Origin: Sanguibacter gelidistatuariae
GTDB taxonomy: Bacteria; Actinomycetota; Actinomycetes; Actinomycetales; Cellulomonadaceae
DNA length: 64,000 nucleotides
Direction: 5' to 3'
Assembly (NCBI RefSeq): GCF_900096585.1
Contig: NZ_FMYH01000003.1
Coordinates: 372,001 to 436,000 of the forward strand
The position numbers were made by a program, and so were the translations under genes. Below are positions 1 to 64,000 of this stretch, piece after piece. The notes beneath the pieces were generated by a model that made no database searches, had not been told where the DNA came from, and worked only from the letters and a program-made list of their open reading frames with translations. The number at the start of each line of letters is the position of its first letter. Within the stretch, counting starts at the first letter, position 1.

Positions 1-1053
<1,053 letters not shown>

Positions 1054-1054
1054 C

Positions 1055-2380
1055 GTGCCCTGGAACCTTCCGCTCGCCCCTGCCGGTTCGCCGGAGAACG
1101 AGCTGACCGCCGGGCAGGACGGTGCGACGATCCGTCGCTCCGTCCTGCCCGGCGGGGTTCGGGTGCTCACCGAGCACATGCCCGGCCTGCGTTCAGCGAC
1201 GGTCGGTGCCTGGGTGGGTGTTGGTTCGCGTGACGAGACCAGCGGCCACTACGGCTCGACCCACTTCCTTGAGCACCTGCTGTTCAAGGGGACCCAGCGC
1301 CGCACCGCGATGGACATCGCCGAGGCCTTCGACGCCGTCGGCGGCGAGGCCAACGCGGGCACCGGCAAAGAGCACACCGTGTACTACGCGCGGGTGCTCG
1401 ACTCCGACCTGCCCATGGCGGTCGACGTCATCACCGACATGGTCACCTCCGCCCGGATCGACGAGGCGGAGCTCGAGACCGAACGAGGAGTGATCCTCGA
1501 AGAGCTCGCCATGAACGACGACGACCCCTCCGACGTCGCGCACGAGGAGTTCGCTGCGGCCGTTCTGGCCGGGCATGCCCTTGGACGCCCCATCGGCGGC
1601 ACCCCAGATGCCATCAACGCCGTCCCGCGGGCGGCCGTCTGGGAGCACTACAAGTGGCACTACCGCCCGGAGACGCTAGTCATCTCCGCAGCGGGCGGCG
1701 TGGACCACGACGCCCTGTGCACCCAGGTGGAGGCCGCGCTGTCCGACGGCGGCTGGGACCTCGCCGACGGCGCCTCGCCTCGCGCGCGGCGCGATTCGAG
1801 CGACATCACCGGCGTGGGGGAGATCGGCACCGAGCTCACCATCCGGCGTAGCGTCGAACAGGCGAACGTCGTCATCGGCTCGACCGGGCTCTCTGCCACG
1901 GACGAGCGCCGCTTCATCATGTCGGTGCTCAGCGCCGTTCTTGGTGGTGGCATGTCTTCGCGGCTCTTCCAGGAGATCCGCGAGAAGCGTGGGCTAGCGT
2001 ACTCGACGTACTCCTTCGCCTCCGGCCACGGCGGGATCGGTACCTTCGGGCTGTACGCCGGGTGCACCCCGGCAAAGGTCGACGAGGTCAGTGCGCTCCT
2101 GGTGAGCGAGCTGGAACGCCTCGCCGACTCCGGCATCACCACGGCTGAGCTCGAGCGCAGCATCGGTCAGCTCTCGGGCGGACTGGTGCTCGGGCTGGAA
2201 GACTCCGGCTCGCGGATGAGCCGGCTGGGCAAGGCGGACCTGGTGACCGGCGAGCTGCTCAGCGTCGCCGAGTCGCTCGAACGGATCCGGTCCGTGACGG
2301 GCGAGGAGGTCCAGGCCCTGGCCAAGGACCTCGCCTCCCGTCCTCGCTCGACCGTGCGAGTCGGGCCCTTCGGGGACTGA
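1055..2380 (+). CDS. M16 family zinc metallopeptidase
   Basis: This is a processing-peptidase-like zinc protease of the insulinase/pitrilysin family. The 441-residue length is that of the single-unit M16B class. The inverted zinc motif HFLEH is at about residue 70 (GSTHFLEHLLFKGT). The distal glutamate region follows (ETERGVILEELAMNDDDP, near 145-160), as does the C-terminal M16 half (GGGMSSRLFQEIREKRGLAYS). The start is a GTG one base after the pnp stop. A protease of this kind directly downstream of pnp is a common bacterial arrangement. The substrate is unknown. A strong terminator follows at 2405. Confidence 0.93.
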   Translation: MPWNLPLAPAGSPENELTAGQDGATIRRSVLPGGVRVLTEHMPGLRSATVGAWVGVGSRDETSGHYGSTHFLEHLLFKGTQRRTAMDIAEAFDAVGGEANAGTGKEHTVYYARVLDSDLPMAVDVITDMVTSARIDEAELETERGVILEELAMNDDDPSDVAHEEFAAAVLAGHALGRPIGGTPDAINAVPRAAVWEHYKWHYRPETLVISAAGGVDHDALCTQVEAALSDGGWDLADGASPRARRDSSDITGVGEIGTELTIRRSVEQANVVIGSTGLSATDERRFIMSVLSAVLGGGMSSRLFQEIREKRGLAYSTYSFASGHGGIGTFGLYAGCTPAKVDEVSALLVSELERLADSGITTAELERSIGQLSGGLVLGLEDSGSRMSRLGKADLVTGELLSVAESLERIRSVTGEEVQALAKDLASRPRSTVRVGPFGD

Positions 2381-2404
2381 TCGTGCTCTGATCCGAGCAC
2401 AGTA

Positions 2405-2436
2405 CTGAGGCCGACCGCGCACGCGGTCGGCCTCAG
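2405..2436. terminator. Intrinsic terminator after the pnp-protease unit
   Basis: A perfect 14-bp inverted repeat (2405-2418 with 2423-2436, arm CTGAGGCCGACCGC) has a GCAC loop and is followed by TTGTCT. It lies between convergent genes, 25 bases after the protease stop and 46 bases before the end of the minus-strand membrane gene, so it may serve both. Confidence 0.85.
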
Positions 2437-2481
2437 TTGTCTCTCGTGCCAGCAGACTCCGCCGATCGTGGCGTCGTGCGA

Positions 2482-3384
2482 TCAGAGAGTGAGCAGCCTC
2501 TCGGCTCGGGCGGCCAGGTGCTGACGGTTGGTCGCGATGGCAACACCGACCGCCGAGAGGATCGCCATGGTCCAGCCGTCGTCGGCGACGTAGGTGATGC
2601 CCTCCACGGCGCCCAGGGCGATGCCTGCGTAGGCGACGATCCGCCACGTGGTCGCGTGCGCGCGAGCTTGCCGCCTGCCTGACAACCACCCGGCCCAGAT
2701 GGCGAGAGCCGCCAGGTGCGCAGGAGCGCTGTAGGTCAGGTCGCTCCAGCGGGGTGGGCCATCAGAGAAGAACAGCCGCAGTCCGCCCACAGCGCTGAAG
2801 ATGATGAGCCCGACGACGATGGCCAGCATGAAGACGGCGAATACGGTGACGGTGTGGTGCGTCGACCGGGCGAGCTCGTCCCGGCTGGAGCGCGGGGCCG
2901 AGGGCGCGGGGTCTCCCAGAGGACTGGCATCCCGTCGCGGCGTCGCCCGCCAGACGGCCTCACTCCACAGAAGGACGGTGCCCGCCCAGATCGAGGCGAT
3001 GGGCAGCCACACGCCGTCGGACAGCAGGACGGAGTCGCTCAGCACGAGCGCGGCGGTGATGATTGCAAGCGCAGCTGCGCTGCGCCACGGGCGCGGAGTG
3101 AGCAGCTGGGCGCCGATCGCGGTGCAGAGCACGGTGAGCGCAGCCATCGTGGCCCCAGCGGGCAGGTAGTCGAGTGGGGCGATGCCGTAGGCCGGGAGCG
3201 CGGCGTCGATGCCCACGAGAGTCGCCTGCTCGGTCCACGCCCCGAACCATTCACTGACCTGCCGGTATGTGAGCGTCGCGGCCGTCGCGGCACTGGCTGT
3301 AGCCGGCGCGAGGATCGCGAAGATGAGCCACCACCTCGAAGTCCCTCGACCGACGAACTGTCTTGAGGTGACCTCCGCTGTCAT
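2482..3384 (-). CDS. Multi-pass membrane protein of unknown function
   Basis: I do not recognise a family. The 300-residue protein has a basic start and then several hydrophobic stretches: WWLIFAILAPATASAATAATL near 19-39, AGATMAALTVLCTAIGAQLL, AALAIITAALVLSDSVLL, VFAVFMLAIVVGLIIFSAVGG, LAALAIWAGWLSG, and an amphipathic C-terminus. This suggests about seven or eight membrane spans with short loops. There are no catalytic motifs. It is convergent with the M16 protease and divergent from dapB, so it is a stand-alone transcription unit. Codon use matches its neighbours, and the opposite frames show no better protein. Confidence 0.75.
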   Translation of the reverse strand: MTAEVTSRQFVGRGTSRWWLIFAILAPATASAATAATLTYRQVSEWFGAWTEQATLVGIDAALPAYGIAPLDYLPAGATMAALTVLCTAIGAQLLTPRPWRSAAALAIITAALVLSDSVLLSDGVWLPIASIWAGTVLLWSEAVWRATPRRDASPLGDPAPSAPRSSRDELARSTHHTVTVFAVFMLAIVVGLIIFSAVGGLRLFFSDGPPRWSDLTYSAPAHLAALAIWAGWLSGRRQARAHATTWRIVAYAGIALGAVEGITYVADDGWTMAILSAVGVAIATNRQHLAARAERLLTL

Positions 3385-3397
3385 CGTCTACCCATAG

Positions 3398-4267
<870 letters not shown>

Positions 4268-4274
4268 GCCGACG

Positions 4275-4721
4275 ATGAACAAGAAGGCGCTGCTTGGCGC
4301 GGTAACGGTGACGGCCCTCCTCGCCCTGTACATCTACGCGATCTGGGGCCGCGCCCACGCGCTCATGGGCACCGGGGAGCCGGTCGGGATCGCGATCGGC
4401 ATCGGGGTGCTCATCATCCCGCTGCTCGCCGTCGGGCTCATCGCGCGCGAGTGGTGGTTGGGCGTGGTCGTCCAGCGGATGGCCGACCAGCTTGCCCAGT
4501 CGGGCGAGCTCCCGGTTGACGACCTGCCCAGGTCGCCCGGTGGCCGGATCGACCGTGACGCGGCCGACGCGGCCTTCGTCGTCATGCGTGAGCGGGTCGA
4601 GGCCGAGCCGGGGAGCTGGAAGGCCTGGTACAACGTCGCCTTCGCCTACGACGCAGCCCGCGACCGCAAGCGAGCTCGCGCCGCCCTACGCACCGCCGCC
4701 CGCCTCTACAAAACCCCCTAA
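4275..4721 (+). CDS. Small membrane-anchored TPR-like protein
   Basis: The 148-residue protein has two N-terminal membrane segments (LLGAVTVTALLALYIYAIWG, about 5-24, and GIAIGIGVLIIPLLAVGLIA, about 37-56). A cytoplasmic helical part follows, ending in a TPR-like unit (SWKAWYNVAFAYDAARDRKRARAALRTA), which usually mediates protein contacts. It sits 7 bases after dapB and is probably co-transcribed with it. The pairing with dapB recurs in actinobacteria as far as I recall. No enzymatic motif is visible and the role is unknown. Confidence 0.8.
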   Translation: MNKKALLGAVTVTALLALYIYAIWGRAHALMGTGEPVGIAIGIGVLIIPLLAVGLIAREWWLGVVVQRMADQLAQSGELPVDDLPRSPGGRIDRDAADAAFVVMRERVEAEPGSWKAWYNVAFAYDAARDRKRARAALRTAARLYKTP

Positions 4722-4760
4722 CCCGAAGAACCCGCTGAGTGCTGGTGGGGGCGAGCGGGG

Positions 4761-5270
4761 TCAGAGAGTCGCGGACCAGCGGGACTCGGTGACGTCGCGG
4801 ACGCCGGTGGCGAGCGAGCGGCGTCGGCCGTCGGGCCCCAGGCCCGCGCCGGCGAGGAACTGCTCACGGGCTGGGTCCTCGTCGAGCACCCAGGTGCTGA
4901 ACTCCTGGGCGCCGTCGGAGCGGATGCGGTCGACGGCGGCCGAGAGCAGGCGCGAACCGTGGCCTGAGCGCTGCTCACTGGGCAGCACCTCGAGCGCGAC
5001 GAGCTGTCCCGGCCCCACCGCAGCGAAGCCGACGACGTCGGCCCGGTTGCAGGCGACGAACACCGCAAAACCAGGCCCCGGGGGAGCGGTGATGGCCGCG
5101 GCCCACTGCTCGCGCATGCGGGGGACGTCGAGGGAGTCCATGACTTGCTCGCCGAGCACGCCGTCGTGCGAGAGCCGCCAGGCCGCAAGCTGGACGTCGG
5201 TGACCGCCTCGACGTCCTCGGGCTGGGCCGGGCGGACGGAGACGTCAGCCGATTCTGTGAACAGTGCCAT
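4761..5270 (-). CDS. GNAT family N-acetyltransferase
   Basis: This 169-residue protein looks like a GCN5-related acetyltransferase. An acceptor-side N-terminus (VRPAQPEDVEAVTDVQLAAW, 11-30) leads into the acetyl-CoA strand and loop LVALEVLPSEQRSGHGSRLL, near 104-123, which carries the Q/R-x-x-G-x-G motif A. Helix AAVDRIRSDGAQEF follows. The substrate cannot be predicted. The ATG start has TAGGGT (5277-5282, read on the minus strand) six bases upstream and no Shine-Dalgarno sequence, a leaderless pattern. It is convergent with the dapB unit. Confidence 0.88.
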   Translation of the reverse strand: MALFTESADVSVRPAQPEDVEAVTDVQLAAWRLSHDGVLGEQVMDSLDVPRMREQWAAAITAPPGPGFAVFVACNRADVVGFAAVGPGQLVALEVLPSEQRSGHGSRLLSAAVDRIRSDGAQEFSTWVLDEDPAREQFLAGAGLGPDGRRRSLATGVRDVTESRWSATL

Positions 5271-5344
5271 GCGGTGACCCTACCGTGAGGGGCGCCTTGG
5301 GGTCGGGAGCGCCCAGGCCCCGCACCGCGCCTCACACTCCCGCC

Positions 5345-6817
5345 TCACATCGCGACGTACACCGATTCCAGGTACTCCTCGATCCCGGCTTCCCCGCCCT
5401 CGCGGCCGAGGCCGGAGTGCTTGAGGCCGCCGAAGGGAGCGCTCGCGTCGGAGACGAGGCCGCGGTTGATGCCGATCATCCCGGCCTCGATCTCCTCCGT
5501 CAGGCGCATCGCCCGGCCGACGTCCCGGGTGTAGGCGTACGCCACGAGCCCGTACTCGGTTGCGTTGGCCAGCGCGAGCGCCTCCTCCTCGGAGCCGAAC
5601 GTCACGACGGGTGCGACCGGCCCGAAGGTCTCCTCGGTCACCACGAGCGACTCGGGCGAGACGTCGCTGAGCACCGTCGGGAGATAGAAGTGCCCCTTGC
5701 CCGACGGCGCGTTCCCGCCGATCCGCACGCGCGCGCCGTCGTCCACGGCCCCTTGGACGGCCGCGGCGACCTTGTCGACCGCGCCCTCCTCGATGAGCGG
5801 GCCCACCGTCACCTCGGGGACCGACCCGTCACCGACCACGAGTGCGGCGAAGGCGTCCCGCAGCCGGTCGGTGAACTCCGCCGCGACCGAGGAGTGCACG
5901 AGGAAGCGGTTCGCCGCGACGCAGGTCTGACCTGAGTTGCGCATCTTGGCGACCATCGCCCCGGAGACCGCCGCGTCGAGGTCGGCATCGGCGAAGACGA
6001 GGAACGGCGCGTTGCCACCGAGCTCCATGGACGTGCGCAGTACCCCGGCCGCGGCCGACCGCAGCAACCCTTGCCCCACCGGCGTCGACCCGGTGAAGGA
6101 CAGCTTGCGCAGGCGCGGGTCGGCCAGGATCGGCTCAGTCACCGCGGCCGAGGACGACGTCGGGACGACGTTGATGACTCCGGCCGGCAGCCCGCGCGCC
6201 ACGAGCGCCTCCCGAATGATCTCGGCGACGTACAGCGTCGTGAGCGGGGTGAGCCGGGCGGGCTTGATCACCACGGTGCACCCGGCGGCCAGGGCCGGAG
6301 CGATCTTGCGGGTGACCATCGCGAGCGGGAAGTTCCAGGGTGTGATGAGCAACGCCGGCCCGACCGGGCGGCTGCGCACGAGCTGGGTCCCCGTGCCCGA
6401 CGGGGCAGCGCGCACCAGGCCGGGGGAGCGTACCGCTTGCTCGGAGTACCACCGGATGAACTCCGCGCCGTAGGCGACCTCGGTGCGGGACTCCGCGAGC
6501 GGCTTGCCGCACTCCGCGGTGATCAGCGTGGCGAGGTCGTCGGCGCGGGCGGTGACGCGATCGAATATGTCCCGCAGCACCTCCGAGCGCACGCGTGGGG
6601 GAGTGCGGCGCCACGCCGCCGCGGCGCCCGCCGCGGCGTCGAGCGCGCGGAGACCGTCCACGGGGCTCGCGTCGGCGACGTCGAAGAGCGTCTCCTCGGT
6701 CGCTGGGTTGCCCACCTCGAAGGTGGCGCCCGTGGAGGCGGGAGCCCACACGCCGTCGATCAGCAGCGCCGTGGGCAGGTGCGAGGCGAGGGAGGGTGCG
6801 ATGCCGGAGGAGTCCAT
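5345..6817 (-). CDS. NAD(P)-dependent aldehyde dehydrogenase, succinate-semialdehyde type
   Basis: The enzyme oxidises an aldehyde to an acid with NAD(P)+ and most resembles succinate-semialdehyde dehydrogenase (GabD-like). Visible motifs are the cofactor region [20 protein letters not shown], the catalytic Glu in [14 protein letters not shown] (about 255), and the nucleophile Cys in [12 protein letters not shown] (about 288). The C-terminus has [16 protein letters not shown] chose the ATG at 6817 ([10 protein letters not shown], 490 residues). An in-frame ATG at 6886 would overlap thyA and add an Arg-rich stretch without homology. GATACT lies 6 bases before 6817. Exact substrate preference is inferred. 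Confidence 0.9.
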
Positions 6818-6884
6818 CTGCCCAGTATCGCCGCGTGGGTCGGTCGTCCGCATGCGCATGCGCCGTCGATCTAGGATGGCTGCC

Positions 6885-7706
6885 ATGACGAGCGCCCGCG
6901 ATCATGCCACCGCCCCGCACCAGTTCGAGGACCTCCTACGGCTGGTGATGGAGACCGGGACGCCCAAGTCCGACCGCACCGGGACGGGCACCCGCAGCGT
7001 GTTTGGCCACCAGATGCGCTTCGATCTGCGCGAGGGTTTCCCGCTCGTGACGACCAAGAAGGTGCACCTCAAGTCCGTCGTGGGGGAGCTGCTGTGGTTC
7101 CTGCGTGGCGAGTCCAACGTTCACTGGCTCCAGGAGAACGGCATCCGGATCTGGAACGAGTGGGCCGACGCCGACGGCGAGCTGGGCCCCGTCTACGGCG
7201 TCCAGTGGCGCTCCTGGCCGACGCCGGACGGACAGCACATCGACCAGATCACCCAGGTGCTCGCGACCCTGCGCACCAACCCCGACTCTCGCCGGATGAT
7301 CGTCTCGGCGTGGAACGTCGCCGAGCTCGACGCGATGGCGCTCATGCCGTGCCACGCCTTCTTCCAGTTCTACGTCGCGGACGGGCGGCTGTCCTGCCAG
7401 CTCTACCAGCGCTCGGCCGACCTCTTCCTCGGCGTGCCCTTCAACATCGCCAGCTACGCGCTGCTCACCCACATGGTCGCCCAGCAGGTCGGCCTCGAGG
7501 TCGGTGACTTCATCTGGACGGGCGGGGACTGCCACGTCTACGACAACCACCATGCCCAGGTGACCGAGCAGCTCGCCCGTGAGCCGTACCCTTTCCCGCG
7601 CCTCGAGCTGGGCAAGGCCGCCTCACTCTTCGACTATCGCTTCGAGGACGTGCAGATCGAGGGCTACCAGCACCACCCGGCGATCAAGGCGACGGTGGCC
7701 GTATGA
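6885..7706 (+). CDS. thyA: Thymidylate synthase
   Basis: ThyA methylates dUMP to dTMP using methylene-tetrahydrofolate and yields dihydrofolate. The 273-residue protein has the family layout: [19 protein letters not shown] near 26-44, the nucleophile Cys in [13 protein letters not shown] (about 155), [12 protein letters not shown], and [13 protein letters not shown]. The start is an ATG at 6885, with TAGGAT ending 7 bases before it, which may be a -10 element of a leaderless promoter. folA overlaps by 4 bases, which fits metabolic coupling because folA recycles the dihydrofolate. Confidence 0.97.
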
Positions 7707-8239
7707 GCGACGCTCTTGCTCTGATCTGGGCGCAGGCGAATGGAGGGGTGATCGGCGCGAACGGCGACATGTCGTGGCACCTCCCCGAGGACGCCGCCCA
7801 TTTTCGACGCACGACGACGGGCGCTCCGGTCCTCATGGGCCGCGCCACCTGGGAGTCGCTGCCCGAGCGCTTCCGGCCGTTGCCCGGCCGGACCAACATC
7901 ATCGTCTCCCGGCAGGCGGGCTACCGGGCGCCGGGTGCGCTCGTGGTCACCTCCATCGAGGCTGGGCGCGCCGCAGCCGGGCAGAGGCGGACGTGGGTCA
8001 TCGGCGGCGCCCAGATCTACGCCGCGACGATCGCGGAGGCCGACCTTCTTGTCGTCACCGAGATCGACCTCGACGTCGACGGAGATGCCTACGCGCCCGA
8101 GATCGGCCCGGAGTGGTCAGGGGTCCCCGTGCTCGCTGACGGCGCTGACGGGACCGGCGAGGGCAGCGACGGCGAGGGCTGGCGGCTCGCGGCCTCGGGC
8201 GTGCGATACCGGTTCCTGAGGTTCACGCGGACGGACTGA
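7703..8239 (+). CDS. folA: Dihydrofolate reductase
   Basis: FolA reduces dihydrofolate to tetrahydrofolate with NADPH. The 178 residues include the N-terminal signature [21 protein letters not shown] with LPED following, where the acidic residue binds substrate. The NADPH loops are [20 protein letters not shown] and TNIIVSRQ. A second nucleotide-binding stretch is [15 protein letters not shown] short acidic, Gly-rich insertion lies near 149-165. The ATG overlaps the thyA stop as ATGA, so translation is probably coupled. A bidirectional terminator overlaps the stop codon. Confidence 0.96.
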
Positions 8240-8267
8240 CTGCCCCTGAACGCCGTTCAGGGGCAGT
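8239..8267. terminator. Bidirectional terminator between folA and the deacetylase
   Basis: A 13-bp perfect inverted repeat (8239-8251 with 8255-8267, arm ACTGCCCCTGAAC) with a GCC loop starts at the last base of folA. It ends 6 bases before the convergent deacetylase gene. No clear T-run is present, as is common in actinobacteria. Confidence 0.75.
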
Positions 8268-8272
8268 GCGGC

Positions 8273-9058
8273 CTACGACGCGCGGGCCTGCTGCGCCGCG
8301 AGCATGTCTGAGACTGTGACAAAGGTGTACCCATCCTTGGTGAGCTCGCCCAGCAGTCGGCGCACCGCGACGTAGAGGGAGTCTTCGGGCGTCCCGCGGC
8401 CGTCGTGGCACAGGATGATCATGCCCGGGCTCGCGGTGGCGATGTTGTGGTCGACGGCGGCCTCGGCCTCCCAGGTCGGCAGGTGGTGGGACCACATCGC
8501 GACCCGGTAGCCGAGCTCGGCGGCCGCGAACAGCCCGAGGGAGTCGATGCGCCCGTACGGCGGCCGCAGCAGGGTGGGCGGGGTGCCGATCGCGTCGACG
8601 ATCGCCTCATGGGTGAGCGTGAGGTTGTCCCAGATCTGGTCGTAGTCCAGATCGGTGAGGTCCTTGTGCTCAGCGGTGTGGCTCGCGACCTCGTGCCCGG
8701 CGTCGTGGACCGCCCGGGTCACCTCCGGGTGCTTGCGGACGGCTTTGCCCATCTGGAAGAACGTGGCCTGAGCGCCGTGGTCGGCGAGAGCGGACAAGAC
8801 CATCGGGGTCCAGCGCGGGTCCGGGCCGTCGTCAAAGGTCAGCGCGACGAGCTGGTCGACGGTCTGCATCCGCCAGAACACATCGGTCCCGCTCGTGCCC
8901 GTCGCGGACTCCCGGCGGGGTGGGACCCGGTCGCTGGGCGACTTGCGCGGCGCGCGGACCACGGGCTGCTGCCCTGCCGCGCCGACGACGGCTGCGGCGG
9001 TGACCGCGGTCAGCGCCGAGACGCTCAGCAGGTGGCGGCGGCTGATCTGATGCGCCAT
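8273..9058 (-). CDS. Secreted polysaccharide deacetylase (NodB fold, carbohydrate esterase 4)
   Basis: The protein is predicted to remove N- or O-acetyl groups from a cell-wall or extracellular polysaccharide outside the membrane. The start at 9058 gives 261 residues beginning MAHQISRRHLLSVSALT, a Tat-like signal with twin Arg followed by a hydrophobic Ala-rich stretch. NodB motifs are present: LTFDDGPDPRW (about 95), HEVASHTAEHKDL (metal His pair), LLRPPYGRID, and MIILCHDG near the C-terminus. AGAAGGG lies about 8 bases before the ATG. An upstream in-frame ATG at 9241 is less likely, because its extension shows no protein-like features. The true substrate is unknown. Confidence 0.9.
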   Translation of the reverse strand: MAHQISRRHLLSVSALTAVTAAAVVGAAGQQPVVRAPRKSPSDRVPPRRESATGTSGTDVFWRMQTVDQLVALTFDDGPDPRWTPMVLSALADHGAQATFFQMGKAVRKHPEVTRAVHDAGHEVASHTAEHKDLTDLDYDQIWDNLTLTHEAIVDAIGTPPTLLRPPYGRIDSLGLFAAAELGYRVAMWSHHLPTWEAEAAVDHNIATASPGMIILCHDGRGTPEDSLYVAVRRLLGELTKDGYTFVTVSDMLAAQQARAS

Positions 9059-9272
9059 GGTGGTGCCCTTCTGAGGCTGCGGCGTGGTGCGCGCAGCGCG
9101 CACCGGGAACAGGACGCCGCGTCCGCAGACGTGAGCGACCCCGGACAGGGTATCGGCAACAGTCCCAGACCGGGGCGCACCGCACCGGTGTGCGCCGCTC
9201 TGGGGGGCTCGCACCGCGGGGCGCGATGGACAGGCGTACACGCGAGGGCCGCGCTCGCGGTAGTTTTAGGCC

Positions 9273-10175
9273 ATGGTGCTTCCTTCCACGCAGACCCGCC
9301 CGTTCGGAACCTTGCTCACCGCGATGGTGACACCCTTCGCGACAGATGGGACCGTCGACCTGGAAGCCGCGGTCACGCTGGCCGTGCATCTCGTGGACAA
9401 CGGTCACGACGGTCTTGTGCTCAACGGCACGACGGGGGAGTCACCCACCACGCACGCCCCCGAGAAGGCGGACCTCGTCCGGGCCGTCGTCGACGCCGTC
9501 GGGGACCGCGCCGTGATCGTCGCCGGTGCCGGCTCCAACGACACCGACCACTCGATCCGGATGGCGGAACAGTCCGCCGAGGCCGGGGCGCACGGGCTGC
9601 TCGTCGTCAACCCTTACTACTCACGCCCCTCCCAGGAGGGCATCTACCAGCACACCGTGGCGATCGCGGACTCGACCGACCTGCCGGTCATGCTCTACGA
9701 CATCCCCGGCCGCTCGGGCGTGCGCCTGGCACCCCAGACCTATGAGCGGCTGAGCGCGCACGAGAAGATCGTGGCGGTCAAGGACGCGACCGGTGACGTC
9801 TACGCGGCCGCCGGCAACATGAGGCGCACGGATCTCGCCTGGTACAGCGGCGACGACTCCCTCTTCCTCGCGTTCCTCGCCCACGGAGCAGTGGGGCTGG
9901 TCTCGGTCGTCGGCCACGTCGTCGGGCCCAGGCTCGCCGCGATCGGGGACGCCTTCCGCAGCGGTGACCACAACGGCGCCGCCACGCAGTTCAGCGCGAT
10001 CATCCCGGTGATCGACGCGATCATGGGCGCCGGCTTCGGCGTCGTGATGGTCAAGGCGGCCCTGGCCGAGCTCGGGCTGATCCCGAACATGTCCCTACGC
10101 CTGCCTCAGGTAGCGGCCACCCGCGCCGAGGTCGCGCTGGTCCGCGAGGCGCTGGGCGGCGTCGGGCTGGTCTGA
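9273..10175 (+). CDS. dapA: 4-hydroxy-tetrahydrodipicolinate synthase
   Basis: DapA condenses pyruvate and aspartate semialdehyde, the first committed step toward diaminopimelate and lysine. The 300-residue TIM-barrel protein shows LVLNGTTGESPTTHAPEK (substrate Thr-Thr), the Tyr in PVMLYDIPGRSGV, and the Schiff-base Lys in KIVAVKDATGDVYAA. TAGTTT (9261-9266) ends 6 bases before the ATG and there is no Shine-Dalgarno sequence, suggesting a leaderless transcript. RNase J follows 77 bases downstream, a dapA-rnj order known in other actinobacteria. Confidence 0.97.
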   Translation: MVLPSTQTRPFGTLLTAMVTPFATDGTVDLEAAVTLAVHLVDNGHDGLVLNGTTGESPTTHAPEKADLVRAVVDAVGDRAVIVAGAGSNDTDHSIRMAEQSAEAGAHGLLVVNPYYSRPSQEGIYQHTVAIADSTDLPVMLYDIPGRSGVRLAPQTYERLSAHEKIVAVKDATGDVYAAAGNMRRTDLAWYSGDDSLFLAFLAHGAVGLVSVVGHVVGPRLAAIGDAFRSGDHNGAATQFSAIIPVIDAIMGAGFGVVMVKAALAELGLIPNMSLRLPQVAATRAEVALVREALGGVGLV

Positions 10176-10252
10176 GCCGGTCCGGTCTCGCGCCCGACCG
10201 ACTGCCCAGCCCGACCCCGACAGCCCAGCTCCGCCCTCGCCGTGGAGGCATC

Positions 10253-11947
10253 ATGACCGTCCCGACCCCCTTCGCCCGTCCCACCGTGCCTCCGCCGGCG
10301 CTCGTGGACGGGACCATGCGCATCGTCGCGCTCGGTGGGCTGGGCGAGGTGGGTCGCAACATGGCGGTCCTGGAGCATGGCGGCCAGCTGTTGGTCATCG
10401 ACTGCGGGGTGCTCTTCCCCGAGGAGGACCAGCCCGGGGTCGACGTCATCCTCCCGGACTTCAGCTACATCTCCGGCCGCCTCGACGACATTCAGGCCGT
10501 GATCCTCACCCACGGGCACGAGGACCACATCGGGGCCGTCCCATACCTGCTCCGGCTCCGCCCGGATGTCCCCCTGGTGGGCTCCCGGCTGACCCTCGCT
10601 CTCATCGAGGCCAAGCTCACGGAACACCACATCGCCCCGGTGCTGCACCAGGTCGCCGAGGGGGACCACGCGCAGCTGGGCGAGTTCTCCTGCGAGTTCG
10701 TGGCGGTCAACCACTCCATTCCCGACGCGCTCGCGGTCGCCGTGACCACCACGGCCGGGACGGTCCTGCACACCGGGGACTTCAAGATGGACCAGCTGCC
10801 TCTCGACGGGCGGATGACCGACCTGGGCGCCTTCGCGCGGCTCGGCGAGCGGGGGGTCGACCTCTTCATGGTCGACTCCACCAACGCCGAGGTCCCCGGC
10901 TTCCTCGCCTCCGAACGGGAGATCGGGCCGGTCCTCGACTCCGTCTTCGCGGCCTCCCACCAGCGCATCGTCGTGGCGTCCTTCGCCTCCCACGTGCACC
11001 GTGTCCAGCAGGTGCTCGACGCCGCGGCCCGCCATGGCCGCCGGGTCGCCTTCGTCGGCCGGTCGATGGTGCGGAACATGGCACTCGCGGCCGACCTCGG
11101 CTACCTCCACGTCCCGGACGGGCTGCTCGTCGACGCCGCCCAGGCCGACGCGCTGACCAGCACAGAGGTCGTCCTGATGTGCACCGGCTCGCAGGGGGAG
11201 CCGATGGCGGCCCTGTCCCGGATCGCCAAGGGCGAGCACAAGATCCGGGTGGGTCCGGGGGACACGGTGATCCTGGCCTCCTCCCTCATCCCCGGCAACG
11301 AGAACGCGGTCTTCTCCGTGATCAACGGCCTCACCCGGCGTGGCGCGCGGGTCGTGCACGGCGGCAACGCCAAGGTGCACGTCTCGGGGCACGCGAGCGC
11401 GGGCGAGCTGCTCACCTGCTACAACGTCGTCCGCCCGAAGAACGTCATGCCGGTGCACGGGGAGCCCCGCCACCTGGTCGCCAACGCGGCCCTGGCCGTC
11501 GCCTCTGGGGTCCCGACCGAGCGGGTGGTCGTCGTCGAGGACGGCGTGGTGATCGACCTGCGCGACGGCCGGGCATCCGTCGTCGGGGCGGTGCCGTGCG
11601 ACTACGTCTACGTCGACGGCGCCAGCGTGGGGCTGCTGACGGAGTCCGAGCTCAAGGACCGGCTGGTGCTCGGTACGGAAGGGTTCCTCTCCTTCTTCGT
11701 CGTGATCGACGAGGAGACCGGGCTCGTCGCCTCCGGCCCCCACGTCGTCGCCCGCGGGATCGCCGAGGAGCCCGGCGTCTACGAGGAGATCCGCGCACAG
11801 ATCGTGACCGACCTCGAGGTGGTGGCCACACCCGGCGCCATCGACGTCCACCAGCTCCAGCAGACCATGCGGAGGTCGGTTGGGCGGTGGGTCTGGGGGA
11901 GCCTGCGACGCAGGCCGATGATCGTCTCGGTCGTCGCGACAGTCTGA
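10253..11947 (+). CDS. rnj: Ribonuclease J
   Basis: RNase J is a metallo-beta-lactamase/beta-CASP ribonuclease with endonuclease and 5' exonuclease activity in mRNA decay and rRNA maturation. The 564 residues are typical. The metal motif ILTHGHEDHIGAVPYLL is near 83-99. TGDFKMDQLPLDG and DLFMVDSTNAEVPG complete the lactamase core. The beta-CASP part carries IVVASFASHVHRVQQVLDAA and the later metal-site region NVMPVHGEPRHL. The ATG at 10253 has GAGG upstream within TGGAGGCATC. Together with pnp and rny, three main RNA-decay enzymes lie in this window. Confidence 0.96.
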   Translation: MTVPTPFARPTVPPPALVDGTMRIVALGGLGEVGRNMAVLEHGGQLLVIDCGVLFPEEDQPGVDVILPDFSYISGRLDDIQAVILTHGHEDHIGAVPYLLRLRPDVPLVGSRLTLALIEAKLTEHHIAPVLHQVAEGDHAQLGEFSCEFVAVNHSIPDALAVAVTTTAGTVLHTGDFKMDQLPLDGRMTDLGAFARLGERGVDLFMVDSTNAEVPGFLASEREIGPVLDSVFAASHQRIVVASFASHVHRVQQVLDAAARHGRRVAFVGRSMVRNMALAADLGYLHVPDGLLVDAAQADALTSTEVVLMCTGSQGEPMAALSRIAKGEHKIRVGPGDTVILASSLIPGNENAVFSVINGLTRRGARVVHGGNAKVHVSGHASAGELLTCYNVVRPKNVMPVHGEPRHLVANAALAVASGVPTERVVVVEDGVVIDLRDGRASVVGAVPCDYVYVDGASVGLLTESELKDRLVLGTEGFLSFFVVIDEETGLVASGPHVVARGIAEEPGVYEEIRAQIVTDLEVVATPGAIDVHQLQQTMRRSVGRWVWGSLRRRPMIVSVVATV

Positions 11948-12146
11948 GGCGACCGGCTGAGGCGAGCGGGCTGATCCGGGTGGGGAGTTGTCCCCATGCG
12001 TCATGTGCGAACATTCGTCGATTCGCTGGGTGCCCGCGTGTAGCCTGATCCGGAATCTTCTGTTGACCGGACCAGCCGTCCGGCGGTCGCCGAGTTCACG
12101 TCGACGTCACCCGCGCTCTGCGCACCGCTGTTGGAAGGGGCCTTTC

Positions 12147-13241
12147 ATGGCTGCACGATTCAACCCACCCCCGGGATGGCCGCCCGCGCCTGACGGCTGG
12201 ACGCCCCCCGCCGGTTGGGCACCCGACCCGTCGTGGCCCGCGCCGCCTCCCGGATGGCAGCTGTGGATCGACGACGCGGCCGCGCCGTTCGGTGGTCCCG
12301 TGCCTCCTGCCACGGACCAGCCCGACGTCGGCCGGTTCGCCGGACCCGAGGCAGGCGCGCCGACGCAGACGTTCTCCGCCCCGGGCGGTCAGTCGCCCTT
12401 CGACAAGCAGGCCGACTCGGCGCCGTCACCTTTCAGCGGACAGGCACCTGCGCAGGGCGGCTTCGGCGCGCCGAGCATCCCGCCGCCCGGCGAGTGGCAG
12501 GGCGGTCCGGGGGCACCGGGCGGCCTGCCGCCCGCCGGTCCGCGGTCCGGTGGCAAGCAGTGGCTGATCCCCGTGATCATCGCGATCGTGGCGCTCGCGG
12601 CCATCTTTGGCGTGCTGTTCGCCACGGGTGTCCTGGGCGGCGAGGACAAGCCGAAGGACAAGGCGACCGCGACGGCGACGGCGACGGGCAAGAAGACCGA
12701 CAAGGCCACCGACAAGGCCACGGACAAGGCGACGGACAAGGCCACCGACAAGGCGACCGACAAGGCGACGGACGAGCCGACCGACTCCGCGACGGGTTCG
12801 GCCGACAACGGCACCCGGGCGGTCCCGCTCGCTCCTAGTGAGCAGGCGACGTTCACGTCCTGGACCGTGTCGATGGGCGCCGCCAACCTCGACGCCTGGG
12901 CGGAGATCTCAGCCCAGGCAGACGCTTACTACCAGCCCGAGGCCGGGTTCGTCTACGTGATGGCGCCCGCTACCGTCGCCTTCACCGGTGAAGACCGCAG
13001 CTCGGTCGGCGACCTCGACTGGGTCTTCGTGAGCGCCGCGGGAACTACCTACGACGACAAGTGCGGCTACGCGAACCTGCCCAACGAGCTCGACCTCTAC
13101 CAGGAGCTGTACACCGGGGCCTCGGCCACCGGGAACATGTGCATCACCGTTCCGGCCGATCAGGTCGCTGGCGGCGTGTGGCGGGTCGAGTCCTGGGCCG
13201 ACTACAAGGGGAACTCGGAAGGCTACTTCGCCCTCTCCTGA
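12147..13241 (+). CDS. Single-pass surface protein with Pro/Trp-rich N-terminus, DKAT repeat and DUF4352-like domain
   Basis: The 364-residue protein has three parts. Residues 1-130 are Pro/Gly/Trp-rich with repeated P-x-GW units (PPPGWPPAPDGW, PPAGWAPDP), like cytoplasmic tails of other actinobacterial membrane proteins. One membrane span follows (IPVIIAIVALAAIFGVLFAT, about 142-161). A Lys/Asp/Thr linker carries six DKAT copies. The external domain (about 220-364) resembles DUF4352-type beta domains (ADAYYQPEAGFVYVMAPATV, GTTYDDKCGY). GGAAGGGG lies before the ATG. A long in-frame upstream extension from 11988 was rejected because it lacks protein-like sequence. Function is unknown; a cell-envelope role is inferred. 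Confidence 0.8.
   Translation: MAARFNPPPGWPPAPDGWTPPAGWAPDPSWPAPPPGWQLWIDDAAAPFGGPVPPATDQPDVGRFAGPEAGAPTQTFSAPGGQSPFDKQADSAPSPFSGQAPAQGGFGAPSIPPPGEWQGGPGAPGGLPPAGPRSGGKQWLIPVIIAIVALAAIFGVLFATGVLGGEDKPKDKATATATATGKKTDKATDKATDKATDKATDKATDKATDEPTDSATGSADNGTRAVPLAPSEQATFTSWTVSMGAANLDAWAEISAQADAYYQPEAGFVYVMAPATVAFTGEDRSSVGDLDWVFVSAAGTTYDDKCGYANLPNELDLYQELYTGASATGNMCITVPADQVAGGVWRVESWADYKGNSEGYFALS
12699..12770 (+). repeat. 12-bp in-frame tandem repeat encoding DKAT
   Basis: Six tandem 12-bp units of GACAAGGCSACS encode Asp-Lys-Ala-Thr each. They differ only at third codon positions, and a diverged seventh unit (GACGAGCCGACC) follows. The repeat forms a charged linker just outside the predicted membrane segment. 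Confidence 0.95.
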
Positions 13242-13262
13242 TCCTTGGCTGAAGGCACGATT

Positions 13263-13295
13263 CAGAAGGCCACCTGCCCGGCAGGTGGCCTTCTG
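13263..13295 (+). terminator. Intrinsic terminator after the DKAT surface protein
   Basis: A perfect 15-bp inverted repeat (13263-13277 with 13281-13295, arm CAGAAGGCCACCTGC) has a 3-nt loop. It lies 22 bases after the stop and upstream of the ftsK promoter. Confidence 0.85.
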
Positions 13296-13378
13296 CGTGT
13301 CCCATCCGGGTGCGCTCGGGCGGACACGCACCCCCGGAATCCGGCGCTGGACGGTGCCCCGCGACTAGATTGGCACGC

Positions 13379-16237
13379 ATGGCCACCCGTGCGACACCCT
13401 CCCAGCGTTCGAGTTCGTCCGCGGGCGGGCGAGGTGGGAAACCGGCTGCGGGCAACTCCGCGGCGAAGAAGCCGGCCACCGCCGCAAAGAAGCCGACCAC
13501 TGCCGCGAAGGCTTCCCCGGCCAGGCGCCCGTGGCCGATCAGAGCCGTACGCGGCGCATGGATGGGAGTTGCACACCTCGTGGGCGGAACTGCTCGACGG
13601 GTCGGACGCGATGCTCGCGGCCTGGACCCTGCACATCGCCGGGACGGGCTCGCCTTCTTGCTCCTCGCCCTCGCACTGGTGATCGCCGCCCGAGAGTGGT
13701 GGGGGGTCGAGGGCTCGGCCGGTCTCGCGCTGCACGTCGTGGTGGGCGGGACCTTCGGCGTCGTGGCCGTCGTACTGCCGCTCGTCCTGCTCGGCATGGC
13801 CGTGCGGATCATGCGCCACCCGGATAAGCGAGAGGCAACCTCTCGCGTGACGATCGGGCTGACCGCGATCACCCTGGCGGTCTGCGGGATCGTGCACATC
13901 AAGTCCGGCCGCCCCGACATCGCCGACGGTTTTGACGGCCTGCGTGAGGCGGGCGGGATCGTGGGATTCGCCGTCGGGCAGCCGCTCGTGGCGCTGCTGA
14001 CGGTCTGGATCGCGATTCCTGTGCTGTTGCTTCTCGCCTTCTTCGGCGTGCTCGTCGTGACCGCGACCCCGGTCCACGCGATCCCCGAGCGGGTGCGTGG
14101 CGCCTACGACCGGCTGACCGGGCACGACCGCGCCGCGACCGAGGCGGCCGCGGACGCAGCGACCGAGAACGACGACGACGGCGGGCTCGACCTGGCCGAG
14201 GGCGTACTCCGTCACGACGGCTCGGAGGAGACTCTGGTCAAGCCGCGCCGCCGGATGAAGCTGCCTCGCAAGCCCCGCCCCGAGAGCGCCGGTGACGACA
14301 GCGCCACCGAGCTGTTGCCGGGCGGCTACGTCGGTGACGAGGCCTTCGAACGGGCGGCCGCCCTCGAGCGGGAGCTGCTCGAGAGTGCGGTCCTGGACAG
14401 CGAGGCCTACGCACGCGACGCCCGCGCCGCGAGCAGCCGCGCAGGCTCCGGCGACGAGTACGGCGAGCCGGAGACCGACCTGCTCGGGTCTTCACCTGCC
14501 GGCCCGGCGCACGGCGGCGGTCCCGGCTCGTCCGAGGTGGCGACCGCCGCGATCGCTGTCGCGGTGGACCGGACCCTCGACGCGCCCCCCACCACGGCCC
14601 TGCCCCGCGGCGAGCAGCCGATGCTCGACGGCGACACGGTCTACGTGCTCCCGGACGAGAACGTGCTCGTCAAGGGCGCCCCGCACAAGCTGCGCTCGGC
14701 CGCCAACGACCGGGTGGTCGAGTCGCTCACGGGAGTCTTCGAGCAGTTCGACATCGACGCGAAGGTGACCGGCTTCACCCGCGGACCGACCGTGACCCGC
14801 TACGAGGTCGAGGTCGGCACGGGCATCAAGGTCGAGCGGGTGACCGCCCTGAGCAAGAACATCGCCTACGCGGTCGCGAGCGCCGACGTGCGCATCCTGT
14901 CCCCGATCCCGGGCAAGTCGGCGATCGGTATCGAGATCCCCAACACCGACCGCGAGACCGTCGTGCTCGGTGACGTGCTGCGCTCGGCGGTCGCCCGCCG
15001 CAGCGAGCACCCCATGATCATCGGCGTCGGCAAGGATGTCGAGGGTGGGTACGTCGTCGCGAACCTCGCGAAGATGCCGCACATCCTTGTCGCCGGGGCG
15101 ACCGGCGCGGGCAAGTCGAGCTTCGTCAACTCGATGATCACCTCGATCCTCATGCGAGCCACGCCCGATGAGGTGCGCATGGTGCTCGTCGACCCCAAGC
15201 GCGTCGAGCTGACGATCTACGAGGGCATCCCGCACCTCATCACCCCGATCATCACGAGCCCGAAGAAGGCTGCCGAGGCCCTGGAGTGGGTGGTCCGGGA
15301 GATGGACGCCCGCTACGACGACCTCGCGATGTTCGGGTACAAGCACATCGACGACTTCAACGCCGCGGTGAAGGCCGGCAAGATCAAGCCGCTGCCCGGT
15401 TCCCAGCGCAAGATCGCCACGTATCCGTACCTGCTCGTCGTGGTCGACGAGCTCGCGGACCTCATGATGGTCGCCCCGCGCGACGTCGAGGCGTCCATCC
15501 AGCGCATCACCCAGCTCGCCCGCGCCGCGGGCATCCACCTGGTGCTTGCCACGCAGCGACCGAGCGTCGACGTGGTGACCGGTCTGATCAAGGCGAACGT
15601 CCCCTCGCGGCTTGCCTTCGCGACGTCGTCGCTCGCCGACTCCCGGGTGGTCCTGGACCAGCCGGGTGCCGAGAAGCTCGTCGGTCAGGGAGACGCGCTC
15701 TTCCTGCCGATGGGGGCGTCCAAGCCGATCCGCGTGCAGGGTGCGTGGGTGGGCGAGAGCGAGGTGCATGCCGTCGTCGAGCACGTCAAGGCTCAGCTCA
15801 AGCCCGTCTACCGCGCGGACGTGGCCGTGGTCGCGACGAAGAAGCAGGTGGACGACGACATCGGAGACGACCTCGACCTGCTGCTGCAGGCCGCCGAGCT
15901 TGTCGTCACGAGCCAGTTCGGCTCGACGTCGATGCTGCAGCGCAAGCTGCGCGTCGGTTTTGCCAAGGCCGGTCGGCTCATGGACCTGCTCGAGTCGCGC
16001 GAGATCGTCGGCCCCTCAGAGGGATCGAAGGCCCGCGACGTGCTCGTCCAGCCGGACGACCTGCCCGGCACGCTGGAGATGCTGCGGGGCGGCGGCGGAG
16101 ACGCCGGGGCCGATCTGGGTGGCGGCGACTTGGGCGCCCGCTACGAGGACCTCAGCGCGAACATGCCGCCGGAGGCTGTCGACTACCACGACAGCGCCGA
16201 CACCGACGACGACGGATGGACCGGGCCGGTCCGCTGA
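13379..16237 (+). CDS. ftsK: DNA translocase FtsK/SpoIIIE
   Basis: FtsK pumps chromosomal DNA across the closing septum. The 952-residue protein has a Lys/Ala-rich N-terminus and four membrane spans between about 88 and 230 (for example FLLLALALVIAAREWW and VLLLLAFFGVLVVTA). A linker of about 200 residues follows. The motor has Walker A GATGAGKSS near 570 and Walker B LLVVVDELADLMM near 684. A C-terminal winged-helix gamma domain at about 840-905 reads ELVVTSQFGSTSMLQRKLRV. I start at the ATG 13379: TAGATT (13366-13371) lies 7 bases before it with no Shine-Dalgarno sequence. It heads the conserved ftsK-pgsA-cinA-clgR-recA order, here interrupted by capA and lhr on the minus strand. Confidence 0.95.
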   Translation: MATRATPSQRSSSSAGGRGGKPAAGNSAAKKPATAAKKPTTAAKASPARRPWPIRAVRGAWMGVAHLVGGTARRVGRDARGLDPAHRRDGLAFLLLALALVIAAREWWGVEGSAGLALHVVVGGTFGVVAVVLPLVLLGMAVRIMRHPDKREATSRVTIGLTAITLAVCGIVHIKSGRPDIADGFDGLREAGGIVGFAVGQPLVALLTVWIAIPVLLLLAFFGVLVVTATPVHAIPERVRGAYDRLTGHDRAATEAAADAATENDDDGGLDLAEGVLRHDGSEETLVKPRRRMKLPRKPRPESAGDDSATELLPGGYVGDEAFERAAALERELLESAVLDSEAYARDARAASSRAGSGDEYGEPETDLLGSSPAGPAHGGGPGSSEVATAAIAVAVDRTLDAPPTTALPRGEQPMLDGDTVYVLPDENVLVKGAPHKLRSAANDRVVESLTGVFEQFDIDAKVTGFTRGPTVTRYEVEVGTGIKVERVTALSKNIAYAVASADVRILSPIPGKSAIGIEIPNTDRETVVLGDVLRSAVARRSEHPMIIGVGKDVEGGYVVANLAKMPHILVAGATGAGKSSFVNSMITSILMRATPDEVRMVLVDPKRVELTIYEGIPHLITPIITSPKKAAEALEWVVREMDARYDDLAMFGYKHIDDFNAAVKAGKIKPLPGSQRKIATYPYLLVVVDELADLMMVAPRDVEASIQRITQLARAAGIHLVLATQRPSVDVVTGLIKANVPSRLAFATSSLADSRVVLDQPGAEKLVGQGDALFLPMGASKPIRVQGAWVGESEVHAVVEHVKAQLKPVYRADVAVVATKKQVDDDIGDDLDLLLQAAELVVTSQFGSTSMLQRKLRVGFAKAGRLMDLLESREIVGPSEGSKARDVLVQPDDLPGTLEMLRGGGGDAGADLGGGDLGARYEDLSANMPPEAVDYHDSADTDDDGWTGPVR

Positions 16238-16289
16238 CCTGAGATGCGGGTACCTCCCCGGGGTGTTCCCGGAGGGGTGACCCTGGTAA

Positions 16290-16308
16290 GCCGGCCACGC
16301 GGGCCGGC
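16290..16308. terminator. Possible terminator between ftsK and the CapA-like gene
   Basis: A short GC stem (GCCGGCC at 16290-16296 with GGCCGGC at 16302-16308) lies in the 92-bp gap between convergent genes. It has no T-tract, so the call is tentative. Confidence 0.4.
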
Positions 16309-16329
16309 CGCGTAGGTCAGCCTCGCAGG

Positions 16330-17649
16330 TCAGCCGGGCGGCATCCGCTGCACGACGGTTGCGGGGTCCCCCGTCGCGACCGGAGCGGCGACACGTTCGG
16401 GGGCCTGCGTCCCGACCGCCGCTCGGAGCGCGTCGTAGCGATCCTGCCACTGCGCCGAGGAGAGCGTGCCGGGGTTGGTCCCGTAGGCGGCGGCGTGCAG
16501 GAGGTGCACACGGTGACCGCCGACGCGGTCGACACCCAGCGCGGTCCACTCGACCCCGGAGACCCGTGCCGGGCCGTCCGCAGGCTTGACGACGGTCGCG
16601 GTGACCAGCAGACCGGAGGCGGTCGCTGCGACGCAGCAGGCCGTGTCCTGGTTGGAGATCATGTTCCCCAGGCCGTACGCGACCCACATGCCCTGGCCCT
16701 CGCGCCCGCCGGGCAGCAGTTCGATCGGCTGCGGGACGTGTGCGTGGTGTCCGATGTACAGGTCGATCTCGCCGGAGGCGGCCAGCGCGGTAGCCAGCGC
16801 GACCTGCTCGGGAGTTGGGTCGGTGCGGTACTCCGTCCCCGCGTGCATGCTCACCACGACGAGGTCGGCACCAGCTTCGCGGGCGGCGACGGCCTGGGCG
16901 ACGATCTCGTCGGCATCGATGAGCTGGACCGACCACGGCGCGTCGGACGGCACCGGGAGCCCGTTGGTCCCGTAGGTGGCCGAGAGCTGGGCCACGGTGA
17001 TCGCCTGCCCCGCGCGCTCGAGCGTGTAGAGCTGAGGTTCCTGGGCCTCGCGCTCTGTCCGAGCGGTGCCTACGTGCCCGAGGCCCGCACCGTCGAAGGC
17101 GTCGAGGGTGGCTTGCAGGCCGCCGAAGCCACGATCGACCGAGTGGTTCGAGGCGGTCGAGCAGCCGTCCCAGCCCTGGGCGGCGAGATCGTCGACGAGG
17201 GCGGCGACCGTCCCGAACATGGGATAGCCCGACGGGGCGACCCCGGCCGGGGCGACCGGGACCTCGAAGTGGCACAGCGCCAGGTCGGCGCCCGCGATCC
17301 AGGGGTCGAGGTCGGCCAACAGCGGGGAGAAGTCGTAGGAGCCGCCCGACTTCGCCGACGCCAGCACCGGGATGTGCGGCAGCACGTCACCGGCGGCCAC
17401 GATGGTGAACTCCGCATCGGGGACGGGCTCAGGGGTCGGCTCGGGAGTCGGGTCAGTGGTTGGCGCCGGATCGACGGGCGTCGATGCAGACGAGGACGGT
17501 GCCGGCCCGGTCGCGGCCTGGGAACCGTCGGATCCCGGCTGCAGCGCGATCACGGTGGCCGCGGCTGCGACGGCACAGGCGATCGCCCCGCTCGCCGCGA
17601 TGAAACCCCAGGGCCGGGTGCGCTGCGCGCGAGCATGCCGTCTGTTCAC
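16330..17649 (-). CDS. CapA-family secreted or membrane-anchored metallophosphatase-like protein
   Basis: The 439-residue protein belongs to the CapA/PgsA family, which is linked to poly-gamma-glutamate capsule synthesis in Bacillus and has a calcineurin-like fold. An N-terminal signal or anchor is visible (PWGFIAASGAIACAVAAAAT, 13-32). A Ser/Pro/Thr linker with PTPEPTPEP follows. The catalytic core starts at FTIVAAGDVLPH (about 82), with STASNHSVDRGFGG and DLYIGHHAHVPQPIELL providing likely metal ligands. The start is a GTG at 17649, and its 5' end is 58 bp from pgsA, which is divergent. No capsule genes are nearby, so the capsule role is only a family association. Confidence 0.85.
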   Translation of the reverse strand: MNRRHARAQRTRPWGFIAASGAIACAVAAAATVIALQPGSDGSQAATGPAPSSSASTPVDPAPTTDPTPEPTPEPVPDAEFTIVAAGDVLPHIPVLASAKSGGSYDFSPLLADLDPWIAGADLALCHFEVPVAPAGVAPSGYPMFGTVAALVDDLAAQGWDGCSTASNHSVDRGFGGLQATLDAFDGAGLGHVGTARTEREAQEPQLYTLERAGQAITVAQLSATYGTNGLPVPSDAPWSVQLIDADEIVAQAVAAREAGADLVVVSMHAGTEYRTDPTPEQVALATALAASGEIDLYIGHHAHVPQPIELLPGGREGQGMWVAYGLGNMISNQDTACCVAATASGLLVTATVVKPADGPARVSGVEWTALGVDRVGGHRVHLLHAAAYGTNPGTLSSAQWQDRYDALRAAVGTQAPERVAAPVATGDPATVVQRMPPG

Positions 17650-17707
17650 GCGCTGACACTACTGGTTCATGCGTCTGAAGTGCAGCAAGTGCGCCTACGC
17701 TTGGGTG

Positions 17708-18304
17708 GTGACGTCACAGACTGCCTCGCCGTGGAATGCTCCGAACATCATCACCATGGCGCGCATCGCCATGGTCCCCGTGTTCGCATGGGCGCTCTTG
17801 GCCGACGGCGGACACACCGTCACGTGGCGGCTGGTGGCTACCGCGATCTTCGGCCTCGCCGCCGCCACGGACCGCCTTGACGGCTATCTCGCCCGGCGGA
17901 ACAATCTCGTCACCGACCTCGGAAAGATCCTCGATCCGATCGCGGACAAGGTGCTCATCGGCACGGCGTTGGTGCTGCTGTCCTGGCTCGGGGACATGTG
18001 GTGGTGGGTGACGATCGTGATCCTCGTCCGCGAGCTGGGGATCACCGCCATGCGGTTCCTCGTGCTGAGGTACGTGGTCATGCCGGCCTCCCGCGGAGGA
18101 AAGCTCAAGACCGTCCTGCAGTCGGTGGCCATCGCCATCCTTCTGCTGCCGATCGACCACCTGCCGGACGTCGTCACGTGGGTGGGTGCCGCGGTGATGG
18201 GCCTAGCGCTCGTCGTGACGGTCGTGACCGGGATCGACTACGCGGTCAAGGGCTGGCAGGTCACCCGGGGGGCCCGGGCGGCTGGGGCGTCCAAGCCGGC
18301 GTGA
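17708..18304 (+). CDS. pgsA: CDP-diacylglycerol--glycerol-3-phosphate 3-phosphatidyltransferase
   Basis: PgsA makes phosphatidylglycerophosphate, the precursor of phosphatidylglycerol and cardiolipin, in the membrane. The CDP-alcohol phosphotransferase signature D-G-x2-A-R-x8-G-x3-D-x3-D is visible as DGYLARRNNLVTDLGKILDP followed by IADK. Several hydrophobic segments surround it (VATAIFGLAAATD, VLIGTALVLLSWL, AVMGLALVVTVVTG). I start at the GTG 17708 (198 residues) because TACGCT (17696-17701) ends 6 bases before it. The frame extends 13 codons further upstream, so the start is not certain. Confidence 0.93.
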   Translation: MTSQTASPWNAPNIITMARIAMVPVFAWALLADGGHTVTWRLVATAIFGLAAATDRLDGYLARRNNLVTDLGKILDPIADKVLIGTALVLLSWLGDMWWWVTIVILVRELGITAMRFLVLRYVVMPASRGGKLKTVLQSVAIAILLLPIDHLPDVVTWVGAAVMGLALVVTVVTGIDYAVKGWQVTRGARAAGASKPA

Positions 18305-18317
18305 GCCGGTCGCGGCC

Positions 18318-18866
18318 ATGACAGGGACGATGCCCGCTGTAGAGGTGCTCGAGCTGCTGAAGCGCTCGGGTCGCAGCCTCGCGGTCGCCGAGTCGCTCAC
18401 CGGTGGGCTGCTGGCCGCTGAGATCGTTGACGTGCCCGGTGCGTCGGCGGTGTTCCGCGGCGGGATCGTCGCCTACGCCACGGATCTCAAGTCCACCCTG
18501 CTGGGTGTCGACCCCGGGCTGCTCAAGGCTCGAGGACCGGTCGACCCGGAGGTCGCAGGCCAGATGGCGGCAGGCATCCGGCACCGGATGGGAGCCGACG
18601 TCGGGGTGTCCACGACCGGGGTGGCCGGGCCGGACCCCCAGAACGGCCGGGTGCCCGGCACCGTATTCATCGCCGTGGACGTGTGCGGTCGCCTGTCCCG
18701 GGTGCAGGCCCTGGCCGTGCCCGGCGACCGGGGGGCCGTGCGAGCCGCGACGGTGCGTGCGGCGCTCGCGCTTCTTGGCGACGTTCTGACGGGCACCGAT
18801 GCGGATGCTGATGCTGGCACGGCCGAGGGTACGGGCGCTGACACGGGCACGTGGGAACAAGGCTGA
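18318..18866 (+). CDS. cinA: Nicotinamide-nucleotide amidohydrolase (CinA C-terminal domain, PncC)
   Basis: This is a stand-alone CinA C-terminal domain. Such proteins deamidate nicotinamide mononucleotide, recycling the by-product of NAD-dependent DNA ligase. The 182 residues show [40 protein letters not shown], and [20 protein letters not shown], all typical of the family. The N-terminal molybdopterin-binding domain of full-length CinA is absent, which is usual for actinobacteria. It lies 13 bases after pgsA, probably in the same transcript. The last 25 residues are an Asp/Ala/Gly/Thr-rich tail ([19 protein letters not shown]). Confidence 0.92.
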
Positions 18867-19089
18867 TCTGTTCGGCGTTGGACAGGGTGTGATGATCAGC
18901 CGCGGTGGAGAGCGACCAGCCAATGTGATGAAACGGTCAAGGTTTGGCACCGGCGAGGCCTCCGAAGGGCCTCTTGCAGGGCCGTCAGGGTACGGTAGGA
19001 GGAACACAGTCATCTCCGGGACCCGACAGGCGCTCTCGGCGACGGCGACAAGACCACACGAAGCACAGGGCACGAGAGGGGGTCGTCAC

Positions 19090-19425
19090 ATGGTTCTACT
19101 ACGTCGGGAGATCGGGGATGTTCTCCGAGATTCCCGCCAGCTGCAGGGACGAACGCTCCGAGAGGTGTCCTCGGCGGCTCGCGTCTCGCTCGGATACCTG
19201 AGCGAGGTCGAGCGCGGTCAGAAGGAAGCCTCGTCAGAGTTGCTCGGTTCGATCTGTGAAGCACTGGACCGTCCGCTCTCACTGATCTTGCGTGAGGTCA
19301 GCGAGCGTATTGCGATCGCCGAAGGCCTGGTCATCCCTGACACGGTTCCGGCCGACCTTGCGGCCATGGGCCGCCACCACTCGGCGATGAGCCACGCAGG
19401 CAAAGCTCTGCAGCCCATCGGCTGA
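19090..19425 (+). CDS. clgR: XRE-family transcriptional activator, ClgR-like
   Basis: The 111-residue protein has one helix-turn-helix of the Cro/CI type near 10-65 ([20 protein letters not shown], then [20 protein letters not shown]). ClgR in actinobacteria activates clp protease and other stress genes. The assignment rests on size, the helix-turn-helix sequence and position after cinA and before recA. I chose the ATG 19090 ([10 protein letters not shown]), where homologues begin; the frame is open further upstream. A 223-bp gap before it probably holds the promoter, but I could not settle one. A strong terminator follows. Confidence 0.88.
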
Positions 19426-19446
19426 GTCCGCACCCATCAGCTCCAT

Positions 19447-19481
19447 CTGAGCCCCCTGCCACACAGTGGCAGGGGGCTCAG
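19447..19481. terminator. Bidirectional terminator between clgR and lhr
   Basis: A perfect 16-bp inverted repeat (19447-19462 with 19466-19481, arm CTGAGCCCCCTGCCAC) has an ACA loop. It lies between the convergent clgR and lhr ends. Confidence 0.85.
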
Positions 19482-19515
19482 TCACGTCCCGGAGCGGGTG
19501 GCGTCCCCGAGCGCC

Positions 19516-22500
19516 TCACCGAGCGAGCCGGATCCCCGATGGGGTCGCGCCGAATCCGGCTCCGAGGAGCGCCGCCAACGGGGCGGGACGATCGATCCCA
19601 GACGCCCCGAGCAGGGCGTCGTTGCCATCGATGGTCCGGAGGCGGACCGTGGCCAGATGCCCGGCCGAGATCGCCGCGGCCAGCCCCCGAGCCCCGGCGT
19701 CGAGCAGGCACTGGTCGTCGGTGAAGGTCAGCAGGCTGCGCCCGCCCCGCTCGAGGTAGAAGACAAGCTCGCCGGCCGCGAGCACGACGGATGCCCCCAC
19801 CTTGCGACCCGGTCGGTGCCCGGCCGTGAGCTCGCCGGTGGGGGTGGACGCCGGCCAGGCCAGCGCGGCGCCGTACGGGTTGGCAGGGTCGGTCGACGCC
19901 AGGCACGTCGTGGTCAGCGACGCACCCCGTGCACGTTCGAGGACAAGCTCCCCGTCCGTGGTGCGCAGCCGGTCGACGGCGCCGGGCAGTGCGAACTGCG
20001 AGCCGCCCAGGTGCTCGACGAAATAGCCGCGGCGGACCCGTCCGGCGGTCTCCAAGGAACCCAGGACGCGGTAGATGTCCCCGTAGCTGCCGGACATGTT
20101 CTCCGATGCGGCCACCGCCCGAGTGAGCACCCCGTGCCGGTCGAGCAGGATCAAGGCCTGCGCATGGGTGCGCAGCGTCGGGTTCCCCTCGCGGGGCGGC
20201 AGTGCCGACCATCGACCGCCGCCCCCCGGATCGCCTGGAAGGCCGTAGGCCCCACCCGGTCCGGAGCGGATACCGGTGGGTGGAGACAACGACGCCAGGT
20301 GCGGACGCCGGCCCATCGGACGCGGCCGGGCGACCGAGCGGGCGGGCGAGCGGATACCGGAAGTGCGCTGTCCGAGTCGGCTGCGGACGGGGCCGAGCCC
20401 GTCGTTCGTCACGAGGGAGGCCCAGACGAGGTCCCAGAGAGCCGCCAGGGTCTCGGGCACGGGGGCGTCGACCGATGTCGCGAGCTGGCCGAGGAAGAAT
20501 CCGCCCGAGCGGGAGAGCAGGTCGAGCAGCCGCACGTGCAGGTCAGGCCGGGTGGACTCGACCAGGTCCGGATCGAGCGCCGGCAGCGTGAGCGGCGCCG
20601 ACTCGGCCAGGTGCAGGCTGATCAGCGCATCCTTGCCGCCGCGCGTCCCCGGCAGCTCCCGGTGCCCGCACCAGAGGACCTCACCTGACGTGGTCAGCTC
20701 GTCGAGCATCGCGGGGGAGTAGTCCGCGACCCGCGCCGGAAGGATCTGCGACTCCACGGCCGACGCCGGCAGCGCCGCACCTGCGAGCTGTTCGACGACC
20801 CGGAACAAGCCCTCCGTGCCGCGCAGCGCCCCGACGGACTGCCACCGGGGCAGGAACGCCCCGAGGGTCTCCTGCCGCACGGGTTCGACGTCGGCGCGCA
20901 GCGCGGCGAGGGAGCGACGCCGCAGGGTGCGCAGCACGTCCGCATCGCAGAAGTCCTCTCCCGTGCCGCCTGGGCCACGCAGAACATCTGGACGCAGGCG
21001 CCCGGCGACGAGCACCCGCTCGGTCACGCGGAGACGCAGGACCGGCTCGACCACCGCCACGCCGATCCCGAGGGCGGAGGCCAGCTGCCGGGCGGTGAAC
21101 GGACCGTGGGTCCGGGCGAACCGGCGGACCAGGTCGCCCACGGCGTCGGGCACGGGTGTGGTGAAGACCTCCGGGACCCAGGCGGGGACGGCGACCCCGA
21201 GGGCGTCGCGCAGCCGCCCGGCATCCTCGACGACCGCCCACCGGGCGCCATCGGGATCGCCCTCCCGCTGCCCGGTGCCGGCTGACTGCTGCCCGGCGTC
21301 GGGACCTCCCGGGCCGGGACCGACGAGCCGGAAGACCCGACGGTCAGCCTCCAGGGCGAACAGCCACCCCGCGACGTCGGGGCGTACCGGCTCGCGGGTG
21401 CGATCCGCGACGTCGGACGTGGTCAGCGGGCCCATGCGACGCAGCAGGTCCCAAACGTCCTCGGCGCTGCGGGCCTGGCGGTCTTCGGCCAGGCCCCCCA
21501 GCTCCGCCTCGGTGCGCGTCACGGCCGCCGGGTCGAGCAGGTCGGCGATCTGCGCCTGGCCGTCCTGGCCGAGCAGCTCGGCGAGCAGGTCCGGGTCGAG
21601 GGTGAGCGCGGCGGCCCGTCGCTCGGCGAGCGGGGCATCCCCGTCGTAGATGAACTGGGTCGTGTAGCCGAAGAGCAGGGACTGGGCGAAGGGCGACGGC
21701 GAGGGGGTGGAGACCTCCACGACCTGGATGCGCCCGTCCTCGAGCTCGGCCATGAGCGCGGTGAGGGAGGCGATGTCGAAGTCTTCTTGGAGGCATTCCC
21801 GGACCGCCTCGAGGACGATCGGGAAGTCTGGGTAGGCCGAGGCCACCGCGAGGAGCTGGGCGGAGCGCTGGCGCTGCTGCCACAGCGGCTGGCGCTGGTC
21901 CGGGCGGCGCCTGGGCAGCAGCAGGGCGCGCGCGGCGGCCTCGCGGAATCGTGCGCCGAAGAGCGCCGACTGCCCGAGCTCGCGGCGGATGTCGGTCTGG
22001 ACGTCCTCGGGGGAGATGAGCAGGTCGGTCAGGTCGAGGGTGCTCGAGCCGGATGCGCTGCCGGACGCAGTGCCTGACGGACCGCCGGACCCGGCGCCGT
22101 CGGCCGCGCCTAGGGACCCTGGCCCGGTCGGCTGGTCGCCCAGGTCTGGGAGCCGCAGCACGATCCCGTCGTCGGAGTGCATGGTCGCTGCGTCGATCCC
22201 GAACCGGTCGCGGATCCGGGCCGCCAGCACGAGGGCCCACGGGGCGTGGACCTTCGCCCCGAAGGGGGAGTGGATGACGACGCGCCAGTCGCCGAGCTCG
22301 TCGCGGAACCGTTCGACGACGATCGTGCGGTCGTCGGGCAGCACACCCGTCGCGGTCAGCTGGTCGGTGAGGTAGGACCGGACGTTGTCTCCGGCCCAGG
22401 CGTCCAGCCCTGGCCAGGGAGACGGCGCGCCAGCGACGACAGCCGCGCCCACGTCCGTGGTCGCCTCGCGCAGCCAGGCGCCGATCGCGCGGCCCAGCTC

Positions 22501-24567
22501 GGCCGGGCGGCCGGGGGAGTCGCCCTTCCAGAACGGCAGCCGGCCGGGCACGCCGGGGGCCGGGGTGACCAGCACGCGGTCGTGGGTGATGTCCTCGATC
22601 CGCCAGGTGCTCGATCCGAGGGTGAAGGTGTCACCGACCCGGGACTCGTAGACCATCTCCTCGTCGAGCTCGCCCACCCGCTTGCCGCCGCGTGCCCGCC
22701 GGTCGTCGGGTGCGCCGTCAGCCCCCGCAGCGAGGAACACGCCGTAGAGCCCGCGGTCGGGGATGGTTCCCCCGCTCGTCACGGCGAGGCGGAGCGCACC
22801 GGGGCGGGCCGTCAGACGGCCGGTCGTCCGGTCCCACACCAGGCGCGCTCGCAGCTCCCCGAAGTCCTCGCTCGGGTACCGGCCGGAGAGCATGTCGAGC
22901 ACGGCGTGCAGGACGCCGTCGCCAAGGGCGGCGAACGGCGCCGACCGCCGGACGAGGCGGGCCACGTCGTCGACCGTGCGGTCCGCGACCGCGACCATGG
23001 CGACGATCTGCTGGGCGAGGACGTCGAGCGGGTTGTTCAGCGGGGCGAGGGCCTCGATCGAGCCCGTCCGCATCCGCTCGGCGATCACCACGCACGGCAC
23101 GAGGTCGCCGCGGTGCATCGGGAAGATCACGCCGCGCGAGACCGCGCCGACCTGGTGCCCGGCGCGGCCCACCCGCTGGAGCCCGCTGGCCACCGAGGGC
23201 GGCGCGCCGATCTGGACGACCAGATCGATCGAGCCCATGTCGATGCCCAGCTCGAGCGAGGAGGTCGAGACGACCGAGGGCAGACGGCCCTCCTTGAGCT
23301 CGGTCTCGGTCACTGTGCGCTCGGCGCGGCTCATCGACCCGTGATGGGCGCGCGCGAGCACCGGTGGAAGGCCCGCGGCGGCCCCCGACTGCGCCTGGAC
23401 GTGGGCCGCGTGGCGCTCGCCGGGGTCGCTGACCTCCTCGCCCTGACGTTCGGCCCACACCTCGTTCATCCGGGTCGTGAGGCGCTCGGCCCCGCGCCGG
23501 GAGTTCGTGAAGACCAGGGTGGACCGGTTCTGGGTGACCAGGTCGACGACGCGTTCTTCCACGTGCGGCCACACCGAGGGCCGGATGGGGCGCGGGGCGG
23601 CGGGATCGTCTGCGCCGGTTCCCGGGCCGAGTCCTGCACCATTGGTCGCGCCGCCTGCAGCCCTCCGCCCGCGGGACGGCTGCGGAGCGGGCGCGGCGGC
23701 CAGGTCGCCCAGATCCGGGACCGGGACGACGACGTCGATCTCGATCCGCTTCGTCGAGGCTGGTTGCACGACGTCGACCACGCGCCCTCCCTCGGTCAGA
23801 GGTCGATGCCCGCTGAGGAAGGATGCCACGGCCTCGACCGGCGTCACCGTGGCGGACAGGCCGATGCGTTGGACCGGCGCGTCGGTGAGCTCGTCAAGAC
23901 GCTCCAGGGACACAGCCAGGTGCGCGCCCCGTTTGGTCCCCGCGACGGCGTGGATCTCGTCGATGATGACCGTGTCGACGCCGCTCAGCCCGGCTCTGGC
24001 CCCTGAGGTGAGGATAAGGAAGAGGGACTCCGGGGTGGTGATGAGGATGTCTGGGGGAGCGAGGGCGAACCTTCGCCGCTCGGACGGCGGGGTGTCCCCG
24101 GTCCGTGTGCCGATCGTGACCGTACGGATCGTCTCCCCGCGGCGTGCGGCGGCCGCGGCGATCCCCGCGAGAGGGGCACGCAGGTTGCGCTCGACGTCCG
24201 CGGCGAGGGCCTTGAGCGGGGAGACGTACACGACCCGGCACCGGCGGACCGGCTCCGGCTCGGGCGTGGCCGGGTCGAGAAGCCGGTCGAGCGCCCAGAG
24301 GAAAGCCGCGAGGGTCTTCCCCGATCCGGTCGGTGCGACGACGAGGGCGTGGCGATCGGCGGCCACGGCAGCCCAGGCGCCGGCCTGGGCTGGTGTGGGT
24401 GCGCCCAGAGCGCCGGTGAACCACGCCGCGGTCGCGGGTGCGAAGCGGCGCAGCGAGTTGGCCGGCAGCGAGTTGGCCGGCTGTTCGGCGTCGCGGGTGA
24501 CATCACTCGTGTCGTCACCCGTGTCGTCGTGGTGGTCGTCCTCGGTTGCGTCGGTGTGGGTCAGCAC
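19516..24567 (-). CDS. lhr: Large helicase-related protein Lhr (DEAD/DEAH ATP-dependent helicase)
   Basis: Lhr is a superfamily 2 3'-to-5' helicase for DNA or RNA:DNA duplexes, tied to mitomycin C resistance in mycobacteria. From the GTG 24567 it is 1683 residues, a full-length Lhr. Motifs: Walker A VVAPTGSGKTLAAFLWALDR near 75-95, DEIH in TVIIDEIHAV near 202, the SAT box GLSATVTP, and motif VI in GLQRVGRAGHQVG. The core is followed by the Lhr winged-helix region and a long C-terminal half (SIGAW-like LGRAIGAWLREAT). GACAAT lies 6 bases before the GTG. Extension to 24984 would overlap the divergent DUF3046 gene, so I reject it. It interrupts the clgR-recA order. Confidence 0.93.
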   Translation of the reverse strand: MLTHTDATEDDHHDDTGDDTSDVTRDAEQPANSLPANSLRRFAPATAAWFTGALGAPTPAQAGAWAAVAADRHALVVAPTGSGKTLAAFLWALDRLLDPATPEPEPVRRCRVVYVSPLKALAADVERNLRAPLAGIAAAAARRGETIRTVTIGTRTGDTPPSERRRFALAPPDILITTPESLFLILTSGARAGLSGVDTVIIDEIHAVAGTKRGAHLAVSLERLDELTDAPVQRIGLSATVTPVEAVASFLSGHRPLTEGGRVVDVVQPASTKRIEIDVVVPVPDLGDLAAAPAPQPSRGRRAAGGATNGAGLGPGTGADDPAAPRPIRPSVWPHVEERVVDLVTQNRSTLVFTNSRRGAERLTTRMNEVWAERQGEEVSDPGERHAAHVQAQSGAAAGLPPVLARAHHGSMSRAERTVTETELKEGRLPSVVSTSSLELGIDMGSIDLVVQIGAPPSVASGLQRVGRAGHQVGAVSRGVIFPMHRGDLVPCVVIAERMRTGSIEALAPLNNPLDVLAQQIVAMVAVADRTVDDVARLVRRSAPFAALGDGVLHAVLDMLSGRYPSEDFGELRARLVWDRTTGRLTARPGALRLAVTSGGTIPDRGLYGVFLAAGADGAPDDRRARGGKRVGELDEEMVYESRVGDTFTLGSSTWRIEDITHDRVLVTPAPGVPGRLPFWKGDSPGRPAELGRAIGAWLREATTDVGAAVVAGAPSPWPGLDAWAGDNVRSYLTDQLTATGVLPDDRTIVVERFRDELGDWRVVIHSPFGAKVHAPWALVLAARIRDRFGIDAATMHSDDGIVLRLPDLGDQPTGPGSLGAADGAGSGGPSGTASGSASGSSTLDLTDLLISPEDVQTDIRRELGQSALFGARFREAAARALLLPRRRPDQRQPLWQQRQRSAQLLAVASAYPDFPIVLEAVRECLQEDFDIASLTALMAELEDGRIQVVEVSTPSPSPFAQSLLFGYTTQFIYDGDAPLAERRAAALTLDPDLLAELLGQDGQAQIADLLDPAAVTRTEAELGGLAEDRQARSAEDVWDLLRRMGPLTTSDVADRTREPVRPDVAGWLFALEADRRVFRLVGPGPGGPDAGQQSAGTGQREGDPDGARWAVVEDAGRLRDALGVAVPAWVPEVFTTPVPDAVGDLVRRFARTHGPFTARQLASALGIGVAVVEPVLRLRVTERVLVAGRLRPDVLRGPGGTGEDFCDADVLRTLRRRSLAALRADVEPVRQETLGAFLPRWQSVGALRGTEGLFRVVEQLAGAALPASAVESQILPARVADYSPAMLDELTTSGEVLWCGHRELPGTRGGKDALISLHLAESAPLTLPALDPDLVESTRPDLHVRLLDLLSRSGGFFLGQLATSVDAPVPETLAALWDLVWASLVTNDGLGPVRSRLGQRTSGIRSPARSVARPRPMGRRPHLASLSPPTGIRSGPGGAYGLPGDPGGGGRWSALPPREGNPTLRTHAQALILLDRHGVLTRAVAASENMSGSYGDIYRVLGSLETAGRVRRGYFVEHLGGSQFALPGAVDRLRTTDGELVLERARGASLTTTCLASTDPANPYGAALAWPASTPTGELTAGHRPGRKVGASVVLAAGELVFYLERGGRSLLTFTDDQCLLDAGARGLAAAISAGHLATVRLRTIDGNDALLGASGIDRPAPLAALLGAGFGATPSGIRLAR

Positions 24568-24663
24568 ACAGTCATTGTCGCCGGTACCACCGACAGGCGA
24601 CGTTCGGACGTGCGCGGTGAGGTGGCATGCGACGGGAGGCCCGCGGGCGTGGCACCCTAGAGC

Positions 24664-24897
24664 GTGCGAAACCGAGAATTCTGGCAGCTTGTCGACGAGG
24701 TCTTCGGGCCGACCTATGGCCGGACGCTGGCCGCCGACCAGGTGCTGAGCGCCCTGGGGGACAGGACGGTCGAACAGTCGATCGAGGACGGGGTCGAGCC
24801 CCGCGAGGTATGGCACGCGCTGTGCGACGCGATGGACGTCCCCGACGCCCAGCGCTGGGGACACGACGTCAACCGGCAGGCTCCGCCGCCCCGCTGA
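24664..24897 (+). CDS. DUF3046 family protein
   Basis: This 77-residue acidic protein (MRNREFWQLVDEVFGPTYGR...) matches the DUF3046 family, which in actinobacteria is commonly encoded just before recA. It contains GRTLAADQVLSALGDRTVEQ and a terminal PREVWHALCDAMDVPDAQRW. No enzymatic motif is visible. Start is GTG 24664; CACCCT (24653-24658) lies 5 bases upstream, a weak leaderless signal. The function is not known, and its position suggests, without proving, a link to DNA repair. Confidence 0.85.
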   Translation: MRNREFWQLVDEVFGPTYGRTLAADQVLSALGDRTVEQSIEDGVEPREVWHALCDAMDVPDAQRWGHDVNRQAPPPR

Positions 24898-24924
24898 CGA
24901 ACTTCGGACGCCCGGGCATAGCGC

Positions 24925-24940
24925 TCGAACAGATGTTCGG
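24925..24940. promoter_or_regulatory. LexA (SOS) box upstream of recA
   Basis: TCGAACAGATGTTCGG matches 11 of 12 specified bases of the actinobacterial SOS box TCGAAC-N4-GTTCGA. A -10-like TACGAT begins at 24942, so bound LexA would block RNA polymerase. The box is 156 bases before the recA start. Confidence 0.88.
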
Positions 24941-24942
24941 CT

Positions 24943-24965
24943 ACGATCGATCACAGGTCGATCGT
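24943..24965. repeat. 8-bp inverted repeat at the predicted recA transcript start
   Basis: ACGATCGA (24943-24950) and TCGATCGT (24958-24965) form a perfect dyad with a 7-nt spacer TCACAGG. It overlaps the presumed -10 and start-site region. It could fold at the 5' end of the recA mRNA or bind a protein. No function is assigned. Confidence 0.6.
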
Positions 24966-25096
24966 CGTCAGGCGTCGTCCACACCGCCGCAGCGGCAAGG
25001 CGGGAATGTCAGTGGCTGGACGTAGCGTCGAGACCGTAGACAACTTCAGGCACCACACCGAGCGGGATCCCGCTCCCAGACGTAGAGGTGGCAGAC

Positions 25097-26182
25097 ATGC
25101 CCGCACCAGCAGATCGCGAGAAGGCCCTCGAAGCGGCTCTCGCCCAGATCGACCGCAACTTCGGCAAGGGCTCCATCATGCGTCTCGGCGACCAGGGGCG
25201 CGCACCCGTCGAGATCATCCCCACCGGGTCGATCGCGCTCGACGTCGCGCTCGGCATCGGTGGCCTGCCCCGCGGCCGCGTCGTGGAGATCTACGGACCG
25301 GAGTCGAGCGGTAAGACCACGCTCGCCCTGCACGCCGTCGCCAGCGCACAGCGCAACGGCGGCATCGCCGCCTTCATCGACGCCGAGCATGCCCTCGACC
25401 CGGACTACGCCAAGAAGCTCGGCGTCGACACGGACGCGCTCCTGGTCTCCCAGCCGGACACGGGGGAGCAAGCGCTCGAGATCGTTGACATGCTCATCCG
25501 CTCCGGGGCGATCGACGTCATCGTCATCGACTCCGTCGCGGCGCTCGTACCCAAGGCCGAGATCGAGGGCGAGATGGGTGACAGCCACGTCGGTCTGCAG
25601 GCCCGCCTGATGTCGCAGGCGTTGCGCAAGATCACCGGGGCACTCAGCCAGTCCGGCACGACCGCGATCTTCATCAACCAACTGCGCGAGAAGATCGGCG
25701 TCATGTTTGGGTCCCCTGAGACCACGACGGGTGGCAAGGCGCTCAAGTTCTACGCCTCCATCCGCCTGGACATCCGCCGGATCGAGACCCTCAAGGAGGG
25801 CACCGAGCCGATCGGCAACAGGACCCGTGTCAAGGTCGTCAAGAACAAGATGGCCCCGCCCTTCAAGCAGGCCGAGTTCGACATCATCTACGGCGTGGGC
25901 ATCTCGCGCGAGGGTGGCCTGATCGACATGGGCGTCGAGCACGGATTTGTGCGCAAGTCCGGGTCCTGGTTCACCTACGACGGTGACCAGCTCGGTCAGG
26001 GCAAGGAGAACGCTCGCGGCTTCCTGCGAGACAACCCCGACCTCGCGAACGAGCTGGAGAAGCGCATCAAGGAGAAGCTTGGCGTCGGGGCGCGTGTCGA
26101 CGCGCCCGCCGAGGCCGCCCCGGCAGCACCTGCCGAGAAGTCGACTGCCGCAGCGGCCAAGGCCAAGAAGGCCGACGCCTGA
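25097..26182 (+). CDS. recA: Recombinase RecA
   Basis: RecA drives homologous strand exchange and, as a nucleoprotein filament, triggers LexA self-cleavage. The 361-residue protein has the N-terminal [15 protein letters not shown], Walker [15 protein letters not shown] near 69, [18 protein letters not shown], the loop-2 region [19 protein letters not shown], and an Ala/Lys-rich tail. No intein is present. I chose ATG 25097 because GAGG (25085-25088) sits 8 bases before it. The in-frame GTG at 25088 would overlap this ribosome-binding site. Regulation by LexA is indicated by the box at 24925. recX follows after a strong hairpin. Confidence 0.97.
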
Positions 26183-26200
26183 GTCCGATGCGCCACTCGA

Positions 26201-26256
26201 CGCGGGGGTCACGTCAACGTTCTCCTGGGGAAGAGGAGACGTCCGTGACCCCCGCG
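26201..26256 (+). promoter_or_regulatory. Long hairpin that occludes the recX ribosome-binding site and start
   Basis: A 13-bp perfect outer stem (26201-26213 with 26244-26256, arm CGCGGGGGTCACG) encloses an inner stem. The inner stem pairs 26217-26220 with 26239-26242, then 26222-26226 with 26234-26238, leaving a 7-nt loop GGGGAAG. The Shine-Dalgarno GAGGAG (26233-26238) and the GTG start (26245-26247) are both inside it. No T-run follows, so translational control of recX relative to recA, or partial attenuation, is more likely than simple termination. Confidence 0.8.
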
Positions 26257-26847
26257 CCACCATCGAGCCCGCTGGAGCAGGAAGAGCGGGCCAGGAATCT
26301 CGCCCTGCGCATGCTCACGGCCGCGCCCAAGAGCCGGGCGCAGGTCGAGGAGCGCCTGGCCGCGAAGGAGGTCGACGAGGCCATCATCTGCCGGCTCCTC
26401 GACCGCTTCGAGCAGGTGGGACTGCTCGATGACGCCGAGCTCGCCGCGATGATCGTGCGCACCCGGTTCGCAGAGAAGAAGCAGTCCCGTCGGGCGATCG
26501 CCCAGGAGCTCAGCCGCAAGGGGATCCCGGTACACATCGCCGCGGCGGCGCTCGACCAGCTCGACGACGACGACGAGAGCGCTGCGGCGCTCGAGATCGC
26601 GCGGGCGCGTCTGCGCCGGACACAGGGGCTGAGCCCCGACACCCGTATCCGTCGTGCCTTGGGTGCGCTCGGTCGCAAAGGCTATTCCTCCGGCGTTGCC
26701 ATGGCTAGCATCCGTGCGGCCCTCGCCGAGGAAGGGGCCGTCGAGGTCGACGACGATGCCCGCTTCGATGCCGGCCACGATGCCGGCCGTGATGCTGACG
26801 GCGAGTCGCTCGGTATGGACGCGTCGACGTACGACGGGGGCCTCTGA
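26245..26847 (+). CDS. recX: Regulatory protein RecX
   Basis: RecX binds RecA filaments and limits their growth and activity. The 200-residue protein has the three-helix tandem repeats of the family (RNLALRMLTAAPKSRAQVEE; RTRFAEKKQSRRAIAQELSR; RRALGALGRKGYSSGVAMAS). The C-terminus is Asp/Gly-rich. I chose GTG 26245 because GAGGAG ends 6 bases before it. An ATG at 26188 has no ribosome-binding site and would place the hairpin inside the coding sequence. It follows recA by 62 bases, so the two are most likely one transcript. Confidence 0.93.
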   Translation: MTPAPPSSPLEQEERARNLALRMLTAAPKSRAQVEERLAAKEVDEAIICRLLDRFEQVGLLDDAELAAMIVRTRFAEKKQSRRAIAQELSRKGIPVHIAAAALDQLDDDDESAAALEIARARLRRTQGLSPDTRIRRALGALGRKGYSSGVAMASIRAALAEEGAVEVDDDARFDAGHDAGRDADGESLGMDASTYDGGL

Positions 26848-26887
26848 CTGCCTCGTGCACCCCTGCACGGTGTGTTGGCCGAGGCAG
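26848..26887 (+). terminator. Possible compound hairpin terminator after recX
   Basis: CTGCCTCG (26848-26855) pairs with CGAGGCAG (26880-26887). Between them a smaller hairpin GTGCA/TGCAC can form, though it competes for one base pair. There is no T-run. It lies directly after the recX stop and upstream of rny. Confidence 0.5.
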
Positions 26888-26973
26888 GTCCCGCGGGTCA
26901 GTGATGATAGGCGCACGGACACGGGCGAGTCGCCGGTGGGTGGGGTCGGCGACGAGGATGGGTAGGTGAGATC

Positions 26974-28440
26974 GTGACTGCAGGTGAGATCGGTGTCCTC
27001 CTGGCGCTGCTCGGATCGTCCCTGGTGGCCCTGCTCCTGGTGCACGTCGCCCGGCGCGAGGCCGCAGACGTGCGCGCCCAGGCGATCATCGACGTCGCCG
27101 AGGTCCGGGAGGCTACCAAGCAGCGTGACGCCGAGTCCCTCGTTCGGCTCGAGGAGGCGCGCGCCTCCGAACGCCACCTCAACAAGCTCCGATCACGAAC
27201 CGAGGACATGGCCGAGAAGACCGACGCCCGCGCCGTCGAGGTCGAACGCCTGACCATCGACTCCGCCCAGGAACGGGCGCGGCTGCGAGCGACGCTGCTG
27301 ACAGAGCTCGAAGCCGTGGCTGGGCTCTCCCAGGACGAAGCTTCCACCCGGCTCGTCGAGCAGATGCGTGAGCAGGCGGTCCAGGACGCAGCAGCCTCGG
27401 TCCACCGGATCGAGGCGGCCGCCCGCCGCCGCGCGGACGAGCGGGCCCGCCACATCGTCGCGACCGCGGTCCAGCGCCTCGCCGTCCCCACGAGCTCGGC
27501 GGCCGCCGTGACGGTCCTGGCGCTTCCCTCGGAGGACATGCGCGGGCGGATCATCGGCAAGGAAGGGCGCAACATCCGGACCTTCGAAGCCGTGACTGGC
27601 GTCAACGTGCTCCTCGAGGACGACTCCGAGTCCGTCCAGCTGTCCAGTTTTGATCCCGAACGTCGCGAGATCGCCGAGGTGGTGATGCGCCTGCTCATGG
27701 ACGACGGGCGGATCCATCCGCAGCGGATCGAGGCGGCGTACGCCCATGCGTTCGCTGATGCCCCCGCGCGCACCGTCGCGGCCGGGCACGACGCCGCCGA
27801 GCGGAGCGGGGTGCAACGACTGGCTCCCGAGCTCGTCGAGGCGATGGGCCGATTGAGGCTGCGCTCCTCCTACTCCCAGAACGTCCTCGAGCACAGCGTC
27901 GAGTCCGCGCTGGTCGCCGCCGCGATGGCAGCGGAGATCGGCGCCGACGTCGAGCTGTCGCGACGAGCGGCGTTCCTGCACGACATCGGCAAGTGCCTGC
28001 CCGCGGGCTCGTCTGGCTCGCACGCCACGGTCGGGGCACGGCTCGTGGGGCGCGCCGGGGAGTCCGCTGTCGTGGTCAATGCCGTGGCGGCCCATCACGG
28101 GGAGATCGAGGCGACCTCGGTCGAGGCGGTCCTGGTGCAGGCTGCCGATGCGTGCTCGGCCGCACGTCCCGGCGCGCGCCGGGACGACCTCGACCGGTAC
28201 GTCGAACGGATGGAGCAGCTCGAACAGCTCGTGAGCACCCACACCGGCGTGAAGAAGGTGCTCGCGATGGCCAGCGGCCACGAGGTCCGGGTCGTGGTCG
28301 AGCCCCGCGAGATCTCCGACGCGGAACTGCCCGGTCTCGCCGCGGCGATCGCCGGGCACATCGAGAAGGACCTGAGCTACCCGGGCGAGGTGTCGGTCAC
28401 CGTCGTCCGCGAGCTCCGTGCGACGGCCACGGCGGGCTGA
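26974..28440 (+). CDS. rny: Ribonuclease Y
   Basis: RNase Y is a membrane-anchored endoribonuclease that starts mRNA decay. The 488-residue protein has the full layout: an N-terminal membrane helix (GVLLALLGSSLVALLLVHVA, 6-25), a long charged coiled coil (about 30-170), a KH domain (SEDMRGRIIGKEGRNIRTFE, near 186-205, with GKEG) and an HD phosphohydrolase domain (ahead of it NVLEHSVESALVAAAMAAEI, then HDIGK near 334, and AVAAHHGEIE). The GTG start has a weak GGTGAG upstream. Its presence with RNase J is notable, since many actinobacteria rely on RNase E/G instead. Confidence 0.94.
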   Translation: MTAGEIGVLLALLGSSLVALLLVHVARREAADVRAQAIIDVAEVREATKQRDAESLVRLEEARASERHLNKLRSRTEDMAEKTDARAVEVERLTIDSAQERARLRATLLTELEAVAGLSQDEASTRLVEQMREQAVQDAAASVHRIEAAARRRADERARHIVATAVQRLAVPTSSAAAVTVLALPSEDMRGRIIGKEGRNIRTFEAVTGVNVLLEDDSESVQLSSFDPERREIAEVVMRLLMDDGRIHPQRIEAAYAHAFADAPARTVAAGHDAAERSGVQRLAPELVEAMGRLRLRSSYSQNVLEHSVESALVAAAMAAEIGADVELSRRAAFLHDIGKCLPAGSSGSHATVGARLVGRAGESAVVVNAVAAHHGEIEATSVEAVLVQAADACSAARPGARRDDLDRYVERMEQLEQLVSTHTGVKKVLAMASGHEVRVVVEPREISDAELPGLAAAIAGHIEKDLSYPGEVSVTVVRELRATATAG

Positions 28441-28476
28441 CGCCGCCCCTGCGGACCCGCCCCCTGAGACTCACAG

Positions 28477-29322
28477 CTACCGCACGACGGTGAGATCGTC
28501 GACGGGGGTCGCGATCCGCGACGAGAGGCGGCGTTCGGTGAACACGGCCAGCCGGGTCAGAGTGAGGTTGACGACGAGGTAGATCGCGACGACGGCGACG
28601 AAGAGCGGTAGCCGAGAAGAGTCGCCGAAGAAGCTGTAGTTGTTCTTCATGACCGACAGCAGCTCCCCGTAGCCGACGATGAACCCGAGCGAGCTGTCCT
28701 TGAGCAGCACCACGAGCTGGCTGATCAGGCTCGGCAGCATGAGCTGGACAACCTGGGGCAGCTGGATGATCCGTAGGGTCTGCCCGCGGGTCAACCCGAT
28801 CGAGGTCCCGGCCTCGACCTGCCCGTGAGGGAGAGCACTGAGGCCCGCCCGCAGGATCTCCGCGATGATGGCCGCGTTGTACAAGGTCAGTCCGAAGACG
28901 ACTGCTTGGAAGGACGACAAGCCGAAGCCCAGGAGCCCGAAGAACATCATGAGGAGTACAGGCAGGCCGCGCAGCACCTCGATGACCACGACGGCGGGCC
29001 GCCTGACGATCGTGAGCCGTGAGGTGCGCAGGATCGCCAGCAGAAAGGCCAGGATCAGGGCGAGGGGCGCCGCGACCACCGCGGCCTTGAGCGTCCCGCC
29101 CAGCCCGACGACCAGCAGGGATCTCCACACGTCGGATGCGGTCTGCTGCTTGGGCGGGTCCGTCAGCACCTCCCACCGGTCGTCCAGCACACCGCGTCGG
29201 GAGAGGGACACGACGAACCACGCCACGAGTGCGAGGAGGACCACCGCGAAGGCGATCGATCCGATGCGTTCGATCCGCCGGGTCCGTGGCCCCGGGGCGT
29301 CGTAGAGGACGGAGCCGCTCAT
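28477..29322 (-). CDS. gluD: Glutamate-type amino-acid ABC transporter, permease GluD
   Basis: This is a membrane subunit of a polar amino-acid importer. The 281 residues contain a longer N-terminal region than GluC, about five membrane helices, and the EAA loop contacting the ATPase (GQVEAGTSIGLTRGQTLRII). Helices include SIAFAVVLLALVAWFVVSL and VVIEVLRGLPVLLMMFFGLL. The ATG overlaps the gluC stop by 4 bases (ATGA). Assignment to glutamate rests on the four-gene order gluA-gluB-gluC-gluD divergent from miaB, as in Corynebacterium. It is convergent with rny. Confidence 0.88.
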   Translation of the reverse strand: MSGSVLYDAPGPRTRRIERIGSIAFAVVLLALVAWFVVSLSRRGVLDDRWEVLTDPPKQQTASDVWRSLLVVGLGGTLKAAVVAAPLALILAFLLAILRTSRLTIVRRPAVVVIEVLRGLPVLLMMFFGLLGFGLSSFQAVVFGLTLYNAAIIAEILRAGLSALPHGQVEAGTSIGLTRGQTLRIIQLPQVVQLMLPSLISQLVVLLKDSSLGFIVGYGELLSVMKNNYSFFGDSSRLPLFVAVVAIYLVVNLTLTRLAVFTERRLSSRIATPVDDLTVVR

Positions 29323-29969
29323 CGGCTGAACACCACCCGTCGTTCGATGGCCCCGGCGGCCAGGCCGGCCGGGATGGTGATGACGAGATAGCAGACCGCG
29401 ATCCCGCCGAGCAGGAGGAGGACGTCGGAGGGGTTGTCCCGGGCGAGCGCTCGCCCGGTCGACGTGAGCTCGACGACCGCGAAGCCCGCCGCGACCGAGG
29501 TGTTCTTCGTCAGGGCGATGAGGACGTTGATGAGCGGCGGCACCACGCTGCGCAGAGCCTGAGGCAGGACGACCAGGCGCAGGGTGGACACCGTGCCCAG
29601 GCCGATCGCGCGGGCGGCCTCGGCCTGCCCGGCGCTGACGCTGTTGATCCCCGACCGGACTGCCTCGCAGACGAAGGCCGAGGTGTACGTGGTCAGTGCG
29701 ATGATCGCGGGGACCTTTCCCAGCGGCAGCACGAACCCGAGGGTGGGCAGCACGAACACGTAGAAGATGAAGACAAGGGTGAGCGGGGTGTTGCGGACCG
29801 TCTCGACGTATACGGTCGCCACGACCCGCAGGCTTCGCAGCGGCGCAACGCGCAGCGCTGCCAGCACGGTGCCCAGGACGAGGGACAGCGCGCCCGAGAC
29901 GACCGCGAGGAGCAGCGTCATCTGGAAGCCGTCGATGAACCTCGGCATCGACGAGACGAGTGCGTCCAC
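29319..29969 (-). CDS. gluC: Glutamate-type amino-acid ABC transporter, permease GluC
   Basis: This is the second permease of the importer. The 216 residues include TVRNTPLTLVFIFYVFVLPT, the HisMQ-family region before the loop, and the EAA motif AGQAEAARAIGLGTVSTLRL. I chose the GTG at 29969 because AGGGAGGG lies just upstream. An in-frame start at 30002 would add 11 residues and has no comparable site. It overlaps gluD by 4 bases. A 126-bp gap with a GATC-containing tandem repeat separates it from gluB. Confidence 0.88.
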   Translation of the reverse strand: MDALVSSMPRFIDGFQMTLLLAVVSGALSLVLGTVLAALRVAPLRSLRVVATVYVETVRNTPLTLVFIFYVFVLPTLGFVLPLGKVPAIIALTTYTSAFVCEAVRSGINSVSAGQAEAARAIGLGTVSTLRLVVLPQALRSVVPPLINVLIALTKNTSVAAGFAVVELTSTGRALARDNPSDVLLLLGGIAVCYLVITIPAGLAAGAIERRVVFSR

Positions 29970-30033
29970 GTGCCCTCCCTTCGTGGTGAGTACCCGGTGC
30001 AACGGCCGCCGTGACGAACGGCGACCGCTGCCG

Positions 30034-30074
30034 GCCAGGTGTGATCAAGCCAGGTGATCAAGCCAGGTGATCAA
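30034..30074. repeat. 13-bp tandem repeat between gluB and gluC
   Basis: Three tandem copies of GCCAGGTGATCAA are present, the first with a 2-bp insertion: 30034-30048 (GCCAGGTGTGATCAA), 30049-30061 and 30062-30074. Two more GATC sites follow at once. Each repeat contains TGATCA. The repeat lies in the only large gap of the transporter operon apart from that between gluA and gluB. Confidence 0.85.
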
Positions 30075-30095
30075 GCGGGGCGTGATCAGATCGGA

Positions 30096-30971
30096 TCAGT
30101 ACCGGTTGACCGCGGGCGGGGTGGGCGTCGGTAGGACCGTGCCTGCCGTGTCCTCCCATGCGGTGGTCCAGCGACCGTCGGTGAACGACGCCTCGAGGGT
30201 GTCGTTGATGAAGGCTCGGAAGTCGTCGTCGCCCTTCTTCAGGCCGATGCCGTACGGCTCCTCGGTGAACTGCTCACCGGCGATCTTGAAGTCGTCAGGG
30301 CTTTCCGATACGTACCCCGCGAGGATCACGTTGTCCGTGGTCACCGCGTCGACCTGGCCGTTGCGCAGCGGGTCGAGGCAGTCGGTGTACTGGGCGAAGA
30401 CGACCAGCTCGGTATCGGGGAAGTTCTCCTCGATGTTCTTCGCGGGGGTCGACCCGTCAGCCGAGCACACCTTCTTACCGGCGAGGTCGTCGGAGGACGC
30501 GATCGAGGTCTCGTCCGCGCGCACCATGAGGGACTGGCCGGCGACGTAGTACGGACCGGCGAAGTCCACAACCTCCTTGCGCTTGTCGTTGATCGTGTAC
30601 GTGGCCACGACGATGTCAACCTGGCCGTCCTGGATGAAGGACTCGCGGTTCTGGGACACCGTCTCCTTCCAGGTGATGTCCTCCGGCGCGATCCCGAGCT
30701 CGGCGGCGATGATCTTCGCGATTTCGACGTCGAAACCGACTGGGGTGCCATCCGGTCCGACCAGCCCGAACAGTGGTTGGTCGAACTTCGTCCCGACGAT
30801 GATCGTCCCCTGGTCAGCGAGGCGGGCCATCGTGCTCCCGGCAGGGAAGGCGCTCGCGTCCACGCTCGGGGTGGTCGGCGTGTCCTCCTTCTTGTCGTCG
30901 CTGCAGCTGGCCAGCAGCAGGGCGGCCGTGGCGGCGATGGCGACGAGCGCGGTTCTGGATGTTCGCAACAT
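30096..30971 (-). CDS. gluB: Glutamate-type amino-acid ABC transporter, substrate-binding lipoprotein GluB
   Basis: GluB is the extracytoplasmic solute-binding protein. The 291 residues start with a lipoprotein signal (RTALVAIAATAALLLASCSD, lipobox LASC, with the Cys at 23). The family 3 fold follows: GTIIVGTKFDQPLFGLVGPD, VGFDVEIAKIIAAELG, and TYTINDKRKEVVDFAGPYY with its substrate Arg/Asp residues. Two additional Cys residues (VCSADGS and TDCLDPL) could form a disulphide. Glutamate specificity is inferred from operon order. Confidence 0.9.
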   Translation of the reverse strand: MLRTSRTALVAIAATAALLLASCSDDKKEDTPTTPSVDASAFPAGSTMARLADQGTIIVGTKFDQPLFGLVGPDGTPVGFDVEIAKIIAAELGIAPEDITWKETVSQNRESFIQDGQVDIVVATYTINDKRKEVVDFAGPYYVAGQSLMVRADETSIASSDDLAGKKVCSADGSTPAKNIEENFPDTELVVFAQYTDCLDPLRNGQVDAVTTDNVILAGYVSESPDDFKIAGEQFTEEPYGIGLKKGDDDFRAFINDTLEASFTDGRWTTAWEDTAGTVLPTPTPPAVNRY

Positions 30972-31079
30972 GGTCTTCTCCTTCGGTTCACGGCTGGCTG
31001 GGCCGTCGTGGGTGGCGCGAAGCCGGTCGGTGGGTGCTCCAGGGCTGTCGGTGGGCGGTCGGCTGAATGGAGAGTGGGA

Positions 31080-31859
31080 TCAGTGGAAGAGGATCTTGGA
31101 CAGGAAGTCCCGTGCCCGGTCGGAGGACGGGGCGGTGAAGAACTGCTCGGGCTCGGCCTCTTCGAGGACCTGGCCGTCGGACATGAACACGACGCGGTCC
31201 GCGGCCTTGCGGGCGAAGCCCATCTCATGGGTGACGACGATCATCGTCATTCCCTCGGTCGCGAGACCGACCATGACGTCCAGGACCTCGGTGATCATCT
31301 CTGGGTCCAAGGCTGAGGTGGGCTCATCGAAGAGCATGACCTTGGGGTGCATGGCCAGCGCGCGGGCGATCGCGACCCGCTGCTGCTGGCCGCCGGAGAG
31401 CTGGGCGGGCATCTTGTTCGCCTGCGAGTCGACGCCTACCCGTCTGAGCAGCGTCATCGCAAGCTCCTTCGCCTCCGCGGAACGCATCTTCTTGACCTTG
31501 ATCGGGCCGAGGGTCACGTTCTGCAGAACCGTCTTGTGGGCGAAGAGGTTGAAGGACTGGAACACCATGCCGACGTCGGCCCGCAGCTGGGCGAGGGCCT
31601 TGCCCTCCTCGGGGAGCACCCGGCCGTCCACCTCGATGGTTCCGGAGTCGATCGTCTCCAGGCGGTTGATGGCCCGGCAGAGCGTGGACTTTCCCGAGCC
31701 GGAAGGGCCGATGACCACAACCACCTCGCCCTGGCTCACCGTGAGGTTGATGTTGTTGAGAACGTGCAGCTCTCCGAAGTGCTTGTTGACGTCCGTGAGC
31801 CGCACGAGCGCGCGCCGGGCACCGATGGTGCCCGAAGTGGGTAGATTCGTGTCCTCCAT
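31080..31859 (-). CDS. gluA: Glutamate-type amino-acid ABC transporter, ATP-binding protein GluA
   Basis: This is the ATPase that drives import. The 259 residues show Walker [21 protein letters not shown] near 50-69, the Q-loop region [13 protein letters not shown], the ABC signature [16 protein letters not shown] and Walker [15 protein letters not shown], then the switch His in [16 protein letters not shown] (31866-31871 on the minus strand) lies 6 bases before the ATG, consistent with a leaderless operon promoter. It heads gluABCD and is divergent from miaB. Confidence 0.94.
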
Positions 31860-31993
31860 CTGTCGAACGTAGGTGACCGGTGAGGCATCGGCGAGTCCTA
31901 ACGGTCTCGGTCCCGTAACGACCGGACCCTGAGGTCACGGCGCTGACCGCCCGGCTCGTCACGTCCTCGTCGATGAGACGTATCCTTGTGCCG

Positions 31994-33724
31994 ATGTCTG
32001 CGAACCTCGTGCCCCCCGCCGCCCTGCCCGTGCTGGACCTCCCGGCGACCGCCTTGGCGCCCGTCCCTGGTGGCGTGGGCGACGCCGACGCGCCCCGCAC
32101 CTATCTGGTGCGCACGCTCGGCTGCCAGATGAACGTCCACGACTCCGAGCGCATGGCCGGGATGCTCGAGCAGGCCGGGTACCGCAAGGCGACCGACGCG
32201 GACGCCGCACGCTATGAGGCCGACGTCGTGGTGATCAACACGTGCGCGGTCCGGGAGAACGCCTCGACGAAGCTCTACGGAAACCTGGGCCAGCTCGCCG
32301 CGCTCAAGAACCGCCGCGAGGGCATGCAGATCGCGGTCGGCGGCTGCCTCGCGCAGAAGGACCGCTCGGGGATCGTCGACCGCGCCCCGTGGGTCGACGT
32401 GGTCTTCGGCACGCACAACCTCGACGCCCTCCCGGTGCTGCTCGAGCGGGCCCGGCACAACGAGGCCGCGCAGGTCGAGATCGCGGAGTCGCTGCAGGTC
32501 TTCCCGTCCACCCTGCCCACCCGGCGGGAGTCGGTCTACGCCGGCTGGGTCTCGATCAGCGTCGGCTGCAACAACACGTGCACCTTCTGCATCGTCCCGC
32601 ACCTGCGCGGCAAGGAACGCGACCGTCGGCCGGGGCAGATCCTCGCCGAGATCGAGGCGCTCGTCGCCGAGGGCGCGATCGAGGTGACGCTGCTCGGCCA
32701 GAACGTCAACAGCTACGGCGTCGAGTTCGGCGACCGCGGTGCCTTCGCCAAGCTGCTGCGCGCCTGCGGGGAGATCGACGGCCTCGAGCGCGTGCGCTTC
32801 ACCTCCCCGCACCCTGCGGCCTTCACCGACGACGTCATCGACGCGATGGCGCAGACCCCCAACGTCATGCCGCAGCTGCACATGCCGCTCCAGGCCGGCT
32901 CGGACCGCATCCTGCGGGCCATGCGCCGGTCCTACCGCTCGGACAAGTTCCTCGGCATCCTCGACCGGGTCCGCGCCGTCATGCCCGACGCCGCGATCAC
33001 GACCGACCTCATCGTCGGCTTCCCCGGTGAGACCGAGGAAGACTTCGCCGAGACCCTGCGGGTCGTCGAGGCGAGCCGCTTCGCCTCGGCCTTCACCTTC
33101 CAGTACTCCCAGCGTCCCGGGACCCCGGCGGCCACCCTGCCCGACCAGCTCCCCAAAGAGGTTGTCCAGGAGCGTTACGTACGCCTCATGGCCCTCCAGG
33201 ACGCGATCTCCGCGCAGGAGAGCGCGCGGCAGGTGGGACGCACGGTCGAGGTCCTCATCACCGACGGCGCCGGACGCAAGGACGGGGCGACGCATCGCCT
33301 CACCGGGCGCGCGGCCGACAACAGGCTCGTGCACCTCGCCCTGCCGGCCCACCTCACCTCGACCCTCGGCCGCGACGACGTCGCCGGCGGTGACCGCTCA
33401 GGCGGCGATCTGCCCGACGCCGTGGCAGCCGGCGACCCGCGCCTCGCGGACCGGCTGGACGACCAGCTGCCCCGGCCGGGCGACGTCGTCACGGTCCAGG
33501 TCACCCATTCCGCGCCTTACCACCTGGTCGCCGATTCCGCCCTCTCCGCCGGCCCAGCCCAGGCCGTGTACGCGGTGCGCCGCACACGGTCCGGGGACGC
33601 CTGGGTGCAGCGGGAGAAGGCACGCGCGGGCCTGGGTGAGGAGGAGCACAGTCACGGAACACAGCCGTCGCCGGTGCCCGGGGCGCCGGTCGAGCTCGGA
33701 CTGCCGACGATCCGGCGGGCCTAG
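31994..33724 (+). CDS. miaB: tRNA-2-methylthio-N6-dimethylallyladenosine synthase
   Basis: MiaB is a radical SAM enzyme that adds the methylthio group to i6A37 of tRNA; MiaA, encoded at 40254, makes the i6A substrate. The 576-residue protein has the N-terminal cluster Cys residues ([34 protein letters not shown]), the radical SAM C-x3-C-x2-C in [12 protein letters not shown] near 191, and a C-terminal TRAM domain. That domain carries an extra Asp/Gly-rich insert ([14 protein letters not shown]). ATG 31994 is chosen since TATCCT (31981-31986) ends 7 bases upstream. An earlier in-frame ATG is at 31973. Confidence 0.95.
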
Positions 33725-33727
33725 CGC

Positions 33728-33745
33728 GGGCCTAGATCGAGGCCC
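33728..33745. terminator. Possible weak terminator between miaB and ybjN-like gene
   Basis: GGGCCT (33728-33733) and AGGCCC (33740-33745) can pair around AGATCG in the 35-bp gap between convergent genes. The stem is only 6 bp and has no T-tract. Confidence 0.35.
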
Positions 33746-33759
33746 AGCTCGAGCGACCG

Positions 33760-34317
33760 TCAGCCGTCCCCGAACGCACCGTTGTCGTCCATGCCCTCAA
33801 GGTCGTCCGGGTCCTCGGGGGGGAGCAGCGCCGAGACGGACGTGAAGAGCTGGATCGAGGTCCCCAGGCCGCAGGCGACCATCTGCTCGAGCTGATTCTT
33901 CGTCGCGCCCGGGCCGAAGTCCACCGACACCTCGGTGTAGAGCGCGAGCCCGGCGGGCTCAGCGCGCAGGTAGGCCTTGGGCCAGATCCGTTCGCGGTTC
34001 CAGTCGTTGATGATCTGCAGGACGGCGAGGCGACCGGAGTCGGCGAGCGGGCGGTGCCACCGGCCGCGGACCTGCAGGATCTCGTGCTGGGTGCCCAGCA
34101 GCAGGAACCAGAAGCGGTTGCCGTCCCAGGTCCCGGTGATGTCGTCGTCGTCATCGAGGCGGAAGGTGTAGCCGCGGCGGGTGAGGTAGGCGCCCACCCG
34201 GTCCCGGGTGAGCGGGGTCGGTAGCTCGGTGGGGATGTGCACGGCCGTGTCGGGGGCTGAACCTGTTCCCTTCGCGAGGATCCGGGCGAGCCACGGCGCG
34301 CGTTGGCGGGCGCTCAT
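33760..34317 (-). CDS. YbjN domain-containing protein (copy 1)
   Basis: The 185-residue protein carries a YbjN domain, which has a type III secretion chaperone-like alpha/beta fold in known structures; its molecular role is unclear. Conserved signatures seen here are DDITGTWDGNRFWFLLLG, EILQVRGRWHRP, IINDWNRERIWPKAYLRAEP and LYTEVSVDFGPGATKNQLEQ. The ATG 34317 overlaps the stop of the preceding copy by 4 bases. In this copy, the acidic DxDGD turn of the other two is replaced by LDDDDDITG. The tail is acidic (EDPDDLEGMDDNG). Confidence 0.85.
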   Translation of the reverse strand: MSARQRAPWLARILAKGTGSAPDTAVHIPTELPTPLTRDRVGAYLTRRGYTFRLDDDDDITGTWDGNRFWFLLLGTQHEILQVRGRWHRPLADSGRLAVLQIINDWNRERIWPKAYLRAEPAGLALYTEVSVDFGPGATKNQLEQMVACGLGTSIQLFTSVSALLPPEDPDDLEGMDDNGAFGDG

Positions 34318-34928
34318 GGTGCCACCCGCGCGGGGTCGGGGTAGAGGGCATCGAGGGCGTCGAAGAGCATCGCGCCGGTGCTGAGCCCGCACGTGAGGAC
34401 CTGGTCGAGCTGTTCGTCGTTGGCGCCGTGCTCGAAGTCGACCGACACCTCGCCGTAGACCTGGATCATGCCGTTGTCACGGACCCGGAAGTACGCCTTG
34501 GGCCAGATCCGGTCGGTGTTCCACTCGTTGCAGAACTCGAGGACCTCCTCGATCCGGTCGATCGTGATCTCGCGGTTCCACTGACCGCGGACCTGGAGGA
34601 TCTCTCGCTCGCCGCCGAAGAGCAGGAAATAGTACAGCCGTGAGTGCCACAGGCCGCCGATGTCCCCGTCGGAGTCGATGAAGTAGGAGTACCCGTAGTC
34701 GCCGATCCAGTCGACGATCCTGGCCATCGTGAGCGGACCCGGCGCGTGGCTGGTGTCGGTGTCGGCGATGGTGAGCCCGCCGAGCTTGTCGACGATCATC
34801 GCCTCGACATCGCCCCCGGTCTGGGGAAGCGACTGGGCTCCCGGGTGACCCGCGGTCGCTCCATGCGTGGCGCGGCTGGGACCGGTCTCGTCAGCCGTGC
34901 GGCGCCAGCGATCTCTGAAGAACCCCAT
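34314..34928 (-). CDS. YbjN domain-containing protein (copy 2)
   Basis: The 204-residue protein starts MGFFRDRWRR, has a low-complexity stretch to about 60, and then a YbjN domain. Its signatures match copies 1 and 3: DSDGDIGGLWHSRLYYFLLF, EREILQVRGQWNRE, CNEWNTDRIWPKAYFRV and VYGEVSVDFEHGANDEQLDQ. ATG 34928 is chosen because TAGGCT lies 7 bases upstream on the minus strand, a leaderless pattern. The MGFF start is shared with copy 3. Copy 1 overlaps its stop, so the pair is probably translated together. Confidence 0.85.
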   Translation of the reverse strand: MGFFRDRWRRTADETGPSRATHGATAGHPGAQSLPQTGGDVEAMIVDKLGGLTIADTDTSHAPGPLTMARIVDWIGDYGYSYFIDSDGDIGGLWHSRLYYFLLFGGEREILQVRGQWNREITIDRIEEVLEFCNEWNTDRIWPKAYFRVRDNGMIQVYGEVSVDFEHGANDEQLDQVLTCGLSTGAMLFDALDALYPDPARVAP

Positions 34929-35012
34929 GCGAGCCAGCCTACCGTTGCCGCTGCCCGGTCGCCGTACGGTCACCCAGCGGGCTCGGCGGCCGTGATCGGT
35001 TACCGTGGGGCT

Positions 35013-35660
35013 GTGCCAGCCTCAGCGACAGTCACCGTGCAACGACATGAGATGAGCCTGGCACTGCTGCCCGGCGTGACCGGCCGCCACGACGTCTTCG
35101 CCGACCGGCGCGGTGAGCTGGTGGGGTTGTTGCGACAGGCGCTCGAGAAGTGCCTGACGCCGGGGAGCACCGTCACGGTGGTCGCACCGGCCCTGGTCTC
35201 CCGCACGACGACGACGGCGCAGCCCGACCTCGGTGCGATCGGCTACGCCGCCCCGCAGGACCTGGCCGGCGAACCGGTCCTGCCCCACGAGACCGGCCTG
35301 CCGTGCGAGCTGCCCCGGACCTACGAGCCGCCCCGGTCCTACGAGACAGCCCTGCACGTGACGGCCTCGGCTGCGGTGACACTCCTGCGCCTGGCCGGCT
35401 GGGCTGGGGGGATCACGACCCACGAGATCGGCGCGGGCCGTGCGGTCCTGGCCCGGACGCTGACCGCGCCGGACACCGCGCCAGACAGCATGGGCGGTCT
35501 TCCGATGGGCACCGTATCGCACCTCGTGGTCTTCGCCTGTGCGACGCCGGACGGTGCGCTCCCTGCAGGAGCCTCCGAGGTGCTCGCCGAGGCTGAGCGG
35601 CAGGCCCATGCCCTCCACCGCGAGGTCGTCACCGCCCTCAAGACCTCTGAGCTGTCCTAG
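35013..35660 (+). CDS. Protein of unknown function in the YbjN/HSP90 cluster
   Basis: I do not recognise this 215-residue protein. It is rich in Ala, Thr and Leu with no membrane span. The middle has a repeat-like LPRTYEPPRSYETA. The C-terminal half has VTLLRLAGWAGGITTHEIG and SHLVVFACATPDG before a helical end (EVLAEAERQAHALHREVVTA). The GTG 35013 has TACCGT (35001-35006) 6 bases before it, the same element and spacing as miaA. It is divergent from YbjN copy 2, and its TAG stop shares CTAG with the stop of the convergent TPR gene. Confidence 0.72.
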   Translation: MPASATVTVQRHEMSLALLPGVTGRHDVFADRRGELVGLLRQALEKCLTPGSTVTVVAPALVSRTTTTAQPDLGAIGYAAPQDLAGEPVLPHETGLPCELPRTYEPPRSYETALHVTASAAVTLLRLAGWAGGITTHEIGAGRAVLARTLTAPDTAPDSMGGLPMGTVSHLVVFACATPDGALPAGASEVLAEAERQAHALHREVVTALKTSELS

Positions 35661-37696
35661 CCCGCCAGGCCCTTGACAAGGGTGGCGGCCTCGTCTGCGC
35701 GCCCCAGGTCGGTGAGCGCCTGGATGAGGAGACCTGTGACCTCGACCCGGTTGTCTCGCGCCCGGATCTGGGCGAAGCCCTCGACCGCGGACTCGAGGAA
35801 CCACACGGCATCCGCCGGGCGCCCCGACCCCTGCTCGACCGTGCCGGCGAGCCAGAAGGCGTGCGAAGCGTCACCGATCAGGTCATGGGCCGCGAATGCC
35901 TCCGCGGCCCGCCGGGCGTCGGTGACCGCGGCCGGACCGTTCCCGTTCGAGGCGTGGACGCGGGCTCGGGTGTCGAGCAGGTGGGCCCGTTCGACGGCGA
36001 CGACGCGTACCTGCTGCGCGAGTCGCGCGGCGTCGGGTGGTGGGGGACCGTCGGGCCGGCCTGCGGCGTCGTCACGTCCGGCGTCGTCGGGAGCGTGCTG
36101 CTCACGCCCCGCTCGGTCGTGCCCGGCTCCGTCGTGCGCTGTCACAGCGAGGGCGTGGCCGGACTCGGCCGCCTCGAGAGCCGTGGTGAGGAGATCCGTG
36201 GCGCGTGACGACGCATCGGTGGAGCTGAGCAGGCGCGCGGCCATCCGGGCGACGGGGCCGATGTACTCGATGGCCGTCCCCGCAGAGAACAGCAGCGACA
36301 GCGCGGCGTCGGCCGTCGCGGCCGCACCGTCGAGGTCGCCGAGGCGGTCGCTCAGCGCGGCGGCCTCGGCCAGCGCGAAGCCTCCGGCCTCGTTCTCACC
36401 GGCCGCTGTGAAGGCCGCGCTGGCCTGGGCATAGAGCCGGGCGGCGGTCACCGGGTCCTCGTCCGCCATGCGTTCGGCCTGGTCGACGAGTGCATCCGGA
36501 CCGATGCCCACATGTGGCTGAAGCCCCGAGGTGTGGCCGCCCGCAGGCGCGCCGGCCGCGCCCTGTGTGCCAGGACCGGCAGCGGCCGCGCCAGCGCCAC
36601 CCAGCACCGTGAGGTTGACCGGCAGCCGGACGTGGCTGCCCGACCACGCCCGCAGCGTCCGGTCGGTCATCGCTGAGGTGCCGCCGCGCCGGTCGAAGTC
36701 GGCGGCGAGGGAGAGAGCCTGATCACGCATCCAGTCGTCGAGCTCGCCGATCGTCGTGGCGGGCACGTCGTCGAGAGAGATCGGTGTCGTGACGTCGTCG
36801 GCGCGCAGCGCGGCCACCCCGACTCCCGCGGTCGTCAGGAAGGACCAGCGTCCCTGCGGCGACTCGGTGCGCGTCAGGAGCTTCTGGTACCGGACGAGGA
36901 AGCGCAGGGCGGTGGTCGTGTTGGCTGTGCGGGCGAGGAACTGGATGTGACGACCGTGCGCGCCGCACATCTCCCCGGACGTGTCCAGGGTCGCCAGGCC
37001 GCGCCGGTGCGCGCGGGCTGCGCCGTCGGCGTCGCCCACCTCGAGGTAGGCGAGCTGCAGCTGGGAGAGCATGTCTGCCGGCTCTGTGCGGCACTCCTCG
37101 CCGGCCTCCTGGGCGTTCTCCAGCAGCCGGATGCCCTCCGCGTAGCGCCCCTCCTCGAAGAGGTAGGCGGTCCGGTCGCCCGGCTCGCACGCGGGGCACT
37201 GGGAGAAGTCGTCACGCTCGGTCGTCACCCACTCCTCGTAGCGGGCGGGCAGCTCGGCGTCTCCAAGCAGGTGGTGCCACTCGAATGTCAGGTGGTTGAC
37301 GGCGCTCAGCCCGTTCCCGGCAAGCCGGTAGCGCCGCTCCATGTCCTCGATCGTCGCCTGGATCTGCGCGGCCGGGATGCTCGGGTAGCTCATGAGGTTG
37401 GAGACCATCCACTTGAACGACCAGAACAACGAGTGCACGTCCTGGGCGTCGAAGAGCTCGGGGCGCTCGTCCCACAGCCGCACAGACCGGGTGAACGGCA
37501 GGTAGGCCTTCTCGACCTCCTCGCTGAAGGCGTACGACTCCACGAGGGAGAACAGTGCGAAGGCGACAGCTCCCTCCGGGCCCTGGGCGCCGACCTCACG
37601 CGCGAGCTCGGCGGCGACCTCGTTGCGGGCGAGGCCGAAGGGCATCTCCCGCACGCGCATGATCGCCTGGTTGGCCTCGTCGATCGAACGGGTCAT
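35657..37696 (-). CDS. TPR-repeat protein downstream of the HSP90-like gene
   Basis: The 679-residue protein is almost wholly helical and Ala-rich with TPR-like pairs (LQLAYLEVGDADGAARAHRR; AERMADEDPVTAARLYAQAS; ALAEAAALSDRLGDLDGAAA), typical of scaffolds or co-chaperones. A Cys pair QCPACEPGD lies near 165-175 and might bind a metal. No catalytic motif is seen. The ATG 37696 overlaps the HSP90 stop by 4 bases, so both should be made together. A frame reaching back to 38662 is a shadow of the HSP90 gene. The pairing suggests, as inference, a client-binding or adaptor role. Confidence 0.85.
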   Translation of the reverse strand: MTRSIDEANQAIMRVREMPFGLARNEVAAELAREVGAQGPEGAVAFALFSLVESYAFSEEVEKAYLPFTRSVRLWDERPELFDAQDVHSLFWSFKWMVSNLMSYPSIPAAQIQATIEDMERRYRLAGNGLSAVNHLTFEWHHLLGDAELPARYEEWVTTERDDFSQCPACEPGDRTAYLFEEGRYAEGIRLLENAQEAGEECRTEPADMLSQLQLAYLEVGDADGAARAHRRGLATLDTSGEMCGAHGRHIQFLARTANTTTALRFLVRYQKLLTRTESPQGRWSFLTTAGVGVAALRADDVTTPISLDDVPATTIGELDDWMRDQALSLAADFDRRGGTSAMTDRTLRAWSGSHVRLPVNLTVLGGAGAAAAGPGTQGAAGAPAGGHTSGLQPHVGIGPDALVDQAERMADEDPVTAARLYAQASAAFTAAGENEAGGFALAEAAALSDRLGDLDGAAATADAALSLLFSAGTAIEYIGPVARMAARLLSSTDASSRATDLLTTALEAAESGHALAVTAHDGAGHDRAGREQHAPDDAGRDDAAGRPDGPPPPDAARLAQQVRVVAVERAHLLDTRARVHASNGNGPAAVTDARRAAEAFAAHDLIGDASHAFWLAGTVEQGSGRPADAVWFLESAVEGFAQIRARDNRVEVTGLLIQALTDLGRADEAATLVKGLAG

Positions 37697-39582
37697 GAGA
37701 GCGGTCCTTGGGCTGGGTCCGACGGCGGGCGGTCGCCGCTGCCCGCGGCGCTGCGGAGCAGGGTCGAGAGCGCCCCGTTCATCAGGGTCGCCTCGCTCAC
37801 GCTCAGCGGACGCCCGGAGAGCAGGAGGGCCGTGACGTAGAGCGCCTGGGCGCCGGCGGCGCGCACCTGGGTGTCCCGGGCCTCGAGCACGTCCCGGACG
37901 GCGGGGTTCTTGTCGTTGAGCACCATCCGGCGCACAGTCGACGGCTTGGCGAACTGGCCGAGTACCCCGCCCCACAGGTCGGAGCCCTGCGCGAGGGTCT
38001 CGCTCACGTCGCGGGCGTGCTCGGCGTCTCGGTCGTCGAGCAGCAGGGACGGGATCTCGTGGGGTTCGAAGGAGCGCAGGTCGAGGTCGCAGCCGCTCGG
38101 CAGCACAGCCGCGCGGACGGCCTCGAGCGCGTCGGTCGTCTCGAGCTGACGCATCGGTTCGAGCGGGGAGAGCACCTGGGACACGTCGGCGGAGGTGATC
38201 GGGGAGACCGTCCATTGCGGCCGCCGGCGGCGGACCCGCTCGAGCAGGTCGGCGTCGTAGACGTAGCCGGCGTTGACGACCGAGAGGTTCTGGGCGTGGG
38301 CGACCGGGGCGATCCGCCGGAAGCCCTCGACCGTCGGCGTGAAGTGGATCTGCCCGTGGGTGGCATGGATCTGGGCGAGGGTGGCCTGGCCGGTCGTGCA
38401 CTCGTAGGGCAGCACGTCGATCGCGAGGTCGAGCATGTCGTCGTCGACCAGGGCGAGGGCGCGGACGGCGAGGTGGTGCACGGCGAGGAACTGGGCGGAC
38501 CCGCCGTCGCGCAGCGCGAGGGTGTCCAGCGTCCACTGGCGGATCCGGGCGCCGAGCGCGTGGCGGGTTGCCAGCAGGATGTCGTCCTCGTAGAGGCCCT
38601 CCCGGGATGCGGTGGGCCGCACGGCCGAGGTGTTGAGGACGCACCGGACGAAGAACGCCCACGGCGGCAGCAGGTCGTCGACCTTGGTGCCGAGCAGCAT
38701 CCGCTTGAGGTAGACCCGGTGGGCGCTCGAGGTGGTGGGGGAGACGGCCGAGGGCAGCACGTAGGCGACGCCGCTGAGCCCCGCGACCGGGATCTCCAGG
38801 TCGATGGCCGCCAACGGGGTGAAGCCGAGCGTCGTCTCGCAGTGCGCTCGCAGGGCCAGCTCTCGGGCCCGCGGGGTCGCGAAGCTTCGCTCCCAGGGCA
38901 GGTCCGGTTCTGCGAGGTCGCGGAGGCGCATCTCGCCCGAGGCCAGGCGCTCCTCGAGCAGCAGCTCGACGGGCAGCAGGGACCCGTAGTCGCGCGCCAA
39001 CGACTCGACCGTGGCGGCCTCGAGCCAGTGCTCGAGGTCGCGGCGCGGCCGCAGCCGCACGGTGCTGCCGGCGGCTTCTGGGTGGCGCGGGTCGTCGTCG
39101 GGCAGCTCCGTGAGGGAGTAGCGACCGTCCGCGTGGCCGCGCCAGGCGATCGCCGAGGCGTGGGGGTCGCGTGCGGAGCGCGAGACCAGCTCGATCTCGT
39201 CGGTGACCATGAACGCCGAGAGCAGCCCGATGCCGAACTGGCCGAGGAACTGCTCGCGCCCGGTGCCCAGCTCCAGGTCGCGCTTGGAGCTGCGACCGAT
39301 CGTCGCGAGCAGCTCGCGGGCCTCGGCCAGGGTGAGACCCACCCCGGTGTCGGTGACCTCGAGCCCGCCATCCGGGAGCGGCCGCAGGGTGATCCGCCGG
39401 GGCGCGGCCGGTCGGCCGAGCTGACCGGGCGGCCCAGCCTCGCCGGCCAGATCATCCCGCGCCGTGATCGCATCCACGCCGTTCTGCAGCAGCTCGCGCA
39501 GGTAGACCCGCGGGCTCGAGTAGAGGTGGCGGGCGAGGAGGTCGACGATCCCCCCGAGGTCGACCTGGAAGGTCTGGCTCAT
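37693..39582 (-). CDS. HSP90-family protein (HtpG-like GHKL ATPase)
   Basis: The 629-residue protein has an HSP90 N-terminal ATPase: YSSPRVYLRELLQNGVDA at 22-39 carries the catalytic Glu and Mg-binding Asn. The DxGxG motif is VTDTGVGLT, and QFGIGLLSAFMV is the lid glycine region. The middle domain includes GVAYVLPSA and FFVRCVLNTSAVRPTASREG, which resembles the catalytic-Arg loop. The C-terminal dimer domain is diverged and near ALYVTALLLSGRPLS. It is related to but distinct from classical HtpG. It sits between YbjN copy 3 (25 bases upstream) and the overlapping TPR gene. Confidence 0.92.
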   Translation of the reverse strand: MSQTFQVDLGGIVDLLARHLYSSPRVYLRELLQNGVDAITARDDLAGEAGPPGQLGRPAAPRRITLRPLPDGGLEVTDTGVGLTLAEARELLATIGRSSKRDLELGTGREQFLGQFGIGLLSAFMVTDEIELVSRSARDPHASAIAWRGHADGRYSLTELPDDDPRHPEAAGSTVRLRPRRDLEHWLEAATVESLARDYGSLLPVELLLEERLASGEMRLRDLAEPDLPWERSFATPRARELALRAHCETTLGFTPLAAIDLEIPVAGLSGVAYVLPSAVSPTTSSAHRVYLKRMLLGTKVDDLLPPWAFFVRCVLNTSAVRPTASREGLYEDDILLATRHALGARIRQWTLDTLALRDGGSAQFLAVHHLAVRALALVDDDMLDLAIDVLPYECTTGQATLAQIHATHGQIHFTPTVEGFRRIAPVAHAQNLSVVNAGYVYDADLLERVRRRRPQWTVSPITSADVSQVLSPLEPMRQLETTDALEAVRAAVLPSGCDLDLRSFEPHEIPSLLLDDRDAEHARDVSETLAQGSDLWGGVLGQFAKPSTVRRMVLNDKNPAVRDVLEARDTQVRAAGAQALYVTALLLSGRPLSVSEATLMNGALSTLLRSAAGSGDRPPSDPAQGPLS

Positions 39583-39607
39583 GCGGCTCCGTTCACGGCG
39601 GGACAGG

Positions 39608-40078
39608 TCACTCTTCGGAGATGCCTAGGCTCTCGGCGATGCGCTCGAAGGCCCGCAGTCCGGTGAAGAGCCCGCAGGAGATGAGCTGGCCGAGCTGGTC
39701 GTCGCTCACGCCGTGCTCGAGGTCGGTCGAGACCTCGGAGTAGACGCCGATCTCCTCGTCCTCGACCCGGACGTACAGCTTTGGCCAGATGAGGTCCCGG
39801 TTGAACTCGTTGAGCAGCACCGCGAACTCGGCCTCGCGGCTGGCGGGGAAGGAGTGCTTCCAGCGCCCACGGATCTGCAAGACCTCCTGCGCCTCGCCCA
39901 TCTGGAAGAAGTAGAAGACGTTGTCGTCCCACTGGCCGCCCACGTCACCATCGGGGTCGACCCCGAAGGACCAGTCCTGGGACGTGAGGAACGCCTCGAT
40001 CCGGCTCCGCGCCAGCGGTGCGTTCTCACCGCTGGCGGCCAGCGAAGGAGTGGTCTCGGGCTTGTTGAAGAACCCCAT
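39608..40078 (-). CDS. YbjN domain-containing protein (copy 3)
   Basis: The 156-residue protein is the shortest YbjN copy. It starts MGFFNKPETT and shows DPDGDVGGQWDDNVFYFFQM, EVLQIRGRWKHSF, NEFNRDLIWPKLYVRVEDEE and VYSEVSTDLEHGVSDDQLGQ. AGGAG is 9 bases before the ATG, so this gene has a ribosome-binding site. It is the first gene of a likely YbjN-HSP90-TPR operon; the HSP90 gene begins 25 bases after its stop. The gene is divergent from miaA, 175 bp away. Confidence 0.86.
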   Translation of the reverse strand: MGFFNKPETTPSLAASGENAPLARSRIEAFLTSQDWSFGVDPDGDVGGQWDDNVFYFFQMGEAQEVLQIRGRWKHSFPASREAEFAVLLNEFNRDLIWPKLYVRVEDEEIGVYSEVSTDLEHGVSDDQLGQLISCGLFTGLRAFERIAESLGISEE

Positions 40079-40253
40079 CGTGATGATCTCCTGAAGTCGG
40101 GTGTGATCGGTGTCGTACGTGCCGGTGCGGGCAGCTGCCTGCCGTATGCGATGGAATCCGTGGGTGTCCACAAGATCACGGATGCGGAGAGCAGCCTATG
40201 GGCAATGGCTGACAAGCGCCAAGGACGGCAGACAAAGACGGTACCGTCTCGGT

Positions 40254-41219
40254 GTGCTGATCGTCGCTGTGGTGGGCCCAACGGCCACCGGAAAGTCCGA
40301 CCTTGCCCTGGATCTCGCCCAGGCGCTGACCCCTGCCGGGGGGCCGCCCGCGGAGATCGTCAACGCCGACGCCTACCAGCTCTACTCCGGCATGGACATC
40401 GGTTCGGCCAAGGTTCCCGTGGACCAGCGCCGGGGGATCGTCCATCACCAGATCGACGTGCTCCGTGTCGGTGAGGATGCCTCGGTCGCTCGCTACCAGG
40501 CCTCCGCACGCGCGGATCTCGACGCGATCGCCGCGCGCGGGGCGCGGGCGGTCGTGGTCGGCGGGTCGGGTCTCTACCTGCGAGCCCTGCTCGACGACAT
40601 GACGTTCCCCGGGACGGACCCGGCCGTGCGCGCCGCCCTCGAGGAGCGGGCCGAGCGGGAGGGCACGCGTGCCCTCTTCTCCGAGCTCGAGCGGTCCGAC
40701 CCGGCCGCCGCCGTCTCGATCGGCCCGAAGAACACCCGGCGGATCGTCCGGGCACTCGAGGTGATCATGATCACCGGCGCCCCGTTCACCGCCAACCTGC
40801 CTCGGCAGGAGTACGTCCGCCCCGCCGTGCAGATCGGCCTGGACTGCGACCGCGACGTGCTCGACGCCCGGGTTGAGGCGCGGGTCGAGCACATGTGGGA
40901 CGCCGGCCTCGTCGATGAGGTGCGCACGCTGAGCCGCGGCCTCGGGCGCACCGCAAGGCGCGCCGTCGGCTACGCGGAGGTGCTCGCCTACCTGGCCGGG
41001 GAGACTACCGCCGAGCAGGCCCGCGCGGACGTGACGGCGAACACCCGCCGGCTGGCCCGCAAGCAGATGGGCTGGTTCGGCCGGGACCCCCGGGTCGCGT
41101 GGCTCTCGGTCGGCTCCCCGACCCTGCTCGACGACGCGCTCGCGGTCATCGCGGCGGCCGATGCCGGCCAGGCACCCGCTCCGGGGACCGGTCCGGTGCG
41201 TCGTAGTCTTGGCTCATGA
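40254..41219 (+). CDS. miaA: tRNA dimethylallyltransferase
   Basis: MiaA adds a dimethylallyl group to A37 of tRNAs reading UNN codons. The 321-residue enzyme has the P-loop VVGPTATGKSDLALD at the N-terminus, VNADAYQLYSGMDIGSAKV, HHQIDVL, VVGGSGLYLRALLDD and KNTRRIVRALEV. Near the C-terminus are AVGYAEVLAYLAGE and TRRLARKQMGWF. I chose GTG 40254 (VLIVAVVGPT), with TACCGT (40242-40247) 6 bases upstream and no ribosome-binding site. dapF overlaps by 4 bases. Confidence 0.96.
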   Translation: MLIVAVVGPTATGKSDLALDLAQALTPAGGPPAEIVNADAYQLYSGMDIGSAKVPVDQRRGIVHHQIDVLRVGEDASVARYQASARADLDAIAARGARAVVVGGSGLYLRALLDDMTFPGTDPAVRAALEERAEREGTRALFSELERSDPAAAVSIGPKNTRRIVRALEVIMITGAPFTANLPRQEYVRPAVQIGLDCDRDVLDARVEARVEHMWDAGLVDEVRTLSRGLGRTARRAVGYAEVLAYLAGETTAEQARADVTANTRRLARKQMGWFGRDPRVAWLSVGSPTLLDDALAVIAAADAGQAPAPGTGPVRRSLGS

Positions 41220-42217
41220 CGAGCGAGAACCGTGACCTGACCCCCGTCGCCGCTGTGCCGGCCGCTCAGCCAACCGCTCAGCCAGCTGGGCAGCTCTCCT
41301 TCACCAAGGGGCACGGGACCGAGAACGACTTCGTCCTCATCGACGACCGCCACGCCACGCTCGACCTGACCCCCGCCATGGTTCGCGAGCTCACCGACCG
41401 ACGGGCCGGCATCGGAGCCGACGGTGTCATCCGGGTCGTGCCCTCCGCCGCGCTGGACGAGGGCGCGGCCGTCCTCGCCCAGGACCCGAGCGCCGTGTGG
41501 TTCATGGACTACCGCAACGCCGACGGCTCGATCGCGCAGATGTGCGGCAACGGGGTGCGTGTCTTTGCCGCCTACCTCGAGGACCTCGGCCTCGCCTACT
41601 TCGACGACGGACACGAGCTGGCCCTGGGCACCCGTGCCGGCGTGCGGCGGGTGCGCAAGGAGGCCAACGGGTGGTTCGCGGTCGACATGGGAGTGTGGTC
41701 CTTCCCCGGTGGCACCGGCGCGGTCACGGACGGCTTCGACGCCGAGGTGGGAGTGCGCGGCCTCGAGCCGGCGGGCGCGGAGATCCCTCGCCCGGCGCTC
41801 AGCGTGGACCTCGGCAACCCGCACACCGTCCTCGCCCTGGCGACCGTGGCGGACCTGGAGCGCGCAGACCTGACCCACGCGCCCCGGGTCGTGCCCACCC
41901 CGCCGCAGGGGACCAACGTCGAGCTGGTCGTTCCCCTCGGTGAGGAGACCACGGTTGACGGATCCGTCGTGGGACGCGTGCGGATGCGGGTGCACGAGCG
42001 CGGGGTGGGGGAGACCCGCTCCTGCGGGACCGGTGCCTGTGCGGCGGCCCTGGCCGTCCGCGCCTGGGCCGGCGACGGCGCCCCCGACGTCTGGCTGGTC
42101 GAGGTGCCCGGGGGGACCGTCCGCGTGACGATGCTCACCGACGGCCACGTCGAGCTCGCCGGACCTGCCGAGCTCGTCGCCGACGGGCAGCTGCGGTCGC
42201 CGGTGCGCGGCGCCTGA
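41216..42217 (+). CDS. dapF: Diaminopimelate epimerase
   Basis: DapF converts LL- to meso-diaminopimelate for lysine and peptidoglycan. The 333-residue protein has the two catalytic Cys motifs: AQMCGNGVRVFAAYL near 104 and TRSCGTGACAAALAV near 265. KGHGTENDFVLIDD and VDLGNPHTV are also present. It is longer than the usual 275-290 residues because of an Ala/Pro/Gln-rich N-terminus (PAAQPTAQPAGQ) and an insert after VRELTDRRAGIGADG. The ATG overlaps the miaA stop (ATGA), and miaA-dapF is a conserved actinobacterial pair. Confidence 0.95.
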   Translation: MTSENRDLTPVAAVPAAQPTAQPAGQLSFTKGHGTENDFVLIDDRHATLDLTPAMVRELTDRRAGIGADGVIRVVPSAALDEGAAVLAQDPSAVWFMDYRNADGSIAQMCGNGVRVFAAYLEDLGLAYFDDGHELALGTRAGVRRVRKEANGWFAVDMGVWSFPGGTGAVTDGFDAEVGVRGLEPAGAEIPRPALSVDLGNPHTVLALATVADLERADLTHAPRVVPTPPQGTNVELVVPLGEETTVDGSVVGRVRMRVHERGVGETRSCGTGACAAALAVRAWAGDGAPDVWLVEVPGGTVRVTMLTDGHVELAGPAELVADGQLRSPVRGA

Positions 42218-42233
42218 AGACAGCCGATGCACG

Positions 42234-42277
42234 GGGACTGAGCCCAGCCGCTGCGCGACTGGGCGCCGCTCAGTCCC
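42234..42277. terminator. Bidirectional terminator between dapF and the methyltransferase
   Basis: GGGACTGAGC (42234-42243) pairs with GCTCAGTCCC (42268-42277), and an inner CCAG/CTGG (42244-42247 with 42259-42262) extends it. The right arm overlaps the last codons of the minus-strand methyltransferase. Confidence 0.65.
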
Positions 42278-42917
42278 GGATGACCTCGATGACCCGAAAC
42301 CCCTTGGCGCTCGCGAGCTTGGTGACGGTGGCCGTGAACGGTCCCTGCGCGGACCGGAAGTCGCCCTGGGCGCCGTAGCGGCTGGCCATCCACCCCTGGA
42401 GGGAGTCGGCTCCGAGGTTGCGCTGCACCACGAGGTACGCGCTCGACCCTGGGAGCAGCCGCGGCAGCCACGTGTCGAGCATCGAGTGCAGCTCGTCTTT
42501 GCCAACCCGGATCGGCGGGTTGGACCAGATCGCGGCCAGCCGCACGTCGTCGGGCACCTCCTCGGGGCGTACGGCCCGCACGTTGCTCAGGCCCAGTTTC
42601 TCGGCGTTGCGCCGCAGCAGGTCGAGCGCTCGCTCGTTGACGTCCACGCCCCACACCGTCGCCTGACGGTTCTGCAGCGCCATGGTGAGCGTGATCGGCC
42701 CCCAGCCGCAGCCGAGGTCGAGCACGTCACCCGTGGGCGGGTCCGAGACGGTCCGCAGCAGGACCGAGGTGCCCAGGTCGATGCGCCCGGGGGAGAAGAT
42801 CCCACCGGCCGTCTCGACCTCGTAGGGCTGGGAGTCCAGCACGACGGAGAGGGTGCGCCGTTCGTCCGGGCTGGCCGGCTGGGCGGTGAAGTAGTGGTCC
42901 GGGGTTTCGTCGCTCAC
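42270..42917 (-). CDS. RsmC-like class I SAM-dependent methyltransferase
   Basis: The 215-residue protein resembles the catalytic domain of 16S rRNA (guanine-N2) methyltransferases of the RsmC/RlmG type. The SAM motif I is VLDLGCGWGPITLTMAL near 62-78, the acidic motif II is VWGVDVNERALDLLRRN, and the N-P-P-F/Y-type catalytic motif reads IWSNPPIRVGK near 134. I start at GTG 42917 (VSDETPDHYF). An upstream ATG at 43022 adds an Arg/Pro-rich stretch that does not look coding. An rRNA substrate is inferred from the family only. Confidence 0.86.
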   Translation of the reverse strand: MSDETPDHYFTAQPASPDERRTLSVVLDSQPYEVETAGGIFSPGRIDLGTSVLLRTVSDPPTGDVLDLGCGWGPITLTMALQNRQATVWGVDVNERALDLLRRNAEKLGLSNVRAVRPEEVPDDVRLAAIWSNPPIRVGKDELHSMLDTWLPRLLPGSSAYLVVQRNLGADSLQGWMASRYGAQGDFRSAQGPFTATVTKLASAKGFRVIEVIRD

Positions 42918-43051
42918 AAGCGGTAATCGTAGGCGAGGGCGGCGCTCGCGGGGAGCGGTGCTTTCCTCTGTCCGCAAAAACGCTACGGCCGGGGCGACCT
43001 GACGTGGGAACCTTAGGTGCACGGCAACACTTGGTCGACCGAAGGACTTGC

Positions 43052-44599
43052 ATGACGAACAGCCACGAACCGCAACCCACCTCGTCGCAGGACCCGTCCG
43101 GACCGGACGAGACCAGCGGACCGGTTGCGGCGGCGTCGGCGCGAGACGTCGCGAGCGACGTCGTCGCCCGGGTGCTGGCCCGCGCGGGCACAGCCCGCGC
43201 CGCGGGCGGCACGCAGCACTCCTCCCACGACGGGGACCAGCTCGAGCTCGCCGAACGCACCGCGCTGCGCCGGGTCGCGAACCTGTCGACCGAGCTTGAG
43301 GACGTCACCGAGGTCGAGTACCGCCAGCTCCGCCTGGAGAAGGTCGTCCTGGTGGGCCTGTGGTCCCGAGACGCGATGGACGCGGAGATCTCCCTCCGCG
43401 AGCTCGCCGCGCTCGCGGAGACGGCCGGCTCCCAGGTGCTCGACGGCGTGCTCCAGCGCCGCCAGACCCCCGACCCGGGCACGTACCTGGGCTCGGGCAA
43501 GGCGGCTGAGCTGGCTGCTGTCGTCGCCGCGACCGGGGCGGACACGGTTGTCATCGACGGCGACCTGGCACCGTCCCAGCGGCGCGCGCTCGAGGACATC
43601 ATCAAGGTCAAGGTCGTCGACCGGACCGCGCTGATCCTCGACATCTTCGCCCAGCACGCCAAGTCCCGGGAGGGCAAGGCCCAGGTCGAGCTCGCCCAGC
43701 TCGAGTACCTCCTGCCGCGCCTGCGCGGGTGGGGCGAGTCGATGTCCCGTCAGGCCGGTGGCCAGGTGGGTGGCGCGGGAGCCGGGATGGGCTCGCGCGG
43801 ACCGGGCGAGACGAAGATCGAGCTCGACCGCCGCCGGATCCGCAACCGGATGGCCAAGCTGCGCCGCGAGATCGACGCGATGGCCCCCTCGCGGGAGACC
43901 AAGCGCGCCAACCGCAAGCGCAACGCGATCCCCTCGGTCGCGATCGCCGGGTACACCAACGCCGGGAAGTCCAGCCTGCTCAACGCGCTCACCGGTGCCG
44001 GGGTGCTCGTGGAGAACGCGCTCTTCGCCACGCTCGACCCGACGGTGCGCCGGACCAAGACGGCGGACGGGCGGATCTACACCCTCGCCGACACGGTGGG
44101 CTTCGTCCGCGCGCTCCCGCACCAGCTCGTCGAGGCCTTCCGCTCGACCCTGGAGGAGGTGGCCGACGCCGACCTCCTGCTGCACATCGTCGACGCCTCC
44201 CACCCGGACCCGGAGGGGCAGATCGAGGCCGTCCGCCACGTGCTGGCGGACATCCCCGGTGCCCAGGACGTGCCCGAGGTGATCGTGCTGAACAAGGCCG
44301 ACGTCGCCGCGCCTGAGACGATCACCCGGCTGCGCAGCCAGGAACGCAACACGATCGTCGTCTCCGCCCACACCGGCGAGGGCATCGGTGAGCTGCTCGA
44401 GTTCATCGCTGCCTCCCTGCCCCACCCCGGCGTCTCGATCGACCTCGTGGTCCCCTACAACCGCGGCGACCTGGTGAACCGCGTCCACCTCGAGGGTGAG
44501 ATCGATCACCTCGAGCACGTGGGCGAGGGCACCCTGCTGCGTGGACGCGTCGACGAGGCGCTCGCCGCCGAGCTGGCCGCGGTCGCCATCCGCCCCTGA
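43052..44599 (+). CDS. hflX: GTPase HflX
   Basis: HflX is a ribosome-binding GTPase that splits stalled or stressed 70S ribosomes. The 515-residue protein has an N-terminal extension of about 90 residues with low complexity, the HflX ND domain (DPGTYLGSGKAAELAAV) and the Gly-rich linker GGQVGGAGAGMGSRGPGETK. The G domain has G1 GYTNAGKSSLLNALTG near 306, G3 in DTVGFVRALPHQLVEAFR and G4 NKAD. Start is ATG 43052 with GAAGGA about 6 bases upstream. A terminator-like hairpin follows before the DinG-type gene. Confidence 0.95.
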   Translation: MTNSHEPQPTSSQDPSGPDETSGPVAAASARDVASDVVARVLARAGTARAAGGTQHSSHDGDQLELAERTALRRVANLSTELEDVTEVEYRQLRLEKVVLVGLWSRDAMDAEISLRELAALAETAGSQVLDGVLQRRQTPDPGTYLGSGKAAELAAVVAATGADTVVIDGDLAPSQRRALEDIIKVKVVDRTALILDIFAQHAKSREGKAQVELAQLEYLLPRLRGWGESMSRQAGGQVGGAGAGMGSRGPGETKIELDRRRIRNRMAKLRREIDAMAPSRETKRANRKRNAIPSVAIAGYTNAGKSSLLNALTGAGVLVENALFATLDPTVRRTKTADGRIYTLADTVGFVRALPHQLVEAFRSTLEEVADADLLLHIVDASHPDPEGQIEAVRHVLADIPGAQDVPEVIVLNKADVAAPETITRLRSQERNTIVVSAHTGEGIGELLEFIAASLPHPGVSIDLVVPYNRGDLVNRVHLEGEIDHLEHVGEGTLLRGRVDEALAAELAAVAIRP

Positions 44600-44605
44600 G
44601 CCCAC

Positions 44606-44634
44606 CCGCCCCGCCCCCTCAGGGGGCCGGGCGG
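44606..44634 (+). terminator. GC-rich terminator after hflX
   Basis: A 13-bp stem with one mismatch (44606-44618 with 44622-44634, arm CCGCCCCGCCCCC) has a TCA loop. It lies just upstream of the TAGACT element (44639-44644) of the next gene. Confidence 0.6.
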
Positions 44635-44650
44635 TGCGTAGACTCCATGG

Positions 44651-46774
44651 GTGAGTGACGCCGAGACCCCCGACCGCGCCGGCGACGACGCACCGGGTGC
44701 GGCCGACGTCCATCGACTTCTGGACCTCGCGGTCGGCGCCCTGGGCGGCGCGCGACGCGACGGTCAGCACGACATGACCGAGGCCGTGGCCACGGCGATG
44801 CGGACGAAGGAGCACCTGCTGGTCCAGGCCGGCACCGGGACCGGGAAGTCGCTCGGCTACCTCGTCCCCGCCGTCCACCACGCGGTCACCACGGACGAGC
44901 GGGTCATCGTCTCGACCGCGACCCTGGCCCTGCAGCGTCAGATCATGACCCGGGACCTGCCGCTCGTGGCGCAGACGCTCGCCCCGTACCTGCCGCGTCG
45001 CCCCCAGCTTGCGCTGCTCAAGGGCTGGCACAACTACGCCTGCCTGCACAAGATCGCCGGCGGCTACCCCCCGGACGACGCAGGCACCCTCTTCGACATG
45101 CCCCGGACCGAGGGACCCACCGAACCCCTCACCGCAGCAGGTCCCGGCGCGCCCTCCGCGGACGCCGACGGCGCCGCTGGGCTGGGCAAGCAGATCCTGC
45201 GGCTGCGGGAGTGGGCCTCGGACACCGAGACCGGCGACCGCGACGACATGGTCCCCGGGGTGAGCGACCGCGCCTGGCGGCAGGTGTCCGTCACGTCCCT
45301 GGAGTGCTTGGGACAGAAGTGCCCGCTGATCGACGACTGCTTCCCCGAGCGTGCACGCGGGATCGCCCGCGAGGCCGACGTCGTCGTCACCAACCACGCC
45401 ATGCTCGGCATCGCCGCGACCGGGTCCCCGGGCGTGCTGCCCGAGCACTCGGTGGTCATCGCGGACGAGGCCCACGAGCTCTCCGACCGGGTCACGGCCG
45501 CGGCCACCGCGGAGCTCTCGGTCGCCTCGATCGAGCACGCCTCCCGCCAGGCCCGCCGCCACGGTGGGATCCCCACGACCGACCTCGACGCGGCCGCCGC
45601 GGACTTCGGCTCCGTGCTCGCCGGGTTGCCGGCCGAACGCTTCCCGGACGGGCTCCCCGAGGGGGCCCGTCTGTCCGTCGCGGGTGTGCGCGACGCCGCC
45701 CGCGCGGTCCTCAGCGCGCTCAAGCCCGAGCCGGGCAAGGGCCCCGGGTCCGACGCCGGATCGGCCAGCAGCGGCCTGAAGATGGCGTCGTCAAGCATGC
45801 TGCTGGTGTTCGAGACCGCCGAGCGGATGGCGGCCGACCACTCCGGCTTCGACGTGCTCTGGTGCTCGCGCGGGGGCGACGGCGGCTTCGGCGCCGGCAT
45901 GTCCAAGCTGCACGCGGCCCCCCTCGGGGTGGCCGGGCTGATCCGGAGCAACCTGTGGGAGGAGAAAGTCGGCATCCTCACGTCCGCGACCCTCGCGCTC
46001 GGGGAGTCCTTCGATCCGATCGCGCGGGCCGTCGGGCTCGAGCGCGCCGCGAGCGAGGACGACGAGGACCCTGCCAAGGCTGGTCAGGCTGCCAAGGCCT
46101 CGCTGGCATGGCGCGGCCTCGACGTCGGTAGCCCCTTCGACTACCCGCGGCAAGGCATCCTCTACATCGCCAAGCGGCTGCCCACGCCTGGGCAGCAGGC
46201 GACGACCGACGACCAGGTCGAGGAGATGGTCGCGCTGATGAAGGCCGCGGGCGGGCGGACGCTCGGGCTGTTCTCCTCCCGGCGCGCGGCCGAGCGCGCC
46301 GCGGAGCTGGTGCGCGAGCTGGTGGACTTCCCGGTCCTGTGCCAGGGCGACGACCAGCTGCCCACGCTCGTGCGGGCCTTCGCCGCAGACGACGCCACGT
46401 GCCTGTTCGGCACGCTGTCCCTGTGGCAGGGGGTCGACGTGCCCGGCTCTGCCTGTCAGCTCGTGATGATCGATCGGATCCCGTTCCCGCGCCCCGACGA
46501 CCCGGTCAAGGCCGCCCGGGCGCGCTACATCGAGAGCCACGGCGGGAACGGGTTCATGCAGGTTTCGGCTACCCATGCGGCCCTGCTGCTGGCCCAGGGG
46601 GCCGGCCGGCTGGTCCGCACGACGACGGACCGCGGGGTAGTCGCGGTCCTCGACCCGCGGTTGGCGACGGCCCGCTATGCGTCGTACCTGGTCAACTCGT
46701 TGCCGGACTTTTGGCAGACGACCGATCGACACGTGGCGGTTTCTGCGCTGGAACGGCTGGCGGCCCTAGGCTGA
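44651..46774 (+). CDS. ATP-dependent DNA helicase, DinG/XPD-like
   Basis: This is a 707-residue superfamily 2 iron-sulphur helicase of the DinG/YoaA type, which unwinds damaged or structured DNA 5' to 3'. Walker A is LVQAGTGTGKSLGYLVP near 57-73. Candidate cluster Cys residues are in NYACLHKIAGG and ECLGQKCPLIDDCFPERARG. The DEAH box reads VVIADEAHELSD near 278, and motif VI is AQGAGRLVRTTTDRG. The GTG start has TAGACT (44639-44644) 6 bases upstream. I saw no LexA box before it, unlike E. coli dinG. Confidence 0.92.
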   Translation: MSDAETPDRAGDDAPGAADVHRLLDLAVGALGGARRDGQHDMTEAVATAMRTKEHLLVQAGTGTGKSLGYLVPAVHHAVTTDERVIVSTATLALQRQIMTRDLPLVAQTLAPYLPRRPQLALLKGWHNYACLHKIAGGYPPDDAGTLFDMPRTEGPTEPLTAAGPGAPSADADGAAGLGKQILRLREWASDTETGDRDDMVPGVSDRAWRQVSVTSLECLGQKCPLIDDCFPERARGIAREADVVVTNHAMLGIAATGSPGVLPEHSVVIADEAHELSDRVTAAATAELSVASIEHASRQARRHGGIPTTDLDAAAADFGSVLAGLPAERFPDGLPEGARLSVAGVRDAARAVLSALKPEPGKGPGSDAGSASSGLKMASSSMLLVFETAERMAADHSGFDVLWCSRGGDGGFGAGMSKLHAAPLGVAGLIRSNLWEEKVGILTSATLALGESFDPIARAVGLERAASEDDEDPAKAGQAAKASLAWRGLDVGSPFDYPRQGILYIAKRLPTPGQQATTDDQVEEMVALMKAAGGRTLGLFSSRRAAERAAELVRELVDFPVLCQGDDQLPTLVRAFAADDATCLFGTLSLWQGVDVPGSACQLVMIDRIPFPRPDDPVKAARARYIESHGGNGFMQVSATHAALLLAQGAGRLVRTTTDRGVVAVLDPRLATARYASYLVNSLPDFWQTTDRHVAVSALERLAALG

Positions 46775-46817
46775 GGACAGCACCACCGTGCGAACCCGAC
46801 TTTCCTGTGGAGGAAGC

Positions 46818-47813
46818 ATGAGCGACCGTTCCAGAACACCCGCCCCGGTCGAGGCCAGCGCGGTCCGCAAGACGACGAAGGTCGCAGTGGTCGGCGCAGG
46901 TGCGGTGGGCTCGACGATGGCCTACGCCACGCTGATGCGCGGGTCAGCCCGGACCGTTGCACTCTTTGACATCAACAAGGCCAAGGTCGAGGCCGAGGCT
47001 CTCGACCTTGCCCACGGGATCCAGTTCATGCCGATGGCCGAGGTGATCGGCTCCGACGACGTCGCAGTGTGCGCCGACGCCGACGTCATCATGGTCACGG
47101 CGGGCGCCAAGCAGAAGCCTGGGCAGTCCCGCATCGACCTGGCCGAGGCGACCATCGGCCTCGTCTCGAAGATCCTGCCCGAGCTGCAGGCGGTCGCCCC
47201 CGACGCGATGTACGTCATGGTCACCAACCCGGTCGACATCGTCACGTATGCGGCGCTGAAGATCTCCGGTCTGCCGCCCACCCAGCTGTTCGGCTCGGGC
47301 ACGGTCCTGGACTCCTCGCGCCTGCGCTACCTCATCGCCCAGCACTGCGGCGTCGCTGTGCAGAACGTGCACGCGTACATGGCCGGGGAGCACGGCGACA
47401 GCGAGATCCCGCTGTGGAGCTCGGCGACCATCGGCGGCGTACCGCTGCTGGACTGGGAGGGGATCGACGGACGCGGCCCGCTCACGGTGCAGGCCCGCGA
47501 CGAGATCGCGCACGAGGTCATCAACTCTGCCTACCGCATCATCGAGGGCAAGGGGGCCACGAACTACGCGGTCGCCCTCGCCGGCAGCCGCATCATCGAG
47601 GCGGTCCTCAACGACGAGCACCGGGTGCTCCCGGTCTCGACCCTGCTTGACGACTACTACGGGATCAGCGACATCTGCCTGTCCGTGCCGTCCATCGTCG
47701 GACGCCACGGCTGCACGGACCGGCTCGCAGTCCCGCTCTCACCGCTGGAGATCCGCGGCCTGCAGCACTCGGCCGCCTCTCTGAAGGACGTGGCGCGCAA
47801 GTTCGGCTTCTGA
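46818..47813 (+). CDS. ldh: L-lactate dehydrogenase
   Basis: Ldh interconverts pyruvate and lactate with NADH, a fermentative role that fits a facultatively anaerobic actinobacterium. The 331-residue protein has the Rossmann motif VAVVGAGAVGSTMAYATLMR near 21-40, the mobile-loop region GAKQKPGQSRIDL with substrate Arg, VMVTNPVDIVTY, GTVLDSSRLRYLI and the catalytic His in AGEHGDSEIPLWS. These motifs favour lactate over malate dehydrogenase. Start is ATG 46818 with GGAGGA close upstream. A 17-bp terminator follows. Confidence 0.94.
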   Translation: MSDRSRTPAPVEASAVRKTTKVAVVGAGAVGSTMAYATLMRGSARTVALFDINKAKVEAEALDLAHGIQFMPMAEVIGSDDVAVCADADVIMVTAGAKQKPGQSRIDLAEATIGLVSKILPELQAVAPDAMYVMVTNPVDIVTYAALKISGLPPTQLFGSGTVLDSSRLRYLIAQHCGVAVQNVHAYMAGEHGDSEIPLWSSATIGGVPLLDWEGIDGRGPLTVQARDEIAHEVINSAYRIIEGKGATNYAVALAGSRIIEAVLNDEHRVLPVSTLLDDYYGISDICLSVPSIVGRHGCTDRLAVPLSPLEIRGLQHSAASLKDVARKFGF

Positions 47814-47827
47814 TCCGGGCATCTAGT

Positions 47828-47864
47828 ACGAAGGGCTCCTCACCGTGGGTGAGGAGCCCTTCGT
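47828..47864. terminator. Bidirectional terminator between ldh and lexA
   Basis: A perfect 17-bp inverted repeat (47828-47844 with 47848-47864, arm ACGAAGGGCTCCTCACC) has a GTG loop. It lies between convergent genes. Confidence 0.88.
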
Positions 47865-47893
47865 GAGTCTTGGGTCGTGTCAAAGTGCCCGGA

Positions 47894-48676
47894 TCAGAGG
47901 CTGCGCAGGACCGACACGATCCGGCCGAGGATCGTCGCCTCGTCGCCGAGGATCGGGGAGAATGCCGGGTTGTGGGGCAGCAGCCAGACGTGGCCGTCGA
48001 TCCGCTTGAATGTCTTCACGGTTGCCTCGCCGTCGATCATCGCCGCGACGATCTCGCCGTTCTCAGCGACGGGTTGGCGCCTCACGACGACCCAGTCGCC
48101 GTCGCAGATGGCGGCGTCGATCATCGACTCGCCGACGACCTTGAGCATGAAGAGCTCGCCGTCCCCGACGAGCTGGCGCGGCAGCGGGAAGACGTCCTCG
48201 ACGAGCTGCTCCGCCAGGATCGGTCCACCGGCGGCGATCCGACCGACCAGGGGCACGTACGACGGCGTGGGGCGGTCCGGTTCGTCGGAGGAGGTGTCCA
48301 GCGCTGAGCCGGCGTATCCGGAACCGGAGGCCATGTCGTTGAGGGGCCGGCCGGCGCCCTCGGTGTATGGGCTGTGCACGAGCTCCATCGCGCGTGGGCG
48401 GTTCGGGTCGCGCCGCAGGTAGCCCTTGGCCTCGAGGACGGTCAGCTGGTGCTTGACGCTCGACGGGCTGTTCAGGCCGACCGACTCGCCGATCTCGCGC
48501 ATGCTCGGCGCGTAGCCACGACCGGTCACCGAGTCTCGAATCGTGTCGAGGATGCGGCGCTGCCGCGAGGTGAGCCCGTCCGGGCCGATCCCGTCCCTGC
48601 GCCAGGGAGAGGCGGTGTCGTGAAGGGGTGTGCTCACGCTCGCAGGACCTGCCGCGCTGGTGTCGTTGGGTGCCAC
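47894..48676 (-). CDS. lexA: LexA repressor
   Basis: LexA represses the SOS genes and self-cleaves when RecA filaments form. The 260-residue protein has a winged helix near 35-95 ([36 protein letters not shown]). The cleavage site is A149-G150 in [13 protein letters not shown], with catalytic Ser184 in [10 protein letters not shown] and Lys221 in [14 protein letters not shown] 48676 is chosen because GGAGG lies 5 bases upstream. A TTGAGA/TAGACT promoter with 17-bp spacing (48843-48871, minus strand) overlaps a LexA box, so autorepression is predicted. Confidence 0.96.
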
Positions 48677-48867
48677 GGTGACCTCCGGTTGTGATGGGCA
48701 TCTGCTGAGCGCTCGGACGCCCGGCGGGAGACCTGTTGACCGGCTCCAGGCCAGCAGGTTGTCTGCCGGTCGCGCCGTCCAGCCTGTGCGTCCAGTCCGT
48801 TTGTCGGTGGCTCGTGGTCGAGTCTCCTCGCGGGCTTGTTCGAGTCTAGGCCGATTGTGGGCAAGTC

Positions 48868-48883
48868 TCAAACAGTTGTTCGA
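48868..48883. promoter_or_regulatory. LexA (SOS) box at the lexA promoter
   Basis: TCAAACAGTTGTTCGA matches 11 of 12 bases of TCGAAC-N4-GTTCGA and overlaps the lexA -35 element TTGAGA. Confidence 0.88.
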
Positions 48884-48911
48884 GCGTGTCGGGATTGCCC
48901 CTTGCCAATCT

Positions 48912-48951
48912 CGAAAATATTCGTACAGTTGTACTACGAACAGATGTACGA
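48912..48951. promoter_or_regulatory. Cluster of LexA-like dyads before the LysM gene
   Basis: Three further dyads follow one another: CGAA-AATA-TTCG (48912-48923), TCGTAC-AGTT-GTACTA (48921-48936, 9 of 12 matches) and ACGAAC-AGAT-GTACGA (48936-48951, 10 of 12). They overlap or follow the predicted -10 TACAGT of the LysM gene. Confidence 0.7.
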
Positions 48952-49035
48952 ATGAGTGCGGGGATGTCGGCACGGGCCGGCAGGTTCCCATGGAGATGCG
49001 CAGCTGGTCGCGTGCGCTGGAGAGATGGAGTGGAC

Positions 49036-49494
49036 ATGGCACTGGTTCTAGTTCCAGATCTGGTTGTTGTTCCCGAACGTGTTGTTGTCCCAGTGCGCGT
49101 GATCATGCCCGCGCGGGAGGACCTGCGCCGGTCGGCCGCGGATGCGCGGGCGGGCGCGCGGTCGCGACGCCTGGCGAGCGCATCGGTCGAGGGCTCGTTG
49201 TCCGATCTTGAGCTCACCCGCCGCGGACGGTGGGTGCTGTGGTCGATGGCGCTCGTCGTGGCGATCGGGGTGGCGGTGATGGGCGGGGGAGCTTTGGCGA
49301 GCACGCCGGACCTTCCCCGTGAGGTCACTCCGTACACGGTGTCCGAGGGGGACAACCTGTGGGGGATCGCGGAAGGGCTGGCTCGTCCTGGCGAGGACCT
49401 CCGTGACGTGGTCGACCTCATCGTCGAGGTCAACGGCCGGGCGTCGGCGACGCTGTGGGCCGGTGAGCAGATCATGCTGCCCGTTCGCGACTGA
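49036..49494 (+). CDS. SOS-controlled LysM protein, probable cell-division suppressor (YneA/ChiZ/DivS-like)
   Basis: The 152-residue protein has a variable N-terminus, one membrane helix ([20 protein letters not shown], about 72-91) and a C-terminal LysM peptidoglycan-binding domain ([20 protein letters not shown] ... [18 protein letters not shown]). Its place, divergent from lexA and before nrdR, matches M. tuberculosis Rv2719c (ChiZ), Corynebacterium divS and Bacillus yneA. Proteins of that type halt division during DNA damage. The start is ATG 49036. The leader of about 100 bases follows LexA-like dyads. Function is inferred from context and domain layout. Confidence 0.85.
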
Positions 49495-49543
49495 TGTGTT
49501 CTCGAGATGTGAGACGACGTGCCCAGATGCTTGCGCACCATAT

Positions 49544-49557
49544 TTAGGATGACCTAA
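49544..49557. promoter_or_regulatory. AT-rich palindrome TTAGG-ATGA-CCTAA
   Basis: A perfect 5-bp dyad with 4-bp spacing sits in a short low-GC patch. Its half-sites look like those of DtxR/IdeR iron-regulator boxes, but in that consensus TTAGG and CCTAA are 9 bp apart, so the match is partial. A following GTTAGCC adds another similar half-site. Confidence 0.4.
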
Positions 49558-49705
49558 GTTAGCCATGCCTCATCAACCGGCTGGGGGGCCGGTCATCGAG
49601 GTGAAGGCATGGCCGCGGTATTCGCGGGGCACATGGCTTCTCGAGCACGTCGGTGCAGGGCGAGGCGAGTCGCTCTCCATCGGATGGGGACGGGGGCGTC
49701 CCGCT

Positions 49706-49731
49706 AGGGCGGTCACTACGGTGACCGCCCT
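49706..49731 (+). terminator. Intrinsic terminator after the LysM gene
   Basis: An 11-bp perfect stem (49706-49716 with 49721-49731, arm AGGGCGGTCAC) has a TACG loop and is followed by CGTTTGTCT, a fairly T-rich tail for this genome. Confidence 0.8.
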
Positions 49732-49853
49732 CGTTTGTCTGTCACGTCCAGATCGTCTGGCCCCGACCGCGCCGCGGTGCGCCCGACGGCGCGTATTCTT
49801 GCTGGTGTCCGCCCGACCGGGTGGACACAGGCGCAAGACCCTCGGAGGTGCGT

Positions 49854-50390
49854 GTGCACTGCCCGTTCTGTCGTCACTCGGATTCTCGCGTCGTCGACTC
49901 CCGGACGTCAGACGACGGTGCCTCGATCCGGCGTCGCCGTCAGTGCCCCAGCTGCAACCGCCGCTTCACGACCCTGGAGACGGCCAGCCTCTCCGTGGTC
50001 AAGCGGTCCGGCGTGACCGAGCCGTTCAGTCGCGAGAAGGTCGTCAACGGGGTCCGCAAGGCTTGCCAGGGGCGCCCGGTCAGCGAGGACGACCTCGCCA
50101 TGCTCGCTCAGCGGGTCGAGGAGAGCGTCCGGGCGACCGGCATGGCGGAACTGGACGCGTACGAGATCGGCCTGACCATCCTCGGTCCGCTGCGGGAGCT
50201 CGACGAGGTCGCCTACCTGCGGTTTGCGAGCGTCTACCAGGGCTTCGACTCGCTTGAGGACTTCGAGGCCGCCATCAACCTGCTGCGTGCCGAGCATGAG
50301 CAGGCCGAGGACCCCGAGACCCCCGATCCGGGCGCCGGGACGGACGCGGAACCCTCTGGGCCGGACAACGGCCCCGCCGCAGGGGCGTAG
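49854..50390 (+). CDS. nrdR: Transcriptional repressor NrdR
   Basis: NrdR senses dATP/ATP and represses ribonucleotide reductase genes. The 178-residue protein has the zinc ribbon ([17 protein letters not shown] ... [10 protein letters not shown]) and an ATP-cone ([20 protein letters not shown], then [19 protein letters not shown]). Start is GTG 49854 with GGAGG 5 bases upstream. The acidic Pro/Gly-rich tail after 155 is not part of the core. A ribonucleotide reductase gene often follows nrdR, but none does here. Confidence 0.95.
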
Positions 50391-50400
50391 CCCGTCACGT

Positions 50401-51444
50401 TCAGAGCGCGCTCGAGCGGGCCGCCCAGAGGTTGATCTCGCCGTCGACGCTGTTCTCGTCGATCGCGGCCAGCTCGGCGGCGGAGAAGTCGAGGTGTTCG
50501 AGCGCGGCGAGGTTCTCGTCGAGCTGATCGGTCGTACGGGCTCCCACGAGCACCCCGGACACCCTTGAGTCGCGCAGGCACCAGGACACGGCCATCTGCG
50601 CGAGGCTCTGCCCGCGATCACTGGCGATCTCCGCCAGTGCGGCGATCGCCGCCCGGTTGCGGAGGCTGAGGTAGGACGGTGGCAGCGACCCGCCGCGTGC
50701 AGCCCGAGAGTCGCCAGGGATCCCGTCGAGATACTTGGTCGTGAGCATACCCTGGGCGAGCGGGGAGAAGGCGAGCACCCCGAGGCCGGCGTCGCCCGCG
50801 ACGTCGAGCACGGACTCCCCGCTGGCGTCGGGTTCCTCGATCCATCGGTTGAGGAGCGAGTACGACGGCTGGTGGACGCTCAGCCTGACCCCCGCCGTGT
50901 CGGCCGCCGCCAGCGCCTCGCGGGTGCGGCGCGCGGAGTAGGAGGAGACTCCGACGTAGCGCGCCCGCCCCGAGCTCACGGCGGTGGCGAGGGCTCCGAT
51001 CGTCTCCTCGAGCGGTGTCGTCGGGTCGTAGCGGTGGCTGTAGAAGATGTCCACGTGGTCCAGCCCGAGACGGTCGAGAGACTGGTCGAGGGAGGACAGC
51101 AGGTGCTTGCGGGAGCCTCCCTCGCCATAGGCACCAGGCCACATCCGGTAGCCGGCCTTGGTCGAGATGAGCAGCTCGTCCCGGTGGCCCGCGAGGTCCC
51201 TGGCCAGGATCCGCCCGAAGCTGGCCTCGGCGGCGCCCGGCGGTGGGCCGTAGTTGTTGGCGAGGTCGATGTGCACGATGCCCGCGTCGACGGCATGGAG
51301 GACGAGTCCCCGCTGCGTCTCGAGCGCCGTCTGCTCGCCGAAGTTCTGCCACAGCCCCAGGCTGATTGGGGGGACCGCCAGGCCGGAGCCGCCCAGCCGG
51401 CGCTGGTGGGACGCGGAGGGGGTGCTACCGGCAGGGGAGGTCAT
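50401..51444 (-). CDS. Aldo/keto reductase, YghZ-like
   Basis: The 347-residue TIM-barrel NADPH oxidoreductase has the catalytic tetrad in HIDLANNYGPPPG (Asp, Tyr), STKAGYRMWPGAYG (Lys) and DIFYSHRYDPTTP (His). The KAGYRMWPGxYG signature is that of E. coli YghZ/Gpr, which reduces methylglyoxal and L-glyceraldehyde 3-phosphate. TAGCGT lies 6 bases before the ATG on the minus strand with no Shine-Dalgarno sequence, suggesting leaderless transcription. It is convergent with nrdR. The physiological substrate is not certain. Confidence 0.9.
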   Translation of the reverse strand: MTSPAGSTPSASHQRRLGGSGLAVPPISLGLWQNFGEQTALETQRGLVLHAVDAGIVHIDLANNYGPPPGAAEASFGRILARDLAGHRDELLISTKAGYRMWPGAYGEGGSRKHLLSSLDQSLDRLGLDHVDIFYSHRYDPTTPLEETIGALATAVSSGRARYVGVSSYSARRTREALAAADTAGVRLSVHQPSYSLLNRWIEEPDASGESVLDVAGDAGLGVLAFSPLAQGMLTTKYLDGIPGDSRAARGGSLPPSYLSLRNRAAIAALAEIASDRGQSLAQMAVSWCLRDSRVSGVLVGARTTDQLDENLAALEHLDFSAAELAAIDENSVDGEINLWAARSSAL

Positions 51445-51588
51445 GGTTCCACGCTACCGCTGCGATACTGGTGTCCTGCCTCAGGTGGCGCCCGAAGCGA
51501 GTATTCGCTGGCGGGAGTCGATGAAGTAGGGAAGTCTTGCAGGTGCATCAGGTACGCAGCAGACATCTAGACAAGGAGGTCCGGTGCT

Positions 51589-51777
51589 ATGACGCAGGAC
51601 AGTTCTCAGCAGGACGCGACGGTCAGCGAAGACACCAAGGCCAAGTTCAAGGAAGCGCTCGACCGTAAGAACGCCGGTCAGCACCTCAGTGCCGAAGGGT
51701 CCTCGAACACCGGGACCGTCCACGGCTCCGAGACCGCGGGCAAGACGAAGCGGGTCTTCCGCCGCAAGTCCGGGTGA
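51589..51777 (+). CDS. DUF5302 family small protein
   Basis: This 62-residue hydrophilic protein matches actinobacterial DUF5302: an acidic, Ser/Gln-rich start (MTQDSSQQDATVSEDTKAK), the core FKEALDRKNAGQHLSAEGSS, then GTVHGSETAGKTKRVFRRKSG, a strongly basic C-terminus. It is likely disordered in part and may bind nucleic acid, but no function is known. AAGGAGG lies about 9 bases upstream of the ATG. It stands alone, and the 25-bp hairpin at 51830 follows. Confidence 0.85.
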   Translation: MTQDSSQQDATVSEDTKAKFKEALDRKNAGQHLSAEGSSNTGTVHGSETAGKTKRVFRRKSG

Positions 51778-51792
51778 TCGCCCCCATCTCAA

Positions 51793-51829
51793 GATGAGCC
51801 ATGCACTCGCTCGATGAGCCGTGCACTGG
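51793..51829. repeat. Imperfect direct repeat before the long hairpin
   Basis: GATGAGCCATGCACTCG (51793-51809) and GATGAGCCGTGCACTGG (51813-51829) differ at two positions and are spaced 20 bp start to start. The second copy abuts the left arm of the 25-bp stem. Confidence 0.7.
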
Positions 51830-51883
51830 CCCAGACGCCGACAGGCCCTGTCCCGCGAGGGACAGGGCCTGTCGGCGTCTGGG
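51830..51883. terminator. 25-bp perfect hairpin with GCGA tetraloop, bidirectional terminator
   Basis: Bases 51830-51854 pair perfectly with 51859-51883 around a GCGA (GNRA-type) loop. It lies between DUF5302 and the convergent serA. No T-tract is present on either side. Of the simple hairpins I noted in this window it has the longest uninterrupted stem. Confidence 0.85.
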
Positions 51884-51896
51884 CGTCAGGCGACGA

Positions 51897-53108
51897 TCAG
51901 CGCTGCGTCTCGGTGAGCACGCGGAGCTTGATGGTCTGGTCCATCGAGCGCAGGGCGTCGACCACGGCGGCTTCCAGGACCGACCCGACGTCGGTGACGA
52001 CGTAGCCGATCTCCCCGCGGGTGGCGAGGAGCTGGCCCTCGATGTTCGCGCCGTGCTCGGCCAGCGTCTTGTTGACCGCGGCCAGCACGCCCGGGGTGTT
52101 GCGGTGCAGGTGAGCCACCCGGGCCACGCCCGTGGAGTTCTCCAGGGCGAGGTTGGGGAGGTTGACGCTGAGCGTCGTCGTGCCCGTGCGCACGTAGTCC
52201 TTGATCTTGTTGGCGACGAACACGCCGATCGACTCCTGCGCCTCGACGGTCGAGCCACCGATGTGCGGGGTCAGGATGACGTTCGGCAGGCCGCGCAGCT
52301 CGGACTCGAACTGGTCGCCGCGCTTCTTGGGCTCGGTCGGGAACACGTCGATCGCCGCGCCGGACAGGTGCCCGGAGACGATCGAGTCGTGCAGCGCCTG
52401 GGTGTCCAGGACAAAGCCCCGCGAGAGGTTCAGGAAGATCGCGCCCGGCTTCATCTGGGCGAGCTGCTCAGAACCGAAGAGTCCCGCGTTGCCGCTGCGG
52501 CCGTCGACGTGGAGGGTGACGATGTCAGCGACGGCGAGCAGCTCGTCGAGCGAGCCCAGACGGCGTGCGTTGCCCAGGGCCAGCTTCTCGGCCGTGTCGT
52601 AGAAGACCACGGACATGCCGAGGTTCTCGGCGAGCACGGACAGCTGGGTCCCGATGTTGCCGTAGCCGACGATCCCGAGCGTGCGGCCACGGACCTCGTG
52701 CGAGCCCTCGGCGGACTTGTCCCAGATCCCGGCGTGCAGCGCCTTGTCGCGCTCGGTCATCCGGCGGGTGAGCGAGATGATCTCGGCGAGCGCGATCTCG
52801 ACGACGGAACGCGTGTTGGAGAACGGCGCGTTGAACACGGCGACGCCGTGGTTGGCGGCGCTCTGCAGGTCGATCTGGTTGGTACCGATGCAGAAGGCAC
52901 CGATGGTCAGCAGGTCCGGGGACGCCTCGATGACCTTGGCGGTCACCTGCGTCTTGGAGCGCAGACCCAGAATGTGCACGCCCTCGAGGGCGGCGATGAG
53001 CTCGTTCTCGTCCAGCGCGCCGGATCGGGTCTCAACCTCGATCCCGTGGGCGGCAAAGATCTCGATGGCGAGTGGGTGGACATTTTCGAGGAGGAGGGCC
53101 TTCAGCAC
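51897..53108 (-). CDS. serA: D-3-phosphoglycerate dehydrogenase (ACT-domain type)
   Basis: SerA oxidises 3-phosphoglycerate with NAD+ in the first step of serine synthesis. The 403 residues fit the E. coli type rather than the longer 525-residue actinobacterial type. Motifs: CIGTNQIDLQ, the Rossmann GIVGYGNIGTQLSVLAENLG near 147-166, LNLSRGFVLD and the catalytic His in VILTPHIGGSTVEAQ. A C-terminal ACT domain (VAHLHRNTPGVLAAVNKTLA; IEGQLLATRGEIGYVVTDV) implies feedback by serine. The start is GTG 53108; an overlapping ATG at 53110 is out of frame. Confidence 0.94.
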   Translation of the reverse strand: MLKALLLENVHPLAIEIFAAHGIEVETRSGALDENELIAALEGVHILGLRSKTQVTAKVIEASPDLLTIGAFCIGTNQIDLQSAANHGVAVFNAPFSNTRSVVEIALAEIISLTRRMTERDKALHAGIWDKSAEGSHEVRGRTLGIVGYGNIGTQLSVLAENLGMSVVFYDTAEKLALGNARRLGSLDELLAVADIVTLHVDGRSGNAGLFGSEQLAQMKPGAIFLNLSRGFVLDTQALHDSIVSGHLSGAAIDVFPTEPKKRGDQFESELRGLPNVILTPHIGGSTVEAQESIGVFVANKIKDYVRTGTTTLSVNLPNLALENSTGVARVAHLHRNTPGVLAAVNKTLAEHGANIEGQLLATRGEIGYVVTDVGSVLEAAVVDALRSMDQTIKLRVLTETQR

Positions 53109-53185
53109 ATGGTCATAGTGCGCCCTGGCCCCGGGAATGACAAAACGGGTCTTGTCACGTGGACGCGGCGCCTAGATGGGCCCCG

Positions 53186-55420
53186 TCAGGCACTCATCCC
53201 GGGCGGCAACGGCCTCGAATGCGTCACGTGAAGGTACTTCGTGGGCCGGGTCATCGCCACGTACAGGTCGGATGCCCCACCCGGTCCGGTGTAGATGTCT
53301 GCCGGCTCTTCCAGGACCACCGCGTCGAACTCGAGCCCCTTGACCTGGGCGGGGCTGAGCACGACGACCCCGTCGGCGAGATCGGCAGGGTCTTCGCCAC
53401 GGGCGAGGGCAAGTGCGAGGAGCCCGGACCGGACCGCATCGGTCTGCCCGGCGGGGACCACGACGGCCACCTGACCGGCGCCGCCAGAGCGCACCTCGCC
53501 CACCGTGCGCAGGGCGAGGTCGAGCGTGAGCGCGCGCAGGTCGGCGGCCGCGGCCGGGTGGATCTGCAGGGCGCCGGGGATCTCACGCGCCGACGTGAGC
53601 GGGGAGACGGGGAGCCGCGCTGTCAGCGCCATGGTGCGCGCGGCGGTCGCGACGGCCTCGGGCGTACGGTAGTTGACGGTCAGCTCCGACATCCGCCATG
53701 CGTCGCGCAGCAGCGGTGTGAGCATGGCCGACCATGACCGCGCGCCGGCCGGTGAGGACGTCTGCGCGACGTCGCCCACGATCGTCATCGACCGCGACGG
53801 GCACCGGCGGATGAGCGCACGCCACGCCATGGCCGAGAGCTCCTGGGCCTCGTCGACCACGAGGTGGGCATAGGTCCACGCACGGTCCTTCTCGGCACGC
53901 TCGGCCGTGGTGAGGAAGCTGGCGCCGGTCGCGAACCGGTCGGCGAGCATGTCCGCGTTGACCAGGCCGCCGCCGCTGTCGGAGCTCTCCAGGACCTGTC
54001 GGGCGTAGTCGAGGGTGTGCGCACGTTGCTCGGCGTCCTGGCGTGCCTGGGCTTTCGCGACCTGGTTGTCCTCGCCGAGGAGCTCGGCCGCCTCGTCGAG
54101 CAGCGGGACGTCGGACTCGGTCCAGGGCGACCCGGCCGGGCGGGCCAGGGCGGCCTGCTCAGCGGGGGACAGCTCGTGGGCGACCTGGGCGAGCCGGTGC
54201 GGCTTGGCGAACAGGTCCGCGACGAGCTTCTCGGGGGTCAGCGGCATCCACGCGAGGTTGAGCGCGATCCGGATCTCGCGCGTCGTGCGCAGCTCCTCGA
54301 TCACCTCGGCGCGCTCGTCCTTCTCGATCGAGAAGGACATCTGGTCCACGTACTGCTGCGCCAGCCGGGAGAGCATCTCCCGGACGAAGGTGACCCGGGC
54401 CTGGTTGTGCGGCTTGTGGTTGCGGCGGGCCTTGGCGATCGCGTCGCGGATGTCACGGCGCCGGATGACGATGTCGTGTCCGTCGACCCGCAGCCGGACG
54501 TCCTGGGCGGGGACCCGCTGGCGCGCGGTGACGGCGCGCCGGATGATCGAGCCGAAGACGGCGCGCCCCTTGATCTCGGCCACGACCGGGCTCTCGGTGG
54601 CCCGGGCCGAGAAACCGGGGATGAGGTCGGAGATCGTCGTGGAGACCACGCCGGTCTCACCCAGGGAGGGCAGCACCTGGTCGATGTAGCGCAGGAAGGA
54701 CTGGCTCGGTCCGATGAGCAGCACCCCGGATCGCTCGAGCAGCCGGCGGTGGGCATAGAGCAGGTAGGCCGCGCGGTGCAGCGCGACGGCGGTCTTGCCG
54801 GTCCCCGGACCGCCCTGGACGACCAGGGCGCCCTGGAGGTCGGAGCGGATGATCGCGTCCTGCTCGGACTGGATGGTCGCGACGATGTCGCCCATCCGCC
54901 CGGTCCGCCCCGCGGCGAGCGCCGCGAGCAGCGCCCCCTCGCCCGAGAGGTTGAGCTCGCTCACGTGGCTGCCCGGCAGCGTCAGGTCGAGGATCTCGTC
55001 CTCGAGCCCGGTCACCTGTCGCCCTGTGGTGACCAGGTGACGACGACGGAAGACGCCGTCGCGGTGGGCCGCCGTGGCGCGGTAGAAGGACTGGGCCGCC
55101 GGGGCCCGCCAGTCGGTGAGGATAGAGGTGTGCTGCTCGTCTGTGAGGCCGATCCGGCCGATGTACCGCGTGACCTGGTCGTCGAAGTCGAGGCGACCGA
55201 AGCACAGCCGGTCCTCGACGGCCTCCAGGAGCGCGGCCCGGTCCTCGTACAGGGTCGCGAAGGCGTCTCGTTCGCTGCGGTTCTGGGGCGACCCCGACGG
55301 ACCGCCCCGGCGGACCGCTCCGAGGCGCGCGCGGGTGGCCGCGCGGAGCTCGTCCAACCGCGCGTAGAGCACGTCCAGCGTCTGCTGTTCGACCTGGATC
55401 TCGTCGGACTGATCGGCCAC
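53186..55420 (-). CDS. helD: HelD-like UvrD-family ATPase (RNA polymerase-associated)
   Basis: HelD proteins are UvrD-like motors that remove stalled RNA polymerase from DNA. The 744-residue protein has an N-terminal coiled region (EIQVEQQTLDVLYARLDELR), Walker A VVQGGPGTGKTAVALHRAAY near 203-222, Walker B VVDEAQELSAMAWRALI, and C-terminal UvrD motifs SPAQVKGLEFDAVVLEEP and YVAMTRPTKYLHV. GTG 55420 is chosen for its strong GGGAGGAG site. Two dyads lie in its leader. HelD rather than UvrD/PcrA is inferred from the long N-terminus and short length; actinobacterial relatives include rifampicin-protecting HelR. Confidence 0.88.
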   Translation of the reverse strand: MADQSDEIQVEQQTLDVLYARLDELRAATRARLGAVRRGGPSGSPQNRSERDAFATLYEDRAALLEAVEDRLCFGRLDFDDQVTRYIGRIGLTDEQHTSILTDWRAPAAQSFYRATAAHRDGVFRRRHLVTTGRQVTGLEDEILDLTLPGSHVSELNLSGEGALLAALAAGRTGRMGDIVATIQSEQDAIIRSDLQGALVVQGGPGTGKTAVALHRAAYLLYAHRRLLERSGVLLIGPSQSFLRYIDQVLPSLGETGVVSTTISDLIPGFSARATESPVVAEIKGRAVFGSIIRRAVTARQRVPAQDVRLRVDGHDIVIRRRDIRDAIAKARRNHKPHNQARVTFVREMLSRLAQQYVDQMSFSIEKDERAEVIEELRTTREIRIALNLAWMPLTPEKLVADLFAKPHRLAQVAHELSPAEQAALARPAGSPWTESDVPLLDEAAELLGEDNQVAKAQARQDAEQRAHTLDYARQVLESSDSGGGLVNADMLADRFATGASFLTTAERAEKDRAWTYAHLVVDEAQELSAMAWRALIRRCPSRSMTIVGDVAQTSSPAGARSWSAMLTPLLRDAWRMSELTVNYRTPEAVATAARTMALTARLPVSPLTSAREIPGALQIHPAAAADLRALTLDLALRTVGEVRSGGAGQVAVVVPAGQTDAVRSGLLALALARGEDPADLADGVVVLSPAQVKGLEFDAVVLEEPADIYTGPGGASDLYVAMTRPTKYLHVTHSRPLPPGMSA

Positions 55421-55436
55421 GCTTCTCCTCCCAGGA

Positions 55437-55477
55437 GCCGGCGATCTCGCCGGCACGGAACGTGGCACCCCACGTTC
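55437..55477 (-). promoter_or_regulatory. Two tandem dyads in the helD leader
   Basis: GCCGGCGA-TC-TCGCCGGC (55437-55454) and GAACGTGG-CACC-CCACGTTC (55458-55477) are perfect 8-bp inverted repeats three bases apart. They lie 17 and 38 bases before the helD GTG on the minus strand. They could be mRNA hairpins or protein sites. Confidence 0.6.
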
Positions 55478-55594
55478 ACGACCGTCCAGTATCCCTGATC
55501 TCCGGGCCAGGACCTATCTCGCGCGCTCGGGTTGCGTCAAGAACCGTTTACCATCGGGGGACGCACGACGGGAAGCATCGTAGAGGGGGTCCGC

Positions 55595-56886
55595 GTGAGC
55601 CGCGTAAACCAGGATGAACCGGTTCGTATCTTGATCGTCGAGGACGACGACGGCGACGCGCTGCTCGTCGAGGCACTGCTCGAAGACTCCGGGACCGCAG
55701 TCACGCTGACTCGTGCCCGGACGGTCGACGAGGCGCTGCGGATGCTCGACGTCGACTGCATCCTGCTCGACCTCGGGCTTCCGGACTCGGTGGGGATCTC
55801 CGGGGTCCACCGCATCCAGGCCGCGCCCGAACCGCCTGCTCTGGTCGTCTTCACCGGGATGACCGGCTCTGACCTGGGGATCGAGGCCGTCGCGGCCGGG
55901 GCTCAGGACTACCTCGTCAAGCACGAGGCGGGGCCGGACCTGCTCATCCGGGCGGTCCGGTACGCGGTCCAGCGTCGCCTCTCCGACGAACAGGAACGGA
56001 CGATCTTCCGCAACGGCGTGCGTGAGCGCGAGACAGCGCGCCTGGAGCGCGCGCTCCTGCCCACCCCCGCCCTCATCGACCCCCACCTGGCGGTCCTGGT
56101 CGGCTACCTGCCGGGAGGGGACGGTCTGCTCGGAGGCGACTTCTACGACGTCGTCGAGCGCGCGGACGGCACGGTGACCGCCGTGATCGGTGACGTGGCC
56201 GGTCACGGACCGGCCGAGGCCGCGCTCGGGGCGACCCTGCGCACCGCGTGGCGGACCCTCGTGCTCGCCGAGACGAGCGACGACAGGATCCTTCCGCTGG
56301 TCGAGCGCGTCATGGTCAACGAACGCTCGCGACCGGAGACGTTCACCACCCTGTGCCAGGTCGTCATCTCCGCAGACCGGCGCACGGCGGACCTCTACCT
56401 CGCCGGGCATCACGCCCCGATCCTGCTCGGTCCCGCGTCGACGTCGATCGAACCCACGTCGCGCGGTCGGGCGCTGGGGATCCCCATCGACTCGACGTGG
56501 CAGGCCCAGCGGCTGGAGTTCGAGGACACCTGGTGGCTCATGCTCTACACCGACGGCCTGCTCGAGGCGACCGTCCTGGACCGGGCGCCAGCCAGTCTTC
56601 CCGCCGCGGCGACGGGCGGGGAGGCGGTCGATGGGACGACGGCCCGTGACGCCGGGGCGCCCGTCCCGCGGCCCAGGATCGGGATCGAGGGCCTGCTCGA
56701 GGCGGTCAGCTCGGAGTTCCTGCACGGCACCGAGGGGCTCGTGGAACGGATCCTGCGCCGGGTACGCGAGGTCCACGGGGGGCGCCTGGTCGACGACGCC
56801 GCGGTGCTCATCCTGGGCTGGCCCGGCCACGGAGACGACGGAGTCGGCCAACGGTCTGCGACCCTCGCCGACTCCGCGGAATGGCG

Positions 56887-56890
<4 letters not shown>
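55595..56890 (+). CDS. Response regulator with PP2C-type (SpoIIE/RsbU) phosphatase output
   Basis: The 431-residue protein fuses an N-terminal receiver domain to a Ser/Thr phosphatase. The receiver has RILIVEDDDGDALLVEALLE near 11-30, the phospho-acceptor Asp in ILLDLGLPDSVG near 58 and the Lys in DYLVKHEAG. The PPM domain spans about 190-410: VGYLPGGDGLLGGDFYDVV, VIGDVAGHGPAEAALGA, LMLYTDGLLEA and LVDDAAVLILGW keep the metal Asp residues. Such proteins usually dephosphorylate an anti-sigma antagonist. GTG 55595 has a GAGGGGG site. The kinase gene overlaps its stop. Confidence 0.9.
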
Positions 56891-58518
<1,628 letters not shown>

Positions 58519-58590
58519 CCTCACGCCTGCTGCTTGCCACTCAACCACAGCTCCCCGGCCGCGCCTGGTCGCGGGGCACAAGGAGGATCC

Positions 58591-59031
58591 ATGCCCGACG
58601 CGACGAACGTGATCGAGGTCCTGCTGGTCGAGGACGACCCCGGTGACGTCCTGATGACGCGTGAGGCCTTCGAGCACAACAAGGTCGTCAACCGGCTCTC
58701 GGTGGTCAGCGATGGTGTGAGTGCGATGGACTACCTGCGCAAGCGGGGGGAGTTCGCCGACGCGGTGACGCCCGACCTCATCCTGCTCGACCTCAACCTG
58801 CCCCGGATGGACGGCCGCGAGGTGCTCGCCGAGCTCAAGGCCGACCCCGAGCTGCGCAAGATCCCGGTTGTGGTCTTGACCACCTCCGAAGCTGAGGAGG
58901 ACGTGGTCCGCAGCTACTCCCTCTACGCCAACGCCTTCGTCACCAAACCCGTCGACTTCGACCGCTTCATCGAGGTGGTCCGTCAGATCGACGACTTCTT
59001 CGTCACCGTCGTGCGCCTGCCCAACCGCTGA
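58591..59031 (+). CDS. Single-domain response regulator (Rcp1-like)
   Basis: The 146-residue protein is a receiver domain with no output domain. It has [20 protein letters not shown] near 9-28, the acceptor Asp in [17 protein letters not shown] near 66, the Thr in [13 protein letters not shown] and the Lys in [15 protein letters not shown]. This is the Rcp1/CheY-like form that pairs with phytochrome-type kinases. AAGGAGG lies 4 bases before the ATG. It follows the kinase by 72 bases and probably shares its transcript, acting as a shuttle or phosphate sink (inferred). Confidence 0.9.
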
Positions 59032-59042
59032 GTCCCCGCCCG

Positions 59043-59064
59043 CCGGGAAGAAATCGGTTCCCGG
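59043..59064 (+). terminator. Possible weak hairpin after the response regulator
   Basis: CCGGGAA (59043-59049) pairs with TTCCCGG (59058-59064) around an 8-nt loop, followed by TGACGTTCTTG. It may end the signalling operon before the PAC2 gene. Confidence 0.4.
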
Positions 59065-59110
59065 TGACGTTCTTGTCAACGACTGACCGACTGTGGACTG
59101 GAGGTAGATC

Positions 59111-60064
59111 GTGCTCGACCCCCGTGGGCTCTATGAGATCGATACCGAGGCGGAAGCGTCGTTGGGTGTGCGTCCCGCAGACGCGCGCGCCGAGACCGCC
59201 GCGACCGGGCCGGTCCTGATCAACGCGCTGCGCGGATTCGTCGACGCCGGGAGCGTCGGTACGATCGCCGTCGAGCATCTGCTGGGCCTGGGGGAGACGA
59301 CCCGCCTGGTGACCTTCGACGCCGACCAGCTCATCGACTACCGGTCCAAGCGCCCGACGATGATCTTCGACACGAACACCTGGTCCGGGTACGACGCACC
59401 GAGCATCGCGGTCGACCTGGCCCACGACAACGAGGGGACCCCGTTCCTCGTGCTGCACGGCAACGAGCCCGACCTGCAGTGGGAACGTTTCGTCGCCGCC
59501 GTCCTCGAGCTCGTCGACCGCCTCGACGTGTCGATGACGATCGGAATGTACGGCATCCCCATGGGTATTCCGCACACCCGACCCCTCTCGGCGACGCCGC
59601 ACGCCTCACGCGACGGCCTCATCGCCAACGCGTCGTCGTGGTTCGGGCGCGTCACGGTCCCCGCCGCGGTCGCCAACCTGCTTGAGTTCCGCCTCGGTGA
59701 GCGCGGTCACGACTCGCTCGGCTACGCGGTCCACGTGCCGCACTACCTCGCCCAGTCCCCCTACCCGCCGGCCGCGATCATCGCGCTGACCAAGGTGGAG
59801 GGTGTCACCGGGCTCGACCTGCGGGTCACCGACCTCGACGAGGCCGCGCTCGAGGCCCGTGAAGAGGTTGTCCGGCAGGTGGGGCAGTCACCCGAGATCG
59901 CGGAGCTGGTCCGGGGGCTGGAAGAGCAGTACGACGCGTTCACCCGCTCGGCCGAGCGCCAGAGCCTGCTCGCGGACTCCGCGCCGATCCCGACGGCCGA
60001 CGAGCTCGGCGCCGAGTTCGAGCGCTTCCTCGCCCAGCAGGGCCAGGAGGGGCAGGGCGCCTGA
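59111..60064 (+). CDS. PAC2 family protein
   Basis: The 317-residue protein belongs to the PAC2 family, named for a proteasome assembly chaperone; actinobacterial members are of uncertain role. Signatures are INALRGFVDAGSVGTIAVEH, FDTNTWSGYDAPSIAVDL, LHGNEPDLQWERFVAAVLEL and MYGIPMGIPHTRPLSATPHA. The C-terminal 70 residues are helical and acidic. The GTG start has a GGAGGT site. Actinobacteria often carry proteasomes, but no proteasome gene is in this window. Confidence 0.88.
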   Translation: MLDPRGLYEIDTEAEASLGVRPADARAETAATGPVLINALRGFVDAGSVGTIAVEHLLGLGETTRLVTFDADQLIDYRSKRPTMIFDTNTWSGYDAPSIAVDLAHDNEGTPFLVLHGNEPDLQWERFVAAVLELVDRLDVSMTIGMYGIPMGIPHTRPLSATPHASRDGLIANASSWFGRVTVPAAVANLLEFRLGERGHDSLGYAVHVPHYLAQSPYPPAAIIALTKVEGVTGLDLRVTDLDEAALEAREEVVRQVGQSPEIAELVRGLEEQYDAFTRSAERQSLLADSAPIPTADELGAEFERFLAQQGQEGQGA

Positions 60065-60093
60065 GCGGTTCCGACCGCGGCGGCGCTGCTGCA

Positions 60094-61056
60094 CTAGGTC
60101 GATTGCACGACGTCGCGCAGCACCCGCGCCTGTCCGGCGAACTTTGTCGTCTCGGGGTCGGTGTGCAGGAGCTGGGCGGGGACGGCCAACGTGCGCAGGG
60201 CCCGCCCGAGGGCGGCCGAGCCGAGCACGCCGTCGCCCGGCTCCGGCGCGCCGGCTTCCGGTCGCGAGGGCGCGACCAGCACGAGCACGAGGTTGCCGTA
60301 GCGGCGGGACTTGAGCAGCGCGGGCTCTGAGACGACGCCGATCTCACCCCGGGCGTCGGTGGCCGGCCCGGCACCGGAGTCGGGTACTGAATCCAGGGCC
60401 GCCTGCAGCGCCGTGCGCAGCGTCGCGACCTCCGACCGCGCGCCGTCGAGCGGTGGCCTGTCGGCGCAGTTGATCAGGTAGATGCCGCCCGGACGCAGCA
60501 CCCGGAGCACATCCCCCACGAACTCGACCGTCAGCAGGTGCGCGGGCGTGGTGTCACCGGCGAAGACATCGCGGATCACGACGTCGGCGCTCGCGGCCGG
60601 AAGCGTCGCGAGCTGGGCGCGCGCGTCCCCGGCGCGCAGCCGCAGGCGGGGCGAGCGAGGCAGATCGAACCAGGTGCGGGCGAGCTCGATGAGCCGGGCG
60701 TCGATGTCGATGCCGATCTGGCGCGAACCCGGTCGGGTGGCGTCGATGGACCGAGCCATCGCGCACCCGGCCGCGCCGAGGTGGACGACGTCGAGGGGGC
60801 CGGTCCGGGTGTGGTCCAGGACCGCGCACATGATGTCCATGTACTCGAAGCCGACGTTGCGCGGGTCGTCGAGGTCGATGAACGAGCTGGGGACACCGTT
60901 GATCATGACGGTCAGCGCGCGCGGGTCGTCGCGGTCGGGCACGAGCTCGACCGATCCGGAGTCCGTCTCGATCGGGCCGACGGGGAGTGCGGGCTGAGTC
61001 GACCGCTTTGTCAGTGGTCCGGTGGAGGATGAGTTTCGAGAAGCACGGCGGGCCAT
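60094..61056 (-). CDS. Spermidine synthase-like SAM-dependent protein
   Basis: The 320-residue protein has the fold and motifs of polyamine aminopropyltransferase-like methyltransferases: VVHLGAAGCAMARSIDA near 104-120, QIGIDIDARLIELARTWF, LRLRAGDARAQLATLP, VVIRDVFAGDTTPAHLLTVE and VLRPGGIYLINCADRP. The aminopropyltransferase Asp-Asp pair is not clear, so it may not be a true spermidine synthase. The ATG 61056 has TACCCT (61063-61068, minus strand) 6 bases upstream. Its promoter faces the SOS-controlled HEPN-dinB promoter 79 bp away. Confidence 0.82.
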   Translation of the reverse strand: MARRASRNSSSTGPLTKRSTQPALPVGPIETDSGSVELVPDRDDPRALTVMINGVPSSFIDLDDPRNVGFEYMDIMCAVLDHTRTGPLDVVHLGAAGCAMARSIDATRPGSRQIGIDIDARLIELARTWFDLPRSPRLRLRAGDARAQLATLPAASADVVIRDVFAGDTTPAHLLTVEFVGDVLRVLRPGGIYLINCADRPPLDGARSEVATLRTALQAALDSVPDSGAGPATDARGEIGVVSEPALLKSRRYGNLVLVLVAPSRPEAGAPEPGDGVLGSAALGRALRTLAVPAQLLHTDPETTKFAGQARVLRDVVQST

Positions 61057-61084
61057 GTGGCAAGGGTAGACGGAGGTCGAACCC

Positions 61085-61114
61085 TTGACAGGTATCGAAC
61101 GAGTGTTCGATACT
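61085..61114 (+). promoter_or_regulatory. SOS-controlled promoter of the HEPN-dinB operon
   Basis: A consensus -35 TTGACA (61085-61090) and -10 GATACT (61109-61114) are 18 bp apart. A perfect LexA box overlaps the spacer and -10. A strong AGGAGGTG site (61121-61128) follows 6 bases before the ATG. Confidence 0.88.
61095..61110. promoter_or_regulatory. Perfect LexA (SOS) box before HEPN-dinB
   Basis: TCGAACGAGTGTTCGA is an exact match to TCGAAC-N4-GTTCGA, the best in the window. It lies between the divergent spermidine-synthase-like gene and the HEPN gene. Confidence 0.93.
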
Positions 61115-61134
61115 GGACGGAGGAGGTGCGGGAG

Positions 61135-61602
61135 ATGGAACGTGCAGACGCGATGACCACGGCAGGTGCTCCGAGCGCGGGCACGGACCACGCACCGGTC
61201 GCCAAGGCAGCCGTCGAGCTCGTCGCACGGTGCGACGCGGAGCTGTTGGCGGCCCAGCTGGCGACCGACCCGGCCGAGCGGTTCCTGCACGCGCACCTGG
61301 CTGCGCTCCGGCTTGCAGGTGCGCTGCTGCTGGCGGCGGACGCGCGCCCGCCGCGTGGCCGGACGCGCAGCGCCTGGGACCGCCTGACGGCTGCCGAGCC
61401 GGGGTGCGCCGCCTGGGCGGCATTCTTCACCTCCGGCGCACGGGTCCGCGCGGCGATCGACGCCGGTCGGCCCGACACCGTCGACGACGCCTTCGCCAGC
61501 ACCTGGGTCGCCGCCGCCGAGGACTTCCGGGACGCGGTCTGCGTGCGGCTCGGCATCGATCCCTTCGCCGACCTGCGGTCCGCGATGGCGTGGGCGTCAT
61601 GA
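61135..61602 (+). CDS. SAV_6107-type HEPN domain protein
   Basis: The 155-residue helical, Ala-rich protein fits the HEPN family named after SAV_6107, which neighbours dinB in many actinobacteria. Key stretch: AERFLHAHLAALRLAGALLL, which gives an R49-x4-H54 pair of the Rx4-6H type found in HEPN ribonucleases; whether it is catalytic here is unknown. A later conserved part is STWVAAAEDFRDAV. ATG 61135 has an AGGAGGTG site. Its stop overlaps the dinB start by 4 bases, so the HEPN protein and DNA polymerase IV are co-expressed under LexA. Confidence 0.85.
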   Translation: MERADAMTTAGAPSAGTDHAPVAKAAVELVARCDAELLAAQLATDPAERFLHAHLAALRLAGALLLAADARPPRGRTRSAWDRLTAAEPGCAAWAAFFTSGARVRAAIDAGRPDTVDDAFASTWVAAAEDFRDAVCVRLGIDPFADLRSAMAWAS

Positions 61603-62858
61603 GTCGCGGACCGCGGGCCGAGGGTGCGCACAGGTCCTGGGGCACCCAGGACTCGGACTGTTCGATCCTCCACGTCGACATGGACGCCTTCTTCGCCTCG
61701 GTCGAGGTCGCGCGGCGCCCGCACCTGCGTGGACTCCCCGTGATCGTGGCCGGATCGGAGCGGGCCGTCGTGCTGGCCGCCACGTACGAGGCGCGCGCCT
61801 TCGGCGTGCGCTCGGCGATGCCGGTCGGCGCCGCACGACGGTTGTGCCCGCAGGCGGTCTACATCCCACCGGACCATGCCGCCTACCGTGCCGCCTCGGA
61901 GGAGCTCATGGAGATCCTGCGCGAGGTGACCACCCTCGTCGAGCCGATCAGCGTCGACGAGGCGTTCCTCGACGTCAGCGGTGCCCGGCGACGCCTCGGG
62001 TCCTCGACGTCGATCGCCCGTCAGATCAGGGAACGGGTCCAGGCGCGGCTCGGCATCACGTGCTCGGTGGGGGTGGCGTCGTCGAAGTTCGTGGCGAAGC
62101 TGGCCTCGACCCACGCCAAGCCCGACGGGATGATGCTCATCCCGAGGGACGCGACGGTCGCGTTCCTGCGGACGCTGCCGGTCGGAGCACTCTGGGGGGT
62201 CGGTGGCAAGACTGAGGAGAACCTCGCGCGCTGGGGGATCTCGACGGTCGCAGAGCTCGCCGACACCGATCCCATGGTGCTGCGCCAGATCCTGGGCGAG
62301 GCGGCCGGCGCCCACCTTCACGACCTGGCCTGGGGGAGGGACGCCCGGCCGGTCGAGCCGACCCGCACCGAGCAGAGCATCGGCGCCGAGACAACCTTCG
62401 CCACGGACGTCTACGACATGTCGTTCGTCGAGTCGAAGCTTCTCGACCTGGCCGACCGGTGCGCCCATCGGCTCCGGGCACAGGAGGTCCTGGCTCGGAC
62501 CGTCAGCGTCAAGGTGCGGACGAGCGACTTCCGGACGCTCACCCGCTCACGGTCTCTTGTCTCCCCGTCGGACAGCGGCCACGAGATCTATCTTGTGGCT
62601 CGCGAGCTTGTGTCGTCGGTCGATCTTCGAGGCCTGCCCGTCCGCCTCGTCGGCGTGCGCGGGGAAGGGCTGGAGCGCAGGTCAACCGCTGTGCTGCAGC
62701 TCACCCTCGAGGATGCCGTCGGGGGGAAGACCGAGCAGCAGCGCCTTGCCGATGCGGCGATGGACCAGGTTCGGATGCGATTCGGGCGATCTGCGATCCG
62801 TCCGGCCGCCTCGGGAAGGGGGCCGACTACCGTCTTGCCTCAAGTCGAACTATCCTGA
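61599..62858 (+). CDS. dinB: DNA polymerase IV (Y-family, translesion)
   Basis: DinB copies past DNA lesions and is error-prone. The 419-residue protein has the catalytic acidic motif ILHVDMDAFFASVEVARRPH near 25-44, AATYEARAFGVRSAMP, the second motif SVDEAFLDVSGARRRLG near 119 and the helix-hairpin-helix thumb region LWGVGGKTEENLARWGIST. The little-finger domain follows. A C-terminal clamp-binding motif is not obvious. The ATG overlaps the HEPN stop (ATGA), and the operon has a perfect LexA box. Confidence 0.95.
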   Translation: MSRGPRAEGAHRSWGTQDSDCSILHVDMDAFFASVEVARRPHLRGLPVIVAGSERAVVLAATYEARAFGVRSAMPVGAARRLCPQAVYIPPDHAAYRAASEELMEILREVTTLVEPISVDEAFLDVSGARRRLGSSTSIARQIRERVQARLGITCSVGVASSKFVAKLASTHAKPDGMMLIPRDATVAFLRTLPVGALWGVGGKTEENLARWGISTVAELADTDPMVLRQILGEAAGAHLHDLAWGRDARPVEPTRTEQSIGAETTFATDVYDMSFVESKLLDLADRCAHRLRAQEVLARTVSVKVRTSDFRTLTRSRSLVSPSDSGHEIYLVARELVSSVDLRGLPVRLVGVRGEGLERRSTAVLQLTLEDAVGGKTEQQRLADAAMDQVRMRFGRSAIRPAASGRGPTTVLPQVELS

Positions 62859-62899
62859 TGTATGACAAGGTCTCACCCAACAAAAGTGCGGGGGTAGCG

Positions 62900-63331
62900 A
62901 TGCCTCTGTCCGAATACGAGCAACGTGTTCTGGAACAGATGGAGCGAGAGCTCACGTCTGATGATCCACGGCTCGCAACAACGTTGACCTCGACGACGTC
63001 GCGGTCTGGTGCGCGGTACGTCATTGCTGGCATCGGCCTGGTGGTGGGGCTGCTCGCCCTGGTGCTCGGCGCGGCACAGTCTGTCCCCTGGGTAGGGGTG
63101 ATCGGGTTCGTGATCATGTTTGCGGCCGTCACCTACGCACTCACCCCGCCGAAAAGGCGTCCGGTGGGTCCGCTCGGCACCGTGTCGGAGTCCGGGTCGA
63201 TCAACCCGACGAAGGCGGGGACCTCGAACGGATCCCGATCGAGGTCGGGGCCTGCGCCGCAGCGGCCACAGAACCGGGGCTCCTTCATGCACCGGCTCGA
63301 GGAACGATGGGACCGTCGGCGCGGCGAATGA
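62900..63331 (+). CDS. DUF3040 family membrane protein
   Basis: The 143-residue protein starts MPLSEYEQRVLEQMERELTS, the DUF3040 signature. Two adjacent membrane helices follow (YVIAGIGLVVGLLALVLGAA, 40-59, and WVGVIGFVIMFAAVTYAL, about 64-81), then a basic Ser/Arg/Pro-rich tail. ATG 62900 with a GGGGG site is chosen over ATG 62858, which overlaps the dinB stop, because family members begin MPLSE. It lies in the conserved dinB-DUF3040-mraZ order; a cell-envelope or division role is only suggested by that. Confidence 0.87.
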   Translation: MPLSEYEQRVLEQMERELTSDDPRLATTLTSTTSRSGARYVIAGIGLVVGLLALVLGAAQSVPWVGVIGFVIMFAAVTYALTPPKRRPVGPLGTVSESGSINPTKAGTSNGSRSRSGPAPQRPQNRGSFMHRLEERWDRRRGE

Positions 63332-63365
63332 TGCCGCAGGCCACGAGCTCCATATCGACGGCAAG

Positions 63366-63416
63366 CTCGACATTGATGCGAACTCGACATTGACGCGAGC
63401 TCGACATTGACGGAGT
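63366..63416. repeat. 17-bp tandem repeat after DUF3040
   Basis: Three head-to-tail units: CTCGACATTGATGCGAA (63366-63382), CTCGACATTGACGCGAG (63383-63399) and CTCGACATTGACGGAGT (63400-63416). A degenerate unit (CTCCATATCGACGGCAAG, 63348-63365) precedes them. The last unit fades after 13 bases. Confidence 0.88.
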
Positions 63417-63448
63417 GGCCGCCCACCCGTAGGACCAAGACCTGACCC

Positions 63449-63481
63449 GAGGGAGTCGGCTGCGATGCAGCCGACTCCCTC
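63449..63481 (+). terminator. Intrinsic terminator after dinB-DUF3040
   Basis: A 15-bp perfect stem (63449-63463 with 63467-63481, arm GAGGGAGTCGGCTGC) has a GAT loop and is followed by TGTCGTG. It separates the SOS operon from the mraZ operon. Confidence 0.85.
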
Positions 63482-63767
63482 TGTCGTGCGCCGTCCTTCC
63501 CGACGCCCCCCGCCCCGCTCGCCCCCGTGTCGCGCTCGCGCCGTCTCGCGCGCTCCGTGCCTCCGCCGAACTCGTCGACTGTTTGCCGAGCTCGTGAACA
63601 AGGCCCGTTCTCGCGACCGCCCCCACTTCCCTCCACCGGACCGTGTCAGGCGAGCCGGCAGCGCTGGAAATGGAGGGTTTCTCGGCGTTTGGGGGGCGTT
63701 TCAGGCTCTCGTCAATAGACGGTTGGCTCCCAAAGGCGTCAAAGCGAGACCTTGGACGTTCAACTCC

Positions 63768-63783
63768 CTCCACTTCTCCCCAC
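63768..63783 (-). promoter_or_regulatory. Opposed GTGG repeat pair upstream of mraZ
   Basis: On the minus strand GTGGGG (63778-63783) and GTGGAG (63768-63773) repeat with a 10-bp period, inverted relative to the array next to mraZ. It lies about 110 bases before the mraZ start. Confidence 0.5.
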
Positions 63784-63842
63784 CGCTGTGACCTGCGCAT
63801 TTGATGGCGCGTGGGTGAAGTTTTGGTGTTCGCCCGAGAGGA

Positions 63843-63877
63843 GTGGAGGGAAGTGGAGTACCGTGGAGCCACTGGAG
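63843..63877 (+). promoter_or_regulatory. MraZ-box-like array of 10-bp-period GTGGAG repeats
   Basis: GTGGAG occurs at 63843-63848, 63853-63858 and 63863-63868, exactly 10 bp apart, and CTGGAG follows at 63872-63877. E. coli MraZ binds TGGGA repeats with the same period upstream of its own gene, so autoregulation is predicted. Confidence 0.8.
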
Positions 63878-63892
63878 CAGAAGGGGAGGGTC

Positions 63893-64000
63893 GTGAGCGA
63901 ATCGTTCGGTGGCTCGCCCAGCCTGCTCTTGGGGACGTACACCCCTCGTCTTGACGAGAAGGGGCGACTGATCCTCCCCGCGAAGTTCCGAGCCCAGCTT
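63893..64000 (+). CDS. mraZ: Transcriptional regulator MraZ, N-terminal part
   Basis: MraZ is the DNA-binding regulator at the head of the division and cell-wall cluster. Only 36 codons are in the window before it is cut. They read through LLLGTYTPRLDEKGRLILPA, the typical N-terminal MraZ/AbrB-type half. GTG 63893 has a GGGGAGG site just upstream. The protein probably starts a few residues earlier than in E. coli (VSESFGGSPS). The rest of the cluster should follow outside the window. Confidence 0.93.
   Translation, partial: MSESFGGSPSLLLGTYTPRLDEKGRLILPAKFRAQL

Follow-up and report, generated by a model that had tools for sequence, protein, structure and literature searches.

A conserved, loop-capped RNA hairpin at the recA-recX boundary of Sanguibacter and related genera that may limit recX

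The boundary between recA and recX in Sanguibacter gelidistatuariae carries a stable hairpin that is, in all probability, a selected RNA structure. Most of what is known about how bacteria hold RecX at a much lower level than RecA comes from E. coli, which uses a terminator. Judged from sequence comparisons, the hairpin is a new RNA element, absent from Rfam, at this known regulatory boundary in another phylum. The analysis started from a window, i.e. the whole stretch of 64,000 nt of S. gelidistatuariae DNA, and was extended to recA-recX junctions gathered from the genus, the family, and the order. In all loci analysed, recA and recX are adjacent.

The window contains recA at positions 25088..26182 of the forward strand (start GTG at 25088 or ATG at 25097, stop TGA at 26180-26182), identified by its open reading frame and by Pfam matches of the product to RecA (E 4e-144) and RecA_C. 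A pattern scan revealed an SOS/LexA-box-like palindrome, CGAACAGATGTTCG, upstream of recA (24926..24939, forward strand); the hairpin follows about 1.3 kb downstream of it. The recX reading frame (26188..26847, forward strand) encodes the RecX HTH1-3 domains according to Pfam, and it stays open further upstream, across the recA stop. The ORF directly behind recX (26974..28440) has KH- and HD-like sequence and appears RNase Y-like by eye, so that a candidate processing enzyme would be encoded beside recX. A second SOS-box-like palindrome, CGAACGAGTGTTCG, is present at position 61096 of the window.

The hairpin spans positions 26201..26256 of the forward strand and comprises stem segments of 13, 4, and 5 bp, capped by the heptaloop GGGGAAG (26227-26233). 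Read directly from the sequence, the outer stem is a perfect 13-bp helix (CGCGGGGGTCACG at 26201-26213 and CGTGACCCCCGCG at 26244-26256), and the inner stem is formed by ACGT/ACGT (26217-26220/26239-26242) and CTCCT/AGGAG (26222-26226/26234-26238). For the isolated hairpin, the predicted fold is exactly this structure, with −40.5 kcal/mol and z = −6.4, and 0 of 200 shuffled sequences were as stable; in a context of 101 nt, the z value against shuffles is −4.3. The SD-like GAGGAG (26233..26238, forward strand), which is part of the apical stem, and the GTG at 26245-26247 in the 3′ arm are both paired in the predicted fold. Both approaches thus confirm the geometry described in the sequence-only reading, i.e. 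a 13-bp stem and a 4+5-bp inner stem enclosing these two motifs. That no T-run follows the hairpin, as also stated there, is correct (the following sequence is CCACCATCGAGC), but this is not distinctive here, because T tails are also missing from other long perfect hairpins within the window. Among these are one at 51829..51884, with a perfect stem of 26 bp and a loop of 4 nt, and those at 2404-2437, 13263-13295, 19447-19481, 47828-47864, and 63449-63481. Rfam scans of the window and of 12 other loci yielded nothing relevant and no match above the gathering score.

The same capped hairpin, with arms that have diverged and yet remain paired, is predicted for all six Sanguibacter loci, i.e. those of the window species and five congeners. 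Its tip, TCYTGGGGAAGAGGA, is invariant in the six genomes, each of which contains it, by exact match, a single time. The apical segment TCCTGGGGAAGAGGA (26223..26237, forward strand) has one exact copy per genome, always at the recA-recX junction, and the sole match to the tip with one mismatch at another site is in genome G001. Among the compensating changes, CTCCT/AGGAG is replaced by GTCCT/AGGAC in S. suaedae, and two loci (L003 and L006) differ by a double change from G-C to A-T.

In seven further genera of the family, a hairpin of the form CGGCGN[GGGGAA]GCGYCG was found at 32 loci, about 20-145 nt after the recA stop. An alignment of the 29 distinct family hairpin sequences has pairing in 97% of its cells and double changes at six pairs, with 38 double-changed cells vs. 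10.2 in shuffles. The covariation value is 0.286, compared with 0.034-0.096 in slid controls, and G-U pairs are retained in 26-28 of the 29 sequences. Both the Sanguibacter folds and the family covariation show that the pairing, on whose conservation the earlier proposal depended, is kept in relatives. The codons used in the loop are also fixed: where the loop has its common phase, its glycine is encoded by GGG at 31 of 31 loci (background 13%) and the arginine that follows by CGT at 28 of 31 (background 10%). The loop codon phase in Sanguibacter and at one further locus (L065) differs from that of the other family loci; at the latter, recX apparently starts with a GTG at +97, behind the hairpin, and the hairpin is still intact. 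The covariation, the kept G-U pairs, the fixed rare loop codons, and the survival across the frame change lead us to conclude that the structure and its capped loop are selected as RNA, largely independently of the encoded sequence. A function of the palindrome at the DNA level was rejected, as the conserved G-U pairs are mismatches in DNA and the sense of the loop is constant.

Local structure behind recA is also found outside the family. Among 133 loci, the first 100 nt past the recA stop have a mean z value of −2.6 against shuffles, with 67% below −2 and 47% below −3, whereas three control windows taken from recA and recX have only 1-11% below −2. The family gives a signal similar to that of other families of the order; across the class it is weaker (37% of 30 loci, a set that includes one locus, L180, at which the recA/recX pairing was misassigned). 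Other members of the order have different loops, many of them of the GNRA type. Shortly after the recA stop, and inside recX, a Mycobacterium-like recA-recX locus (L182) carries a different inverted repeat, GAGCAGGCGCA...TGCGCCTGCTC, with a z value of −3.5. In the family, the apical motif also turns up twice at sites other than recA (L155 and L156); both lack an SOS box and seem incidental. The hairpin starts at a median of +18 nt from the recA stop (interquartile range 10-35 nt, standard deviation 18.6 nt), and the distance to the RecX domain varies widely, from 38 to 971 nt. The position thus follows the recA stop, not the RecX domain, and for this reason the hairpin is read as a boundary element of the recA 3′ end.

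The chance that the hairpin limits recX appears to be slightly better than even. We propose that it would act in cis on the mRNA, marking the recA/recX boundary of an SOS-induced recA-recX transcript and forming a barrier at the 3′ end of recA, through partial termination or as a stop for processing or exonucleases. Such a barrier would leave mostly recA-only mRNA and little recX; ribosomes that enter recX from a weak, coupled start would melt the hairpin and are therefore a possible opener. That recX would be limited chiefly at the 3′ end of the transcript, and not through translation, is a tentative suggestion that falls a little short of even, and we hold the boundary-barrier explanation as a whole, with its inferred effect on recX, with the same reserve. 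Several points speak against it. Intrinsic termination normally needs a U-tract, and the missing U-tract argues against termination at the hairpin; in addition, a ribosome translating recX would unfold the structure, and the coding signal of the Sanguibacter extension is weak (see below).

In E. coli, according to a passage in PMC6662834, a terminator lies between recA and recX and is read through at 5-10%. Like that terminator, the hairpin is stable, GC-rich, and located directly behind recA in an SOS-induced recA-recX operon, where it would keep recX below recA. It differs in having no U-tract, in lying mostly inside the recX frame, and in its conserved capped loop; an untranslated gap before recX that holds the hairpin is not present in most relatives and is found in only a few (e.g. 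L050, L063, and L065). By analogy, the outcome of the boundary model would resemble that of the E. coli terminator, reached by a U-less hairpin inside recX. The role in setting the RecA:RecX ratio that the sequence-only reading had assigned to the hairpin is plausible for a boundary hairpin, in contrast to a conserved burial of the ribosome-binding site and start codon (see below). Since the hairpin lies within the reading frame of recX and dictates the codons used there, it is directly mutable and testable.

The invariant loop, a further point against the barrier, exceeds the needs of a plain terminator, which favours the binding of a factor; a factor acting in trans probably recognises the conserved UGGGGAAG loop. 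A wider version of this idea, that the hairpin is a site for a protein or RNA on SOS transcripts that tunes recX, and elsewhere dnaE2, after DNA damage, is possible but doubtful. It is consistent with the retention of the loop across eight genera with differing arms, at one copy per genome, and with a second occurrence of the loop, which in other families caps the leader of an SOS-box-controlled DUF6504-dnaE2 operon. However, no candidate factor is known, and the different loops elsewhere in the order also speak against it.

The leaders were found with a covariance model of the family hairpin, run on 297 genomes of the class, followed by pattern searches, which added further cases. Hairpins with the same loop outside recA were found in the class, and four of them (L135, L137, L141, and L143) lie in 5′ leaders behind SOS boxes. 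All examined cases of a stem-forming TGGGGAAG...CTTCCCC have an SOS box 40-172 nt upstream. The genes behind the leader encode DUF6504 (Pfam), a second small protein, and then, where the contig reaches, a protein with a DnaE2-like PHP domain (by eye). SOS-box-led leaders of DUF6504-(small protein)-dnaE2 with a UGGGGAAG-capped stem are found at L135, L144-L154, L195, L196, L200, L211, L216, and L222. In the 11 loci measured, a CUUCCCC located 39-52 nt behind the loop can pair with it, an ideal geometry for an H-type pseudoknot, and the pseudoknot-like element has no Rfam match.

Both the leader and the recA-type hairpin belong to an SOS-controlled transcript and have a stem with a UGGGGAAG cap. 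In contrast to the leader, the recA-type hairpin is not a 5′ leader directly behind an SOS box, and no consistent cis CUUCCC pseudoknot partner was found near it, so that the likeness may be convergent. DUF6504 itself gave one weak match in 61 genomes of the hairpin-bearing family. As the CUUCCCC partner is missing at recA and the family is devoid of DUF6504, the two hairpins were not filed as one family. We consider it unlikely, although attractive, that the UGGGGAAG hairpin is an undescribed actinobacterial SOS RNA signal, with one factor or competing RNA acting at recA-recX and at the dnaE2 pseudoknot leader. If true, it would add a post-transcriptional layer to LexA control, setting the levels of RecX and of the error-prone polymerase after damage. 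The tip shared by two SOS transcripts makes post-transcriptional SOS control testable.

In another explanation, it is an ordinary gene-end hairpin that lacks a U-tract, in an actinobacterium rich in GC, and would stabilise the 3′ end of the recA mRNA without a special role for recX. Its position relative to the recA stop and the missing T tails of the other gene-end hairpins in the window fit this explanation. Ordinary gene-end hairpins, however, do not share an invariant loop, and this one lies mostly inside the downstream reading frame, where it overrides codon choice, so that we regard the explanation as rather unlikely.

Whether the hairpin could act through the recX ribosome-binding site depends on where recX starts. 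The window offers three candidates on the forward strand: CTG at 26179..26181, which overlaps the recA stop (CTGA), ATG at 26188..26190, upstream of the hairpin, and GTG at 26245..26247 in the 3′ arm. The ATG is shared with S. suarezii only, the GTG is likewise confined to these two species, and the putative CTG start is the sole near-cognate start at the junction common to all six Sanguibacter genomes. The SD energy is strongest for the GTG (−9.0 kcal/mol), and those of the other two are −3.8 and −4.3 kcal/mol; sequence and duplex energy indicate an SD-like AAGAAGG in the recA 3′ end (26165..26171, forward strand), 7 nt before the CTG. In two of the six Sanguibacter genomes, the recX frame contains no ATG, GTG, or TTG ahead of the RecX domain.

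In most family genomes, recX has an ATG or GTG no further than about 15 nt from the recA stop and upstream of the hairpin. Relative to recA, recX is in the −1 frame in 88 of 134 loci, and its frame is usually open across the recA stop. Programmed −1 frameshifting from recA into recX was set aside, as the stop is not preceded by any consistent slippery sequence and an overlap of the ATGA/CTGA type gives the same frame. Twelve loci, including two of Sanguibacter, lack any ATG, GTG, or TTG in the stretch from the recA stop to the RecX domain (L003, L006, L009, L031, L032, L056, L085, L109, L122, L125, L129, and L130), which brings recX genes without canonical start codons to light. Their likeliest start, judged from the sequences, would be the CTG overlapping the recA TGA, with SD-like purines in the recA end. 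The mean SD energy at the CTG site is −6.5 in the genomes without a canonical start, −4.8 in those with a near ATG or GTG, and −4.3 in the background, a modest enrichment that is suggestive only, and a CTG is expected anywhere a C-ending codon precedes TGA.

In the wider family, changes in the extension are distributed over the codon positions as 867:888:1738, a third-position bias that supports translation of the region. For Sanguibacter the values are 5:6:6 and 5:4:2, i.e. the coding signal is weak and the test has no power; translation through the Sanguibacter hairpin is therefore inferred from the missing start codons and the codon bias of the wider family. Taken as a whole, the candidate starts suggest that recX probably begins upstream of the hairpin (in the window at ATG 26188 or CTG 26179), which would place the hairpin inside the recX reading frame. 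The sequence-only reading had named a start at 26188, with the hairpin inside the gene, as fatal to its proposal; this is probably the actual arrangement, with a start there or even at 26179, and across the family recX usually starts upstream of the hairpin. In mycobacteria, recX also has an upstream start, with an overlap of 32-35 nt with recA (PMC3062782). In both systems, the start of recX lies at the recA stop or upstream of it, and translation is probably coupled; the difference is that here an ATG or GTG near the stop, or apparently a CTG overlapping the TGA, is used, followed by the hairpin.

These starts bear on the mechanism originally proposed, in which the hairpin sequesters the recX SD motif (GAGGAG) and the GTG at 26245, so that translation is possible only once it is opened. 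The stem does pair a strong SD motif (−9.0 kcal/mol) and the GTG in the window species and in S. suarezii, as RBS-sequestering hairpins such as translational operators and RNA thermometers do. What differs is that the congeners do not retain the paired start codon: the other four of the six Sanguibacter genomes keep the hairpin and GAGGAG or GAGGAC without a start codon at SD distance, two of them without any canonical start, and most recX frames of the family begin upstream of the hairpin. Because four of six genomes keep the GAGGAG-like segment with no start behind it, the purine run is conserved as part of the structure. Burial of the SD motif and start codon thus finds no support as the conserved mechanism, and we consider sequestration improbable, although the GTG may still be occluded in the window species itself, where its SD motif is the strongest of the three candidates.

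That the palindrome is a side effect of selection acting on an Arg/Gly-rich RecX N-terminus, e.g. an AT-hook-like GVGKRRGRP, was rejected as very improbable and is largely refuted by phase and codon evidence: the hairpin encodes G-x-G-K-R-R-G-R-P in seven genera, but Sanguibacter and L065 have the same loop in another phase and with another peptide, and rare synonymous codons are fixed while pair-preserving substitutions that change amino acids occur in the family hairpins. The AT-hook-like GxGKRRGRP is encoded by the hairpin within the N-terminal extension of RecX, e.g. at L019, L066, and L076, and a DNA-binding RecX tail is therefore also possible.
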